Program-made: the position numbers and the translations under genes
Notes under the pieces: model-generated
What the model was told of the DNA's origin: nothing
The model's database searches: none
What the model saw: only the letters and a program-made list of their open reading frames with translations
Shown here: piece after piece, positions 1 to 64,000 of the stretch
Numbering within the stretch: the first letter of the stretch is position 1
How the letters are laid out: every line of letters begins with the position of its first letter
Source of the DNA: an uncultured Pelagibacteraceae bacterium
Lineage (GTDB): Bacteria > Pseudomonadota > Alphaproteobacteria > Pelagibacterales > Pelagibacteraceae
DNA: 64,000 nucleotides
NCBI GenBank assembly: GCA_902592985.1
Contig: CACJGR010000001.1
Span: 1-64,000 of the forward strand
Direction of reading: 5' to 3'

Positions 1-1
1 A

Positions 2-2047
2 AAATCTTGTCATAACACAAAATGGAGAGATGATTATAGCTGGATACATCAAAACAATATACTTGAAGTTTTAAAAGATAGTTCAAAATTACTACCTGAA
101 GTTAGAAAATATCTTGAAGAGGAAAATTATTATACTGACTTTAATTTGTCAGATACAAAAAATATTCAAAAAAAATTATTTGATGAAATTAAAGGTCGTA
201 TTAAGCTAGATGACGAATCTCTTCCCTATAAAGATTACAATTATGAATATTGGACTAAAACAACAACAAAAGGTAACTATTTTATTAAGTTAAGAAAAAA
301 AATTAATTCTAGCAAAATTGAAGAAATATGGAATGGAGACAAAGAAAAAGAAAAACTGAAAACTGAGTACTTTGGTGTTGGTGATTTAGAAGTGAGCTTT
401 AATGATAAATTTTTAGGTTATTCATTGGATTTAAAAGGTTCTGAATATTACACAATTTGTGTTAGGGATATTGAAACTGAAGAATTAGTAACAGAAAAAA
501 TAGAAGATACTTCTGGAAGCATCAGTTTTAGCCTTGATGATAAATATTTTTTTTACTCAAAATTAGACAAATATCATCGTCCAAAAAAAATATTTAGGCA
601 TAAAATTGGAACTTCGGTTAAAGAAGATACTTTAATTTTTGAAGAAAAAAATGAAGCTTTTACAGTTGGGATCGGTTTAAGTTCTGATGAAAAATACTTT
701 ATTATTACGACTTCAGATCATAATAGTTCAGAACAGCATTATTTTTCAGTAAATGAAGAATATCCAAGACCAAAGTTAATTAAACAAAGGAAAAAAGGTG
801 TGCTCTACTCTATTAATTCATGGGGTGGATTTTTTTATAATCACTCCAATGAAGATGCCGAAGACTTTAAAATTGAAATATGCAAAGATTTATCTAGTCA
901 AAAGTGGGAGGTATATATTCCAGCAAAAGAAGAAGTATTAATTGGAGGATTAGTTTTTTTAAATGATTGGATTATTAGATCTGAAGTTTCCAATGCACTT
1001 GGAAAAATTTTTGTAAAAAATATTAAAACAAATATCGAGGAAGAAATTAAATTTACAGATGAAAAAGTTATTGATCCAGGAATTTCATTAAAACAAAGAG
1101 ACAAAAATACTGACTATATACATTTGAGTTATTCATCTCCAAAAACTCAATCAAGAGTTTATCTATACAATTTAAAAAATAAGGAAAAAAAATTAATTAA
1201 GGAGCAAGAAATTCCGTCTGGACATAATCCCAGAAATTATATTGTTGAACGTTTGGAATGTAAGTCTCATGATGAAAGAATTGTTCCTATTACAATTACT
1301 AGACACAAAAAAACTAAAATTGATGGATCTGCTAATTTATTACTGTACGGTTATGGATCTTATGGAAGTTCAATGAGTCCAAGCTTTTCATCAACTAGAT
1401 TGAGCTTAATAAATAGAGATATAATTTGGGTTACTGCTCATATCAGGGGTGGCATGGAAAGAGGAATGAAATGGTGGAAAGAAGGAAAACTTTTAAATAA
1501 AAAAAATACCTTTGAAGATTATATTGCTGTTGCTGAATTTTTAATAAAAAAAAAATATACTTCAAATGGCAAAATTATTGGTATGGGTGGTTCAGCTGGT
1601 GGACTATTAATGGGTGTAGCTGTAAATCAAGCGCCAAAATTATTTTTAGGAATTATAATGGCGGTTCCTTTTGTAGATTCTCTAACAACTAATTTAGATC
1701 ACTCTTTGCCTTTAACTGTTGGGGAGTTTGAAGAATTTGGAAATGCTAAGAAAAATAAGGAACATTTTGATTATATATATTCTTATGCGCCTTATAATAA
1801 TATTAAAAAAATGGATTATCCACATATGCTTATCACAACTAGTTTGAGCGATAATAGAGTTTTATTTGATGAGCCTACAAAATTTACCGCTAAATTAAGA
1901 GAATACAAAACAGATGATAATCTTTTGCTTTTGAAAACAGAAATGAATGCTGGCCATGGTGGCAAATCAGGAAGAGATAGCGCTATAGAAGAAATAGCAA
2001 TTGATTATGCATTTGCATTAAAAATTTCAAAAAAAATTAATTCTTAA
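2..2047 (+). CDS. ptrB: Oligopeptidase B / prolyl oligopeptidase family S9A serine peptidase, 5' truncated by window edge
   Basis: Nucleophile motif GGSAGGLLMG, Asp region TSLSDNRVLFDEP, His region NAGHGGKSGR; the frame stays open upstream of the tracked start to base 2 (KSCHNTKWRDDYSWIHQNNILEVLK...). Confidence 0.9.
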   Translation, partial: KSCHNTKWRDDYSWIHQNNILEVLKDSSKLLPEVRKYLEEENYYTDFNLSDTKNIQKKLFDEIKGRIKLDDESLPYKDYNYEYWTKTTTKGNYFIKLRKKINSSKIEEIWNGDKEKEKLKTEYFGVGDLEVSFNDKFLGYSLDLKGSEYYTICVRDIETEELVTEKIEDTSGSISFSLDDKYFFYSKLDKYHRPKKIFRHKIGTSVKEDTLIFEEKNEAFTVGIGLSSDEKYFIITTSDHNSSEQHYFSVNEEYPRPKLIKQRKKGVLYSINSWGGFFYNHSNEDAEDFKIEICKDLSSQKWEVYIPAKEEVLIGGLVFLNDWIIRSEVSNALGKIFVKNIKTNIEEEIKFTDEKVIDPGISLKQRDKNTDYIHLSYSSPKTQSRVYLYNLKNKEKKLIKEQEIPSGHNPRNYIVERLECKSHDERIVPITITRHKKTKIDGSANLLLYGYGSYGSSMSPSFSSTRLSLINRDIIWVTAHIRGGMERGMKWWKEGKLLNKKNTFEDYIAVAEFLIKKKYTSNGKIIGMGGSAGGLLMGVAVNQAPKLFLGIIMAVPFVDSLTTNLDHSLPLTVGEFEEFGNAKKNKEHFDYIYSYAPYNNIKKMDYPHMLITTSLSDNRVLFDEPTKFTAKLREYKTDDNLLLLKTEMNAGHGGKSGRDSAIEEIAIDYAFALKISKKINS

Positions 2048-2084
2048 ATATTGAAAATAAAAAATTAGTACCCACATATATTAA

Positions 2085-2142
2085 GTAAGTCGCCTAATGG
2101 GGCTTACATAAAATAACCTTGCTAACAAAGGAGGATATTATG
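2085..2142 (+). promoter_or_regulatory. Candidate ROSE-like RNA thermometer in the hsp20 5' UTR
   Basis: CCUUGCU (2117-2123) pairs with the SD AGGAGG (2129-2134) with one bulged G; UUGCU anti-SD motif; upstream hairpin GTAAG...CTTAC (2085-2107); precedes an Hsp20 gene. Confidence 0.6.
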
Positions 2143-2586
2143 ACAAGTAAGGATCTATCTATATTCAACTCATTACGACCTTTTTCAATTGGTTTTGACG
2201 ATATGTTTGACCAATTTGAAAGTATGTTGGGAAATGGAGGTTTGGGTATGCAATCAAACTATCCACCATACAACATAAGAAAAACTGGAAAGGACAAATA
2301 CTCTATTGAAGTTGCTCTTGCTGGTTTTAGCAAAAAGGACGTAGAAGTTGAGTTTGAAGATAATTTATTAACTGTCAGAACCAAACAAGTTAATAAGTCT
2401 GAAGACAAAAATGAAGATGGTGAAATTATTCATAAAGGTATTTCACAAAGACAATTTGCTAGATCATTTACAATTGCAGACGATGTAAAAGTAGATGGTG
2501 CCGAACTTAAAGATGGTCTTTTGACGATAGCTTGTGAAAGAATTGTACCAGAATACAAAAAGAAAAAGCTTATTGAAATTAAATAA
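2140..2586 (+). CDS. Small heat shock protein Hsp20/IbpA family
   Basis: Alpha-crystallin domain (YNIRKTGKDKYSIEVALAGFSKKDVEVEFEDNLLTV...GISQRQFARSFTIADDVKVDGAELKDGLLTI); ATG at 2140 follows AGGAGG, so the tracked TTG start at 2119 is unlikely. Confidence 0.95.
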   Translation: MTSKDLSIFNSLRPFSIGFDDMFDQFESMLGNGGLGMQSNYPPYNIRKTGKDKYSIEVALAGFSKKDVEVEFEDNLLTVRTKQVNKSEDKNEDGEIIHKGISQRQFARSFTIADDVKVDGAELKDGLLTIACERIVPEYKKKKLIEIK

Positions 2587-2598
2587 GTATTTACCTTG

Positions 2599-2623
2599 CT
2601 TGTGGGGGAAAATTCCCCACAAG
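2599..2623. terminator. Strong hairpin between convergent genes (CTTGTGGGG-gaaaatt-CCCCACAAG)
   Basis: Perfect 9-bp stem in the convergent intergenic region; no U-tract on either side. Confidence 0.5.
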
Positions 2624-2625
2624 TA

Positions 2626-2928
2626 TTAAAAACAGCCTTTAGAAATAAAACCAATTACCATTTCATTATTATCAATTTCAAATTTTCTTTCACACTTTAT
2701 TCCATATTTTTTTGTATTATAAATTAAAAGTTTTGAGCCAGTTTCGCTTTTGGCCTCACTGTCAGGATTGCCCATAACAATTTTTAATTCAGAAACTGGT
2801 TGACCAATAAATTGACTTAATTTTTTATTTTCTTTTTTTACAGCTTCATCAGATTTTTTGTTTATAGTTTCACATCCATTAAATAAAAAAATAAATGTTA
2901 TTAATAAAAATATTTGAAAAATTTTCAT
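2626..2928 (-). CDS. Small putative lipoprotein
   Basis: Signal peptide with lipobox-like FNGC; 100 aa. Confidence 0.7.
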   Translation of the reverse strand: MKIFQIFLLITFIFLFNGCETINKKSDEAVKKENKKLSQFIGQPVSELKIVMGNPDSEAKSETGSKLLIYNTKKYGIKCERKFEIDNNEMVIGFISKGCF

Positions 2929-3091
2929 AGTTTCAACTAAATGTAGAATATCATAAAAATTATAAACAGATATAAACTCTCAAGTTGTATTGTACGCTTA
3001 ATTATTCACAGTAATCAATGTTATTTTCTTGTGACTTCTATAATAAGGTCTATTAAACTTTATTCTTAATTAATTATGGAGGTAAATATTT

Positions 3092-4438
3092 ATGATGGAT
3101 AAATATTTTGAATATAGAAAACATAAAACGGATTTTAATACAGAGGTAACTGCTGGCGTTACAACATTTTTGACGATGGCTTACATAATGTTTCTTAATC
3201 CGTTTATTTTGTCAGGAGAGTTTGCGGGCACTGATGCAGGATTTTTTGATTTTAATTCAGTATTTACGGCAACGATTCTGGCAACTGCTATAGCTTGTTT
3301 CATAATGGCTTTTTATGGAAAGACATGGCCAATAGGCTTAGCTCCAGGAATGGGGATTAATGCTTTTGTCGCTTTTGTTATAGTAGCAGGATTGGGTTAC
3401 ACTCCAGCAGAGGCACTAGGTGCTGTACTTGTTGCGGGTATAATCTTTTTAATTGTATCGTTAACTCCTGTTCGAGCTTGGATAATAAATTCAATTCCAA
3501 AAAGTTTAAAACTTGGAATTGGCGCTGGAATAGGACTTTTCTTAGCTATTATTGGCCTAGAAATTATGGGAGTAGTTGCTGATCATCCAGTAACTTTAGT
3601 TACTCTTGGAAATGTAAAACATCCACTGGTGATATTAGCTACTCTAGCATTTGCTACAATGATTGTGTTGGAGAAGAAAAAAGTTAAGGGAAATATCATT
3701 ATTGGTATACTTGTTTTCAGTGCAATTGCGTGGTTACCAATATGGGGATGGACTGGCTATAGTATTGAAGGCGGATCAGGTTTATCAAAATTTAATGGAA
3801 TCTTTGACACGCCGACATATCCTTCCTATTTATTTCAATTTGAAATAGGAAAAGTTTTGTCTGCAGGAGGAATGTCAGTTTTATTCACATTGTTTTTTAT
3901 AGACTTTTTCGATACGGCTGGAACGCTCACTTCGGTAGCAAACGTTGCTGGAAAAGTAGATAGCAAAGGTAAAGTTAAAGATATAGAAAAAGCAATGCTT
4001 GCAGACAGCGTTGGAACAGTTGCAGGTGCTTTAGTTGGAACCTCAACAGTAACTAGTTATGTAGAGTCTGGAGCAGGTGTTAAAGCTGGTGGCCGAACAG
4101 GTATGACTTCTCTTGTAATTGGAGTTCTATTCTTATTATGTTTAGGATTTGCACCACTTGCAACTAGTTTGCCAAAAGAGATTGATGGTGCGGCACTTGT
4201 CTATGTAGCGGTTCTTTTCGTTAGAAATATCGTTGATATAGAATGGAATGACATCGTTGAATCAGCACCGGCTGTTTTATGTATGATAGTTATGCCTCTG
4301 ACTTATTCTATAGCCAATGGAATAGCTATTGCGTTCATTACTTATGCATTAATTAAACTTTTAAGTGGAAAATATGAAGGAGTTTCGTCTGCTATTTGGA
4401 TTGTTGCAGCGTTAAGTGTAATAAACTTTATAGTATAA
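3092..4438 (+). CDS. NCS2 family purine permease (AzgA-like guanine/hypoxanthine type)
   Basis: N-terminus TEVTAGVTTFLTMAYIMFLNPFIL, GLAPGMGINAF, FFDTAGTL motifs; polytopic. Confidence 0.92.
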   Translation: MMDKYFEYRKHKTDFNTEVTAGVTTFLTMAYIMFLNPFILSGEFAGTDAGFFDFNSVFTATILATAIACFIMAFYGKTWPIGLAPGMGINAFVAFVIVAGLGYTPAEALGAVLVAGIIFLIVSLTPVRAWIINSIPKSLKLGIGAGIGLFLAIIGLEIMGVVADHPVTLVTLGNVKHPLVILATLAFATMIVLEKKKVKGNIIIGILVFSAIAWLPIWGWTGYSIEGGSGLSKFNGIFDTPTYPSYLFQFEIGKVLSAGGMSVLFTLFFIDFFDTAGTLTSVANVAGKVDSKGKVKDIEKAMLADSVGTVAGALVGTSTVTSYVESGAGVKAGGRTGMTSLVIGVLFLLCLGFAPLATSLPKEIDGAALVYVAVLFVRNIVDIEWNDIVESAPAVLCMIVMPLTYSIANGIAIAFITYALIKLLSGKYEGVSSAIWIVAALSVINFIV

Positions 4439-4463
4439 ACTTTAAAAAAAACTTCTATGAAAA

Positions 4464-4492
4464 GGGCCGGATTTATTCTGGCCCTTTTTTTT
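4464..4492 (+). terminator. Rho-independent terminator
   Basis: GGGCCGGA-tttat-TCTGGCCC stem followed by TTTTTTTT. Confidence 0.88.
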
Positions 4493-5015
4493 ATTTACTG
4501 TGTTTTTTTTTAATTTCTTCGATTCTAATTTCTTCATAAATTTCAAATGGCTGAACTATCCAAGGGTTATCAGATAATTTTACCGCACAATAATCTGGTT
4601 CAAAGGTTGACTTTTGTTTTTTCCATAATGTTGCTGTTTTAATATCTTCAATTTTATCTTTTATTGGTTCATATTTTTTTAACCAATCCACGCTTTTATT
4701 TAATGTAATTCCTGTATCTGAAAGGTCATCACATAATAAAATCTTGCCACCCATATTTTTTGCAATCGAACTCATTTCTCTTGAAAAGACTATGTCGCCT
4801 TGCTCATCTTCAACTCCCTTACCACTGTATGATTCAACTGCTAAATACGCACACTTTAATTTAAAAACTCTACTTAAAACATCTATCATTGGAGCGCCGC
4901 CACGCATTATACCAACTAACAAGGTTGGCTTATAACCGCTTTCATGAATTTGTATCGCCAACTTCTCTACTGTTTTATTGTACTCATCCCAATTAACAAT
5001 TAATTTTTCAGACAT
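4491..5015 (-). CDS. Purine (xanthine/hypoxanthine-type) phosphoribosyltransferase
   Basis: PRPP-binding motif ILLCDDLSDTGITL; GIMRGGAPMIDVL; purine gene neighbourhood. Confidence 0.82.
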   Translation of the reverse strand: MSEKLIVNWDEYNKTVEKLAIQIHESGYKPTLLVGIMRGGAPMIDVLSRVFKLKCAYLAVESYSGKGVEDEQGDIVFSREMSSIAKNMGGKILLCDDLSDTGITLNKSVDWLKKYEPIKDKIEDIKTATLWKKQKSTFEPDYCAVKLSDNPWIVQPFEIYEEIRIEEIKKKHSK

Positions 5016-5029
5016 ATATTTCTATATTC

Positions 5030-5941
5030 TTAATTTTTAAAAATGAAAAGAAAAACCGCAAGTGTTATAAAAGCTAAAATAGAAAAAATTAAGATATTCA
5101 ACCTATGAATGTTTTTCCCTCTTAAATTAAAGTAATGCCTTGCTACTGCAGAAATTAAAGCAACTAAACATAAAATTAACCAATTATATTTGTGATAAAC
5201 TATAAAACTATAGTGGCCTGATAGCATAATAAATAAAACTAAAAATGTTGAATAATTATTGTGAATAGATCTTTGTTTAGCAGCTAACGAGAGACTGGTA
5301 TCAAATTTTTCATTTTTTAAACTACTATTAATGATATTTTTTTGATTTGGAATAATCACAGTAAAAACATTTCCAAACATGTTTGAACCAATAATTAAAC
5401 CAACGCTCAAAAAGGCAAATTGTGGACCAAATATTTTTGTTAAACCAAAAGAAACTAAAGCTAATAAAATAAAAATAATTGATATAAAAAGTGCATTATT
5501 TTTAATTATTTTAGATTTACATAAAAAATCGTAAATAAACCAAAAAATAACTAGGGATAAAATTGAAACTAATATTGCGTTAAAAGAGGATATTTCCAAA
5601 ATTCGTTTATCAACCATTAAAATTTGAGAATTGTAATAATAAATTATAATTAGAAGAAGAATTCCTGTTATAAATGTTAAATAGCTTTGCCATTTAAAAA
5701 TTACTAAATTGTTAAGATATTCTGAAGGAGGTGATTTTTTTAATCTTATTAATTTATAATAATATCCAGAGTGCATAAGATAGCCTACTCCATCAACATC
5801 ATCGCTTGAAATATTCTTGTTAAGCTTATTGTCTAGATAATTAAACAAAAAGCTATTACCAACCCAAAGAATTGCAAATAAAACATGCCCCCATCTTAAA
5901 ATAAGCTCTAACCATTTTAATGTGTAAGGTATAAATTCCAT
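5030..5941 (-). CDS. puuD: PuuD-like urate hydroxylase, membrane domain only
   Basis: N-terminus EFIPYTLKWLELILRWGHVLFAILWVGNSFLFNYLD resembles the urate-oxidase N domain; no CxxCH in the ORF; purine cluster context. Confidence 0.75.
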   Translation of the reverse strand: MEFIPYTLKWLELILRWGHVLFAILWVGNSFLFNYLDNKLNKNISSDDVDGVGYLMHSGYYYKLIRLKKSPPSEYLNNLVIFKWQSYLTFITGILLLIIIYYYNSQILMVDKRILEISSFNAILVSILSLVIFWFIYDFLCKSKIIKNNALFISIIFILLALVSFGLTKIFGPQFAFLSVGLIIGSNMFGNVFTVIIPNQKNIINSSLKNEKFDTSLSLAAKQRSIHNNYSTFLVLFIMLSGHYSFIVYHKYNWLILCLVALISAVARHYFNLRGKNIHRLNILIFSILAFITLAVFLFIFKN

Positions 5942-5944
5942 GCT

Positions 5945-6415
5945 TTAATATTCAATCTTATCAATTTTCTTATCCCAAAGATCAAAAGCTTTTAAAGCTT
6001 CGTTTCTCATCATTTGCTTAATTGGAATTTTTCTATCTTCATTTTTTTTAGAAATCTCTGAATATATTAATGAGTCATCAAAATTAATTTTTTTTGCATC
6101 ATCTCTAGTATTTGCATAAAAAATATTATCAAGATGTGACCAATAAATAGCAGATAAACACATTGGGCATGGTTCGCAACTCGTATATAAATCACATCCA
6201 ACAAGATTAAATATATTTAACTTTTTGCATGCTTCTCTAATAGCAACAACTTCAGCATGGGCAGTTGGATCATTTGAAGAGGTAACTTTATTTGAACCTT
6301 CAGCAATTATTTTGTTTTCTTTAACAATAACACAACCAAATGGCCCGCCAGCAGTATTAACGCTATTTATTGAAAGCTCTATCGCTCTTAACATAAATTT
6401 ATTTTTTAAATCCAT
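5945..6415 (-). CDS. guaD: Guanine deaminase (cytidine deaminase-fold, GuaD type)
   Basis: TAHAEVVAIR and SCEPCPMCLSAIYW zinc motifs; C-terminal ALKAFDLWDKKIDKIEY resembles Bacillus GuaD. Confidence 0.85.
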   Translation of the reverse strand: MDLKNKFMLRAIELSINSVNTAGGPFGCVIVKENKIIAEGSNKVTSSNDPTAHAEVVAIREACKKLNIFNLVGCDLYTSCEPCPMCLSAIYWSHLDNIFYANTRDDAKKINFDDSLIYSEISKKNEDRKIPIKQMMRNEALKAFDLWDKKIDKIEY

Positions 6416-6419
6416 TTTT

Positions 6420-8729
6420 TTACCTAATATGATTAAATCTATTTTTTAACTCATTTAAACTCATTAAAATTTTTTCTGGTGTCGCTGGAGCATCAAGAAT
6501 TGGTATCTTTTTATATTTTCCTACAGAAGCAATCGCATCCTTGATTGCATAAAATACACTCATGGCTAACATAAGAGGTGGTTCTCCTGTAGTTTTAGCT
6601 TTATTAACAACATTTTCTTTGTTTTTTCCTTGTTTAAAAATTTCTACATTAAATTTTTTTGGCATATCGCTGACTGCTGGTATTTTATAAGTTGAAGGTG
6701 ATACTGTAGTAATTTGACCATTAGTCTTCCAATTTACTTCTTCTATTGTTAACCATCCTTGTCCTTGAACAAATCCTCCTTCAATTTGACCTAATTCTAA
6801 AGCTGGATTAATAGCTTTACCTGCATCATGTAAAATATCAACTCGTTCTACTATATTTTCTCCTGTGAGTATATCTATTGTAACTTCAGTTACTGCAGCA
6901 CCATAGCAAAAATATAAAAAAGGTCTTCCTGAAAATGTTTTTTTATCAAAATAAATTTTCGGTGTTGAATAAAAACCAGAGGATGATAATGAAATTCTAT
7001 TCAAGTAAGCTTCTTTAATTATTGTTTCAAATTTAAATGATTTTTTATTGAATTTAATTAATCCTTTTTCATAAACTATTTTAATATTCTTAATATTATA
7101 TTTTTTTTTGATAAATTTTTCTAAATTTTGTTTGATTTTTGAAACTGCATCAAGTGCTGCTGCTCCATTTAAATCTGTTGTAGAAGATGCGGCGCTTGCA
7201 GAAGTATTCGGAACTTTTGATGTATTTGTTGAAGAAATTTTTATTTTTTCAAATGATAAACCTAGCTCATTAGCAACAAGTTGGGCAATTTTGGTGTTAG
7301 TTCCTTGCCCCATTTCTACTCCACCATGATTTAAATGAACGCTTCCATCAGTATAAATATGCACTAATGCTCCAGCCTGATTAAGATGAGTAGTTGTAAA
7401 CGAAATACCAAATTTAACCGGTGTGATTGCAATGCCCTTTTTTAAATATTTACTTTTTTGGTTGAATTTTTTAATTTTTGAATATCTTTTTTTGTAATTT
7501 GATTTTTTTACCAGCTTATTAAAAATTTCTTGGATAACATTATCTTCAATTTTCATTCCATAATGGGTAATGTTTTTTTTCTTTTTTTGGTAAAAATTAT
7601 TTTTTCTAATTTGGCAAGGATCTTTATTCAAATACCTTGAAATATTATCAATTATATTTTCTATAACCATCATTCCTTGATTTCCACCAAACCCTCTGAA
7701 GGCGGTATTTGAAGCTGTATTGGTTTTACAAAGATAGTTCTGCACCCGGATGTGTGGGATATAATATGCATTATCTATATGCATTATTGCTCTTCCATTG
7801 ATTGCACCTGATAAATCTGGAGATATTCCACACCTTGATGATAATTTAATTTTTAATCCTTCAATAATTCCTAAACTATTAAAACCAACTTCAGACTCAG
7901 AATAAAAATCATGTCTTTTGCCAGTTATAATTATATCATCATCTCTATCTAATCTAAGTTTAACAGGTTTCCTTGTTTTGTAAGCAAGTAATGAACAAAT
8001 AGCTGAAGTCATAAAATTAGTTTCTTTGCCGCCAAAACCACCTCCAACTCTACGAACTAACACTGTTACTGAATTACTTTTTTGATTAAGCATCTTGGCA
8101 ATAATTTGTTGTGTTTCTGATGGATGTTGTGTTGAACTATAGACTAAAAAATCATTATCTTCTTTAGGTATTGCAAGGGCAACTTGTCCCTCTAAATAAA
8201 AATGCTCCTGACTTCCTGTGGTAAAATTAACCTTTAACTGATTTTTAGATTTACGAATTGCATTGGAAGGGTTGCCTCTTTGTATTTTTATTCCTTTTAA
8301 AACAAATTTTTTTTTCTTTAATGCTTCTTTTATCGTTACTATGGGTTTTAAAACTTTATAAATAACTTTAGCTTTTAAAACAGCTTTTCTTGCTAGTTCA
8401 GTAGAAATTGCAGCAACAGCAAATAAAGGTTGTCCATAATACTCAACTTTATTAGGTGAAAATATTGGATCACCATCAAAAACAGGACCTACATCATTTC
8501 TTCCAGGAATATCTTTATATCCAATTACTGAAATAACACCTTCACTTTTCCATACTTCACTTAGATCAATTTTCTTAATCAATGCATGTGATTTTTTGCT
8601 CCATCCAATTGCTCCATGTAAAGTCCCTTTTGGTTCACTAATATCATCTGTATAATCAGCATATCCACTTACATGTTTTGACGCACTGTCATGTGGTCTT
8701 TTTTCGTTAACAAAAATATTTTTACTCAT
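6420..8729 (-). CDS. xdhB: Xanthine dehydrogenase molybdopterin-binding subunit
   Basis: GGGFGGKE, AFRGFGGNQGM, GGVEMGQGTNTKIAQ, TTGEPPLMLAMSVFYAIKDA motifs. Confidence 0.95.
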   Translation of the reverse strand: MSKNIFVNEKRPHDSASKHVSGYADYTDDISEPKGTLHGAIGWSKKSHALIKKIDLSEVWKSEGVISVIGYKDIPGRNDVGPVFDGDPIFSPNKVEYYGQPLFAVAAISTELARKAVLKAKVIYKVLKPIVTIKEALKKKKFVLKGIKIQRGNPSNAIRKSKNQLKVNFTTGSQEHFYLEGQVALAIPKEDNDFLVYSSTQHPSETQQIIAKMLNQKSNSVTVLVRRVGGGFGGKETNFMTSAICSLLAYKTRKPVKLRLDRDDDIIITGKRHDFYSESEVGFNSLGIIEGLKIKLSSRCGISPDLSGAINGRAIMHIDNAYYIPHIRVQNYLCKTNTASNTAFRGFGGNQGMMVIENIIDNISRYLNKDPCQIRKNNFYQKKKKNITHYGMKIEDNVIQEIFNKLVKKSNYKKRYSKIKKFNQKSKYLKKGIAITPVKFGISFTTTHLNQAGALVHIYTDGSVHLNHGGVEMGQGTNTKIAQLVANELGLSFEKIKISSTNTSKVPNTSASAASSTTDLNGAAALDAVSKIKQNLEKFIKKKYNIKNIKIVYEKGLIKFNKKSFKFETIIKEAYLNRISLSSSGFYSTPKIYFDKKTFSGRPFLYFCYGAAVTEVTIDILTGENIVERVDILHDAGKAINPALELGQIEGGFVQGQGWLTIEEVNWKTNGQITTVSPSTYKIPAVSDMPKKFNVEIFKQGKNKENVVNKAKTTGEPPLMLAMSVFYAIKDAIASVGKYKKIPILDAPATPEKILMSLNELKNRFNHIR

Positions 8730-8732
8730 TAT

Positions 8733-10169
8733 TTAATTTAATCTTAACAATTTATTATTTTTAATTTCCATAAGACATTTCATTAATAAGTTCTTTGCTA
8801 TCTCCATACGATAATTTTTACTTGCTCGCATATCGCTAATAGGTTTAAAATCTTTCTCTAAGGTTTTTTTTGTTTTTTCAATATTTTCTTCAGATATATT
8901 TGTATTAATAAGATTTTTTTCACAATTAATTGCCCTTTTTGGAATTGATGCCATACCCCCATATGCAATTTTTATATTTTTTATTTTTTTATTTTTTACT
9001 TCTAAATTAAAAGATGCACAAACTGAAGATATATCATCGTCTATTCTTTTTGATATTTTATAAGCTTTAAAAATATTTTTTTTAAATATTGGAATTATTA
9101 TTGAGTGAATAAACTGTCTTTTTTTTAACTTTGTTTTACGATAACTGACAAAAAAATTTTTTAGAGGCAAAATTGTTTTTTTATTTAAACTTTGTAAAAC
9201 AACTTTAGCATCAAGAGATAATAATAGTGGCAAGGTATCACCAATTGGTGAAGCTGTAGCAATATTACCTGCTATTGTTGCAACATTTCTTATTTGAACT
9301 GAACCATATCTGTTAAGTATAGAAGCAAAATCAGGGTAGTATTTTTTTATAAATAATTCAAACTCTCTTAATGGGGTTGATGCTCCTACTATTATATTTT
9401 CATTTTTTTTCTCAATAAAATTAAGTTCATTAATTGAATTTAGAGAAATAATATTATCTATATCTTTTCTATCTTTTGTAACAATTAAAGAAAGGTCAGT
9501 GCCACCACTTAAAAAGTTTGAATTTGGATAATCTTTGATGATTTTTTTTAATTCAGTAACAGTAGTTGGTGCAAAATATTTTTTATTTTTATTCTTAATA
9601 TTTATGTTTTCTGATTTTATTTTTTTTAAAAGATTTATAATTTTTTTTTTATTTTTAACAAATTTGTCTGATCTATTTTTATTGTTTAAACTTTTTGCAG
9701 CATCCATGATTGGTCTATAACCAGTGCAACGGCATAAATTTCCAGAAATAGAATCTTTAATATTTTCTTCAGTGTAAGAAGAATAATCTTTTGTCAGAGC
9801 AAACAATGACATTACAAAACCTGGTGTACAAAATCCACATTGTGAACCATGATAATCCACCATTGCTTTTTGTACAGGATGTAAAGATCCATCATTGTTT
9901 GAAAGATCCTCAACGAGAATTAATTGTTTGCCTTGTAAAATTGTAACAAAAGAAATACAGGCATTAATTGCTTTATAGGTTAAAGTATTTTTTTTTAATT
10001 CAGCTAATACTACTGTACAAGCACCACATCCACCTTCAGCACAACCTTCTTTGGTTCCTGTTTTTTTTATTTTTAACCTAATAAAATTAAGTAAAGTTTC
10101 GTTAGGGTCTGGATTATCAATTTTTAAAATTTTATTATTCCAAATAAACTGAATGGCACTGGAAGTCAT
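8733..10169 (-). CDS. xdhA: Xanthine dehydrogenase small subunit (2Fe-2S plus FAD domains)
   Basis: GTKEGCAEGGCGACTVVL, GSQCGFCTPGFVMSL, GNLCRCTGYRPI; FAD domain SGGTDLSL / AGNIATASPIGDTLP. Confidence 0.95.
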   Translation of the reverse strand: MTSSAIQFIWNNKILKIDNPDPNETLLNFIRLKIKKTGTKEGCAEGGCGACTVVLAELKKNTLTYKAINACISFVTILQGKQLILVEDLSNNDGSLHPVQKAMVDYHGSQCGFCTPGFVMSLFALTKDYSSYTEENIKDSISGNLCRCTGYRPIMDAAKSLNNKNRSDKFVKNKKKIINLLKKIKSENINIKNKNKKYFAPTTVTELKKIIKDYPNSNFLSGGTDLSLIVTKDRKDIDNIISLNSINELNFIEKKNENIIVGASTPLREFELFIKKYYPDFASILNRYGSVQIRNVATIAGNIATASPIGDTLPLLLSLDAKVVLQSLNKKTILPLKNFFVSYRKTKLKKRQFIHSIIIPIFKKNIFKAYKISKRIDDDISSVCASFNLEVKNKKIKNIKIAYGGMASIPKRAINCEKNLINTNISEENIEKTKKTLEKDFKPISDMRASKNYRMEIAKNLLMKCLMEIKNNKLLRLN

Positions 10170-10520
10170 TTAACTTCCTCTATAAGTAGAATAGCTCCAA
10201 GGTGAAACAAGTAAAGGCACATGATAATGTTCTTTAGCATTAGAAATTCCAAATTTTACAATAACATCATCTAAAAAAGGAATTTTAGGTACTTCTGTTA
10301 TTTTTTTAAAATAATCACCTACAAAAAAAACAAGCTCATACTGTCCTTCTTTAAAATTTGAACCTTCAATTAAGGGCTTATCAGTCCGACCATCATTATT
10401 TAATATAACACTGGTTAACTTTTCTCTTTCGCTATTTTGGATGTGGTACAAATCAACTTTAATGCCTCTACCTGGTTTGCCAGAATAAACATCTAATACA
10501 TGTGTAGTTAATTTTGTCAT
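10170..10520 (-). CDS. hiuH: 5-hydroxyisourate hydrolase (transthyretin-like)
   Basis: LTTHVLDVYSGKPGRGIKVDLY and C-terminal HYHVPLLVSPWSYSTYRGS. Confidence 0.95.
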   Translation of the reverse strand: MTKLTTHVLDVYSGKPGRGIKVDLYHIQNSEREKLTSVILNNDGRTDKPLIEGSNFKEGQYELVFFVGDYFKKITEVPKIPFLDDVIVKFGISNAKEHYHVPLLVSPWSYSTYRGS

Positions 10521-10590
10521 ATAGATATGTATATAATATACAATAAATGCATAATTAAAATATTAAAACCGAGATAAGAGCAAGTCTTAT
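10521..10590. promoter_or_regulatory. Divergent promoter region of the purine catabolic arms, with perfect palindrome TGTATAT-A-ATATACA (10528-10542)
   Basis: 70-bp divergent intergenic region; 15-bp palindrome overlapping a TATAAT-like box. Confidence 0.4.
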
Positions 10591-11085
10591 ATGAATTCAA
10601 TAGATAAGGTTAATAAATTAAGTAAATCTGATTTTATATCCATTTTTGGAAATGTTTTTGAAAAAACGGAGTGGATTGCTCAAAAATCCTATGATTTAAA
10701 ACCTTATAAAAATTTTGAAGAATTGTTTTTAAAAATGATGGAAACATTTGAAAATACTAATAAAGAAAACCATTTAAAAATTCTCAATGCCCACCCTGAC
10801 TTGGCTGTTGAAAAAAAATTAACCAAAGATTCAAAAAATGAGCAAAAAAATGCAAGTTTAAATCAATGTACCGATGAAGAATTTATAGAGTTTAAAAAAT
10901 TAAATGAAGAATACAAAAAAAAATTTGGATTTCCTTTTATTGTTGCTGTTAAAGGAAAAAATAAAGAAGAAATTTTGAATAGTTTTAGACAAAGAATAAC
11001 AAATAATATAAATTTAGAATTTGAAGAAGCTAAAAAGCAGGTAAAAAAAATTGCAAACTTACGTCTGAGAGAAATAATTAAATAA
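10591..11085 (+). CDS. uraD: 2-oxo-4-hydroxy-4-carboxy-5-ureidoimidazoline (OHCU) decarboxylase
   Basis: ILNAHPDLAVEKKLTKDSKNEQ...FGFPFIVAVKGKNKEEIL, typical of UraD. Confidence 0.92.
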   Translation: MNSIDKVNKLSKSDFISIFGNVFEKTEWIAQKSYDLKPYKNFEELFLKMMETFENTNKENHLKILNAHPDLAVEKKLTKDSKNEQKNASLNQCTDEEFIEFKKLNEEYKKKFGFPFIVAVKGKNKEEILNSFRQRITNNINLEFEEAKKQVKKIANLRLREIIK

Positions 11086-11090
11086 TTATT

Positions 11091-12077
11091 ATGAAAAAAT
11101 TTATTAATGGTAAAATGATGAACCTGGCAGAGCCAAGACTTGGTTCAAAAGTAATTTTTAAAACTGATGATTTTTTTGCATCTGCAAATAGAATAATCAA
11201 TCCAAACCCGCCAATCTTTAAAGAAGGAGTTTTTGATAAACATGGAAAATGGATGGATGGATGGGAGACAAGAAGAAGAAGGAGAAAAGGTTTTGATCAT
11301 TTAATCATAAAACTTGGAAAGCCAGGGAAAATTTTTAATGTTGATATTGATACAACTCATTTTTCAGGAAATCACCCAACATATACATCTTTAGAAGCTT
11401 GTTACAGTAATAAAAGACCAAACAATAAATTAAGGTGGACTAAAATTTTAAATAAGAAAAAACTTGGACCAAATAAAAATCATAACTTTAAAATCAAAAA
11501 TAAATCTATTTTCACTCACATTAAATTAAATATTTATCCAGATGGGGGAGTTGCGAGGCTTAGAATTTATGGAGAAGTTGAAATGAAAAATGTCAATTTT
11601 GGAAACAAGGTAATTAATCTTTCTTCTATGTTAAACGGAGCCTCTATCGTGGGTTGTAATAATGAACATTTTGGAAAAGCTGAAAATATCCTTGCACCAG
11701 GTAAAGGTAAAAATATGGGCGATGGATGGGAAACAAGAAGAAGCAGAGGAAAAAATTTTGACTGGCTTATAATAAAATTAGGTCGTGCAGGAACTGTTAA
11801 TAGAATAGAAATTGATACCCATCATTTCAAAGGAAATTATCCAGATATGTGCTCGGTACAAGCAACATATGCTCCTAATAAATTATCAAATTATTCAATA
11901 ATAAAAAAATCTAATAAATGGAAGCCTATTTTAAATAAAGTAAAGCTTTATGCTAATAAAAAACATAGTTTTAATAATAAGATAATGCAAAAAAATAAAA
12001 TTAATTTAATTAGAATTAATATTTATCCTGATGGTGGAATTTCAAGGATTAGAACCTTTGGAAAATTTATAAGATGA
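11091..12077 (+). CDS. alc: Allantoicase
   Basis: Two repeats with DGWETRRRRxKGFDHLIIKLG...IDTTHFSGNHPTYTSLEAC / DGWETRRSRGKNFDWLIIKLG...IDTHHFKGNYPDMCSVQA; IYPDGGVARLRIYG. Confidence 0.95.
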   Translation: MKKFINGKMMNLAEPRLGSKVIFKTDDFFASANRIINPNPPIFKEGVFDKHGKWMDGWETRRRRRKGFDHLIIKLGKPGKIFNVDIDTTHFSGNHPTYTSLEACYSNKRPNNKLRWTKILNKKKLGPNKNHNFKIKNKSIFTHIKLNIYPDGGVARLRIYGEVEMKNVNFGNKVINLSSMLNGASIVGCNNEHFGKAENILAPGKGKNMGDGWETRRSRGKNFDWLIIKLGRAGTVNRIEIDTHHFKGNYPDMCSVQATYAPNKLSNYSIIKKSNKWKPILNKVKLYANKKHSFNNKIMQKNKINLIRINIYPDGGISRIRTFGKFIR

Positions 12078-12574
12078 AAATAATTATTAAACCAAAAAAA
12101 ATAACACGAAAAAATTTTAAAAAATTTGGTGACCTAATATCTGCAAAAAAAGTTAAACCAATAAATATCAACAATGGTTATGCAAAAAGATTCAGTAATT
12201 TATGTAGAATTAATACTTCATTAAAAAATGGAAATACAATCATGAGTATTTTTTCAGCAAAAAAAAGAAAATTTCCAATGAATATAAAAATGATGGAAAA
12301 ACACCCTCTTGGAAGTCAAGCATTCGTTCCAATGAGTGAAACTACTTTTTTAGTATTTGTTGCTCCAAAAGGCAAAATACCAAACACTAAAAAAATAAAG
12401 TCTTTCATAGTGCCGAAACAAACTGGAATAAACTACAAGCCTGGAATATGGCATTTTCCTTTAATATCAACAGAAAATATGAATTTTCTAGTAATAGATA
12501 GAAAAGGAATGGGCAATAATTTAACAATTCATAATTTTAAAAATGAAAAAATATCGCTCAAATACAAAAAATAA
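12074..12574 (+). CDS. allA: Ureidoglycolate lyase
   Basis: MMEKHPLGSQAFVPM...FLVFVAPKG...GINYKPGIWHFPL...NFLVIDRKG. Confidence 0.93.
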   Translation: MKIIIKPKKITRKNFKKFGDLISAKKVKPININNGYAKRFSNLCRINTSLKNGNTIMSIFSAKKRKFPMNIKMMEKHPLGSQAFVPMSETTFLVFVAPKGKIPNTKKIKSFIVPKQTGINYKPGIWHFPLISTENMNFLVIDRKGMGNNLTIHNFKNEKISLKYKK

Positions 12575-13472
12575 AAAATATCCCCGAGATATGGTTGGTT
12601 ATGGATCGAAAAGGACTGAAGTGAAATGGCCTAATAATGCAAGAATTGCTCTGCAAATAGTTTTAAATTATGAGGAAGGAGCTGAAAATTGTGTTCTACA
12701 TGGAGATAAAACTTCTGAAGTTTTTTTATCAGAAATCATAGGAGCTAAACCAATTAAAGGTCGAAATATAAATATGGAATCTTTTTATGAATACGGTTCC
12801 AGAAGAGGTTTTTGGAGAGTTCATGAATTATTTCAAGAAAAAAATATTCCTATAACAATATTTGGTGTTGGTATGGCTTTAGAAAGAAACCAGGAAGTTT
12901 GCAATGCTATTAAAAATTCAGATTATGAAGTTGCTTCTCATGGTTGGAGATGGATTGATTATCAAAATATTTCTAAAGCAGAAGAAAAAAAACATATGAA
13001 ACTTGCTATTCAATCTATAAAAAAAATATTCGGTCAAAGACCATTAGGTTGGTATACTGGTCGTTGTAGCCCCAATACTAGAGATTTAGTGATGAAGGAA
13101 GGAGGTTTTCTTTATGACAGTGACTCATATAGTGATGATCTTCCTTATTGGGAGAAAAGAGGAAACAAAAAACAATTAATTGTTCCATACACTTTAGACA
13201 ATAACGATATGAGATTTGCAACCAATCAAGGATTTAACAGCGGAGATCAATTTTATACTTACCTTAAAGATAGCTTTGATGCTTTATATAACGAAGGTAA
13301 AAAATTTCCAAAAATGATGTCTGTTGGACTGCATTGCAGATTAATTGGCAGACCAGGAAGAATACAATCTTTAAAAAAATTTTTGGAATATGTTTTAAGC
13401 CATGAAGACGTCTGGATTTGTAAAAGAATAGATATAGCAAAACATTGGATAAAAAATTATCCAATGAAGTAA
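12543..13472 (+). CDS. puuE: Allantoinase of the PuuE / polysaccharide deacetylase-like type
   Basis: YPRDMVGYG...RIALQIVLNYEEGAENCVLHGD...YGSRRGFWR...ASHGWRWIDYQ...GRPGRIQSLKKFLEYV. Confidence 0.92.
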   Translation: MKKYRSNTKNKKYPRDMVGYGSKRTEVKWPNNARIALQIVLNYEEGAENCVLHGDKTSEVFLSEIIGAKPIKGRNINMESFYEYGSRRGFWRVHELFQEKNIPITIFGVGMALERNQEVCNAIKNSDYEVASHGWRWIDYQNISKAEEKKHMKLAIQSIKKIFGQRPLGWYTGRCSPNTRDLVMKEGGFLYDSDSYSDDLPYWEKRGNKKQLIVPYTLDNNDMRFATNQGFNSGDQFYTYLKDSFDALYNEGKKFPKMMSVGLHCRLIGRPGRIQSLKKFLEYVLSHEDVWICKRIDIAKHWIKNYPMK

Positions 13473-13482
13473 TTTATTTAAT

Positions 13483-14382
13483 ATGAAAATTTTTGATTGC
13501 TTTATGTTCTATGATGAAGATTTGCTACTTGATATTAGATTAAATATCTTAGATCAATATATAGATTTTTTTGTAATTGTAGAAAGTAAATATTTCCATA
13601 ATGGAAAAGAAAAACATCTTAAGTTTGACATCAAAAAATATAAAAAATTTGAGAATAAAATTATATATATTGTGCATGAAAATGAACCGCAAGGAATCCA
13701 TAAAATAAATGAAGAAGAAGATGATGAAAGTATTAAATCATACAAATTAATAACAAATGCTCATTTAAGAGAGAATGACCAGAGAAACCAAATATTACAA
13801 GGATTAAATAATGCTACAGATAATGATTTAATTTTAATTTCTGATGTTGATGAAATACCTAATTTTGAATCTATTAAGCTTGAAAAAGTTCAGAATCGGA
13901 TAGTTATGTTTGAACAAAGTATCTTTTACTATAAATTAAATAGATATCTTCCAAATTTTACTTGGTATGGCACCAAAGGCTGTAAAAAAAAATATTTAAA
14001 AAGCCCTCAATGGTTGAGAAACGTTAAAAGTAAAAAATTTTTTTTTTGGAGACTTGATACATTATTGTCCGATACAAAATATATTAATAAATATTATATT
14101 AATAGTGGTGGTTGGCATTTTTCTAATTTAAAAAATGCAGAAGATATAGAAATAAAGCTTAAATCATATTTGCACCATAGAGATTACGAAGTAGAAGAGT
14201 TGGGTTTAAAAAAAATTAATGAACTTATTAAAAATAATCAAACGGTTTATGATATGTTTGGAGACAAAACTTCTAAAAAATATGGAGATGATAAAAGAAA
14301 AAAACTTGAAAAATATGAATTTAGTAATTTGCCTGATTATATAAAGCTAAATAAAGACAAATTAAAAGAATGGATAGATTAA
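13483..14382 (+). CDS. Glycosyltransferase family 17-like protein
   Basis: KIFDCFMFYDEDLLLDIRLNILDQYIDFFVIVES...HLRENDQRNQI...LISDVDEIPN. Confidence 0.85.
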   Translation: MKIFDCFMFYDEDLLLDIRLNILDQYIDFFVIVESKYFHNGKEKHLKFDIKKYKKFENKIIYIVHENEPQGIHKINEEEDDESIKSYKLITNAHLRENDQRNQILQGLNNATDNDLILISDVDEIPNFESIKLEKVQNRIVMFEQSIFYYKLNRYLPNFTWYGTKGCKKKYLKSPQWLRNVKSKKFFFWRLDTLLSDTKYINKYYINSGGWHFSNLKNAEDIEIKLKSYLHHRDYEVEELGLKKINELIKNNQTVYDMFGDKTSKKYGDDKRKKLEKYEFSNLPDYIKLNKDKLKEWID

Positions 14383-14383
14383 A

Positions 14384-14671
14384 ATGAAAGGATATTGGAT
14401 AGCTTTATATAAAAAAATTGAAAGTATGGATAATCTTAAAAGTTATGCAGCTAAAGTAACTCCAATTATTAAAAGCTTTGGAGGAAAACCATTAGTGAGA
14501 GGTGGGAAACATCTAATTTTAGAAGGTGATAATTTTCCAAGAACAGTAGTATGGGAATTTCCAAGTTACGAAAAGGCACTCGAATGCCATAATTCTAAAG
14601 AATATCAAGATGGATGGGCAATAGCTAAGGGGACAACAGAAAGAAATTTACAAATTGTTGAAGGAACCTAA
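14384..14671 (+). CDS. DUF1330 domain protein
   Basis: GYWIALYKKIESMDNLKSYAAKVTPIIKSFGGKPLVRGG...VVWEFPSYEKALECHNSKEYQ. Confidence 0.85.
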   Translation: MKGYWIALYKKIESMDNLKSYAAKVTPIIKSFGGKPLVRGGKHLILEGDNFPRTVVWEFPSYEKALECHNSKEYQDGWAIAKGTTERNLQIVEGT

Positions 14672-15294
14672 TATTCAACATCTATAGGATCTATTGATCT
14701 CCACATATACCAAGTAAAACAACTGAGATTTCCTGAATGTTTTTTTGAAATTTTATTTAAAAATTTTTCACTAGGAGGATAGGATGTTTTATAGTTTTTT
14801 GATATTGCTCTTAGTAAACCTATATCTTTTGTTGGAAATATATTTCGTCTATTTAAGTTAAACATTAAAAACATTTGAGCTGACCAAACTCCCAAACCTT
14901 TTAAATTAGTTATGTAATCAATTGCTAAATCATCATCCATTTTTTTCAAATCTTTAATATTGAAAGATTTATTTTTAAAACATTTGGCAGTATTTTTTAA
15001 GTAAGTTATTTTTTGACGAGATAGCCCTGCACTTTTTAATGAATGAACAGGCAACTTTAAAATAACTTTTGGAGTAATTTTTTTAATACACTTTGATTCA
15101 AACTTTTTCCAAATTGAATCTGCTGCTTTAGTGCTTATTTGCTGACCTATAATTGTACGACAAATAGAAAAAAAAGGTTTATTTTTTGTAGTTAAAAAAC
15201 CTTTGTTATATTTTATTATAATTTTTCTTAGTACAGGGTCTTTTTTTGATAGTATTCTCTTTGACTTAGTCCAATAAGCTGGGGGTTTTTTCAT
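14668..15294 (-). CDS. DNA-3-methyladenine glycosylase II (AlkA/HhH-GPD family)
   Basis: TIIGQQISTKAADSIWKKF...LKGLGVWSAQMFLMF...FPTKDIGLLRAI. Confidence 0.85.
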   Translation of the reverse strand: MKKPPAYWTKSKRILSKKDPVLRKIIIKYNKGFLTTKNKPFFSICRTIIGQQISTKAADSIWKKFESKCIKKITPKVILKLPVHSLKSAGLSRQKITYLKNTAKCFKNKSFNIKDLKKMDDDLAIDYITNLKGLGVWSAQMFLMFNLNRRNIFPTKDIGLLRAISKNYKTSYPPSEKFLNKISKKHSGNLSCFTWYMWRSIDPIDVEY

Positions 15295-16208
15295 TGCTGC
15301 CTAGGTAAAGTAATAGGTTTTTTTAATTCACTCTCTCTAAAGAAAATAATTGCTGAGGACACAACTATCAATGATGCTCCTGATATCGTATAAATAGTAG
15401 GAATTTCATTAAAAAAATAAAATCCAATTATTATTGCAAACACAAGTGAAAGATATTTTAAAGGAGTGGTTAGTGTGACATCTGCAAGCTTGTATGATTG
15501 TGTTAAAAGTAAATTAGCAATGCTTCCTAATAATCCAATCAAAATTAATAAAATAAAATCATAATTATTGGGCATTATCCACCTTCCAAATGGGACAGTT
15601 AGCAAACCACCAAATGCACTAACTACACTAAAATAAAAAGCTATTAACCAAACAGGTTCTCCAGCAAGAGTTAATTTTCTAATAATTATAGAAACTCCAG
15701 CAAAACCTAAACAAAATATTATTGGGTAAATATAGTAAAAATTTAAATTATCAAAACCAGGTTTTGAAATTATAATTACTCCGATAAACCCAAGACCTAC
15801 TGCTATCCATCTTTTTAATCTTATTTTTTCACTTAAAAAAAAAATACTAAATAGAACTACCCATAATGGAGCGCTGAAAGCCATAGCAGTAACCTCGGCA
15901 AGTTTTAGATTTCTCAATCCTATAAAAATTGCTGCCATTGCAATTGCTCCAAAAAAAGATCTGTAAAAATGTAAACCAATATGCTTTGTTTTATAAAAAT
16001 CTCTAATTCTTTTTTTTGGAATTAAAAAATATATTGGTATTAAACCGAATACTGCTCTAAAAAACATAGTTTGACCTACATCATAATCATCGGTAATTTT
16101 AATTAAAATATCCATGAATGAAAAAAAAAGAACACTCATAATCATATAAACTGCACCTAGATGATTTTGATTTTTGATCATTTTGATATTTTGAATTATA
16201 TTTATCAC
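15291..16208 (-). CDS. EamA/DMT superfamily transporter
   Basis: Ten-TM pattern with duplicated EamA domains; true start may be an internal Met near 16181. Confidence 0.85.
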   Translation of the reverse strand: MINIIQNIKMIKNQNHLGAVYMIMSVLFFSFMDILIKITDDYDVGQTMFFRAVFGLIPIYFLIPKKRIRDFYKTKHIGLHFYRSFFGAIAMAAIFIGLRNLKLAEVTAMAFSAPLWVVLFSIFFLSEKIRLKRWIAVGLGFIGVIIISKPGFDNLNFYYIYPIIFCLGFAGVSIIIRKLTLAGEPVWLIAFYFSVVSAFGGLLTVPFGRWIMPNNYDFILLILIGLLGSIANLLLTQSYKLADVTLTTPLKYLSLVFAIIIGFYFFNEIPTIYTISGASLIVVSSAIIFFRESELKKPITLPRQQ

Positions 16209-16224
16209 TAAATTTTAAAATATT

Positions 16225-16674
16225 ATGCAAAAATTTACAGGAGGCATTGGTTGTTTTTGGGACGAAACAAAATATGAAAATATTCCAGGAATTATTTCCA
16301 CCGAATGTGGTTACTGTGGTGGCAAAAGTCCAAAAGTAAGTTACAAGGAAGTTTGTGGTGGAAATACTGAGCATGTAGAAGTTGTAAAAGTAGAATTTGA
16401 TCCAAAAATAATTTCATATGAAGAAATAACTAGACTATTTTTTAAATTTCATGATCCCACAACACCAAATCGTCAAGGATTTAATACTGGATATCAGTAT
16501 CGTTCAGAAATATTTTACAATACTGATGAAGAAAAAAATATTGCAGAAAAAATATTAAATGAAGTTAATCAAGATCTAAATGGTAAAGTTGTTACAAAAA
16601 TATCTAAAGAAAAAAATTATTGTAAAGCAGAAGAATACCACCAAAAGTACTTTAAAAAAAAATCACCGAGATGA
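16225..16674 (+). CDS. msrA: Peptide-methionine (S)-S-oxide reductase MsrA (variant)
   Basis: GGIGCFWDE; VEFDPKIISYEEITRLFFKFHDPTTPNRQGFNTGYQYRSEIFY. Confidence 0.88.
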   Translation: MQKFTGGIGCFWDETKYENIPGIISTECGYCGGKSPKVSYKEVCGGNTEHVEVVKVEFDPKIISYEEITRLFFKFHDPTTPNRQGFNTGYQYRSEIFYNTDEEKNIAEKILNEVNQDLNGKVVTKISKEKNYCKAEEYHQKYFKKKSPR

Positions 16675-17489
16675 ACTTGGTTTCAACTGAGTGGCTTAAC
16701 AACAATTTAAATAAAGTAAAAATATTTGATGCGAGTTGGCATATGCCAAATTCAAAAAGAAGTGCTGAAAAAGAATATTTAGAAAAACATATACCAAAGG
16801 CAATATTTTGGGATGTAGACGAACACAGTAATAAAGATTCTTCCTATCCGCACATGATGCCAAATTCTAACTATTGGGCAAGAATGTTATGGAGATTTGG
16901 AATAATAAACAGTGATCATATAATAGTTTACGATAATAGTGATATCTACAGCTCTTGTAGATTATGGTTTTCTTTAAAATACTTTGGACACGAAAAAGTT
17001 TCAGTACTAGATGGAGGTTTTCAAAAATGGTTAAAAGAAAAAAAATCTACAACAAAAAAAATAGAGAAAGTAGTACAAATAGATAGTTACCGAACCCATG
17101 AAAATATTAATCTTATAAAAAATAAAAAACAAATTGATGAAAATATATTTAAAAAAGAATTTATAATTATTGATGCAAGAAGTAGGGGTAGATTCGAGGG
17201 TTCAGAACCTGAGCCACGAAAAGATTTAAAAGGTGGGTCTATTCCAAATTCAGTTTGTTTACCATTTAAAGAATGTCTTAATGAAGACCAATCTTTTAAA
17301 AATAAAGAACAACTTTCGTTAAAATTTAAAGAAGTATTAGGATCTAAAAAACTACCAATTAATTTGGTATTTTCATGTGGATCAGGAATTACAGCGACTG
17401 TTTTAAGTCTAGCTTATTCTTTAATTAATGATAAATATTTGCCTACAATTTATGATGGTTCTTGGGCTGAATACGGTAAATTAAAATAA
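16671..17489 (+). CDS. sseA: Thiosulfate/3-mercaptopyruvate sulfurtransferase (tandem rhodanese)
   Basis: FDASWHMPNSKR...YPHMMPN...DGGFQKW...ARSRGRFEG...CGSGITA. Confidence 0.9.
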   Translation: MNLVSTEWLNNNLNKVKIFDASWHMPNSKRSAEKEYLEKHIPKAIFWDVDEHSNKDSSYPHMMPNSNYWARMLWRFGIINSDHIIVYDNSDIYSSCRLWFSLKYFGHEKVSVLDGGFQKWLKEKKSTTKKIEKVVQIDSYRTHENINLIKNKKQIDENIFKKEFIIIDARSRGRFEGSEPEPRKDLKGGSIPNSVCLPFKECLNEDQSFKNKEQLSLKFKEVLGSKKLPINLVFSCGSGITATVLSLAYSLINDKYLPTIYDGSWAEYGKLK

Positions 17490-17494
17490 TTAAA

Positions 17495-18370
17495 ATGAAA
17501 AGATCAACAAAAGTTACTTCAATAATTATTATTTTCTTCTTAATCATAGCTAGTGTGATTATTGCACGTACCATGATAGGTATGCATTTTGAAAAAAAAT
17601 TTAGCAAAAGACCTCCTCCGGGACTTATTGTGACTACCGTTAAAAATCATAATTTTTCTCAAAAATTAGAATCTTTTGGAACTGCCCTACCAAGCAAAAC
17701 AAAATCTTTTCGACTTAAAAAATCAGATCTTTTAACTCCAATCAAATTTAATCAAAAAGTAAAAAAAGGAGATATAATTGCTAACTTAAAGACAGGAAAT
17801 ATCGTTGCTCCTTTCGATGGAGTTTTAGGGAAAAGAGGTTTGTCAGATGACGTACTGGTTTCTGAAAGTTCAATCATTTTAACATTAGACGATTCATCAA
17901 TTATCTTCTCAGATTTAAAAATTCCTGAAACCTACGCTGCTGTGATAAAAAAAAGTTTACCTATTGAAGCGACTTTTTCAGGATATGAAAATAAAAACTA
18001 TATAGGTGAGGTAGACTCAGTTTCTAGTCGTATAAATGCTGAAACTAGAAGCTTGCTAGTAAGAATAAAAATAACTAACAATAGCTCTGAACTTATACCT
18101 GGAGCTCTTTTAGAAGTAGCAATTAGATATAATGAAAAAAATTCTTTAGGTGTACCGGATACAGCTGTGTTATTAGAAGGAAATAAAAAATATGTCTATA
18201 AAGTTTTAGAAAATAATACCATTGAAAAAATTGAAATAGAAACTGGTATAAGAAATAAAGGAAATTTAGAAGTAGTTTCAGGATTACAAAAAAATGATAA
18301 AATCGTAGCAGAAGGTTTAGGTAAAACTAATCCAGGAGAAAAAATAAAACCAATTATTAACGAAAACTAA
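17495..18370 (+). CDS. RND efflux periplasmic adaptor subunit
   Basis: Biotinyl-lipoyl-like plus beta-barrel pattern (VAPFDGVLGKRGLSDD...EVDSVSSRINAETRSLLVRIKI); upstream of the RND permease. Confidence 0.9.
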   Translation: MKRSTKVTSIIIIFFLIIASVIIARTMIGMHFEKKFSKRPPPGLIVTTVKNHNFSQKLESFGTALPSKTKSFRLKKSDLLTPIKFNQKVKKGDIIANLKTGNIVAPFDGVLGKRGLSDDVLVSESSIILTLDDSSIIFSDLKIPETYAAVIKKSLPIEATFSGYENKNYIGEVDSVSSRINAETRSLLVRIKITNNSSELIPGALLEVAIRYNEKNSLGVPDTAVLLEGNKKYVYKVLENNTIEKIEIETGIRNKGNLEVVSGLQKNDKIVAEGLGKTNPGEKIKPIINEN

Positions 18371-18376
18371 TAAATT

Positions 18377-21300
18377 ATGTTTATTACTGATCTTAGTATT
18401 AAAAGGCCAGTCGTATCAGCTGTTTTTTCTTTGATATTAATCGTATTTGGTTTATTTGTTTTTTGGAAATTACCTGTAAGAGAATTACCTTCAGGTCTTC
18501 AGCCTCCTGTAGTTCAAATTCAAGTAGATTATCAATCTGCATCTGCTCCAATTATTGATCAAGAAATTACTCAAATAATTGAAGATGTGATCGGAGGAGC
18601 GGAAGGGGTTAAAAATATCGATTCAATATCAGAAAATGGAAGAAGTACTATTAAAATAGAATTTGATACATCGATTGATTTAGATTCGGCTGCAAATGAC
18701 ATTAGAGAAAGAGTGGCAAGAATTGTTGATAATTTACCAGAAGAATCTGATGCCCCACAAATTTTAAAACAAGCTGCCGGCTTTACAACTACAATGTGGC
18801 TTTCTTTATCCTCCTCAACTTGGAGTGATCTTGAACTTGGAGATTACGCAAGAAGATATTTGGTTGATAGTTTTTCTAGCGTTAAAAATGTTGGTAGAAT
18901 TTTAGTTGGTGGATTAAGAGAATTAAGCATAAGAGTTTGGATAGATCCCATAAAATTAGCTGCAAACGATTTAACTATTCAAGAAGTTGAACTAGCTTTA
19001 AGAAATGAAAATGTTAGTTTGCCTGCAGGAACCTTAGAAGCAGAAAATATTGATTTAACTATTAATTTAGATAAATCTTATAAAGACATAAAATCGTTAA
19101 AAAGTTTACCAATTAAAAAAACTAAAGATAGTGTAGTTAGATTAGAAGATATTGCAAAAATTGAGTTTGGTCCTGTATCTGAAAAAACATTATTTAAAGC
19201 TCAAAGTAAAGATGCTTTAAATTTAAAAACAGTAGGATTAGGAATTTATGCTCGTAGTGGTGCTTCTACAGTTGAACTATCAAAAGAAATTAAGAAAAAA
19301 ATTATAGAAGTTAGAAAAACTTTGCCAAATGGGCTTGATTTAGAGGCTTCGTGGGATCGAGCTACTTATATAAATGAGGCTATTTTTGAAGTTTATAAGA
19401 CACTTCTTATTGCATTTATTCTAGTCGTTGCAATCATTTATTTATTTCTTGGAAATTTAAAAGCTGTAATTGTTCCTGCGGTAGCACTTCCTGTAAGTTT
19501 AATTGCATCTTTTTTAGGAATTTATTTATTTGGATTATCAATCAATATATTTGTTTTACTAAGTTTTATTTTGGCAATTGGTATAATTACTGATGACTCT
19601 GTAATAATGACCGATGCAATATACAGAAGAATAGAAAATGGTGAAACTCCGTTGGTAGCTGCATACAAAGGTTCTAGACAAATTACATTTGCTATCATTG
19701 CAACAACTTTAATTTTAATTGCTGTTTTTTTACCACTAATTTTTATAGAAGGTATTTCTGGCACTTTATTTAGAGAAACAGCAATAACACTGTCTTTTGC
19801 AATTATTGTATCTTCTTTTGTTGCTTTAACTCTTTCTCCAATGCTAGGCAGTAAATTTTTAAGTAAAAAATTAAAAAAAAATATAATAGTTTTTAAATTT
19901 GAAAAAATATTTAATTCATTTTCAAATTTTTATGCTGAAACACTTAGTTATTGGATTAATAAAAAAAAGACTATAACTTTATTTATTTTATTTGTTATTA
20001 TCGGCTCAAGTTTGCTTTATAATTTTGCTAGTAAAGAATTATTGCCTAAAGAAGACAGAGGTGTTTATTTAGTATTGGGATTTACTGACGAAGGTAGTTC
20101 TTTTGAATATACTAAAAAAAGAGCAGAAGATGTTGAAAAAAGGTTAATACCTTTACTTAAAAATCCTAAAGAATCTTATCAAAAAATTATAATGAGAGTG
20201 CCTGGTTTTGGACGTTCTAGTAAATCATATAATAGTTTTATAATTATAGCTCTTCTTGATGAATGGAAAAATAGAAAACAAGATGCTAAAACAATAATGA
20301 GACAAGCAATTGGTAAAATAGTAACTGTTCCTCAAACGATAGCTTTTCCAATATCACCTCAATCCATAAGAGTTTCAAATTATAATAAACCTGTTCAAAT
20401 GGTAATTTTGGGCAAGACTTATGAAGAATTAGAAAAAATCCAAAATGAAATTATAGAAAAATTAAGAAAAAATAAAAATTTGTTTCAAATAGAGTCAGAT
20501 TATTCTAGAGATAAACCTGAAATTAAACTTCTAATTAACAAAAAAAAAACAAATGATCTAGGTGTTTCGGCACAATCAATAGGTAAAACTATTGAAACTC
20601 TTTATGGAGGAAAAACTGTAACAAAATTTAATAAACTAGGTAAAGAATATCCAATAATTTTACAACAATATATTTCTGATCGAAAAGACAGCGAAAGTTT
20701 AAACAAAATATATGTAAGATCTGAAATAACAGGAAAATTAATTTCTTTAGCAAATTTAGTAGAATTTAAAGAAGAAGGATCAGCAAAAATCCTATCAAGA
20801 TATAATAGACAAAGAGCTGTAACAATATCAGCAACTTTGGCTGAAAGTTATACTTTAAGTGAAGCCATAACTTTTCTTGAAGAAACAATTAAAGAAAATG
20901 CTCCCCAAGTACAGCTTGCTTGGAAAGGCAAATCTGAAGAGTTAAAAGAAACAAGTAATGAATTATTTATAATCTTTGCTTTAGCTTTACTTACAGCCTA
21001 TTTAGTAATGGCCGCAACATTTAATTCATTTATCCATCCATTTATAATTATTTTAACTGTTCCTCTTGCTGTGTTTGGCGGAATAGTCTTTATTCTGTTA
21101 TTAAATAGCTCTATTAATATTTTTTCACAAGTTGCATTAATTATACTTATAGGAATATCAACAAAAAATAGTATCCTTATTGTTGATTGGGCCAATCAAC
21201 TAAGAGCCGAAGGGAAAAACCTAGTAGATTCAGTAAAAGAAGCTTGTAGCTTAAGGTTTAGAGCTATTGTAATGACATCTTTGAGCACAATGATTGCAAT

Positions 21301-21499
21301 GATTCCCCTTGTGATAGGCAATATTGGGCCTGGAGCAGGCGAAGGCTCTAGGCTTGCTGTTGGATCAACAATATTAGGTGGAATGTTGATTTCAACTTTT
21401 TTTACTTTATACGTTACACCAACAATGTACCTAGCTTTAGCTAAAAATACAAAAAGAATAAATGCGATTGATATAGAACTCAAAAAACAGTTGCGTTAA
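18377..21499 (+). CDS. RND efflux transporter permease (AcrB/MexF-like)
   Basis: 1040 aa; SIKRPVVSAVFSLILIVFGLFVFWKLPVRELP; GITDDSVIMTDAIYRRIENG; TM pattern. Confidence 0.95.
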   Translation: MFITDLSIKRPVVSAVFSLILIVFGLFVFWKLPVRELPSGLQPPVVQIQVDYQSASAPIIDQEITQIIEDVIGGAEGVKNIDSISENGRSTIKIEFDTSIDLDSAANDIRERVARIVDNLPEESDAPQILKQAAGFTTTMWLSLSSSTWSDLELGDYARRYLVDSFSSVKNVGRILVGGLRELSIRVWIDPIKLAANDLTIQEVELALRNENVSLPAGTLEAENIDLTINLDKSYKDIKSLKSLPIKKTKDSVVRLEDIAKIEFGPVSEKTLFKAQSKDALNLKTVGLGIYARSGASTVELSKEIKKKIIEVRKTLPNGLDLEASWDRATYINEAIFEVYKTLLIAFILVVAIIYLFLGNLKAVIVPAVALPVSLIASFLGIYLFGLSINIFVLLSFILAIGIITDDSVIMTDAIYRRIENGETPLVAAYKGSRQITFAIIATTLILIAVFLPLIFIEGISGTLFRETAITLSFAIIVSSFVALTLSPMLGSKFLSKKLKKNIIVFKFEKIFNSFSNFYAETLSYWINKKKTITLFILFVIIGSSLLYNFASKELLPKEDRGVYLVLGFTDEGSSFEYTKKRAEDVEKRLIPLLKNPKESYQKIIMRVPGFGRSSKSYNSFIIIALLDEWKNRKQDAKTIMRQAIGKIVTVPQTIAFPISPQSIRVSNYNKPVQMVILGKTYEELEKIQNEIIEKLRKNKNLFQIESDYSRDKPEIKLLINKKKTNDLGVSAQSIGKTIETLYGGKTVTKFNKLGKEYPIILQQYISDRKDSESLNKIYVRSEITGKLISLANLVEFKEEGSAKILSRYNRQRAVTISATLAESYTLSEAITFLEETIKENAPQVQLAWKGKSEELKETSNELFIIFALALLTAYLVMAATFNSFIHPFIIILTVPLAVFGGIVFILLLNSSINIFSQVALIILIGISTKNSILIVDWANQLRAEGKNLVDSVKEACSLRFRAIVMTSLSTMIAMIPLVIGNIGPGAGEGSRLAVGSTILGGMLISTFFTLYVTPTMYLALAKNTKRINAIDIELKKQLR

Positions 21500-22104
21500 A
21501 AAATTATATATTTATTTTTATTAAGTTTTTTCTGACATTTTTTTAATTGCAGTCTATATTTGTCAGACTGTTGTTGAACTTTTTTAGCTAATAAAATTGC
21601 TTTTTGATTATTTTTATAATTTTTATAACTTTTCCAACCTAAATAATAATTTAAATATTGGCGATATGAATCGTTTAAAGAAATTTTATTAATTTTTTTA
21701 GTTTTATTTGTATACCATCCTATAAAATCTACACTATCTTTAAATCTAACTCTTGTAGCTAGAGGATTATTTGTTTCTTGCTTGTACTGCTTCCATGTTC
21801 CCTTTACAGCCTGAGAATAACCAAAAGAACTTGAAGGTCTTTTATAAGGTATTACCTTAAATATTTTTTGTCTTTCTGGTTTTGCTAACCAGTCGAAATC
21901 GGATTCCTTTTTAATTATTGCTAACTGTAAATAAATTGGGGTACCCCACTTCAGTTCAGTCTTTTTCGCATACTTATACCAAAGGTATCTTTCTGAAAAA
22001 ATTGAACAGCCATCTGCAGTATTTTTTGGAATTGAAGAACAGGCTGAAATTAAAAAAAAAAAAATTATTAGAAAACTACTTAAATTCAGACTTTGCTTTT
22101 TCAT
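21496..22104 (-). CDS. Putative lipoprotein, lytic transglycosylase (SLT)-like
   Basis: LISACSS lipobox; QLAIIKKESDFDW...SSSFGYSQAVKGTWKQY; internal Met used as the likely start. Confidence 0.65.
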   Translation of the reverse strand: MKKQSLNLSSFLIIFFFLISACSSIPKNTADGCSIFSERYLWYKYAKKTELKWGTPIYLQLAIIKKESDFDWLAKPERQKIFKVIPYKRPSSSFGYSQAVKGTWKQYKQETNNPLATRVRFKDSVDFIGWYTNKTKKINKISLNDSYRQYLNYYLGWKSYKNYKNNQKAILLAKKVQQQSDKYRLQLKKCQKKLNKNKYIIF

Positions 22105-22384
22105 TAAGCTCAACCATTTTTTTTCTAATTTCTTCATCTGAAATATTATGATCTGCCAAATCTGCCTTTAATTTTCTAAACAAATCCTCAGTCCCAGACT
22201 CTTCTAGATCTGCCTTGATTACAGATTGAATATATTCTTTTTCTTGATCAGAATTATATCCTAAAATTTGTGAAGCCCATTGACCAAGATATTTGTTTCT
22301 ACGGGCATCTACTTTGAATTTTATTTCTTCTGAATGTGCAAATTTTTTTTCAAAACTTTTTTCTCTTTCATCAAATTTACCCAT
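22076..22384 (-). CDS. DUF1476 / F1-ATPase inhibitor zeta-subunit family
   Basis: MGKFDEREKSFEKKFAHSEEIKFKVDARRNKYLGQWASQILG; internal start replaces the tracked 22459. Confidence 0.88.
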   Translation of the reverse strand: MGKFDEREKSFEKKFAHSEEIKFKVDARRNKYLGQWASQILGYNSDQEKEYIQSVIKADLEESGTEDLFRKLKADLADHNISDEEIRKKMVELNEKAKSEFK

Positions 22385-22757
22385 TTTTTCTCCAAATATT
22401 ATATATATAAAATAATAAGATTGATAACAAAACACCAAAGATATTACCAAACAAATCATTATATTGAAATGATCTGTTTGGTATCACTAAATGCAAAACT
22501 TCAAGAATTATAGAGCCTAATATTAAATAATTAAGAATAAGTAATTTTTTTGTTTTGTAATATGCGATTAAACCTAATAAGGACCAAGCTAAAAAAGCAT
22601 ATAAATGGTTTGAAGATAAAGAAAACAAATCTGAAGTTAATTGTGGTTGTTTGTATAATTCTCTATAAATAAGAAAACCCAAAATACTTCCTGGATAAAT
22701 GTATAAAATAATGAGAATTGTATTAAAAATGTGAAATAATATTTTTGTCTTTGGCAT
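22377..22757 (-). CDS. VanZ-like membrane protein
   Basis: Four TM segments; LEVLHLVIPNRSFQYNDLFGNIFGVLLS. Confidence 0.7.
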   Translation of the reverse strand: MPKTKILFHIFNTILIILYIYPGSILGFLIYRELYKQPQLTSDLFSLSSNHLYAFLAWSLLGLIAYYKTKKLLILNYLILGSIILEVLHLVIPNRSFQYNDLFGNIFGVLLSILLFYIYNIWRKNG

Positions 22758-22783
22758 AATTATCTTATATTTAAAATTTATAT

Positions 22784-23503
22784 ATGAGTCATTTAATATT
22801 AGTAAGACATGGTCAAAGTGAATGGAATCTAGAAAATAGATTTACCGGGTGGGTTGACGTAGATCTTGCGCCAAAAGGTAAACTAGAAGCAGTTAAGTCA
22901 GGAGAGCTCATAAAAGAGCAGAAACTTAAAATTAATTATTTTTTCTCATCCACGCAGCAAAGAGCAATAAAGACTCTTAAATTAATATTAAACACTTTAA
23001 GAATTAAAGACGTTCAAATAATTAAAAATTGGTGGCTTGCGGAAAGGATGTATGGCAATTTAACTTCATTAAACAAGGATGATCTAAAGAAAAAATTGGG
23101 TGAAAAAAAAGTTCACGAATTTCGTAGATCCTGGGATGTTCGCCCTGAACCTTTAAATAGAAATAGCCCTTATCATCCAATAAATATTGAAACCTATAAG
23201 AATGTGCCGCGAGAAAACATACCTGATACTGAATCCTTAAAAGATTGCTATGAAAGAGTCATGCCAAGCTTTAAAAACGAAGTTCTAAGCAAATTAAAAG
23301 ATAACACAAATATACTTATTTCTGCACATGGAAATTCCCTAAGAGCAATATGTAAATACTTATTTAATTTAGATGAAGATAAAATAACTGAACTAGAAAT
23401 TCCTACTGGAAATCCATTGATGATTAAATTTAATTCAAAAAATGAAATTACTAAATGTCATTATTTAGATCAAGAAAGAGCAAAAGATTTAATAGCTTTT
23501 TAA
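22784..23503 (+). CDS. gpmA: 2,3-bisphosphoglycerate-dependent phosphoglycerate mutase
   Basis: LVRHGQSEWNLENRFTGWVDVDL; SAHGNSLRAICKYL. Confidence 0.95.
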   Translation: MSHLILVRHGQSEWNLENRFTGWVDVDLAPKGKLEAVKSGELIKEQKLKINYFFSSTQQRAIKTLKLILNTLRIKDVQIIKNWWLAERMYGNLTSLNKDDLKKKLGEKKVHEFRRSWDVRPEPLNRNSPYHPINIETYKNVPRENIPDTESLKDCYERVMPSFKNEVLSKLKDNTNILISAHGNSLRAICKYLFNLDEDKITELEIPTGNPLMIKFNSKNEITKCHYLDQERAKDLIAF

Positions 23504-24184
23504 CAATTTATTATAGATTTCTAAATCTGTAACATGATAAAATTTGTTTGTACTCTGAAAACCAAATAAGTTATTTTTTACGACTAGCTCATTCCATATT
23601 TCATTAATTGAAAATACTTTTTTATTAATATTGTTTAATAAGTCTTTATTTAAAATTTGGCACCCAGTATAAATGTATTGATTTTTTTCCCCTTTGCTAA
23701 GTAAATTTTTTTCTAAATTAAAATCTCCCTTAAGTTTTTTATCAAAGCTTAATTCTTTATTTACAACCATTAAAATATTTTTAATTTTTTTTAAAAAATA
23801 AAAATTTTCCATTTCTTTAATGGAGTTCAAATAATCAACACTCCATAACGTGTCTGAATTAAAAACTAGAAAATTTTCTTCATTTGATGAATTGACCATA
23901 TTAAAGATTCCCCCGCCGGTGTCTAAAATTTCATTTCCATCTTCAATTATTTCAATTTTTACATTAAAATTTTTTTCCTCAATGAAGGTTTTTATCTGAT
24001 CTTTTAAATAAAAAGTATTTAATTTAATATCTTTAATGTCTAAGTTTTTAATTAAATTTATTGTATTTTCCAACAACGTTAAATCATTCAGTTTTAAAAG
24101 CGGTTTAGGCTCCTTTAAAGTCAACGGATTGAGTCTATTTCCATAACCAGCACATAGTACTAATGCTGTTTTAATTTTAAACAT
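23489..24184 (-). CDS. Sugar nucleotidyltransferase (MurU-like)
   Basis: ALVLCAGYGNRLNPLTLKEPKPLLKLNDLTLLE; GGGIFNMV. Confidence 0.85.
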   Translation of the reverse strand: MFKIKTALVLCAGYGNRLNPLTLKEPKPLLKLNDLTLLENTINLIKNLDIKDIKLNTFYLKDQIKTFIEEKNFNVKIEIIEDGNEILDTGGGIFNMVNSSNEENFLVFNSDTLWSVDYLNSIKEMENFYFLKKIKNILMVVNKELSFDKKLKGDFNLEKNLLSKGEKNQYIYTGCQILNKDLLNNINKKVFSINEIWNELVVKNNLFGFQSTNKFYHVTDLEIYNKLLKSY

Positions 24185-25619
24185 TTTCGTATTTTTTTTG
24201 TACTAACATTATATATTCATTAAGTTTGTCCAAGAATTTTAGTTTTTCTTCATCATTTTCATTAGAATATTTATCTCTTAAAGTATCAATTTCTGTAAAA
24301 CATGTTGAAACAGTCCACCATTTTTCTCGCTTTTCACTTAAAATTCTTCTTGCTATCCCTTGTTTAATTTTTTTAAGCATATCTGAGGGTAATACTTCAG
24401 GTGCCTCTTGATAAATTATTTTTTTTCCAAAACCTACCAGTCTCTTATCATCAAACTTATCAAGTAAATTCAGTTTTTCTTTCCAAGAAGCCGCATGCCA
24501 ATCAGGAAAAAGAGCAGTGTCTTTGTTTGATGTAAATTTAGTATAAATACTTTCCTCAGCATAAATGTCTTCTTGAGATTTTGATTGCTCTTTTTCTTCG
24601 GCTATCTCTCTTAATGCTGTTAGAATATTTTGAGAAAACCTTTCATTATCTCTCACTAATTGAGCTCTTTGCTTTATTAAGTTTGGATCCATTGCATTAT
24701 ATGGTTCCGACTTTATACCATATTCAGCGCCAAGGATTATAGGAGCTTTGTTAGATCTAATTGTTCTTAAAAATTTAGGTGTTTTTTTCATCTCCACTTT
24801 TAATTCATTGATTGACATTTTTAACAAAGGTTTAACATCAACTCTAATATCTACTGCCTGACCCCACTTATAAATAGGATGGATACAGTGTTTTGGATGT
24901 AATGGTGCACATAAATATAATCGAGATTTTCCATAAAAATATTCATTTAAAGTTATAATACTTTCTTTTTGAAAGATTGTTTCGGTATCTGTTTTGCTAG
25001 CTGTTCTTAAAAACATATCCCATGTATTTGGCTGTTTTCTTTTTATTAATTTAAGTATTTTCATTGTTAATGTTGCATCAAAGAAGGCGGAGTGAGCATC
25101 ACTAGAATCAAATCCATTCATACGACTTAACGATTCAAGTTTGAAAACTGGGTTATTTTTCTCATTAATTTCTGTTTCTAATACATTTGGATCTACAGCA
25201 TAAGCACCTCTTGCGATATTAATACCATCATGTCTTTTATTAGGGGACGAGTTTGTAATATAAGGATATCTAATTCCCTTAAAAAACTCTTTTCTGAGCA
25301 TTTCATCATCAAAGCCTATATTAGACCAGCCTAAAAAAATTGTAGGTCCCCATTTCTTTCCCCATAAAGTAAAGATTCGTTCTATCTCGCCAAGCATTTG
25401 ATAATGACTTAAATTAACTTTAGTTAACTGATCAATGCTTGTCTTGTTAACAATTAAAGCCATTGCTTGAGGAATCTCACCTTCAGGCAATCTACATCTT
25501 AAATTAAACCTGTCTTTTTCTTTAAAATTTTCATCAACTAATATGCCTCCAATTTCAATAATACTTCCAAAATCTGTAATCGCACTTGATGATTCAATGT
25601 CCCAAATAGCTAAATTCAT
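24177..25619 (-). CDS. sbcB: Exodeoxyribonuclease I
   Basis: WDIESSSAITDFGSIIEIGGILVDENF; FLGWSNIGFDDEMLRKEF; NPVFKLESLSRMNGFDSSDAHSAFFDATLTMKI. Confidence 0.92.
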   Translation of the reverse strand: MNLAIWDIESSSAITDFGSIIEIGGILVDENFKEKDRFNLRCRLPEGEIPQAMALIVNKTSIDQLTKVNLSHYQMLGEIERIFTLWGKKWGPTIFLGWSNIGFDDEMLRKEFFKGIRYPYITNSSPNKRHDGINIARGAYAVDPNVLETEINEKNNPVFKLESLSRMNGFDSSDAHSAFFDATLTMKILKLIKRKQPNTWDMFLRTASKTDTETIFQKESIITLNEYFYGKSRLYLCAPLHPKHCIHPIYKWGQAVDIRVDVKPLLKMSINELKVEMKKTPKFLRTIRSNKAPIILGAEYGIKSEPYNAMDPNLIKQRAQLVRDNERFSQNILTALREIAEEKEQSKSQEDIYAEESIYTKFTSNKDTALFPDWHAASWKEKLNLLDKFDDKRLVGFGKKIIYQEAPEVLPSDMLKKIKQGIARRILSEKREKWWTVSTCFTEIDTLRDKYSNENDEEKLKFLDKLNEYIMLVQKKYENV

Positions 25620-25750
25620 ATGTTTAAAAAACTTTTCTAAAGCTATGTTTTGATGGATGTTTAGATTATTTTTTCAAGAACTAAACCATTTGCATCTAAA
25701 CGAGTAGCTTCTAGTTAGTAATATCTCTTGTATGTACTGATAATTAAAAG

Positions 25751-26437
25751 TCAAGATAAATTATTCATTTCATTAAATTTCTTTAATCTTCCTAGAAATA
25801 AATTCTGATACATAAGTAATTCTGGTCCTTCAATTTTAAAATCTTGAAATAAATTATCTACAGTACATAGTAAAATTACTCCTAAAGTAATATTGGTTTT
25901 ATAAACAACATTGTGTGCCAAAGTATAAGCGCCTAATTGAAGAAAATAATCTTGTATATAATCAACTTTTTTCGGTTTATTGGCTTGTTTAAAATCTATA
26001 ATTGTCTCTTGACCTTGATAGATACCAATGAGATCTGCTGTTCCAGCATATTTTTCTGGATAATATAATGTAGTTTCCATTCCATATATTTCTTCTAACT
26101 TACCCTTAATTCCTTTGTTTATTATTTCTTTTGCCATATTTTTATATTGTTCATTGCTCTCAAAAAAACTTTCATTAATTCTGCTTCTTAAAAAATCTTC
26201 AATATAAGAATGCATTGATGTGCCTCTGCTAGAAGCCTCATTTTTAATTTTATTAGCTTGTTTGTGTCCTACTCTTTTCTTCCAATTTTCGAGAGATGCT
26301 TTATCTTCTTCTGATTTAGTAGCTTGCAAGATAGAAGTAACACTTGGTAGTTTTTGATTACCAAACAAGTATTTCCTAAAACCATTTTCAAAAGTTCTTG
26401 ACGACTTTGGATAATTAAATTTATTATTCCATTTCAT
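25751..26437 (-). CDS. PD-(D/E)XK exonuclease, RecB/Cas4/MGME1-like
   Basis: GTSMHSYIEDFL; YAGTADLIGIYQGQETIIDFKQANKPK; YFLQLGAYTLAHN. Confidence 0.8.
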   Translation of the reverse strand: MKWNNKFNYPKSSRTFENGFRKYLFGNQKLPSVTSILQATKSEEDKASLENWKKRVGHKQANKIKNEASSRGTSMHSYIEDFLRSRINESFFESNEQYKNMAKEIINKGIKGKLEEIYGMETTLYYPEKYAGTADLIGIYQGQETIIDFKQANKPKKVDYIQDYFLQLGAYTLAHNVVYKTNITLGVILLCTVDNLFQDFKIEGPELLMYQNLFLGRLKKFNEMNNLS

Positions 26438-26450
26438 CCTATTGATTTTA

Positions 26451-27512
26451 TCAAGATACTTTTCTTTTATCTATCTGTCCGTAGGCACTCATTGGTGCTG
26501 GTGAGTCAGGATCTGGATCATCGTCGTCATCTGGATTTTTTATTACATCAAGACTTCTGTTAATTGATCTTGCATCTTTACCAAAACTGTCAACAACTGA
26601 CATTGCTTCTTCTAATTTTTTTCTTAAAACTAAAATGTTGTTAAAATGCAAATTAAACCTAGTGCTAATTCTTTTTAGATGGTCATAAATTTCAGTTGCA
26701 TGTTTTTGAACTTTAAGAGTTTGAAAGCCCATGTGTAATGATTGTAAATAAGCTGAAAGTGTATTGGGTCCTAAGATTACAACCTTATATTTTTTCATTA
26801 ATTCCTGAGTTAATAATTCTTTTGTGCTTGGATCTTGATATGAACTCAATTCTGAGAATAAACTTTCAGTTGGGGCATAAACTATTGCAAAATCTGTGCT
26901 TTTTGGTGGAACAATGTATTTTTCATTCACACTTTTTGCTTTATCTCTAAACACTCTAGCTAGTTTTGTTCTAGCGTCTGCTGCTGCTTTTTTGTCATCT
27001 GCTTGATAAGCATCATCAATTGCTTTGAATTTTTCTATTGGAAAATGAGAGTCCACTGGAACTAAAACTCCATCTTGAAGTTTAATTGCAAACTCAACAT
27101 TTTCACTTGTGTCTTCTTTCATTTTAACATTTGAAATGAATTGAGATGCAGGTAATAAATCTTTTAACAATGACGCCAAACTAAATTCAGCCAAAGTTCC
27201 ATACTTCTTAACACCAGCTAAAATCTTGTTTATCCCTTCTTGACTTTTGTTTAAATTCTCAACTTGAGTATTAAAAACAGAAACTTTTTCATTAACAGAA
27301 GTTAATGTTTGCGTCATATCTCTTGTCACATCTTTAGATAAATTATTAAATGAGGCAGACATTGTATTAAATGAATTATTGATGCTTTCTTTTAAGTTAT
27401 TAAGTTCTTGAGTGTTATCTTTAGGTTCTTCTTTGTTTTTGCGCTGAGCAATCAATAGATAAATAACGATCCCTATTAGAACTAAAATTATATATAATAG
27501 CGAATCTTGCAT
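26451..27512 (-). CDS. rmuC: DNA recombination protein RmuC family
   Basis: N-terminal TM, coiled coil; KYGTLAEFSLASLLKDLLPASQFISNV; VPVDSHFPIEKFKAIDDA; VILGPNTLSAYLQSLHMGFQTL. Confidence 0.9.
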   Translation of the reverse strand: MQDSLLYIILVLIGIVIYLLIAQRKNKEEPKDNTQELNNLKESINNSFNTMSASFNNLSKDVTRDMTQTLTSVNEKVSVFNTQVENLNKSQEGINKILAGVKKYGTLAEFSLASLLKDLLPASQFISNVKMKEDTSENVEFAIKLQDGVLVPVDSHFPIEKFKAIDDAYQADDKKAAADARTKLARVFRDKAKSVNEKYIVPPKSTDFAIVYAPTESLFSELSSYQDPSTKELLTQELMKKYKVVILGPNTLSAYLQSLHMGFQTLKVQKHATEIYDHLKRISTRFNLHFNNILVLRKKLEEAMSVVDSFGKDARSINRSLDVIKNPDDDDDPDPDSPAPMSAYGQIDKRKVS

Positions 27513-27535
27513 AAGTAGTAAGATACTAAAATAAA

Positions 27536-28225
27536 TTATCTGCTAAGCAAGTTTATAATCTTTTTAATTCCCGATTTTTTTGAAGAAAGTTTTGATACCA
27601 TCAAACAAGCTTGTGATTTTAAAATTTCACCATCCTTTAAACTTCTTAAACTATTAGCTTTTAATGTTGCGCCCGTGCTTGTTATATCTGATATTGCTTC
27701 TGCAGTACCAGTAAATGGAGATACCTCGGTGCTTCCTAGACTTTTAACTAATTGAAATTGTGTCACTCCTTTTGAATACAAAAATTGTCTAGTTAAATTT
27801 GGATATTTAGTTGCAACTCTTAAAAGTCTTTTTTTCTTTTTTTTAAATTCGTCAGCTACTTCATCTAAATCTAATAGTGTTTGAACATCTATCCACAAAT
27901 CTGGAATAGCTATAACTAAATTTGCACTACCAAAATTATATCTTTTGTTTATTAAAATTTTATTCTGTACATTGATTTCGCTCTCTTTAAACAAATCATA
28001 CCCTGAAAAACCAATATCGATATTGCCCAATGATAATTGCTCAATGCACTCTCTAGCATGTAAATAAATAATTTTAACATTGGAATGTTTTTTAATATAA
28101 CCAAATAAATCTCTTTCTCCTCTTTCAGAGTAAAGATTTAATTTCTTCTTTTTAAAAATATTAATTGTTTCATGTTTTAATCTTCCCTTTGAAGGAATTC
28201 CTATATTAATAATACTTTTAGTCAT
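27536..28225 (-). CDS. hisG: ATP phosphoribosyltransferase catalytic subunit (short form)
   Basis: IGIPSKGRLKHETINIF; GFSGYDL; FTGTAEAISDITSTGATLKAN. Confidence 0.95.
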   Translation of the reverse strand: MTKSIINIGIPSKGRLKHETINIFKKKKLNLYSERGERDLFGYIKKHSNVKIIYLHARECIEQLSLGNIDIGFSGYDLFKESEINVQNKILINKRYNFGSANLVIAIPDLWIDVQTLLDLDEVADEFKKKKKRLLRVATKYPNLTRQFLYSKGVTQFQLVKSLGSTEVSPFTGTAEAISDITSTGATLKANSLRSLKDGEILKSQACLMVSKLSSKKSGIKKIINLLSR

Positions 28226-29273
28226 ATAAATTCATGTTTACAGCAGCACCTACTGCGGAAACTTTTCTAAATCCTAAATTGCTAGTTAAATGGTCGTATC
28301 TTCCACCTTGAAGTAGGGTTATAAATTTTGATTTAATTTTTACTTCTATAGAAAAAATCATTGAACTATAAAATTCAACTTCTCTGCCATTAGCAGCTGA
28401 AAATTCTATTTTTAAGTTTTTATTATTACTTTTGTTTAAAGGAAAAAAACCTTTACCAACAATTACATTAATTTTATTTTTTTTAAAAAATGCATTTAAA
28501 ACTTTGGGTGCTTCTTTTAATGGACATTTTATTTTTAAAAATTGTTTTATTATATTTGTATTCTTTTTCCCAGTTGATGAACTTCTCGGATCTTTAATCT
28601 TCATATTAAATCTATCCAATACTTCTTTATAAGTTCTACCCGCAATTATTTTACTTTGGTTTTCTTTTCTCATTTTTTGATATCTCGATTTATCTGTTTC
28701 AACAAATACTGGGTCTATATCTGAATTTGTTTCTAATCTTTTTAACAATTCGTTAAAATAATTTTCATTCCAGTAATATCTTTTAAGTCTATTTTTCCAT
28801 CTTCTTGGAATATCTAGTTTATCAATTAACAAATTAAACAATTCAACATTGCCAATTTTTAAAACTGACTTTTTAAAACCACTGCTTTTTAAAATTTTTA
28901 AAGATGTATCTATAATTTCTTCGTCATCTTTCTGTTTGTTCTTAGAGCCTAGAATTTCATATCCAATTTGATTTTTTATAATGCTATCTTTTTTTTGGTA
29001 ATTTTTTCTAAACGCTTCACCGGTATAAAAAATTTTTTCTCTAATGTCTTTTTTGTTTTGGATAAATCTTATTACTGAGGAAATTGTTAAGTCTGGTCTT
29101 AAACAAAGTTCCCTTCCATTTAAATCATAAAATGAAAATAAGAATTTCTTAAAATTTTCCCCGGATCTTTGAAGGATATATTTACTTTCGAGAACGGGAT
29201 CTAATGTAATATTGCTAAAACCCTTGGACTTAATAGATCTAAGGATTTTTTCAGATAATTTTTTTGATTTCAT
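28218..29273 (-). CDS. hisZ: ATP phosphoribosyltransferase regulatory subunit, class II aaRS-like
   Basis: HisRS-like motif (LCLRPDLTISSVIRFI; GGRYDHLTSNLGFRKVSAVGAAVNM) next to short hisG. Confidence 0.88.
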   Translation of the reverse strand: MKSKKLSEKILRSIKSKGFSNITLDPVLESKYILQRSGENFKKFLFSFYDLNGRELCLRPDLTISSVIRFIQNKKDIREKIFYTGEAFRKNYQKKDSIIKNQIGYEILGSKNKQKDDEEIIDTSLKILKSSGFKKSVLKIGNVELFNLLIDKLDIPRRWKNRLKRYYWNENYFNELLKRLETNSDIDPVFVETDKSRYQKMRKENQSKIIAGRTYKEVLDRFNMKIKDPRSSSTGKKNTNIIKQFLKIKCPLKEAPKVLNAFFKKNKINVIVGKGFFPLNKSNNKNLKIEFSAANGREVEFYSSMIFSIEVKIKSKFITLLQGGRYDHLTSNLGFRKVSAVGAAVNMNLYD

Positions 29274-30642
29274 TTATTAGACTTTCTCTTGAAACAGTTT
29301 TTTGATCATTTTCTTTTAAAGACTTTAATTTTTTTATAGTGAATTTATTTTCTTTAATCTCATACTCACCCATTATAATAGCAACTGAAGAACCTTTTTT
29401 ATCTGCATAATTTAATTGTTTTTTTAAATTTTTTGATGAATCCAAATATAATTCGGAACTTATTCCATTGTCTCTTAAATAATCTAAAGTTTCATAATAT
29501 TTTTTTAAATATTTTTTGTCTAAAATACAAATAAGAACTGGCTCATTATTTTTTGTTTTAATTGAGTTAATTTGACTTAAAACAAATAGCAATCTATCTA
29601 CTCCAATGCTCATTCCTGTTCCTGGAAAGTCTACTCCCTTAAATCTTGATACAAGTTTGTCATAACGACCTCCGGAAGCAATACTTCCAATGTCTACTTC
29701 TTTTCCTTTTGAATTTTTAACTTTAAAATTAAGATTAGTTTCTATACAAAATCCATCATAATAATCTAAGCCACGCACAATATTAAAATTAGTCTTTATA
29801 AATTCTTGATATTTTCCATAACTTATAATTTCTAAAAGATCTTCAGTTTCTTTTATTCCTTCAACTGATAAAGGGTTTTTTAAGGCTAATTTTAAATCTT
29901 TCAAATCTCTGATTTTTAAAAAATTTATAATCTCTGAAGCTTGAGTTTCAGATAAATCTGCTCCTTTGGTCACTGCTCCAGATGAATCTAGTCTTTCTTT
30001 TTTAAGAAGGTCTTCTACGCCTTTTAAACCAACTCTATCAAGTTTATCAATTGCTCTAATTACTTTTAATTCTTGAGATTTGTCAGAAATTTTTAACTCA
30101 TTAATCAATCCTTGAATTATTTTTCTATTACTAATGCTTACTTTAAATTGTTTTTTGCTTAGTCCACATTTTGTCAAAGTATCAGCAATAATGTTACAAA
30201 TTTCAGCATCTGTTTGGCTTGCATTGACATTTCCAATAATATCTACATCGGCTTGAGTAAATTCACGATACCTTGCATTTCCACTTTTTTCGTTTCTCCA
30301 AACATTTCCTATTGCATATCTTTTATATGGAAAAGAAAGTTCTCTATAATTTTGAGCAACAAACCTACTTAAAGGACTACTTAAATCATATCGAAGTGTA
30401 ATTTTTTCATTACCATCATTAAATGTGAATACATCAGACATGGGATTATCTTCATCGTCTGCTAAAAACGAACCTATATTTTTACTAATCTCAAAAGATG
30501 GTGTCTCTAAAGGGCTAAAACCATAATTTAAAAAATTATTTTCTATGGTTTTAACTAACCATTTTTTTAGAGTTAATCTTTTACTCCATCTATCTTCAAA
30601 ACCTGAAGGTAGTCCAGGTATTAATTTTTCTTTTTTCTTCAT
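29251..30642 (-). CDS. hisS: Histidyl-tRNA synthetase
   Basis: LPSGFEDRWSKR; TLRYDLSSPLSRFVA; REFTQADVDIIG; ASGGRYDKLVSRF; true ATG at 30642, because the tracked start lies inside tRNA-His. Confidence 0.95.
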   Translation of the reverse strand: MKKKEKLIPGLPSGFEDRWSKRLTLKKWLVKTIENNFLNYGFSPLETPSFEISKNIGSFLADDEDNPMSDVFTFNDGNEKITLRYDLSSPLSRFVAQNYRELSFPYKRYAIGNVWRNEKSGNARYREFTQADVDIIGNVNASQTDAEICNIIADTLTKCGLSKKQFKVSISNRKIIQGLINELKISDKSQELKVIRAIDKLDRVGLKGVEDLLKKERLDSSGAVTKGADLSETQASEIINFLKIRDLKDLKLALKNPLSVEGIKETEDLLEIISYGKYQEFIKTNFNIVRGLDYYDGFCIETNLNFKVKNSKGKEVDIGSIASGGRYDKLVSRFKGVDFPGTGMSIGVDRLLFVLSQINSIKTKNNEPVLICILDKKYLKKYYETLDYLRDNGISSELYLDSSKNLKKQLNYADKKGSSVAIIMGEYEIKENKFTIKKLKSLKENDQKTVSRESLINEIKKII

Positions 30643-30645
30643 TTT

Positions 30646-30720
30646 TGGTACCGCCTCTTGGAATTGAACCAAGATTGAGAGTTCCACAAACTCCAGGATT
30701 AACCATTATCCGAAGGCGGC
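30646..30720 (-). tRNA. tRNA-His(GTG), CCA encoded
   Basis: Manual cloverleaf: GCCGCCT/AGGCGGT acceptor, D-stem GGAT/ATCC, anticodon stem GGAGT-TTGTGGA-ACTCT, TTCAATT T-loop, A73 plus CCA; anticodon at 30685-30687. Confidence 0.95.
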
Positions 30721-30772
30721 ATCCTTTCTTTGTTTTATACTAATTGTTATTAAATTTAAATTTATAAAATGA

Positions 30773-30847
30773 TTAAATTGCTAGCGGGCAGCCAGCATGC
30801 GAATGATGTCTGTGAGAATTTCTTGATACTTTAATTTTTTTAATCAT
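30773..30847 (-). promoter_or_regulatory. Candidate histidine leader-peptide ORF (24 aa: MIKKIKVSRNSHRHHSHAGCPLAI)
   Basis: ATG to TAA ORF with 4 His in 6 residues, directly upstream of tRNA-His/hisS/hisZ/hisG on the same strand; overlaps hairpin 30780-30796 and inverted repeat 30769-30777/30839-30847. Confidence 0.6.
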
Positions 30848-30854
30848 TGCGCGT

Positions 30855-30882
30855 TAAATAACACTTATTTTAATAAATGCAA
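30855..30882 (-). promoter_or_regulatory. Candidate promoter (-35 TTGCAT, 16-nt spacer, -10 TATTTA) placing the start site at about the leader ATG
   Basis: Hexamer spacing on the minus strand upstream of the leader ORF. Confidence 0.35.
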
Positions 30883-30902
30883 GTAGGTTTTGCATAGGAA
30901 CA

Positions 30903-30927
30903 GAAAAAGCTTTTTTTAGCTTTTAAA
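30903..30927 (-). terminator. Possible terminator downstream of the cold shock gene
   Basis: Minus strand AAAAGCT-aaaaa-AGCTTTTT hairpin ending in a T run. Confidence 0.45.
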
Positions 30928-30956
30928 ATCCCTATACAAATTTATGTGAATTAGAA

Positions 30957-31166
30957 TTAAGAGGTTTTTTGCAACTTTACTGCAGATGGGCCTTTTTCTC
31001 CGTCTTCAACTTCAAATGTTAATTCGTCACCTTCATTAAGAAATCTTAATCCAGCTTCTCTTACCGCGCTAGCGTGAACAAATACATCTTTTTCTTTGTC
31101 TTCTCTTTCAATGAAACCATATCCTTTTTTTCCATTGAACCATTTTACTTTGCCTTTTAGACTCAT
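30957..31166 (-). CDS. Cold shock protein (CspA family)
   Basis: [31 protein letters not shown]. Confidence 0.97.
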
Positions 31167-31277
31167 TTTTACTCTTCCTTTTATTGTTTTACTTTAAGCT
31201 AAACTTTAGCCTGTGATTAATTATTAGATTTTAATATTGATTGCAAGATTAATTAAATTAATTTTTGTTTCAATATA

Positions 31278-31352
31278 TGGTGCCTCGGGAAGGATTCGCA
31301 CCTCCGACACAAGCCTTTTCAGGGCTCTGCTCTACTCCTGAGCTACCGAGGC
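31278..31352 (-). tRNA. tRNA-Phe(GAA), CCA encoded
   Basis: Manual cloverleaf GCCTCGG/CCGAGGC acceptor; anticodon loop CTGAAAA; terminal ACCA. Confidence 0.95.
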
Positions 31353-31357
31353 AAAAA

Positions 31358-31573
31358 TCAAAATCTAAAAATAATTCTGCCTTTTGTAAGATCGTAAGGA
31401 GTTACTTCAACAGTAACATTATCGCCTTGTAAAACCCGAATTCTATTTTTTCTCAACTTTCCTGCTGTGTGTGCTGTTACAATATGATTATTTTCTAATT
31501 GCACTCTAAACATAGCATTTGGTAGCAAGTCGATTACCTTACCTTTAAATTCAAGTAAATCTTGTTTTGACAA
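31358..31573 (-). CDS. infA: Translation initiation factor IF-1
   Basis: [64 protein letters not shown]. Confidence 0.98.
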
Positions 31574-31575
31574 AT

Positions 31576-32859
31576 CTATTTTCTCCTAATTCTTAATTCG
31601 ACAGATTTAGCGTGTCCTTCTAAACCTTCGAAATTTGCAAGAGTTATAACTGAAGGACCAAGAGTTTCAATACCCTTTTTTGATAAATTTATATATGAAA
31701 TTCTTTTATAAAAATCATAAACACTTAATCCCGATGAAAATTTAGCAGATCCAGATGTTGGTAATACATGATTAGGTCCGGCCAAATAATCTCCTACTGC
31801 CTCTGTAGAATATTTGCCAAGAAAAATAGAACCAGCATTAGTGATTCTATTTACAATATTTTTATAATTTTTTATATTTAACTCTAAATGTTCCGGAGAA
31901 ATTTTATTAATTACTTCAATCAATTTTTGGTCTGATGAAACACATATTAAAATTCCATTAGACTCTAAACTTTTAGTAGCGATTAATTTCCTTGGTAATT
32001 TTTTTAATTGTTTAAATAATGATTCTTTAACTTTTTTAATAAGATTTTTATCTTTTGAAATTAATATACTTTGTGATAGTTCATCATGTTCTGCTTGGGC
32101 AATTAAATCAGATGCGACCCAATTAGGATTGCTATATTTATCACCCACAACAGTAATTTCTGATGGTCCAGCAATCATATCAATTCCAGCGTCGCCAAAT
32201 ACTTTTTTTTTAGCAGTCGTCACATATAAATTACCTGGACCAACAATTTTATTAACTTTAATAATTTTTTTCGTACCGTATGCAAGAGTTGCTATTGCTT
32301 GGGCTCCACCGATAGAATAAATTTCTTTAATTCCACACTTTTTTGCCGCATATAAAACACCTGAATTTTGCTTTCCTTTGTTTCTTGGATTAACCATAAC
32401 TATTCTTTTGACTCCAGCAATAACTGCAGGAATCGCATTCATTAATACAGTGCTTGGATAAGAGGCTGTTCCTCCAGGAACATATATTCCAACAGAGTCT
32501 ATCGGCATATATTTATAGTTTAATTTATTTTGTAATTTGTCTTTATAAAAAATATTTTTTACTTTTTGCTTTGAGTGAAATTGAAAAATTCTGTTATATG
32601 CAAGATCAATAGATTTTTTAACTTTTTTATCTAGTTTTTTAATTTGTTTTTGGATTTCTTTAGGTCTTGAAAAAATTACAGAATTTTTTCCAAATTTTTT
32701 TTCATACTTTATAAGTGCTTTATGTCCATTTTTTTTGATATCTTCAATTATGCTTACAACTATATTTGAATCAAATTTTATTGTTTTTTTTCTTTTTAAA
32801 AGCAAATTGTCCAATGAAGAACAAAAGTTTTTTTTTTTACTATCTAAAATTTTAATCAT
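31576..32859 (-). CDS. hisD: Histidinol dehydrogenase
   Basis: [72 protein letters not shown]. Confidence 0.97.
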
Positions 32860-33255
32860 TTATATATCTTTGTTTTGGTCCTCTAAAGTAGCCTCAACTA
32901 TTTCTGTTGATAATGTTATATATTCATTATTAGAAAAAATTAAGTTTATCTCGTAATTTTTCTTATTTTTTAGAAGTTCAATGGTAAATAGCTCTAATAC
33001 CAAATTTAAATCATTTTGATTAACATTTTTAGATTTAACACTGTCTACAAATTCAAATTTACAAATACTATTAATTTTTATGCTTTTATTGTCTACTTCT
33101 TTGTTAAGTCTCTCTAAAGATATCAAAAATATTTTATTCTTAGGTAAATACTTTATTTCAGCTATTTTCACCTTTGCACCAGCACAATAAGCTGAAATTA
33201 ATTGCAAACCCTGGTTATCTTTAGCTATAATTTTTGCTAAATATCTTTTTGTCAT
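32860..33255 (-). CDS. DUF2948-like conserved protein between murA and hisD
   Basis: 131 aa; position and length match the alphaproteobacterial murA-hisD spacer gene. Confidence 0.65.
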   Translation of the reverse strand: MTKRYLAKIIAKDNQGLQLISAYCAGAKVKIAEIKYLPKNKIFLISLERLNKEVDNKSIKINSICKFEFVDSVKSKNVNQNDLNLVLELFTIELLKNKKNYEINLIFSNNEYITLSTEIVEATLEDQNKDI

Positions 33256-33258
33256 TTA

Positions 33259-34518
33259 TTAAGATAATCTTTTTATTTTAGCTCCAATTTTTTTTAATTT
33301 TATTTCGATTTGTTCATAACCTCTGTCCAAATGATAAATCCTATTGATTCTAGATTTACTTTTTGAAGTTAACGCGGCTAAAATTAAAGAAACTGATGCT
33401 CTCAAATCTGTTGCCATTAATTCTGCCCCTTCAAATTTAGTATTGCCTTCAATTATTGCTTTATTACTTTTAATTTTAATTTTTGCTCCCATACGATTAA
33501 GTTCTGAAACATGCATAAATCTATTTTCAAAAATTTTTTCGCTAATTACAGATCTACTATCAGCTTTACATAACAAGACCATCATTTGTGCTTGTAAGTC
33601 AGTTGGAAAACCAGGATATGGCGCTGTTTTTATATTAATATTTTTAATTTTTTTATTTCCTTGAATTGTAATGTGATTTTTTTTTAATTTTATTTTTGCT
33701 CCTATCTTTTTCAATATATCTATTTCTGTTCTAATAATTTTAGGATTTATTCCCAAAATTTCTATTTTGCCTTTTGTTAAAGCAGCAGCGATTAAATAAG
33801 TTCCTGCCTCTATTCTATCAGGCATTATTTTGTAGTTTACTTCATCAAGGTTTTTAACTCCTAAAATTTTTACTGTTCTTTTACCTATCCATTTAATTTT
33901 ACATCCCATTTTATTTAGAAAGTTAACCATGTCTTTTATTTCAGGTTCAATTGCACAATTAGATAAAATAGTTTGTCCTTTTGCTAAACTCGCAGCAATA
34001 ATTAAGTTTTCAGTTGCTCCTACTGAAATTTTTGGAAATTTTATTTTTGCACCTACTAAACCTTTTGGAGCATTGGCATAAACATAACCTTGAGCAATTT
34101 TATATCTTACTCCAAGTTTTGATAAAGCTTTTAAATGAATATCTATAGGTCTTGTTCCAATTGCACAACCACCAGGCAAAGAAACTTTAGCTTTAGAATA
34201 TCTTGCTAGCAATGGACCAAGGACTAAAATTCCAGCTCTCATAGTTTTAACCAAACTATAAGAAACAAATGTTTTATTTTTTTTATTATTTTCAATTAAA
34301 ACTGATTTATTATTTTTTAAGTATTTTATTTTTGTGTCTAAAGATTTTAAAAGCAACAACATAGTTTCAATATCCTTTACTTTTGGGAGATTTCGTAGTT
34401 CTATTTTTTTATCCGAGAGTAAAGTTGCCGCTAATATTGGTAATGAAGCATTTTTAGAACCTGAAATTCTAACTTGTCCGTTGAGCGTATTTGCCCCTAA
34501 GACTTCCAATTTTTCCAT
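33259..34518 (-). CDS. murA: UDP-N-acetylglucosamine 1-carboxyvinyltransferase
   Basis: GSKNASLPILAATLL; LPGGCAIGTRPID; GFPTDLQAQMM; DRGYEQIEIKL. Confidence 0.96.
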   Translation of the reverse strand: MEKLEVLGANTLNGQVRISGSKNASLPILAATLLSDKKIELRNLPKVKDIETMLLLLKSLDTKIKYLKNNKSVLIENNKKNKTFVSYSLVKTMRAGILVLGPLLARYSKAKVSLPGGCAIGTRPIDIHLKALSKLGVRYKIAQGYVYANAPKGLVGAKIKFPKISVGATENLIIAASLAKGQTILSNCAIEPEIKDMVNFLNKMGCKIKWIGKRTVKILGVKNLDEVNYKIMPDRIEAGTYLIAAALTKGKIEILGINPKIIRTEIDILKKIGAKIKLKKNHITIQGNKKIKNINIKTAPYPGFPTDLQAQMMVLLCKADSRSVISEKIFENRFMHVSELNRMGAKIKIKSNKAIIEGNTKFEGAELMATDLRASVSLILAALTSKSKSRINRIYHLDRGYEQIEIKLKKIGAKIKRLS

Positions 34519-34520
34519 GA

Positions 34521-35078
34521 TTAAAGTTTAGGTAAAGTTGCCTCCGGTCCTTGTTTCATATATTTACCTTTTCTATCTGAATATGATACTTCAGGACTTT
34601 CGTTTCCTTTTAAAAATATAAATTGAGCTACACCTTCATTTGCATAAATTTTTGCTGGTAAAGGAGTGGTATTAGAAAATTCAAGAGTGACATGTCCCTC
34701 CCATCCTGGTTCTAAAGGTGTTACATTGACAATTATACCACATCTTGCATATGTAGATTTTCCTAGACAAATTACTAAAATATCTTTTGGAATTTTCCAA
34801 TATTCCTTTGTACTCGCTAAAACAAAAGAATTTGGAGGAATTATACATTCAGATGTTTTTTTTGTTACAAAATTTGTTGGTTTAAAATTTTTTGGATCAA
34901 TAGTTTCTGAGTTAACATCAGTAAATATTTTAAATTCATCTGAAACCCTAGCATCATACCCAAACGAAGACAAGCCAAAGGAAATTTTGTTGCCTCTTAT
35001 TTGTTTATCCTCAAAAGGAGAAATCATTTGGTGCTCTAATGCCATTTTTCTAATCCATTTATCAGAAAGAACAGACAT
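34521..35078 (-). CDS. dcd: dCTP deaminase
   Basis: [62 protein letters not shown]. Confidence 0.95.
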
Positions 35079-35180
35079 TTATTTATTTTTTTTCTTAAGT
35101 TTTTTTTGAAATAGTTTTCGTTTTTTTAGATTTTTCTTTAAAGCTAATTCAAGTTTAATAATTTTATCTTTATTATTCAT
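35079..35180 (-). CDS. Small basic protein (33 aa, MNNKDKIIKLELALKKNLKKRKLFQKKLKKKNK)
   Basis: Fills the gap between two same-strand genes and ends one base before dcd; absent from the ORF track because of size. Confidence 0.35.
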   Translation of the reverse strand: MNNKDKIIKLELALKKNLKKRKLFQKKLKKKNK

Positions 35181-35377
35181 TTTTTATTTGGATTTGTTAA
35201 ATCATCAAGAGTAATTGGTTTAGTAACATCAGACATAACGTTAACTTTAGATTCTTTTTTAATACCTTCTTTTGCTTGTCTTTTAGCTTTCCTTTCAGCA
35301 AGTTTTTTCTCTCTCTTAGCTTGCTTTTCCATGGCTTTCATACCTCTTGTAGATTTATAGTCGTAATGAATTCCCAT
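35177..35377 (-). CDS. Conserved-looking small charged protein (66 aa)
   Basis: MGIHYDYKSTRGMKAMEKQAKREKKLAERKAKRQ; good operon position. Confidence 0.6.
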   Translation of the reverse strand: MGIHYDYKSTRGMKAMEKQAKREKKLAERKAKRQAKEGIKKESKVNVMSDVTKPITLDDLTNPNKK

Positions 35378-35482
35378 AACAATTTTTCCTATGATAGATA
35401 TAAATCATTATAAGAAAAAAATTAAGGCAATAATTTGAATAAAGCGGTTTAATACATTAGTTTCTTTAAGATTGTGAATTTT

Positions 35483-35556
35483 GCCCCTATAGTTAAATGG
35501 CATAACACATCCATGGTAAGGATGAGTTTCAAGTTCGATTCTTGATGGGGGCACCA
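35483..35556 (+). tRNA. tRNA-Thr(GGT), CCA encoded
   Basis: Manual cloverleaf GCCCCTA/TGGGGGC; anticodon stem CATCC-ATGGTAA-GGATG; TTCGATT; terminal ACCA. Confidence 0.93.
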
Positions 35557-35569
35557 CAGTAATAAAATT

Positions 35570-36178
35570 TTATTTTTTACTACAAAAGTAGATATTTCTC
35601 TTTGAAGATATTTCTATTTTATCCAAAACATTAAAGTGTTTTTTTATATTATTTGATTTGTTTTTACTTAAATTAATTAAAATTAAATACTTTTTTTTCT
35701 TGGTTTTTAAAATTTTATTAATTAGTTTTTTAAAATCAGGAAGTTTTTTAAGAGGATCGTTAATTATAAATGATTCATATTTTTTGTTAGACATATCAAA
35801 TTTAAGAATATTTTTGTTATAAATTTTAATATTTTTATTTTTTAAATTTAATGAATCAATATAGATTTCTTTATCTAACTCAACTCCATCTATTTTATAT
35901 TTTTTAATTTTTCCAAAAAAATACAACACTTTTCCATATCCTGATCCTAAGTCACATATATACTTAATTTTTCTTTTATTTAAAAATACTTCTATCTTTT
36001 TTAAAAAATAAAAGGGACATGGAATTGGATCTGATAAAAATCTACTATTAGAATATTTAAATTTGTTATACTTTTTTGGATATTTTATATAAAAAAAAAT
36101 TTCAAAAATTAAAATGGGTATTGAATAAATATGGTAATTAATTAAAATTTCTACTAAAGCTTTTAAATATTTGTTCAT
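35570..36178 (-). CDS. Class I SAM-dependent methyltransferase-like protein
   Basis: YICDLGSGYGKVLYFFGK...IDGVELDKEIY. Confidence 0.7.
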   Translation of the reverse strand: MNKYLKALVEILINYHIYSIPILIFEIFFYIKYPKKYNKFKYSNSRFLSDPIPCPFYFLKKIEVFLNKRKIKYICDLGSGYGKVLYFFGKIKKYKIDGVELDKEIYIDSLNLKNKNIKIYNKNILKFDMSNKKYESFIINDPLKKLPDFKKLINKILKTKKKKYLILINLSKNKSNNIKKHFNVLDKIEISSKRNIYFCSKK

Positions 36179-36351
36179 TATTGAATTATTTAACTAAAAT
36201 ACAAAATTATCAATTTTTTTTTACACATATAATAAATCTTTACATATTGTGCTCAATTTAGAAAAAAATATATAATAAAAAACTGCCAATTTGATAATAA
36301 ATTTGTAAATTTTTATTTATATTGATTTAATACTATGAATAATAATTTTAT

Positions 36352-37572
36352 ATGAAAATTCCAAAAACAAAAAAAATAAACAAATGTAGATTATGTTCTA
36401 ATAAAAAATTAGACAAAATTCATAATTTTGGAAATCATTATGTTAGCAACTTTGTAACAAAGTCTAATATTAAAACAGGAGTAAAAGCTCCATTAAACTT
36501 AGTCTATTGTTACTACTGCAAACTTTTACAACTCGAACATTCTGCTCCTCAGGAAATAATGTATAAAAAATTTTATTGGTATCGATCTGGAGTAACAAAT
36601 ACAATGAAGGTTGCTTTAAAAGATATTTTTTTAAAAGTAAAAAAAATGTCAATTTTAAAAAAGGGAGATACTATTCTCGATATAGGAGCTAATGATGGAA
36701 CGTTGTTAAAATTTTTTAAGGATGATGGATTTACTACTATTGGATGCGAACCAGCAAAAAATCTAACAAACGAATTAAGAAAAAATTCTAACTATGTAAT
36801 AAATGATTTTTGGGATTTTAAATATTTAAACAATATTTTAAATAAGCATAAATTAAGAAAACCTAAAATAATTACTGCGATTGGAATGTTTTACGATCTT
36901 GAAGACCCTTCAAAGTTTATTTCAGATGCTGCAAAATCACTGGATCAAAATGGAATTTTTATAGCTCAATTAATGTGTTTAAATTCAATGATAAAAGAAA
37001 ATGATTTAGGAAACATATGTCATGAACATCTTGAATTTTATTCTTATCCTTCTTTAAAATTTCTTTTTGAAAAAAATGGCTTTAAAATAATGAAAATAGA
37101 AGAAAATGAAATTAACGGTGGAAGTTATCGGATTTTTTGTAAAAAAAATATTAAAAAATCAATTGCATATCAAGAAAAAACTAGCTTAAACGATATTAAG
37201 GGATTTATTAAACGAGTGAAAAAAAATAAAAAAAAATGCTTAACTTTTATAAAAAAATGTAATGCAAAAGGAGAAAAAATCTTTCTGTATGGAGCTTCTA
37301 CAAAAGGTAATACATTGTTGCAATATTATGGTATTGACTCAAAAATGATTAATTTTGCTGCAGAAAGGAGCCCTGAAAAATGGGGCAAATATACTATTGG
37401 CACTGGAATTAAAATTATATCTGAAAAAGCTGCAAGAGATTTAAACCCAAAATATTTTTTTGTAATGCCTTATGCATTTATTAAAGAATTTATAATTAGA
37501 GAAAAAACATGGCTCAAAAAGGGTGGAAAATTTATTTTGCCTTACCCAAATTTTAAAGTTTTAAGTAAATAA
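36352..37572 (+). CDS. Sugar C-methyltransferase-like protein (Zn-binding N-domain plus SAM plus C-domain)
   Basis: CRLCSNKKLDKIHNFGNHYVSN; DTILDIGANDGTLLKFF; GNICHEHLEFYS; GASTKGNTLLQYYGI. Confidence 0.88.
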   Translation: MKIPKTKKINKCRLCSNKKLDKIHNFGNHYVSNFVTKSNIKTGVKAPLNLVYCYYCKLLQLEHSAPQEIMYKKFYWYRSGVTNTMKVALKDIFLKVKKMSILKKGDTILDIGANDGTLLKFFKDDGFTTIGCEPAKNLTNELRKNSNYVINDFWDFKYLNNILNKHKLRKPKIITAIGMFYDLEDPSKFISDAAKSLDQNGIFIAQLMCLNSMIKENDLGNICHEHLEFYSYPSLKFLFEKNGFKIMKIEENEINGGSYRIFCKKNIKKSIAYQEKTSLNDIKGFIKRVKKNKKKCLTFIKKCNAKGEKIFLYGASTKGNTLLQYYGIDSKMINFAAERSPEKWGKYTIGTGIKIISEKAARDLNPKYFFVMPYAFIKEFIIREKTWLKKGGKFILPYPNFKVLSK

Positions 37573-37576
37573 ATTT

Positions 37577-38560
37577 ATGAAAAAAAAGATTTTAATTTTA
37601 GGAATAACAGGTCAAGATGGATCTTACTTAATGGACTTTTTAATTAAGAAAAACTATGAGGTTCATGGTTTAGTTCGTAAATCTGCAACAAGTAACACAA
37701 AGAACATAGATCATGTAATTAATGATTCTAAATTATTTAATAAATCTTTTTTCTTACATAGAGGCGATTTATTAGATGCTGTTTCGTTAAATAATATAAT
37801 TAATAAAGTACAACCAGCTGAAATTTACAACTTTGCAGATCAAGATCACGTAGGTTGGAGTTACGAAATACCAACTTATTCTTTTAGAACTACAGCTCTT
37901 TCAGTTATAGAAATATTAGAAATATTAAAAAATAGTAAAAAAAAAATTAAATATTTTCAACCTATATCTTCAAATATATTTGGAATCACAAATTCAAAAA
38001 AACAAAATGAAGAGACTATGGTAAATCCTAATAGTATTTATGGCTTAGCAAAAGCCGCAGCATATCAAGCATGTAAAATGTATTCTAGAATTTACAATCT
38101 TTTCCTGTGTGGTGCTATTTTTTATAATCATGAATCTCATAAAAGAAGCGAAGATTATGTCTCTAAAAAAATTGTTGAAAATGTATGTTCGATTTATCAC
38201 GGTAAGAAAAAAAATATATATTTAGGTGATATAAAAGCAAAAATTGATTGGGGGTATGCCAAAGATTATGCCGAAACTGCTTGGAAAATTATGCAATTAA
38301 AGAAACCTGATTTTTTTGTTATAGCGACTGGGGAAGTTCATTCTGTAGAATATTTTGTAAAAAATTGTTTTTCGTATGTAGGATTAAATTATAAAAAATA
38401 TTTAAAAATAAATAAAAAATTGCTAAGACCTTCTAAAACAAATGTTTTAAAAGGTGATACTAGAAAAGCTAAAAGAATGTTTAATTATAAAACAAAAACT
38501 AAATTAAAAGATTTAATTAAAATTATGATGGACCATGAATTAAAAAAATATAATGAATAA
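37577..38560 (+). CDS. GDP-mannose 4,6-dehydratase-like SDR (divergent)
   Basis: LGITGQDGSYLMDFL; NFADQDHVGWSYEIP; SIYGLAKAAAYQ; KIDWGYAKDYAETAW; FVIATGEVHSVEYFV. Confidence 0.82.
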   Translation: MKKKILILGITGQDGSYLMDFLIKKNYEVHGLVRKSATSNTKNIDHVINDSKLFNKSFFLHRGDLLDAVSLNNIINKVQPAEIYNFADQDHVGWSYEIPTYSFRTTALSVIEILEILKNSKKKIKYFQPISSNIFGITNSKKQNEETMVNPNSIYGLAKAAAYQACKMYSRIYNLFLCGAIFYNHESHKRSEDYVSKKIVENVCSIYHGKKKNIYLGDIKAKIDWGYAKDYAETAWKIMQLKKPDFFVIATGEVHSVEYFVKNCFSYVGLNYKKYLKINKKLLRPSKTNVLKGDTRKAKRMFNYKTKTKLKDLIKIMMDHELKKYNE

Positions 38561-39251
38561 AAAAGTATCGATTATACTATCAACGTACAATGAGGCTTTA
38601 GTAATCGAAGACACCATAAATAAAATTTTTAAATATTTAAATAATGTTGAGATTATATTAGTAGATGACAACTCTCCAGATGGTACTTTTGAAAAAGCAA
38701 AAAAAATTAACAATCCAAACTTAAAAGTATTTTTAAGAAAATCTAGAGGTTTAGCTTCTGCCTTTTTACTAGGCTTAATAAATTCATCATCAGAAGTTGT
38801 AGGATGGTTAGATTCTAATATGGGAGTTTTGGCAGAAAGACTTCCTGAAATGTTAGAACAATTAGAAAAAAACGATATAGTAATATTATCAAGATACGTA
38901 AATGGAGGAACTGATCTTAGAAGCAAACAAAGAGTTTTATCAAGTCAATTTATTAATTCTTTTTGTAGATTAATATTAAGCAATAAAATTAGAGATTATA
39001 CTAGTGGAATATTTCTTATGAAGAAAGAAGTTCTTTTAACAGCTGTACCTATTGCAAACGGGCATGGCGAATTTTTTATAGAATTTATTTATAAAGCTCA
39101 TAAAGCTGGCAACAAAATAGTTGAACTGCCGTATGTCCATCCGCCAGATATTGAGGGAATGAGCAAGACAGCTACAAGCATTTTAAAATTTTGTTATCTA
39201 GGTTTTAAGTATTTTATAAGAGTAATACAATCATTATTTAGAAGAAATTAA
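38553..39251 (+). CDS. Glycosyltransferase family 2 (dolichol-phosphate mannosyltransferase-like)
   Basis: VSIILSTYNEALVIEDTI; LVDDNSPDGTFEKA; DYTSGIFLMKKEV. Confidence 0.88.
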   Translation: MNKKVSIILSTYNEALVIEDTINKIFKYLNNVEIILVDDNSPDGTFEKAKKINNPNLKVFLRKSRGLASAFLLGLINSSSEVVGWLDSNMGVLAERLPEMLEQLEKNDIVILSRYVNGGTDLRSKQRVLSSQFINSFCRLILSNKIRDYTSGIFLMKKEVLLTAVPIANGHGEFFIEFIYKAHKAGNKIVELPYVHPPDIEGMSKTATSILKFCYLGFKYFIRVIQSLFRRN

Positions 39252-39287
39252 TTTCTAAAAATAAATTTTAATATATTATATTTTTTC

Positions 39288-39719
39288 ATGATCGAAAAAG
39301 TGTTTCATAAAAGAAAACTGTTTGCCTTAATTGTACGTAAAAAATTCAGAAAAAAAAAGGGAATTAATTTTTTTACATCAAAAGAATCAACACAACAATT
39401 TGGTTATATGAGTCATAAAAAAAATCATTTAATAATGCCTCATAAACATAATAAAAGATTAACAAAAATATTAATTACAACGGAAGTAATAATTTTATTT
39501 AAAGGAATCTTAAGGGTTGATTTTTATAATGATAAAAAAAAATATTTATTTAGCAGAAAAATTTATGGAGGAGATATAATAATGTTGGTGAATGGCGGAC
39601 ATGGTTTTAAAGTTTTAAAAGATGTTGAAATGATTGAAGTAAAACAAGGACCATTTAGTTTATCAGCTGATAAAATAAAATTTAATAAAATTGATGAAAA
39701 AAAAATTAGGATTAAATAA
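39288..39719 (+). CDS. Cupin-like protein
   Basis: MPHKHNKRLTKILITTEVIILFKGILRVDFYND...GGDIIMLVNGGHGFKVL. Confidence 0.6.
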   Translation: MIEKVFHKRKLFALIVRKKFRKKKGINFFTSKESTQQFGYMSHKKNHLIMPHKHNKRLTKILITTEVIILFKGILRVDFYNDKKKYLFSRKIYGGDIIMLVNGGHGFKVLKDVEMIEVKQGPFSLSADKIKFNKIDEKKIRIK

Positions 39720-40845
39720 AAAAAATTTTTTTCCTGTAAGTACGCCTAATGTTACTCAAGAAGATATAAATTTCGTAAATAAATCACTAAAAGCTGGTTG
39801 GATTTCATCTGAAGGTCCTGAGGTGAAGAAGTTTGAAAAAAACTTTTCTAAATATATTGGCCATAAATATGCAGTAGCAGTGTCCAGTGGTACTGCGGCA
39901 CTAGAAATAGCAATAAAGTCATTAAATTTAAAAAAGGGAGATGAAATCATAATCCCTAACTTTACGATAATATCAAACGCATTAGCTGCAATAAAACAAG
40001 ACCTTAAAATAAAATTAATTGATTGTGGTAAATTTGATTGGAATATGAATATTTCTCAAATTGAAAAAAATATATCAAAAAAAACTAAAGCTATAATTGC
40101 AACTCATATTTATAATTTTCCTCTAAGAATAGACCTATTAAAAAAAATTTGTAAAAAAAAAAAAATTTTTATTATTGAAGATGCTGCTGAAGTATTAGGA
40201 CAAAAACTTAATAAAAAACTATGTGGAAGCTATGGAGATATAAGTACATTTAGTTTTTATGCTAATAAACAAATAACCACAGGTGAAGGGGGAATGATCA
40301 CAACTAATAATAAAAAAATATATGAAAAATCTTCAAGCTTAAGAAATTTATCATTTGGTAAAAAAGACCGTTTCAATCATGACGACATTGGCTGGAACTA
40401 CCGCATGTCAAATATTCAAGCTAGCTTAGGTATAAGTCAATTAAAAAGGATAAATCAAATAGTAAGAACAAAACACAAAATAGGATTAGAATATTACAAA
40501 AGATTAAAAAATAATTCAAATTTATATATTCCAAAAATACGAAAAAAATATTCAAAAAATATATATTGGGTAGTTGCAATTTTAATATTAAATAAAAAAT
40601 TAAAAATTGATGCTAAAAATATGATGAAAAAACTACGAGCTGAAGGAATAGCTACCAGACCTTTTTTTTGGCCTATGCATAGGCAAAAAATATTAAAAAA
40701 ATATAATATTTCCAAAAATACTTCTTTTCCAAATTCAAATTATATACAAAAATATGGCCTATACCTCCCATCCGGTCTTAACTTAAAAACTTCTGAAATA
40801 AATTTTATTTGTTTAAAAATAAATAAAATATTTAAAAATTCCTAA
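39691..40845 (+). CDS. DegT/DnrJ/EryC1/StrS-type sugar aminotransferase
   Basis: AVAVSSGTAALEIAI; IIEDAAEVLGQK; STFSFYANKQITTGEGGMITTN; GWNYRMSNIQASLGISQL. Confidence 0.93.
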   Translation: MMKKKLGLNKKNFFPVSTPNVTQEDINFVNKSLKAGWISSEGPEVKKFEKNFSKYIGHKYAVAVSSGTAALEIAIKSLNLKKGDEIIIPNFTIISNALAAIKQDLKIKLIDCGKFDWNMNISQIEKNISKKTKAIIATHIYNFPLRIDLLKKICKKKKIFIIEDAAEVLGQKLNKKLCGSYGDISTFSFYANKQITTGEGGMITTNNKKIYEKSSSLRNLSFGKKDRFNHDDIGWNYRMSNIQASLGISQLKRINQIVRTKHKIGLEYYKRLKNNSNLYIPKIRKKYSKNIYWVVAILILNKKLKIDAKNMMKKLRAEGIATRPFFWPMHRQKILKKYNISKNTSFPNSNYIQKYGLYLPSGLNLKTSEINFICLKINKIFKNS

Positions 40846-40855
40846 AAACAATTTT

Positions 40856-42064
40856 TCAGTTATTAATTATTTTAAATGCCTTGTAAGGTATTCTATAAAT
40901 TGGGATTGAAGCTACGTCACCTGTCAAAACTGTTTTGGGATTCCAGCTAAATGCAAATATAAAAAATATTAATGAAACTAAGATTTTTTTTTTAATTACT
41001 ATTTTCCATAAATTATTCTTTATTTTTAAATTATTAGAAATAATTGAATTCTTTAATAAATAAATATAAAATAATATTGAAAAGGAATAAGTTATATGAA
41101 TCCATCTACCCCAATCATATCCATAAATAAATAGTAGTATTGAAGGTGAATATAAAAGAAAAAATACTATATTTAATTTAAAATTATTATTAATAAAATT
41201 ATTTTTTTTTAAAAATTGATTTCGCGAAACTAAAAGATTTAGTGGAAAAAAACCTATTAAAAATATTAAAATATATCTAATATAATGCTCCAAATTGGCA
41301 TTCTGATGAACTACATCGAATGTCGAAAAATAAATAGTATTTTTTACCAATAAATTTGCTGACATATAGCATCTTTCTCCAAATTCAGACTCTAAATAGG
41401 CGCACATTGCTTCATGACCTTCGGTACTTAATGGATTTATAAAAATATATACAAATGTTAAAATTGCTGGAAAAAAAATAATTAACAAGTTTTTCAATAC
41501 TTTTGGGAAAGTATTTAAATTATTTTGAAATATTACTACTGCAGCAAAAAAGGGAAAAAAAAGTACAATTTCTTCATAAATTAGACAAACTATTGGCAAT
41601 ATAAAAAAATAATAAATATTTATATATTTCTTAGAATTTTTTTTTTCACACAAAAATAGTACTACTATAAAAGAAAGAAATAAGACTATTTCCTTTCTAC
41701 CTAAGGCCTCAATTTCAGCAATTGGATATAACAAAAAAAGTGGAGCATAAATTGCGAACACTTGAATAATATTTACTTTTAAATTTTTTAAATAAAAAAA
41801 AACTAAAACTAAGTAAGAGATATGAGTTAAACTTTGTACAAAAAAAATTGATTGTCTTAGTGAAAAATCAAATAAATTTGCTACTATTATTGCAATCTCA
41901 CCACCAAGTCCTCTTCTTGTAAATCCACCATTATAATTAATTAACCATTCAGAAATTGAAGTGTCATTTCCAACATCGTGTTTTACGTAAAGAAAAAAAA
42001 TAGCAAAAATAATTGAAAAAATAGTAAATAATAAAAAATTTTTTTTTAAAATTATATTATTCAT
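40856..42064 (-). CDS. Polytopic membrane protein of unknown function
   Basis: 402 aa, many TM segments. Confidence 0.6.
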   Translation of the reverse strand: MNNIILKKNFLLFTIFSIIFAIFFLYVKHDVGNDTSISEWLINYNGGFTRRGLGGEIAIIVANLFDFSLRQSIFFVQSLTHISYLVLVFFYLKNLKVNIIQVFAIYAPLFLLYPIAEIEALGRKEIVLFLSFIVVLFLCEKKNSKKYINIYYFFILPIVCLIYEEIVLFFPFFAAVVIFQNNLNTFPKVLKNLLIIFFPAILTFVYIFINPLSTEGHEAMCAYLESEFGERCYMSANLLVKNTIYFSTFDVVHQNANLEHYIRYILIFLIGFFPLNLLVSRNQFLKKNNFINNNFKLNIVFFLLYSPSILLFIYGYDWGRWIHITYSFSILFYIYLLKNSIISNNLKIKNNLWKIVIKKKILVSLIFFIFAFSWNPKTVLTGDVASIPIYRIPYKAFKIINN

Positions 42065-42774
42065 TTAAATTTCTTTTTTAATATAATTGATAATACGATG
42101 ATAAAAAAGAATCCTATTATGGGAAAATATATTTCAGGTAAAACAACTAATGACAATAAGGGTGGAAATTCGTCAAAGTTATATATTGCATTACTAAAGC
42201 CACTACCTAAACTAACCATAATAAATATAGCTGGCATTATTCCAATAAAAGTCCCTAATAAATAATTTTTTAAATTAATGTTAAATATAACAGGCAACAA
42301 ATTTGCTAAGAAAAAAGGAACAATTCCTACGAATCTAAATATTATCATTACTAAAAGTTGTTTTTTTTGAAACATTAAATTTAAATTTTTATATTTTGTA
42401 AATAATTTTTCTTTTAAAAAATCATATAAAAAATATTTTGCAAAAACATATAGGCACAAAGCTCCAATTGATAAAGAAGTTGTAACTATAATTGTTCCAA
42501 TCCATTTTCCAAAAATAAATCCTCCTATTAATGCTACTGGAGTACCAAAACCTAAAAGCACAACCCACAAGACTGTAAATAAAGAAAAAATTAAAATTAA
42601 TAAAATTAAATTATTTTCTTTTAATATATTAAGCTGATCTTGATTGAAGTGGATAATTTTAAGACTTCTAATATCTTCAAAATTAAAGTTATAAAATAAA
42701 ATATAAAGAAAAATGCTTAAAATAATCAAATATATTAGACCCATAACTATTTTAATTTTTTTTATTTTATCCAT
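42061..42774 (-). CDS. TVP38/TMEM64 family membrane protein
   Basis: GFGTPVALIGGFIFGKWIGTIIVTTSLSIGA; FRFVGIVPFFLANLLPVIFNI. Confidence 0.82.
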   Translation of the reverse strand: MDKIKKIKIVMGLIYLIILSIFLYILFYNFNFEDIRSLKIIHFNQDQLNILKENNLILLILIFSLFTVLWVVLLGFGTPVALIGGFIFGKWIGTIIVTTSLSIGALCLYVFAKYFLYDFLKEKLFTKYKNLNLMFQKKQLLVMIIFRFVGIVPFFLANLLPVIFNINLKNYLLGTFIGIMPAIFIMVSLGSGFSNAIYNFDEFPPLLSLVVLPEIYFPIIGFFFIIVLSIILKKKFK

Positions 42775-42802
42775 AATTATTTAAAACATTATAAAATCTT
42801 CT

Positions 42803-42833
42803 GTACTTATATATATATATTTTCTATAAGTAC
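42803..42833. promoter_or_regulatory. 9-bp inverted repeat upstream of rpmH (GTACTTATA - 13 nt - TATAAGTAC)
   Basis: Perfect dyad in the divergent intergenic region, 29 nt before the rpmH ATG. Confidence 0.4.
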
Positions 42834-42862
42834 CAAAATTTAATAAAATCTTAACTTAACTT

Positions 42863-43003
42863 ATGAAAAGAACATATTCACCATCAAATATAAAAAGAGC
42901 AAGAAAACATGGCTTTAGATCGAAAATGAAAACCAAGGGTGGTCAAAAACTTTTGGCAAGAAGAAGAGCAAAAGGAAGAAAATCTTTAACTGTATCAGTG
43001 TAG
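42863..43003 (+). CDS. rpmH: 50S ribosomal protein L34
   Basis: [46 protein letters not shown]; missing from the track because only 46 aa. Confidence 0.97.
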
Positions 43004-43007
43004 TTTG

Positions 43008-43349
43008 ATGAAAAGCAAAATTGTTGCTCTTTCTAAGAATCAAGATTTTAAAAATCTAATTAAAGAAAGAAAAATTTCAAATAAATACTTAACCATTTAT
43101 TTTGGTAAACTTTCAAATAAAAATAACAAAAAATTAAATATAAGTTTTGTTGCTAAAAAAAAACTAGGAAATGCGGTTAATAGAAATAAAATTAAAAGAA
43201 GATTAAGAAATCTTATGAATGAAGCAGTAAAAAAAATATCACTTAACTTTAACTATTCATATCTTGTTATTGCTAAGATAACTATGCTAAATAACAAATA
43301 CACAATAATAAAAGAAACTTTATTTGCTGATTTTAAAAGGATTAAATAA
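43008..43349 (+). CDS. rnpA: Ribonuclease P protein component
   Basis: ISFVAKKKLGNAVNRNKIKRRLRNLMNEA; position after rpmH. Confidence 0.95.
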   Translation: MKSKIVALSKNQDFKNLIKERKISNKYLTIYFGKLSNKNNKKLNISFVAKKKLGNAVNRNKIKRRLRNLMNEAVKKISLNFNYSYLVIAKITMLNNKYTIIKETLFADFKRIK

Positions 43350-43600
43350 TGAAAATCATTTCTCATATATTCATTACTATAATAAAAATTTATAAATTGT
43401 TTATTAGCCCTTTTTTAAATCCATCTTGCCGTTATCTTCCAACTTGCTCTGAATACTTTATTGATTGTCTAAAAATTTATGGACCATTTAAAGGATTTTA
43501 TTTTGGAACAAAAAGAATTTTATCTTGTCATCCAATTAAAATTCTTGGTGGTGGTGAAGGTTTTGATCCTGTAATTAAAAAACCAAAGGTAAAAAAATAA
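43349..43600 (+). CDS. yidD: Membrane protein insertion efficiency factor YidD
   Basis: IYKLFISPFLNPSCRYLPTCSEYFIDCLKIYG. Confidence 0.96.
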   Translation: MKIISHIFITIIKIYKLFISPFLNPSCRYLPTCSEYFIDCLKIYGPFKGFYFGTKRILSCHPIKILGGGEGFDPVIKKPKVKK

Positions 43601-45291
43601 TGGACACCAAAAATGTGATAGCTGCAATAAGCTTATCGGCAGCCGTAATTATTATTTATGCTTTATTTTTTGGACCATCGCCAGAAGAAATAAAACAGAA
43701 CCAATTAAGGCAGAACCAATTAAAACAAGAACAAGTTCAAAAAAGCTCAGATACACCTAGTTTAGATCAGAATGAAAATTTTACTAAATTTACAAGAAAA
43801 GAAGCTTTAGCAAAAAATGAAAGAGTCCTGTTTGAAAATAATAGTGTAATTGGTTCTATTTCACTTAAAGGCGCAACAATAGATGATTTAACTTTTAAAG
43901 AATATAATGTTGAATTAAACAGTGATAAAAAAGTTGTTCTTTTAAATCCAAGAAATGTAGCGGACGGATATTTAATTGAAAGTGGTTTTGTAACAACAAA
44001 CAAAAACATTGATATTCCTGACTCAAAAACTGTTTGGAAAGTTCAAGGAAATAAAAAATTAACTAATAAAAATCCTATAAAATTAATATGGAGTAATGCT
44101 CAAGGAATTACTTTTGAAAAATATATTAGTTTGGATGATCAATTTTTATTTACAATAAAGCAAAAGATACTTAATTCATCAGATAAAACATATAATTTTT
44201 ATTCATACGGACAAATAATAAGAAACAAAATTCCACAAATATCTAACTTTTATATCTTGCATGAAGGGCCTATTGCTACATTGGATGATGAATTAATAGA
44301 AGAAGATTATGACGACATTCAAGAAACAAAATTTTCTCGGACTGCTCAAAAGGGATGGCTTGGAATAGGAGACAAATTTTGGATAAGTTCAATTATTCCA
44401 CCTAGAGGCAAAGAGTTCAAAACGACTTTTGATTATAAAAACAAATTTAGAGCTAATTTTATATCTGTTGAAGCAACTGAAGCTGGTCCAAATGATACTA
44501 TAGAAGAAGAAATTCAAATTATAGTTGCTGCTAAAAGTGTTAATGTTATTGATGGTTATGCTGAAAATCTAAGAATTGATAAGTTTGATTTAGTAATAGA
44601 TTGGGGCGTAATGTATTTCTTAACAAAACCATTATTCTTTGCAATTGACTACTTCTTTAAATTGTGTGGAAATTATGGAATAGCTATTATTTTAATAACA
44701 GTATGTATTAGATTATTATTCTTTCCTCTGGCGTCATTTTCGTTTCGATCGATGGGAAAGATGAAGCTTCTTCAACCAGAAATGGCAAGATTAAAAGAAC
44801 TTCATAAAGATGATAAAATGAAGTTGCAACAAGAGATGATGGCGCTTTACAAAAGAGAAAAAGTAAATCCTATGAGTGGGTGTCTACCAATACTAGTGCA
44901 GATCCCCGTATTCTTCGCTTTGTATAAAGTTTTGTTTGTAACGATTGAAATGCGTCACCAACCTTTTTATGGATGGATTAAAGATTTGTCTGACAAGGAT
45001 CCCACTACTGTTTTTAATCTTTTTGGTTTAATTCCTTGGGATCCACCTTCATTTTTAATAATTGGTGCATGGCCAATAGCAATGGGTGTAAGCATGTGGA
45101 TACAGCAAAAACTGAATCCAAAACCGCCTGATCCTGTACAACAAAAGATTTTTGCTTTCTTTCCTATATTTCTTACAGTAATACTCGCGCCATTTCCGTC
45201 TGGTTTAGTCATTTATTGGACTTTTAACAACCTGTTAACTCTACTGCAACAATGGTTTATCCAGAGAAAAATGACTGTTAAAACAACATAG
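43600..45291 (+). CDS. yidC: Membrane protein insertase YidC
   Basis: NPMSGCLPILVQIPVFFALYKVLFVTIEMRHQPFYGWI; FPSGLVIYWTFNNLLTLLQQW. Confidence 0.97.
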   Translation: MDTKNVIAAISLSAAVIIIYALFFGPSPEEIKQNQLRQNQLKQEQVQKSSDTPSLDQNENFTKFTRKEALAKNERVLFENNSVIGSISLKGATIDDLTFKEYNVELNSDKKVVLLNPRNVADGYLIESGFVTTNKNIDIPDSKTVWKVQGNKKLTNKNPIKLIWSNAQGITFEKYISLDDQFLFTIKQKILNSSDKTYNFYSYGQIIRNKIPQISNFYILHEGPIATLDDELIEEDYDDIQETKFSRTAQKGWLGIGDKFWISSIIPPRGKEFKTTFDYKNKFRANFISVEATEAGPNDTIEEEIQIIVAAKSVNVIDGYAENLRIDKFDLVIDWGVMYFLTKPLFFAIDYFFKLCGNYGIAIILITVCIRLLFFPLASFSFRSMGKMKLLQPEMARLKELHKDDKMKLQQEMMALYKREKVNPMSGCLPILVQIPVFFALYKVLFVTIEMRHQPFYGWIKDLSDKDPTTVFNLFGLIPWDPPSFLIIGAWPIAMGVSMWIQQKLNPKPPDPVQQKIFAFFPIFLTVILAPFPSGLVIYWTFNNLLTLLQQWFIQRKMTVKTT

Positions 45292-46155
45292 ATGTCATTC
45301 TTAAAAGAAGAAGAATTAAAAAACATCTTACCAATTAATGGGCCATCCGTTGAAGAAGTAAAAAAATATTTAAATAAATATGAAAATGAATATATTTGCA
45401 TCAAAATAGGTGGATCAATACTTGAAGACTTAATTTTATTTAAAACTTTAATTAAAGATATATCCATACTTAAAAAACTGAATTTTAATCCTATTTTAAT
45501 TCATGGGGGAGGCAAGAGACTAACAGCTAAACTTAGCCAATTAAATGTTAAGAGTAATTTCGTTTCTGGTTTAAGAGTTTCTGATGGTAAAGTCATAAAT
45601 ATTATAGAAGATGTATTCGTTAAGTTTAATAAAGAAATAGTTGAAGAATTTAAAAATAATTCATCAAAAGCTAGAAGTATCACTAGTAAAGAAAATAATA
45701 TTATTAACGTTAATACAGTAAGTAAAAATTTGGGATTTGTGGGAAAACCAAATAAGATCAATACGGAAATTTTGAAAGAAATTATTAAAGCTAATGAAAT
45801 ACCTGTAATAGCGCCACTAGGCTTAAATTCTGAAAGTCAAGTACACAACATCAATGCCGATGAAGTGGCAACAGCAACAGCTAGCGCATTAAATGCAAGA
45901 AGACTAATAATAATTAGTGATGTAGCAGGAGTACTTGATAAAGATAATAACTTAATTTCAGAAATAAACTCAAATAAAGTAAAAGAAATGATTGTAAGTG
46001 GTGAAATTTCTGGGGGAATGCTGCCAAAACTGAATAACGCTATTAGTATTGCAAGTAAAGTAAAGGGAACAGTAATAATTGACGGCAGAACTATGCATTC
46101 AATACTACATGAATTACTATCAGATAAAGGTTCCGGCACATTAATTAGAAAATGA
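45292..46155 (+). CDS. argB: Acetylglutamate kinase
   Basis: CIKIGGSILED; ILIHGGGKRLTAKL; NINADEVATATASALNARRLIIISDVAGVLD; SGGMLPKLNNAI. Confidence 0.94.
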   Translation: MSFLKEEELKNILPINGPSVEEVKKYLNKYENEYICIKIGGSILEDLILFKTLIKDISILKKLNFNPILIHGGGKRLTAKLSQLNVKSNFVSGLRVSDGKVINIIEDVFVKFNKEIVEEFKNNSSKARSITSKENNIINVNTVSKNLGFVGKPNKINTEILKEIIKANEIPVIAPLGLNSESQVHNINADEVATATASALNARRLIIISDVAGVLDKDNNLISEINSNKVKEMIVSGEISGGMLPKLNNAISIASKVKGTVIIDGRTMHSILHELLSDKGSGTLIRK

Positions 46156-46823
46156 AAGAGCTAACTAATATAAAATATTGGATATTTGATTTGGATAATA
46201 CATTATACAGTGGCCAGACAAAAGTTTTCTCAGAAGTAGACAAAAAAATGTCAGCTTATATTTCAAAAAAACTAAATGTAGATCTAATTAAAGCAAAAAA
46301 AATTCAAAAAAAATATTTTTACGATACAGGAACAACTCTGTCTGGTTTGATGAAATACAACAATATAAACCCACATGAGTTTCTTGAATTTGTTCATGAC
46401 ATAGACATCAGCTGGTTACCAAAAGATTTATTATTAAGAGAAGAATTAATTAAAATCAAAGAAAAAAAATATATATTTACTAATGGCTCACATTCTCATG
46501 TAAAAAACATTACTAACCAATTAGGAATTGAAGATTTGTTTGATGGAGCTTTTGCCATTACTGATGCTGACTTTATACCTAAACCTTCGATAGAACCTTA
46601 TAAAAAAATAATTAAAAAATTTAATCTAGATCCAGAAAAATCAATATTAATCGAAGATATTGCACATAATTTAAAACAAGCAAAATTTTTAGGAATGAAA
46701 ACAGTTTGGCTTGAAAATAATGAACACTTTGCTAGCAAAGACAAAGATAAGCCATATATTGATTATAAGATTAAGAACCTGCCTAGTTTTTTGCAGAAAA
46801 TTAATATATTAAAAGCAGCATAA
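46152..46823 (+). CDS. HAD-family pyrimidine 5'-nucleotidase
   Basis: WIFDLDNTLYSG; KKYIFTNGSHSHVKNI; PKPSIEPYKKII; LIEDIAHNLKQAK. Confidence 0.87.
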   Translation: MKELTNIKYWIFDLDNTLYSGQTKVFSEVDKKMSAYISKKLNVDLIKAKKIQKKYFYDTGTTLSGLMKYNNINPHEFLEFVHDIDISWLPKDLLLREELIKIKEKKYIFTNGSHSHVKNITNQLGIEDLFDGAFAITDADFIPKPSIEPYKKIIKKFNLDPEKSILIEDIAHNLKQAKFLGMKTVWLENNEHFASKDKDKPYIDYKIKNLPSFLQKINILKAA

Positions 46824-46827
46824 AATT

Positions 46828-47658
46828 ATGAATGATTTAGAAAAAATTATAAATGAAGCTTGGGAAAAAAAAGACCAAGTTAATAAAAATTCAGATAAAT
46901 CTCTTATAGATTCTATTAATAAAATTATAGAAGATTTAGATCAGGGCAAAATAAGAGTTGCTGAAAAAATTAACGGAGCGTGGACAACTCATCAATACAT
47001 CAAGAAAGCAGTAATGTTGAGCTTTAGAGTTTATGAAATGGAAATATTATCAGGTCCTTATTCATCATGGTATGATAAAGGACACTTAGTAAAAGGAAAA
47101 ACAGCTGGTTGGAGTAAAGACGAATTTACAAAAGCAGGATTTAGAATGCTTCCAAACTCGCCAGTAAGAAGAGGATCTTTTATTGGGAAAAATGCTGTTT
47201 TAATGCCATGCTTTGTAAATATTGGAGCATACATTGGATCCGGTACAATGATGGACACTTTTTCAAGAGCAGGTAGCTGTTGTCAAATAGGAGAAAATTG
47301 TCATATTTCTGCTGGAAGCGGTGTGGGCGGCGTTTTAGAACCAGCACAAGCATTACCAACTATTATTGAGTCAAATGTTTTTTTAGGCGCAATGTCTGAG
47401 GTTGTAGAGGGAGTAATCGTATGCGAAGGTTCAGTATTAAGTATGGGAATGTATATAGGTCAGTCAACTAAAATTGTTGATAGAAAGACTGGAAAAATCA
47501 CATATGGAAAAATACCTCCTTACTCAGTTGTAGTACCTGGTTCATTACCAGATAAGAAAAATCCAACTGGTCCTTCTTTAAATTGCGCAGTAATAATTAA
47601 ACAAGTGGATGAAAAAACTAGATCAAAAACATCAATAAATGATCTATTAAGAGAATAA
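46828..47658 (+). CDS. dapD: 2,3,4,5-tetrahydropyridine-2,6-dicarboxylate N-succinyltransferase
   Basis: RMLPNSPVRRGSFIGKNAVLMPCFVNIGAYIGSGTMMDTFSRAGSCCQIGENCHISAGSGVGGVLEP. Confidence 0.97.
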   Translation: MNDLEKIINEAWEKKDQVNKNSDKSLIDSINKIIEDLDQGKIRVAEKINGAWTTHQYIKKAVMLSFRVYEMEILSGPYSSWYDKGHLVKGKTAGWSKDEFTKAGFRMLPNSPVRRGSFIGKNAVLMPCFVNIGAYIGSGTMMDTFSRAGSCCQIGENCHISAGSGVGGVLEPAQALPTIIESNVFLGAMSEVVEGVIVCEGSVLSMGMYIGQSTKIVDRKTGKITYGKIPPYSVVVPGSLPDKKNPTGPSLNCAVIIKQVDEKTRSKTSINDLLRE

Positions 47659-47662
47659 GTTA

Positions 47663-48814
47663 ATGCCAATATTAAATGAATTAAAACTAGCCAAAGAGCT
47701 AATGATGTTTCCAAGTATTACACCAATAGATGCCGGAGCAATAAATTTTCTATCAAAAAAATTAAGATCTATAGGATTTAAATGTAAAATTTTAGAATTT
47801 AAATCAAAAAATTCAAAGCCCGTTAAAAATTTATATGCAAAATTAGGAAAATCTGAGCCAAATTTTTGTTATGCGGGTCATACAGATGTCGTGCCACCAG
47901 GCAATTTAAACGATTGGACTGTAAATCCATTCAAACCTGCAGTTAAGAGAAATTATTTAATTGGCAGAGGTGCAAATGATATGAAAGCTTCTATTGCTTG
48001 TTTTGTTTCAGCAGTAAGTAAATTTAAAAGCAAAAAATTTAAAGGTTCAATAAGCTTACTAATTACAGGAGATGAAGAAGGTGAAGCTATCAATGGTTCA
48101 AAAAAAGTTGTTGAATATTTAAAAAGAAAAAAAGAAAAAATTAATTTTTGTTTAGTAGGAGAACCTACAAATCAAAACAAGCTTGGAGAAATGATAAAAA
48201 TTGGTAGAAGAGGAAGCATAACTGGATTTCTTACAGTTCATGGAGTGCAGGGTCATGTGGCATATCCACATGATGCCAATAATCCTGCTCCAATTATGGT
48301 AAAAATATTAAATAAAATAGAAAATATAAAACTTGATAAAGGAACAAAAAATTTTCAGCCTTCAAATCTAGAAATAGTTAAAATGAATATTGAAAATACA
48401 GCTGATAACGTTATTCCTTCAGAAGCATCAGCTACATTCAATATAAGATTTAATAATAAACATTCATCAAGTTCTTTAAAAAGAAAGCTAAATAATATTT
48501 TTCGAAAAATTTGTAAAGAAAATAAGTGTTCATTTAAAATTTCTTACATGGTATCGGGTGAAGCTTTTATAACAGTTCCCAACCAAACAACTAAAATGAT
48601 TCAAAATACTATTAAAAAAATAACAAAAATAAAACCAAAATTATCAACATCTGGTGGAACATCTGATGCAAGATTTATAAGAAAAATATCGCCATGTGTC
48701 GAATTTGGTCTGGTTGGAAAAACTATGCATAAAATTGACGAAGCAGTTTCGGTCACAGATCTCAAAAAATTAACCAATATATATAAAAATATTTTAGAAA
48801 ATTATTTTAAATGA
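47663..48814 (+). CDS. dapE: Succinyl-diaminopimelate desuccinylase
   Basis: FCYAGHTDVVPPGNLNDW; GRGANDMKASIACFV; ITGDEEGEAINGS; STSGGTSDARFI. Confidence 0.95.
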   Translation: MPILNELKLAKELMMFPSITPIDAGAINFLSKKLRSIGFKCKILEFKSKNSKPVKNLYAKLGKSEPNFCYAGHTDVVPPGNLNDWTVNPFKPAVKRNYLIGRGANDMKASIACFVSAVSKFKSKKFKGSISLLITGDEEGEAINGSKKVVEYLKRKKEKINFCLVGEPTNQNKLGEMIKIGRRGSITGFLTVHGVQGHVAYPHDANNPAPIMVKILNKIENIKLDKGTKNFQPSNLEIVKMNIENTADNVIPSEASATFNIRFNNKHSSSSLKRKLNNIFRKICKENKCSFKISYMVSGEAFITVPNQTTKMIQNTIKKITKIKPKLSTSGGTSDARFIRKISPCVEFGLVGKTMHKIDEAVSVTDLKKLTNIYKNILENYFK

Positions 48815-49740
48815 GTACAGCCATTATTACATCAAATACATCGCTGAATCATAATGCTGGTATGTCTGAACACCCAGAAAAACCAGAAAGAATAACTGCG
48901 ATAGTAGAAATTTTAAAAAAAAATAAGAAATTGATTTGGAAAAAAACAAAAAATTTTGACAAAGAAATATTAAAAGCTACCCACACACCAGATCATGTGG
49001 ATAAAGTTAATAAAGCTTTTCCTGAAAAAGGTTTGCATTTCCTAGATGCAGATACAATTATAAGTCCTGGCAGTAAAGATGCATCTTATGATGCAGTTGG
49101 ATCAATTATTACTGGTATAGATGGAATTGAAAATGGAGAATTTAACAATTTCTTTGCTTGTGTTCGTCCGCCTGGTCACCACGCCACAAAGGACACTAGT
49201 ATGGGTTTCTGTATTTTTAACTCAATAAGTTGCGGTGCGATGTACCTATTAAAAAAATATAAATATAAAAAAATCTTGATATTAGATTTTGATATTCATC
49301 ATGGAAACGGCACGGCAGATATTTTTTACAATAATGAAAGTGTTTGTTACATAAGTCTTCATCAATATCCTTTTTATCCTGGAATATCTGGGAGTGCTGA
49401 AAATAGAGGTCTTTATAACAATTGCCTAAATATTCCTCTGCCAGCTGGAACTGGATCCAGAGAATACTTTGATGCTTTTGAACATGCATTAAAAAAAATA
49501 AAAGAGTTTAAACCCGAATATGTACTTACTTCAGCTGGGTTCGACGCTAATTTTCAAGATCCAATAGGACAGTTCAATTTACAATCAAAAGACTTTTATG
49601 AAATAACCAAAAGAATACTTGTTTACGCAAAAAAATACTGTAATGGAAAGGTTGGATCCATTTTGGAGGGTGGATACAATTTATTTCAGACTGCTGAAAG
49701 TGCAAATGAACATGTTAACGCACTCTTAGAATTTAATTGA
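48811..49740 (+). CDS. Histone deacetylase / acetoin utilization family protein
   Basis: MSEHPEKPERITAI; VRPPGHHATKDTSMGFCIFN; ILDFDIHHGNGTADIFY; LTSAGFDANFQDPIG; EGGYNL. Confidence 0.94.
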   Translation: MSTAIITSNTSLNHNAGMSEHPEKPERITAIVEILKKNKKLIWKKTKNFDKEILKATHTPDHVDKVNKAFPEKGLHFLDADTIISPGSKDASYDAVGSIITGIDGIENGEFNNFFACVRPPGHHATKDTSMGFCIFNSISCGAMYLLKKYKYKKILILDFDIHHGNGTADIFYNNESVCYISLHQYPFYPGISGSAENRGLYNNCLNIPLPAGTGSREYFDAFEHALKKIKEFKPEYVLTSAGFDANFQDPIGQFNLQSKDFYEITKRILVYAKKYCNGKVGSILEGGYNLFQTAESANEHVNALLEFN

Positions 49741-49770
49741 AAATCTAAAATTATTTATTAAAGAGTGCTA

Positions 49771-50259
49771 ATGAAACTTTATAAAATTAAAAAATCAAAT
49801 ATTGATAGAAATGGAAGAGGTCTTTACGCTAGTAAAGATATTAAAGAAGGAACTAAAATTATTGATTATGTTGGAAAAATTATTACTAAAAAAAAATCTG
49901 ATCAATCTGAAAAATTCGATAATTCAAAACCAATTTATTTATTTAATCTAAATAGTAGGTATGACCTTGATGGAGATTTTTCATGGAATACTGCTAAATT
50001 AATTAATCACTCATGTTCAAATAATTGCGATTATGAGGGCCAAGGTTTAAAACTTTGGGTGGTTGCTATAAAAGATATTAAAAAAGGTGAAGAGCTAACT
50101 TGCGATTACGGCTTTGGGTATGATCAAAATTTTAAACAGTTTCCTTGTAAATGTGAATCTGAAAACTGTTGTGGCTATATTGTGCGCGCAGAATCCAGAT
50201 GGCGCATTAATAAAAGATTTGGCCTAGGTAATAAAAAAAATAATAGACTTAATAGATAA
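49771..50259 (+). CDS. SET domain protein with post-SET-like cysteines (putative lysine methyltransferase)
   Basis: NGRGLYASKDIKEGTKIIDYVG; LINHSCSNNCDY; IKKGEELTCDYGF; CKCESENCCGYI. Confidence 0.93.
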   Translation: MKLYKIKKSNIDRNGRGLYASKDIKEGTKIIDYVGKIITKKKSDQSEKFDNSKPIYLFNLNSRYDLDGDFSWNTAKLINHSCSNNCDYEGQGLKLWVVAIKDIKKGEELTCDYGFGYDQNFKQFPCKCESENCCGYIVRAESRWRINKRFGLGNKKNNRLNR

Positions 50260-50989
50260 CTTTCTCCAAAAATAATCCATTTGAAGGTGCTGGTGGTGCA
50301 CATAAAGTTCTTTTTTTTGATTTAAAAATTCTTTCAAATTTTTTCAAATTCCATTTTTTTTCAGCTAGATACTTTAAACAACCAACCATAGACCTAACTT
50401 GCTGCTGTAAAAAAGACTGAGATCTAAATTGAATTTGTATTTTATTTTTTACTTCTTTTATTTTAACTGACTTTATTGTTCTAATGGGACTTTTGGCGCT
50501 ACAACTAGAGGCTCTAAATGTTGAAAAATCATGAGTTCCCAATAATTTTTTAGCACCTTTTTTCATTAATTTTAAATCTAATTTTTTTCTAATATGCCAT
50601 CCTCTATTTTTTTCAATTGAAGGCTTACTAATTCTATTGAAAATAATATATGTGTAAATTCGTTGTTTAGCTGAAAATCTTGCATGAAAATTTAAACTTC
50701 TTTTTTTTATATTTGTTATCGAAATTAATTTCATATTTAAAAAAAAATTTATCGATTGCAAAAACTTACTTGAATTTTCAATTCTTTTTTTACAATCAAA
50801 GTGAGCTGATTGTTCAATTGCGTGAACGCCAGAATCTGTGCGTCCAGAACCAACAAGATTTATTTTTTCTTTTAAAAGTTTAGATATTTTATCTTGAATT
50901 AATTTTTGTACAGATTGTCCTTTAAACTGAATTTGCCAGCCAATAAAATTAGTCCCAACATATTCAATTAAAATTTGGTACCTATGCAT
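50249..50989 (-). CDS. truA: tRNA pseudouridine synthase A
   Basis: YVGTNFIGWQIQ; VGSGRTDSGVHA; HDFSTFRASSC. Confidence 0.95.
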   Translation of the reverse strand: MHRYQILIEYVGTNFIGWQIQFKGQSVQKLIQDKISKLLKEKINLVGSGRTDSGVHAIEQSAHFDCKKRIENSSKFLQSINFFLNMKLISITNIKKRSLNFHARFSAKQRIYTYIIFNRISKPSIEKNRGWHIRKKLDLKLMKKGAKKLLGTHDFSTFRASSCSAKSPIRTIKSVKIKEVKNKIQIQFRSQSFLQQQVRSMVGCLKYLAEKKWNLKKFERIFKSKKRTLCAPPAPSNGLFLEKVIY

Positions 50990-51911
50990 TGTTCAAATTT
51001 GACCCTTTTTTTATTTGGGATCCAAGCATAAATTCTTTAGTATTCTGAGGTCTTTTTCCTTCTCTTTGTATTTCCAAAATTTTGATAGATTTATCACTAC
51101 AACTAATTTCTAAATAATCGTCTAATACTGATCCTATTTTACCCATACCATTGCTAATTTCAGCTTTTAAAACTTTATATCTTTCACCATTATAAATAAA
51201 CCAAGCCCCTGGACTTGGGTATAAACCATTGACTTTTCCAATAATACTTTCTGCAGAATTATTCCAATCAATTTTTCCTTCTAATTTTTCAATTTTATCT
51301 GCGTATGTAGCTTCTTCATGAGCCTGCTTTTTGAATTCCAATTTATCCTCTAAAATTTTATCAATATTATCTAAAATTTTTTCTGCTGCTAATGCAGATA
51401 ATTTGTCCGATATAATTTGAGCATTATCATTATTCTTAACATTTAATTTATAAGAGTTGCATACGGGTCCACTATCCAACTTTTCATTAATCTTCATAAT
51501 ACTAATGCCTGTTTGTTTGTCTAAATTCATTATTGATCTTTGAATTGGAGCTGCCCCTCTCCACTTAGGTAAAAGAGAAGCATGAATATTAATAAAACCT
51601 TTTTTAGTTAAACTTAATATTTCTTTTGGAATAATTTGACCATAAGCAACTACAATAGCAATATCCGCATTTAATTTTTTTAAATATTCATATTCTTCTT
51701 TATTGTTTTTTAAAGATACAGGAGTTCTAAACTCTAAATTTAATGTTTCGGATATACCTTGTATTGGTGATTTATTAATTCTTTGACCTCTTTTTGATTT
51801 TTGTGCTGGTTGTGTATAAACAACAGATACTGGATATCCATTTTGATATAAAGATTTTAAAATTGGCACAGCAAAAAAGGGTGTGCCCATAAAGACAATT
51901 TTTTTTAACAT
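50982..51911 (-). CDS. fmt: Methionyl-tRNA formyltransferase
   Basis: FMGTPFFAVPIL; INIHASLLPKWRGAAPIQRSI; NGLYPSPGAWF. Confidence 0.96.
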   Translation of the reverse strand: MLKKIVFMGTPFFAVPILKSLYQNGYPVSVVYTQPAQKSKRGQRINKSPIQGISETLNLEFRTPVSLKNNKEEYEYLKKLNADIAIVVAYGQIIPKEILSLTKKGFINIHASLLPKWRGAAPIQRSIMNLDKQTGISIMKINEKLDSGPVCNSYKLNVKNNDNAQIISDKLSALAAEKILDNIDKILEDKLEFKKQAHEEATYADKIEKLEGKIDWNNSAESIIGKVNGLYPSPGAWFIYNGERYKVLKAEISNGMGKIGSVLDDYLEISCSDKSIKILEIQREGKRPQNTKEFMLGSQIKKGSNLNNA

Positions 51912-51914
51912 TAA

Positions 51915-52439
51915 TTAAACAACAATTCTGTCAGGCTTTTTTTTTTGCTTGGAAAGTTTTTTAATGATTATTGATTTTTTTAATTTAGATAAATAGTCAA
52001 TAAATAAAATTCCTTCTAGGTGATCTATCTCATGTTGAATACATGTTGCTAATAAACCTTCTGCTTTAAGTAATTTTTTTTCTCCATTATAATCTAAATA
52101 TTCTATTTCACATTTGTTTGGTCTATCAATTTCTGCAAATTGATTTGGTACTGATAAACAACCTTCTTCATAAGTTGATTGTTCTGCAGCTTTATTAAGA
52201 ATAATTGGATTAACAAAATACAGAGGATTTTTGTTTGTTTGATCCTTACTAATATCCATCACTATTATTCTTTTTGGAAAACCAATTTGTATTGCAGCAA
52301 GACCTATACCATTTGCTGCATACATAGTTTCAATCATATCATCCATTAATTTCTGTTCATTTTCTCCAACATTATCGATGGGTTGAGAAATTTGTCTTAG
52401 TAATTTATTAGGCTCTGTTAAAATTGTTTTAACTGTCAT
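51915..52439 (-). CDS. def: Peptide deformylase
   Basis: GIGLAAIQIG; YEEGCLSVP; IQHEIDHLEGILFIDYLS. Confidence 0.97.
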   Translation of the reverse strand: MTVKTILTEPNKLLRQISQPIDNVGENEQKLMDDMIETMYAANGIGLAAIQIGFPKRIIVMDISKDQTNKNPLYFVNPIILNKAAEQSTYEEGCLSVPNQFAEIDRPNKCEIEYLDYNGEKKLLKAEGLLATCIQHEIDHLEGILFIDYLSKLKKSIIIKKLSKQKKKPDRIVV

Positions 52440-52453
52440 AATTTATTATTATT

Positions 52454-54232
52454 TTAATTATATTTTTTAACTTTTAAAGGAAGAACTTTTAACAAAATTT
52501 TATTTCTTAAAGGATCAATATTAAGCTGATTTAAAGCACTTATTATAAAATATAATGTTTCTGATCCAATATCTCGTATTTCATCTTGACCAATAACTTC
52601 AACAAGTCTTAATAAAACTAAACCTATTTCATTATTATCAATTAAAAATTGAATATCAGTTGGTATATTAAAATTCTCGATTTGATATAAATCTTCATAT
52701 TTTTTTAAAATCTGTACTCCATCTGACTTTAGAGACTCAATCAAAATTTTATCTTTAGTAGAAATATAATATTTTTTATCTTTCTTTATTTTTTTTAATA
52801 AATCATTTAAATCTTTTTCAATATCTTCTTTTGTTATATCTTCTATAAAATAATTTAATAATTTTGATTGATGGATAATTTTGTTATTAATTTTAATTTT
52901 AGTTAAACTTTCTTTTACTTCTTCTTTATTAACAAATTCATTATAAAAACTTGTATAATTTGAAGGAACTTCATATATATCTATTTCTTTTAAAATTTTA
53001 GACAATTCATCTTTAAATGCATTTTGAATACCATCTTTTATAAATAAATCTTTTAAAATTTTTGTTAGTTCTATCTTGGATTCAATTTCACCAGTAATCA
53101 AAATTCCTTGATAAACAAGTGCTCTTGCTTCAACATTGGATAGAAGTTTATATGATTGTTTGACGCTTAAAAGTTGGTTTATATTAAACTGAAACTTTTT
53201 ATAAAGATCATATAATTCTTTTTCGGTATAATTTCTTTCATGTGTTGCTTTTTCAATTACAAAAATTTTATCTAAGTCTTCTAAATCGACATTTTCTATA
53301 TCCTCTAATAAATTTGAAGTTGAAAGATAACGCCAAATGCTTTTTGAAGTAGATTCGTTAGGCACAAATTTAAAGTTGGGGTTTGTTTTATGTGATAAAT
53401 GAAAATCTAAAATTGATTTTTCGGAAATTTCTTGGTCAATTTTTTCGTTATATTCCATCAAATAATTAAATTTTTTACTAAAAAAACTATCATCAAAACC
53501 TAATTCTTTTTTTATATCAAATTGCAATTGCGCTTCTTCTTTTTTGTTATCATTAATTAAACAGTATATATTAAACTTTGATAAATAATTATTATTAATA
53601 GCTTCTTTAATATTTGAAAATATTTCACATGATTTTTCAAGTTCTGACATTGATAAATACTCATCTATTAAAAAAATAATTAATTTTTCGTTTTTATCTA
53701 CACTTGAATTTTTCATTAAGTAATCTTTCATTAATTTAAAATCGCCATTTTTAATCAACCAATCTAATTTTATTTCTAAAAATTGTTCATTGGATATATT
53801 CTGTTGAGGAAAATAAGAATTTGTTAAAAGTGATATTTTTAAAATTTCACTAGCATCATCTGATAATTTAATTTTCTGAATTTTGCTTAAAAGATTTAAA
53901 ATTTGGTCTCCGTCAGAATTAGACCACATATCAATTGTAAGACCATTTTCTACAGGATCATATAAACCGGAAATTTCTATTTTTTTAGATAATAATGTTT
54001 CATCCTCTTGAATTTCAAATTTTTTTTTTTCAGATTGCATTTCGTAAATTGTACTTGTTGATGTAGTTTTTTCCTCAACTTTTTCTTCAGTAGAATTTTC
54101 AGTTACTGTTTTTTTTGGATCTAAATTCCATATATCCACAGGTTCGGTAGGATAAACTTTGAAGCTAAATAAAAAAAAAAAACTTAAAATAATTGTTAAA
54201 TTTTTTTTATTTAACAATTTTAAGATTTTCAT
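52454..54232 (-). CDS. Large putative exported protein of unknown function
   Basis: N-terminal signal-like helix MKILKLLNKKNLTIILSFFFLFSFKVYPTEP; about 590 aa, helical, no family recognised; internal start preferred. Confidence 0.65.
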   Translation of the reverse strand: MKILKLLNKKNLTIILSFFFLFSFKVYPTEPVDIWNLDPKKTVTENSTEEKVEEKTTSTSTIYEMQSEKKKFEIQEDETLLSKKIEISGLYDPVENGLTIDMWSNSDGDQILNLLSKIQKIKLSDDASEILKISLLTNSYFPQQNISNEQFLEIKLDWLIKNGDFKLMKDYLMKNSSVDKNEKLIIFLIDEYLSMSELEKSCEIFSNIKEAINNNYLSKFNIYCLINDNKKEEAQLQFDIKKELGFDDSFFSKKFNYLMEYNEKIDQEISEKSILDFHLSHKTNPNFKFVPNESTSKSIWRYLSTSNLLEDIENVDLEDLDKIFVIEKATHERNYTEKELYDLYKKFQFNINQLLSVKQSYKLLSNVEARALVYQGILITGEIESKIELTKILKDLFIKDGIQNAFKDELSKILKEIDIYEVPSNYTSFYNEFVNKEEVKESLTKIKINNKIIHQSKLLNYFIEDITKEDIEKDLNDLLKKIKKDKKYYISTKDKILIESLKSDGVQILKKYEDLYQIENFNIPTDIQFLIDNNEIGLVLLRLVEVIGQDEIRDIGSETLYFIISALNQLNIDPLRNKILLKVLPLKVKKYN

Positions 54233-54392
54233 TTGGTATAATTTTTTCAATAGCTTTGTTAGGCGAAGGAAAATCAATTTTATCAAACAATATAATTACA
54301 ATAAAAAATAATAAAAAAACTAAAGCAAATTTAATTGTTATTTTTATAAGAGCATTTGATTTGCTAATACTTGTATTTCTTTGAAATTGCAT
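54207..54392 (-). CDS. Small single-TM protein (61 aa)
   Basis: One hydrophobic helix (IKFALVFLLFFIVIILF); overlaps the start of the downstream exported-protein gene. Confidence 0.5.
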   Translation of the reverse strand: MQFQRNTSISKSNALIKITIKFALVFLLFFIVIILFDKIDFPSPNKAIEKIIPNENLKIVK

Positions 54393-54449
54393 ATATCGTT
54401 TATTAATTTCAAATTAAGACATATTTGTGTTTTTTCAACAAAGAAGCTT

Positions 54450-54962
54450 ATGAATTCAAAAAAAAACCTAATTTTAATAGGAATGATGGGATCTGGAAAG
54501 TCCACAATAGGCTCACTAATTTCAAAAAAATTAAATATAAGATTTATTGATATAGACAATATTTTAGAAAATGAAACAAAAATGAAAATTGCAGAAATAT
54601 TTGAAAAAAAAGGAGAAAATTTTTTTAGAAGTTTAGAAGAAAAAATTACTTTGAAGTTATTAAACTCAACTAATAATGTGATTTCTCTTGGTGGAGGAGC
54701 TTTTATAAACGAAAAAATTAGGAAGGAAGTTCTTAAAAATAATTTTTCCTTTTGGCTAAATTGTGAGGCTCAAGAGATAGTAAAAAGAATTAAAAAAAGC
54801 AAAAAAAGACCCATTGCATCTAGATTAAATGATAGTGAGCTTACAAAATTAATTGCAGAACGTACAAAAATATACTCAAAAGCACAATTTAAAATAAACT
54901 GTCACAAACTAAAAAAAGCTGAAATAGTCAAAAAAATTTTGAAAATATATGAGTGCAATTAA
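54450..54962 (+). CDS. aroK: Shikimate kinase
   Basis: NLILIGMMGSGKSTIGSLISKKL; ISLGGGAF; RPIASRL; internal ATG preferred to the tracked 54381. Confidence 0.94.
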   Translation: MNSKKNLILIGMMGSGKSTIGSLISKKLNIRFIDIDNILENETKMKIAEIFEKKGENFFRSLEEKITLKLLNSTNNVISLGGGAFINEKIRKEVLKNNFSFWLNCEAQEIVKRIKKSKKRPIASRLNDSELTKLIAERTKIYSKAQFKINCHKLKKAEIVKKILKIYECN

Positions 54963-56055
54963 ACTACAAATAAATACCAAAGAACGTAGGTATCCAATTT
55001 TTATTGGATCAGGACTAATAACTAAATTATCAAAATTACTAAATAGCTGTTCAATAAAATTTTCTAAATGTTTATTGGTGATAGATAGTAAAGTTCCAAA
55101 AACTTTAATTAACAAAATTCTTAAATCTTTGCCCAAAAAACAGACCATTATTCATATCTTTAATGCAAATGAATTAAATAAAAATCAATCAAGTGTTAAC
55201 AAAATTTTAACAATACTTTTAAAAAAAAATTTTCATAGAAATGACTGTCTAATATCAATTGGTGGTGGTATTACAGGAGACGTTTCAGGATTTGCATCAA
55301 GCATATTTAAAAGAGGAATTAAATTTATCAATATTCCAACCACATTGCTAGCTCAAGTAGATTCTTCAATAGGAGGTAAGACGGGTATAAACTCAATACA
55401 TGGAAAAAATTTAATTGGATCATTTTACCAACCAAATTTAGTAATATCAGATATAAATTTTTTAAAAACACTTCCCAAAAGAGAAATTATTTGTGGTTAT
55501 GGCGAAATTTTAAAACATTCATTAATTGCTAATAAAAAATTTTTTTTGTTTTTAAATAAAAATGCCAATAAAATTTTAAATTTAAAAAGTCCATTTATAG
55601 AAAAATCAATTCATCGAAGTTGTTTAATTAAAAAAAGAATAATTGAAATAGATGAAAAAGAAAAAAATTTAAGAAAAATATTAAACTTTGGCCATACATT
55701 CGCTCATGCATATGAAGCAACTTTACAATACTCAAAAAAACTAAATCATGGAGAGGCAGTGATACTTGGAATTATGAATGCATCTAAATTCAGTTTAAAA
55801 AACAACCTATTATCAAATGATGAATTTAAATTAATTAAAAATCATTTAATTCAATTTAAACTACTAATTAAATTAAAAAAAAAAATTTCACCTAACAAAC
55901 TAAACCATATCGTTTCATTTATGACTAAAGATAAGAAAAATACTACTAAAAAAATTAATTTAATTTTATTAAAAAAAATTGGTCAACCAATATTAAATTT
56001 AAATTTTGATAATAAAAAATTATACTCTTTCCTTAAAAAAGAACTAATTGATTAA
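54949..56055 (+). CDS. aroB: 3-dehydroquinate synthase
   Basis: ISIGGGITGDVSGFASSIFKRGIKFINIPTTLLAQVDSSIGGKTGINSIHGKNLIGSFYQP; LNFGHTFAHAYEA; LNHGEAVILGI. Confidence 0.97.
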   Translation: MSAIKLQINTKERRYPIFIGSGLITKLSKLLNSCSIKFSKCLLVIDSKVPKTLINKILKSLPKKQTIIHIFNANELNKNQSSVNKILTILLKKNFHRNDCLISIGGGITGDVSGFASSIFKRGIKFINIPTTLLAQVDSSIGGKTGINSIHGKNLIGSFYQPNLVISDINFLKTLPKREIICGYGEILKHSLIANKKFFLFLNKNANKILNLKSPFIEKSIHRSCLIKKRIIEIDEKEKNLRKILNFGHTFAHAYEATLQYSKKLNHGEAVILGIMNASKFSLKNNLLSNDEFKLIKNHLIQFKLLIKLKKKISPNKLNHIVSFMTKDKKNTTKKINLILLKKIGQPILNLNFDNKKLYSFLKKELID

Positions 56056-56304
56056 AATCTGAATAGAATGTATATAATTTTTTAACTCTTCATCTAAAAT
56101 ACTGTAAATTTTTTTTGTTCGTTCTATTTTATTTATTTTTTTTAGCTCTAAAGATTTAATGCTCAACTTAAGGTGAAACTTTCCATCTTGGTGCGTTTTA
56201 TGGTTTTTATGAAGAAATGTTTTATCTTCAATATTTAAATATTCTAATGAAATATTTTTTCTTATTTTGTTTTTAATAATTGAAATTAATTGATTTATAT
56301 TCAT
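56044..56304 (-). CDS. BolA family protein
   Basis: HKNHKTHQDGKFHLKLSIKSLELKKINKIERTKKIYSIL. Confidence 0.85.
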   Translation of the reverse strand: MNINQLISIIKNKIRKNISLEYLNIEDKTFLHKNHKTHQDGKFHLKLSIKSLELKKINKIERTKKIYSILDEELKNYIHSIQILIN

Positions 56305-56330
56305 AATTATTACTTGTATCAGTATACACT

Positions 56331-56876
56331 ATGAAAAATATTTGTGATTGGAATAATTGTTTTGAAATTGGTGAATATAAAGCTCCAATTGAAAAAGATA
56401 ATAGCAAAAACTTTAGATTGCTTTGTTTGAACCATGTCAGAGAGTTCAACAAAAATTGGAATTATTTTGCTGGCATGAATGATGAGCAAGTTTACAATTT
56501 TTTAAAGTCTGATATGACTTGGCATAAATCCACACAAAGTTTTAGTTCTTCTGATAATTTTTTTAAAGTTCTTTGGAATAACGCCCTAAAGGACGAGTTT
56601 GATCAATCTAAATTAAAAAACCATTATAACCATTTGAGTCAATTTAAATTTGACCATAAAGATGTAAAAGCTTTTGGTATTTTAGGAATTTCAGTTGGCT
56701 TAAAATGGGAAAAAATCCAAGATAAATTTAAAACTCTTGTCAAAAAATTTCACCCTGATATGAATTCAGGAAATAAAAAATACGAAGAAAAGCTGAAACT
56801 AATTACTTTGGCTTATACACAACTAAAAAATACTTATAGGAAAAAAATTGACACCTCATCTAAATATACAGCCTGA
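56331..56876 (+). CDS. J-domain protein
   Basis: C-terminal GLKWEKIQDKFKTLVKKFHPDMNSGNKKYEEKLKLITLAYTQLK (HPD motif); N-terminal Cys/His residues. Confidence 0.88.
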   Translation: MKNICDWNNCFEIGEYKAPIEKDNSKNFRLLCLNHVREFNKNWNYFAGMNDEQVYNFLKSDMTWHKSTQSFSSSDNFFKVLWNNALKDEFDQSKLKNHYNHLSQFKFDHKDVKAFGILGISVGLKWEKIQDKFKTLVKKFHPDMNSGNKKYEEKLKLITLAYTQLKNTYRKKIDTSSKYTA

Positions 56877-57822
56877 TATAAAATTGTCTGTAAAACAAAC
56901 TTTTGGGATAGATAGTGAAATGCAGGTAGATGCTTTTGCAAAAAAAAACGAATTTGTACCTGAAATAGACAAAGATTATAAATTTGATCGTGATACTACT
57001 CTGGCTATCCTTAGCGGTTTTCTGCATAACAAAAAAGTAATTATTCATGGATATCATGGTACTGGAAAAAGTACTCATATAACTCAAGTAGCAGCAAGAC
57101 TAAATTGGCCATGTGTGAGGATAAACCTAGATTCACACATTAGTAGAATAGACCTTATTGGAAAAGATGCAATTGTAATTAAAGATGGAAAACAAATAAC
57201 AGAGTTTAAAGAAGGAATATTGCCTTGGTCATTTCAAAATCCAGTTGCTTTAGTTTTTGACGAATATGATGCTGGCAGGAGTGACGTCATGTTTGTCTTA
57301 CAAAGAATTCTTGAAAGTGATGGATCTTTCACTCTTTTAGATAAAAACAAGATTGTAAAACAAAATAAATATTTTAGATTATTTGCAACAGCAAATACTA
57401 TTGGATTAGGAGATACAACGGGTTTGTATTCGGGAACCAACCAAATCAACCAGGCTCAGATGGATAGATGGGAGATAGTAACTTCATTAAACTATTTAAG
57501 TTTAGAAAAGGAAATGGAAATAGTATTAGCAAAAAATAAAAATTTTAACAATGCCAAAGGGAAAGAAAAAGTAGCTAATATGATCAAAGTTGCATCACTA
57601 ACTAGAAGAGGTTTTATAGCAGGGGATATTTCAACAGTCATGAGCCCACGTACTGTTATAAACTGGGTATCGAATAGTCAGATTTTTTCTGATACTGGTT
57701 ATGCTTTTAGAGTTACATTTCTAAATAAATGTGATGATGCAGAAAAAAATATTATAGCTGAATATTATCAAAGATGTTTTGGTGAAGACTTGCCAGAATC
57801 AATGATAAACATTCAGATTTAA
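56848..57822 (+). CDS. cobS: CobS-like AAA+ ATPase (cobaltochelatase subunit family)
   Basis: IKLSVKQTFGIDSEMQVDAF; HGYHGTGKSTHITQVAARLNWPCVRINLDSHISRIDLIGKDAI; FATANTIGLGDTTGLYSGTNQINQAQMDRW. Confidence 0.92.
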   Translation: MTPHLNIQPDIKLSVKQTFGIDSEMQVDAFAKKNEFVPEIDKDYKFDRDTTLAILSGFLHNKKVIIHGYHGTGKSTHITQVAARLNWPCVRINLDSHISRIDLIGKDAIVIKDGKQITEFKEGILPWSFQNPVALVFDEYDAGRSDVMFVLQRILESDGSFTLLDKNKIVKQNKYFRLFATANTIGLGDTTGLYSGTNQINQAQMDRWEIVTSLNYLSLEKEMEIVLAKNKNFNNAKGKEKVANMIKVASLTRRGFIAGDISTVMSPRTVINWVSNSQIFSDTGYAFRVTFLNKCDDAEKNIIAEYYQRCFGEDLPESMINIQI

Positions 57823-59625
57823 ATGAATAATAAAGAAGATAATTTCAAAGAAAAATTTAAAAAAGCTCTAATTTCTACTGCTAAAGTAATATCAGGTGAC
57901 TACAAGCTTGATTTAGATTCAAAAAATAAAAATTCTAGTTCAAAAAACTTAAATTTTTTTGAAATAGATAACTTAGAAGATAAACATGATTTTATAAAAT
58001 TGAGAGCTGAAACAGATTCTAAAGCTTTAAAGCAAAAGTTTTCTAATGAAGAAATATATCAAAAAAATTTACCAAATAACATATCATGCAGAACACTTTA
58101 TGATATATCGGAAAAAATAAGATTTGAACTTCTCGGAGCTAAAATTCTTAAAGGAATTTCAAAAAACTTAAAAGGAAATTATTCTCAAAGATTAAGTCTA
58201 AAACGTAAAGATCAATTAAAAACAAAAGAAGATGTTAATATTGCAGAAGCTTTTGAACTTTATATGCTAAAAAATTTTTTTGACATAAAACTTAACCCAT
58301 TATCAAACAAAATTTTAAGTTTTTGGGAAAAAGAATTTAATTCATCTTTAAGCAAGCATATTAATTTTTTAACCAAAAATATAGAAAATCAAGAAAACTA
58401 TAACTCTAAATTTTCAAAAATACTTCAAGAAATGGATATATTTGAATCTGAAAATCAAGAAAATGAAGATGAAAAAAATAAAAATGAACAAGACAATAAC
58501 TTAGAAAATAACGATCAAAATCAGTCTAAAGATGAACAGAAAAAAAGTAAACAAGATGAAGATCAAAATGGAACAGATTCAGATTATGATCTAGATAAAT
58601 ACGAAATAGATGAACAACTAATAGACACAGACTCAGAAAATCAAAGTTCTGAGAATGTAATGCAAAAAATAAATACTAATATTTATGACAAGGATTACAA
58701 AATTTATACAAATGAATTTGATGAAATTGCTAAGGCTGAAACTCTTCAAAATGCTGATGAAATAAGCAAATTAAGAAAAAATTTAGATCAACAACTAATT
58801 ACTTTCCAAGATTTAATTACAAAATTAGCAAATAAACTACAAAGACAACTTTTAGCAAAACAAAACAGAGCTTGGGAATTTGATTTAGAGGAAGGACTTT
58901 TAGATAGCTCAAAATTAACAAGAGTTATAATGGATCCTTATAATTCACTATCATTTAAAAAAGAAAAAGACTTAGATTTTAAAGATACAGTAGTAACTCT
59001 ATTAATTGATAATTCAGGATCGATGCGTGGAAGACCAATAACTATTGCCGCATTATGTGCCGATATATTGTCTAGAACGTTAGAAAGATGCTCTGTAAAA
59101 GTAGAAATTTTAGGATTTACTACAAAAAATTGGAAGGGCGGTAAAAGCAGAGAGGAATGGAATAAAAATAATAAACCAAAAAAACCAGGTCGTCTTAATG
59201 ATTTAAGACATATTATTTATAAAAGTGCAGACACTCATTGGAGACAATCCAAAAAAAATCTTGGTTTAATGCTTAAGGAAGGTTTGCTAAAGGAAAATAT
59301 AGACGGGGAAGCTATATTGTGGGCGTTTAGTAGACTAAACAAAAGAAAGGAGGAAAGAAAAATATTAATGGTTATTTCAGATGGTGCACCAGTTGATGAC
59401 TCTACACTGTCAGTAAATTCTGGCGATTATTTAGAGAAACATTTAAAAAAAATAGTTAAATTTATAGAAAATAAAAGTGATATAGAAATATTGGCAATTG
59501 GAATAGGTCATGATGTGTCAAGGTATTACGAAAAAGCAATTAAAATAACAGATGTACAAGAACTAGGGGATGTAATGATAAGTCAGTTAAGTGGATTATT
59601 TGACAACAAGAAAAAACTTAATTAA
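57823..59625 (+). CDS. cobT: CobT-like VWA-domain protein
   Basis: Acidic linker; [65 protein letters not shown]. Confidence 0.92.
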
Positions 59626-60908
59626 ATATTAATCAAATCTTTATTATTCCATTTTATAATTACTTCTGCACCGCCTGATTCTTTTGAATTTTTAAAAATT
59701 ATATTTGCAAAATTTTTTTCTAAAAGAGTTTTTGCAATAAAAGTTCCAAGACCTAACCCATATTTTAAAATATGAGCCTCATCAACACTTCTAATATAAG
59801 GTTCTCCTAGCTTGTGTTTATCAATTAAGTCTTTTGGAAATCCTGGTCCATCATCTCTAATAATAACCTCGGTATTTTTTTTATTACTGTTTAAAAATAT
59901 TTCTATTTTTTCATTGCTAAATTTATTGGCATTTCCAATGAAATTTCTAAGTCCATATACAATTTCTGATGATTTATAAGTATTTATTGGATTGTTAAAT
60001 TCCTTAGAATTAATTATAAATTTTTTTTTACTTAATTCTTTATAGGATCTTACAATTTCAAAAATATAATCATATAGAGAAACTTCTGAATCTATAAATT
60101 CATCTTTAATATTAGGATTTAATGATAATTTTTTAAGAATTTTTCTGCATCTGGTACTCTGAACAACTAATAAATCTAAATCTTTCTTTATTTTTTCATT
60201 ATTTCCAAATTCTTTTTGTAATTCTTTTGCGGTCAATAAAATTGTTGAAAGAGGTGTGCCAAGTGAATGTGCAGCAGCAGCAGCCTGACCACCTAAAGAA
60301 AGAAGTTCATTTTCTTTTGCCATTATTTCTTGCATTTTATCATAAGCTTTTTTTCTAATTCTGCTCTCTGATCCAAATTTGACGCCAAAATATACTAAAA
60401 AAATTAAACCTATAAATATTGATATTGGAATACTATATAAAAAATATTCTGGCGCATGAAAATGTAATTCTTCAGGGTGAGGTAGATCGTAATAAAAAAA
60501 AGTTAATATAATCAAAATCATACTTGTAAATGAAGCCAAAATTACTGAGCTCCAAATATTTAAATATTGAGAAGAAAATATAGCTGGAATTATTATTAAA
60601 AAAACAAATGGATTTGTAATACCTCCAGTTAAATAGATTAAAAAACCTAATTGTCCTATATCAAAAGACAAATATGCTGTGGCTGAAAAATTGCTTAATT
60701 GATTTTCTTTAACTTTGAATGTTAAATAAATATTAGTTAAAATACCTAAACATACTATTGTAACACAAGCTAAATAATTAAATTTAAATTGTAAAAAAAA
60801 TTGTACTGTTAAAATTGTGCTTAATTGTCCTATATAAGCAATCCACCTAAGGTTGATATATGTAGATTTATTAAGTGAATAAAGTTTTGAAGTTTCAAGA
60901 AACTTCAT
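59622..60908 (-). CDS. regB: RegB/PrrB/ActS-like redox-responsive sensor histidine kinase
   Basis: [53 protein letters not shown]- and G-boxes. Confidence 0.88.
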
Positions 60909-60911
60909 TAT

Positions 60912-63002
<2,091 letters not shown>

Positions 63003-63151
63003 CTATTAAATGAAATTTGATAAAAGTATAGTGCTAAAAAAGGATTGATAGTTAATAATAATCTAAGCTTTTTAATTTTAATTTTCTATTTTTTCTTTTT
63101 AATAAAAAAAACATGATTTTTGGTCACTAATGATACAAAAAATTAAGTTAA

Positions 63152-63239
63152 TGGCGGAGAGAGTGGGATTCGAACCCACGATACCCAAAAGTATACACGC
63201 TTTCCAAGCGTGCGCCTTAAACCACTCGGCCACCTCTCC
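63152..63239 (-). tRNA. tRNA-Ser(GGA), CCA encoded
   Basis: Class II tRNA with GGAGAGG acceptor, long variable arm, anticodon stem CACGC-TTGGAAA-GCGTG, TTCGAAT, GCCA end. Confidence 0.95.
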
Positions 63240-63391
63240 AATTTCTTTTAGAAATTAATAGGATCAATTATACGCGTTAGTAAACTTTCTCATAATTATA
63301 TTATAAAATAAATTAAATTGTTTGTGAAATTTTTTGTAGATTAAATTGACAAACAAATAGATTATAGACACCAACATAAATGTTCTTAAAC

Positions 63392-64000
63392 TTAACCTGT
63401 TAGGTTAATATTATTAATTATTTCAGATACACATTTGTAAAGTTTCTCATATCCTTTTTTATTAGGATGACCATCATTATAATAAAAAAAACTAATATCA
63501 TTTTCAAATTCACAATTATAATGTTTTTGAGTCAAACTACGAATAAACTTCTCACTATAAATTGAATAATAATTTTTTTTTTTATTAAAAATTTCATCCA
63601 TTGTTTGAATTTGTATAAAAATTATATTTTCACCATACTTATTCACTAAGTTCGTTATAGAATTAAAGTTTTTTATAATTTTCTCATTTTTTGACTTATA
63701 AAAATTATTTTGTAAATAATTTCTTGGAATTTTTATAATGTAAAGATTTGCAATTAAACTTTTTATTTTTCTTCTAATTTTTTTCCATGTAATTTTGTCC
63801 TCTTTTGTATCTCTAAAACTTTTTAATTGTTTTAAAAAAGATTCGGGATTCATATTTTTAATAGGAAAACCATAATAGCTTTCAAAACCTTTACACATTA
63901 AATAATTATTAAGACATTTAAAATTTTGTTCTGAAAAATTAAATGGATCTCTTTCAATATCGCCACTTGTATATAAAAATACTACCTTCTCTATATTGTA
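63392..64000 (-). CDS. SGNH/GDSL hydrolase-like protein, 5' truncated by window edge
   Basis: C-terminal NDGHPNKKGYEKLYKCV (DxxH block); the frame remains open upstream of 63898 to the window end (NIEKVVFLYTSGDIERDPFNFSEQNFKCLNNYL). Confidence 0.6.
   Translation of the reverse strand, partial: YNIEKVVFLYTSGDIERDPFNFSEQNFKCLNNYLMCKGFESYYGFPIKNMNPESFLKQLKSFRDTKEDKITWKKIRRKIKSLIANLYIIKIPRNYLQNNFYKSKNEKIIKNFNSITNLVNKYGENIIFIQIQTMDEIFNKKKNYYSIYSEKFIRSLTQKHYNCEFENDISFFYYNDGHPNKKGYEKLYKCVSEIINNINLTG

Follow-up and report, generated by a model that had tools for sequence, protein, structure and literature searches.

Histidine leaders and related attenuators

Cells of the SAR11 order are among the most abundant in the ocean, and they have streamlined genomes with few known regulators. 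In the tnaC system, a stalled ribosome shields the message from Rho, and free tryptophan is sensed through a conserved nascent peptide. The leader of the enterobacterial his operon has been modelled (PMC1183508). Naville and Gautheret (2010, PMC2965389) predicted a His leader peptide in bacilli, upstream of hisZ and a paralogue of hisS, and reported no similarity between the leaders of Firmicutes and those of Proteobacteria. Structured RNAs of a SAR11 genome were surveyed in 2009, in a text that contains neither hisS nor histidine (PMC2704228).

The window analyzed here is a stretch of 64,000 nucleotides from an uncultured Pelagibacteraceae bacterium (contig CACJGR010000001.1, assembly GCA_902592985.1). 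It contains a short His-rich open reading frame (ORF) which, judged from comparative sequence, is probably the leader of an attenuator that senses His-tRNA and controls tRNA-His, hisS, hisZ and hisG in the SAR11 order.

The leader ORF

The ORF and its proposed regulatory codons are located as follows.

30773-30847, minus strand: His-rich leader ORF of 24 codons plus stop, with ATG at 30847 and TAA ending at 30773; peptide MIKKIKVSRNSHRHHSHAGCPLAI
30797-30814, minus strand: regulatory His block, codons 12-17 (CAC AGA CAT CAT TCG CAT)

The coordinates, the minus strand and the translation given in the original prediction were exact when read from the sequence. Four His codons within six had also been claimed, and these were confirmed at 30814-30797 of the minus strand, with CAC at 30814-30812 and CAT at 30808-30806, 30805-30803 and 30799-30797, so that four of six residues of the peptide are His. 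The core described as GC-rich indeed contains 15 G+C among the 22 positions of 30800-30779, as counted on the sequence, and its flanks are AT-rich.

When the 236-nt intergenic region was shuffled 20,000 times under a first-order Markov null, 2 shuffles contained an ATG ORF with four His in six residues, and no second ORF of this kind was found on either strand of the window. The complete genome of a relative, G043, served as the genome-wide null for His-clustered short ORFs. Its 335 upstream regions contain 257 short ATG ORFs, only one of which has at least three His in seven residues, and this one is the His leader. A chance ORF was rejected on the basis of the shuffles and of the leader being the sole such ORF in G043. 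The leader showed no match to known RNA and protein families. The Rfam covariance model of the His leader gave no match at the gathering score or at E values up to 10, and no T-box riboswitch was matched before hisS in Rfam scans.

The downstream operon

The genes behind the leader, and one further element, are the following.

30646-30720, minus strand: tRNA-His with GTG anticodon, first gene of the operon
29251-30642, minus strand: hisS, histidyl-tRNA synthetase (Pfam domain), with its ATG 4 nt past the CCA end of the tRNA
28218-29273, minus strand: hisZ, ATP-phosphoribosyltransferase regulatory subunit, HisS-like (Pfam domain)
27536-28225, minus strand: hisG, ATP phosphoribosyltransferase (Pfam domain)
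30737-30742, minus strand: TAGTAT, a conserved TA-rich block ahead of tRNA-His and a possible extra -10 element

The predicted placement of the leader ahead of tRNA-His, hisS, hisZ and hisG on the same strand holds, with HisS, HisS-like and HisG domains identified by Pfam. The genes downstream of the leader all concern histidine. The genes hisS, hisZ and hisG overlap in the window, and the gene order is conserved in relatives. At two related loci (L157 and L165), hisZ and hisG do not adjoin and are separated by about 0.8 kb, indicating that something has been inserted in the operon there.

The start of hisS is most likely the ATG at 30642, rather than that of a longer GTG ORF. The distance from the CCA end of tRNA-His to the start of hisS is 3-6 nt (mostly 4) in 59 of 61 distinct sequences, which necessarily places tRNA-His and hisS on one transcript. 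After 3' processing of the tRNA, the hisS message itself would be nearly leaderless.

In the window and at L003, L005, L012, L014, L016, L061 and L158, position 73 of tRNA-His is A, and a G-1 is not consistently encoded. The body of this tRNA diverges strongly among clades behind similar leaders, with HisS identities as low as 46-55%; the leader may have been kept while the tRNA-His/HisS pair behind it was swapped. The gene hisD, encoding histidinol dehydrogenase (31576-32859), is located on the same strand about 0.7 kb upstream, before infA, tRNA-Phe and cspA.

Distribution and leader clades

A search with the peptide as query returned matches in 27 of 197 family genomes, some of them by chance, and in 152 of 399 genus genomes. 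Because a query of 24 residues misses divergent leaders, the survey was anchored on hisS and the upstream DNA was read. Among hisS-anchored loci of the genus, which were not chosen for a leader, 50 of 51 were recognized automatically as carrying one. At the exception (L077), the promoter spacing is unchanged and the ORF carries a single His ahead of the hairpin. In the other genera of the family, all 18 informative loci have a leader as well. In the sister family, an 11-codon leader (HHHYHI, clade F; e.g., MFKFKHHHYHI) precedes hisS at 20 of 20 loci, with no tRNA-His between leader and hisS. The test set beforehand for the original prediction was conservation in relatives; where these share the gene order, they retain the ORF on the same strand, with its start, frame and His codons. 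No comparable sense-strand leader, at three His in seven, was found at 50 other alphaproteobacterial hisS loci (20 of HisS/HisZ type and 30 others); the exceptions there were a single unrelated ORF upstream and, on the opposite strand, two further ORFs. A general alphaproteobacterial feature is ruled out by these outside loci.

The leaders of the family belong to several clades, namely THRHHxHAGCxLAI (clade A, the window type), STHRxCFHSL (clade B), STLRxxLKGTSRxxHxHFHAG (clade C), SHSHRMHAxLLLS (clade D) and THRHHPHAxH (clade E). In 93 distinct leaders of the window type, His is present at codons 12, 14, 15 and 17 in 86, 91, 91 and 93 sequences, respectively, the last His, beside the hairpin H1 described below, being the most conserved, and the first third of the peptide drifts. 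His codons kept amid such drift are as would be expected of regulatory codons and not of a working peptide. The synonymous excess at the codon level is small (0.30 observed versus 0.26 expected), as expected if only the His codons matter. Within the family, the ORF is 17-38 codons long, and the start and the frame up to the hairpin-proximal His are kept. Some leaders have just one or two His codons.

Predicted promoter and transcription start

Two promoter elements are predicted ahead of the leader.

30877-30882, minus strand: TTGCAT, predicted -35 element, its first T 35 nt upstream of the leader ATG
30855-30860, minus strand: TATTTA, predicted -10-like element, with T at -13 and A at -12 conserved position-wise

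The string TTGCAT-N16-TATTTA, from which a leaderless start had been proposed, is present; the two elements are 16 nt apart, and TATTTA is 7 nt from the leader ATG. The spacing to ATG is conserved in relatives, with TTG at 34-36 nt before ATG in 158 of the 158 clade A-D leaders used (133 of them at 35), a constancy that is partly imposed by the 33-37 nt window in which candidates were searched. In the sister family, TTG is found 35-36 nt before the leader ATG. The upstream layout of clade E differs from that of clades A-D. A spacing of 34-36 nt puts the expected transcription start at the AUG, and we infer that transcription starts on or beside it, which would yield a near-leaderless mRNA.

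In a generic promoter scan, no site reached the consensus. CTTGAAT/TTGAC-like elements occur ahead of several other tRNAs in the genome of the window. No Shine-Dalgarno-like motif was found in 132 distinct leaders, and this motif is rare in the lineage anyway. A genome-wide check for leaderless genes as a habit of the lineage gave no clear peak at 35 nt. A palindrome of the type TGTATAGG...CCTATGCA, located at 30884-30945 and separating cspA from the leader promoter, is conserved in relatives as TTGTATAGGAAT...ATTCCTATACAA; it is possibly the terminator of cspA or a repeat.

Hairpin H1 and other RNA structures

One hairpin and one candidate helix are associated with the 3' part of the leader.

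30779-30797, minus strand: hairpin H1 (TGCTGGC-TGCCC-GCTAGCA), beginning on the final base of the last His codon
30768-30777, minus strand: 3' strand of a possible long-range helix P1, pairing with the start-codon region at 30848-30839 (AATGATTAAA/TTTAATCATT)

H1 is the most conserved structural feature and was absent from the original prediction. Counted as a stem of at least 6 bp with at least three G-C pairs whose start falls between -2 and +1 nt relative to where the last His codon ends, it adjoins this codon in 88 of 91 distinct relatives versus 13 of 1820 shuffles. The stems vary by clade with the pairing kept (GCTGGC/GCTAGC, GCTAAGC/GCTTAGC, ATAGCC/GGCTAT, GCAAGC/GCTTGC and ATGGC/GCCAT). 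The 8 nt after H1 contain 4-6 U in clades A and B and mostly 2-4 in clades C and D. A scan of the window for intrinsic terminators found none, and neither consensus nor single-sequence folding revealed an antiterminator or an alternative partner for H1. Pairing between H1 and the tRNA, inspected by eye, was inconsistent between tRNA types.

In clade D, an extra hairpin spans the His block and shows compensatory changes (CATTC/GAATG, CACAC/GTGTG and CACTC/GAGTG), and clade C has one upstream of the block. The existence of helix P1 is modestly supported by sequence comparison; it outscores swapped partners in clades A, B and D and gives no signal in clade C. In the sister family (L110-L129), a conserved hairpin is found downstream of the leader, followed by a detached ACCCC(T/C)TTTTT-like stretch and then hisS.

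Proposed mechanism and alternative explanations

Sequence comparison shows that the ORF, its frame, the His codons, the position of H1 and the promoter spacing are conserved and that the tRNA and hisS are co-transcribed. The leaderless start, translation of the leader and the direction of the histidine response are predictions. In the proposed mechanism, transcription would start on or beside the leader AUG and ribosomes would load at the 5' end. With little charged tRNA-His available, the ribosome would wait at the His codons, chiefly the last, and cover H1, as suggested by an invariant last His codon that touches the hairpin. RNA polymerase would then continue into tRNA-His, hisS, hisZ and hisG. 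With ample charged tRNA-His, the ribosome would pass and depart, H1 would form, and transcription would stop more often before the tRNA. The role of H1 as the stop signal, acting via weak intrinsic or Rho-dependent termination, is the least secure part of this mechanism; the case for it is close to evenly balanced, leaning slightly to the negative. In the attenuator layout first proposed, the conserved His ORF before its cognate genes stands, whereas a terminator/antiterminator pair is not visible and the U-run, fair in clades A and B, is poor in C and D. Points counting against an attenuator are the lack of a canonical terminator and of an alternative partner for H1, the TA-rich block, and the leaders with one or two His codons.

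A serious alternative retains the sensor and replaces the switch with control by Rho or by pausing. The C-rich, G-poor RNA of the His codons, H1, or both would serve Rho or RNA-polymerase pausing, and the stalled ribosome would act as a shield with no intrinsic terminator involved. This carries a substantial, if minority, probability. It agrees with the poor U-run of clades C and D, with the occurrence of intrinsic-terminator-like hairpins on only 6 of 60 convergent strands of G043, and with the failure of folding to find an antiterminator, but the U-rich tail after H1 in clades A and B does not favor it. It is unlikely that H1 is instead a pausing or antitermination element formed by a stall at the first His codon, with the stop signal elsewhere. 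The geometry would permit this, since a ribosome at the first His codon leaves H1 free and one at the stop codon covers part of it, and clades C and D have extra hairpins ahead of their last His codons, in agreement with it. However, no other stop signal is visible from H1 to the tRNA, and the most conserved His codon is the one touching H1.

The leader might also be made but be of minor importance, affecting only read-through from upstream, if tRNA-His and hisS were run from a promoter at the TA-rich block. TAGTAT/TAATAT/TAAGAT-like blocks are indeed conserved 10-20 nt before tRNA-His, but TTG occurs between H1 and the block in 0 of 156 sequences, and the family-wide conservation of the His codons and H1 would be left unexplained; this explanation is quite improbable. 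A function of the peptide itself, such as metal binding, could be read into the His cluster and the Cys of the window's version. The remainder of the peptide is not conserved, other clades have 1-3 His and no Cys, no protein family is matched, and the ORF always precedes hisS, so there is very little to be said for such a function. Still less credible is a chance ORF over structured RNA. The conserved H1 does overlap the ORF, but the His codons, start and frame are kept across lengths of 17-38 codons and different stems, the shuffles gave only the 2 cases in 20,000, and the simple form of this explanation is refuted by the order-wide survey.

In the distinct design considered in the last paragraph, the sensor would regulate the very tRNA that decodes it, along with the charging enzyme and the first step of the pathway, and 3' processing of the tRNA, 4 nt ahead of the hisS AUG, would free the message from which hisS is translated. 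An order-wide His-sensing leader would couple the tRNA, the synthetase and the first committed step of the pathway in a very compact feedback. It would also make attenuation testable where the genome has few intrinsic terminators.

Comparison with known systems

The SAR11 leader resembles the enterobacterial hisL attenuator in that histidine genes are preceded by a short leader ORF in which His codons cluster. It differs from hisL in lacking a visible multi-hairpin terminator/antiterminator, in its proposed control of tRNA-His and hisS as well, and in its predicted leaderless start. The bacilli leader (PMC2965389) likewise has a His-codon ORF upstream of hisZ/hisS-type genes, but it belongs to another phylum, is defined by a Rho-independent terminator and, as described, has no tRNA gene in the unit. 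The trpL leader of Sinorhizobium meliloti (PMC7298713) is also an alphaproteobacterial leader ORF; its RNA starts at the ATG, as is predicted here, whereas its codons are for Trp and it forms mutually exclusive antiterminator and terminator structures. A route without an intrinsic terminator may be shared with tnaC, but the SAR11 peptide drifts, unlike that of tnaC.

The His leader is a known kind of regulator, and its SAR11 member is new as far as the open literature was searched. A distinct order-wide design, in which a leaderless His ORF touches a single hairpin with its last codon, no antiterminator is used, Rho or pausing is the probable switch, and the first gene is the decoding tRNA, is conceivable but rather doubtful. 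The SAR11 layout is a variant in which the tRNA gene comes first, the control codon is touched by a single hairpin, and the start is predicted to be leaderless.
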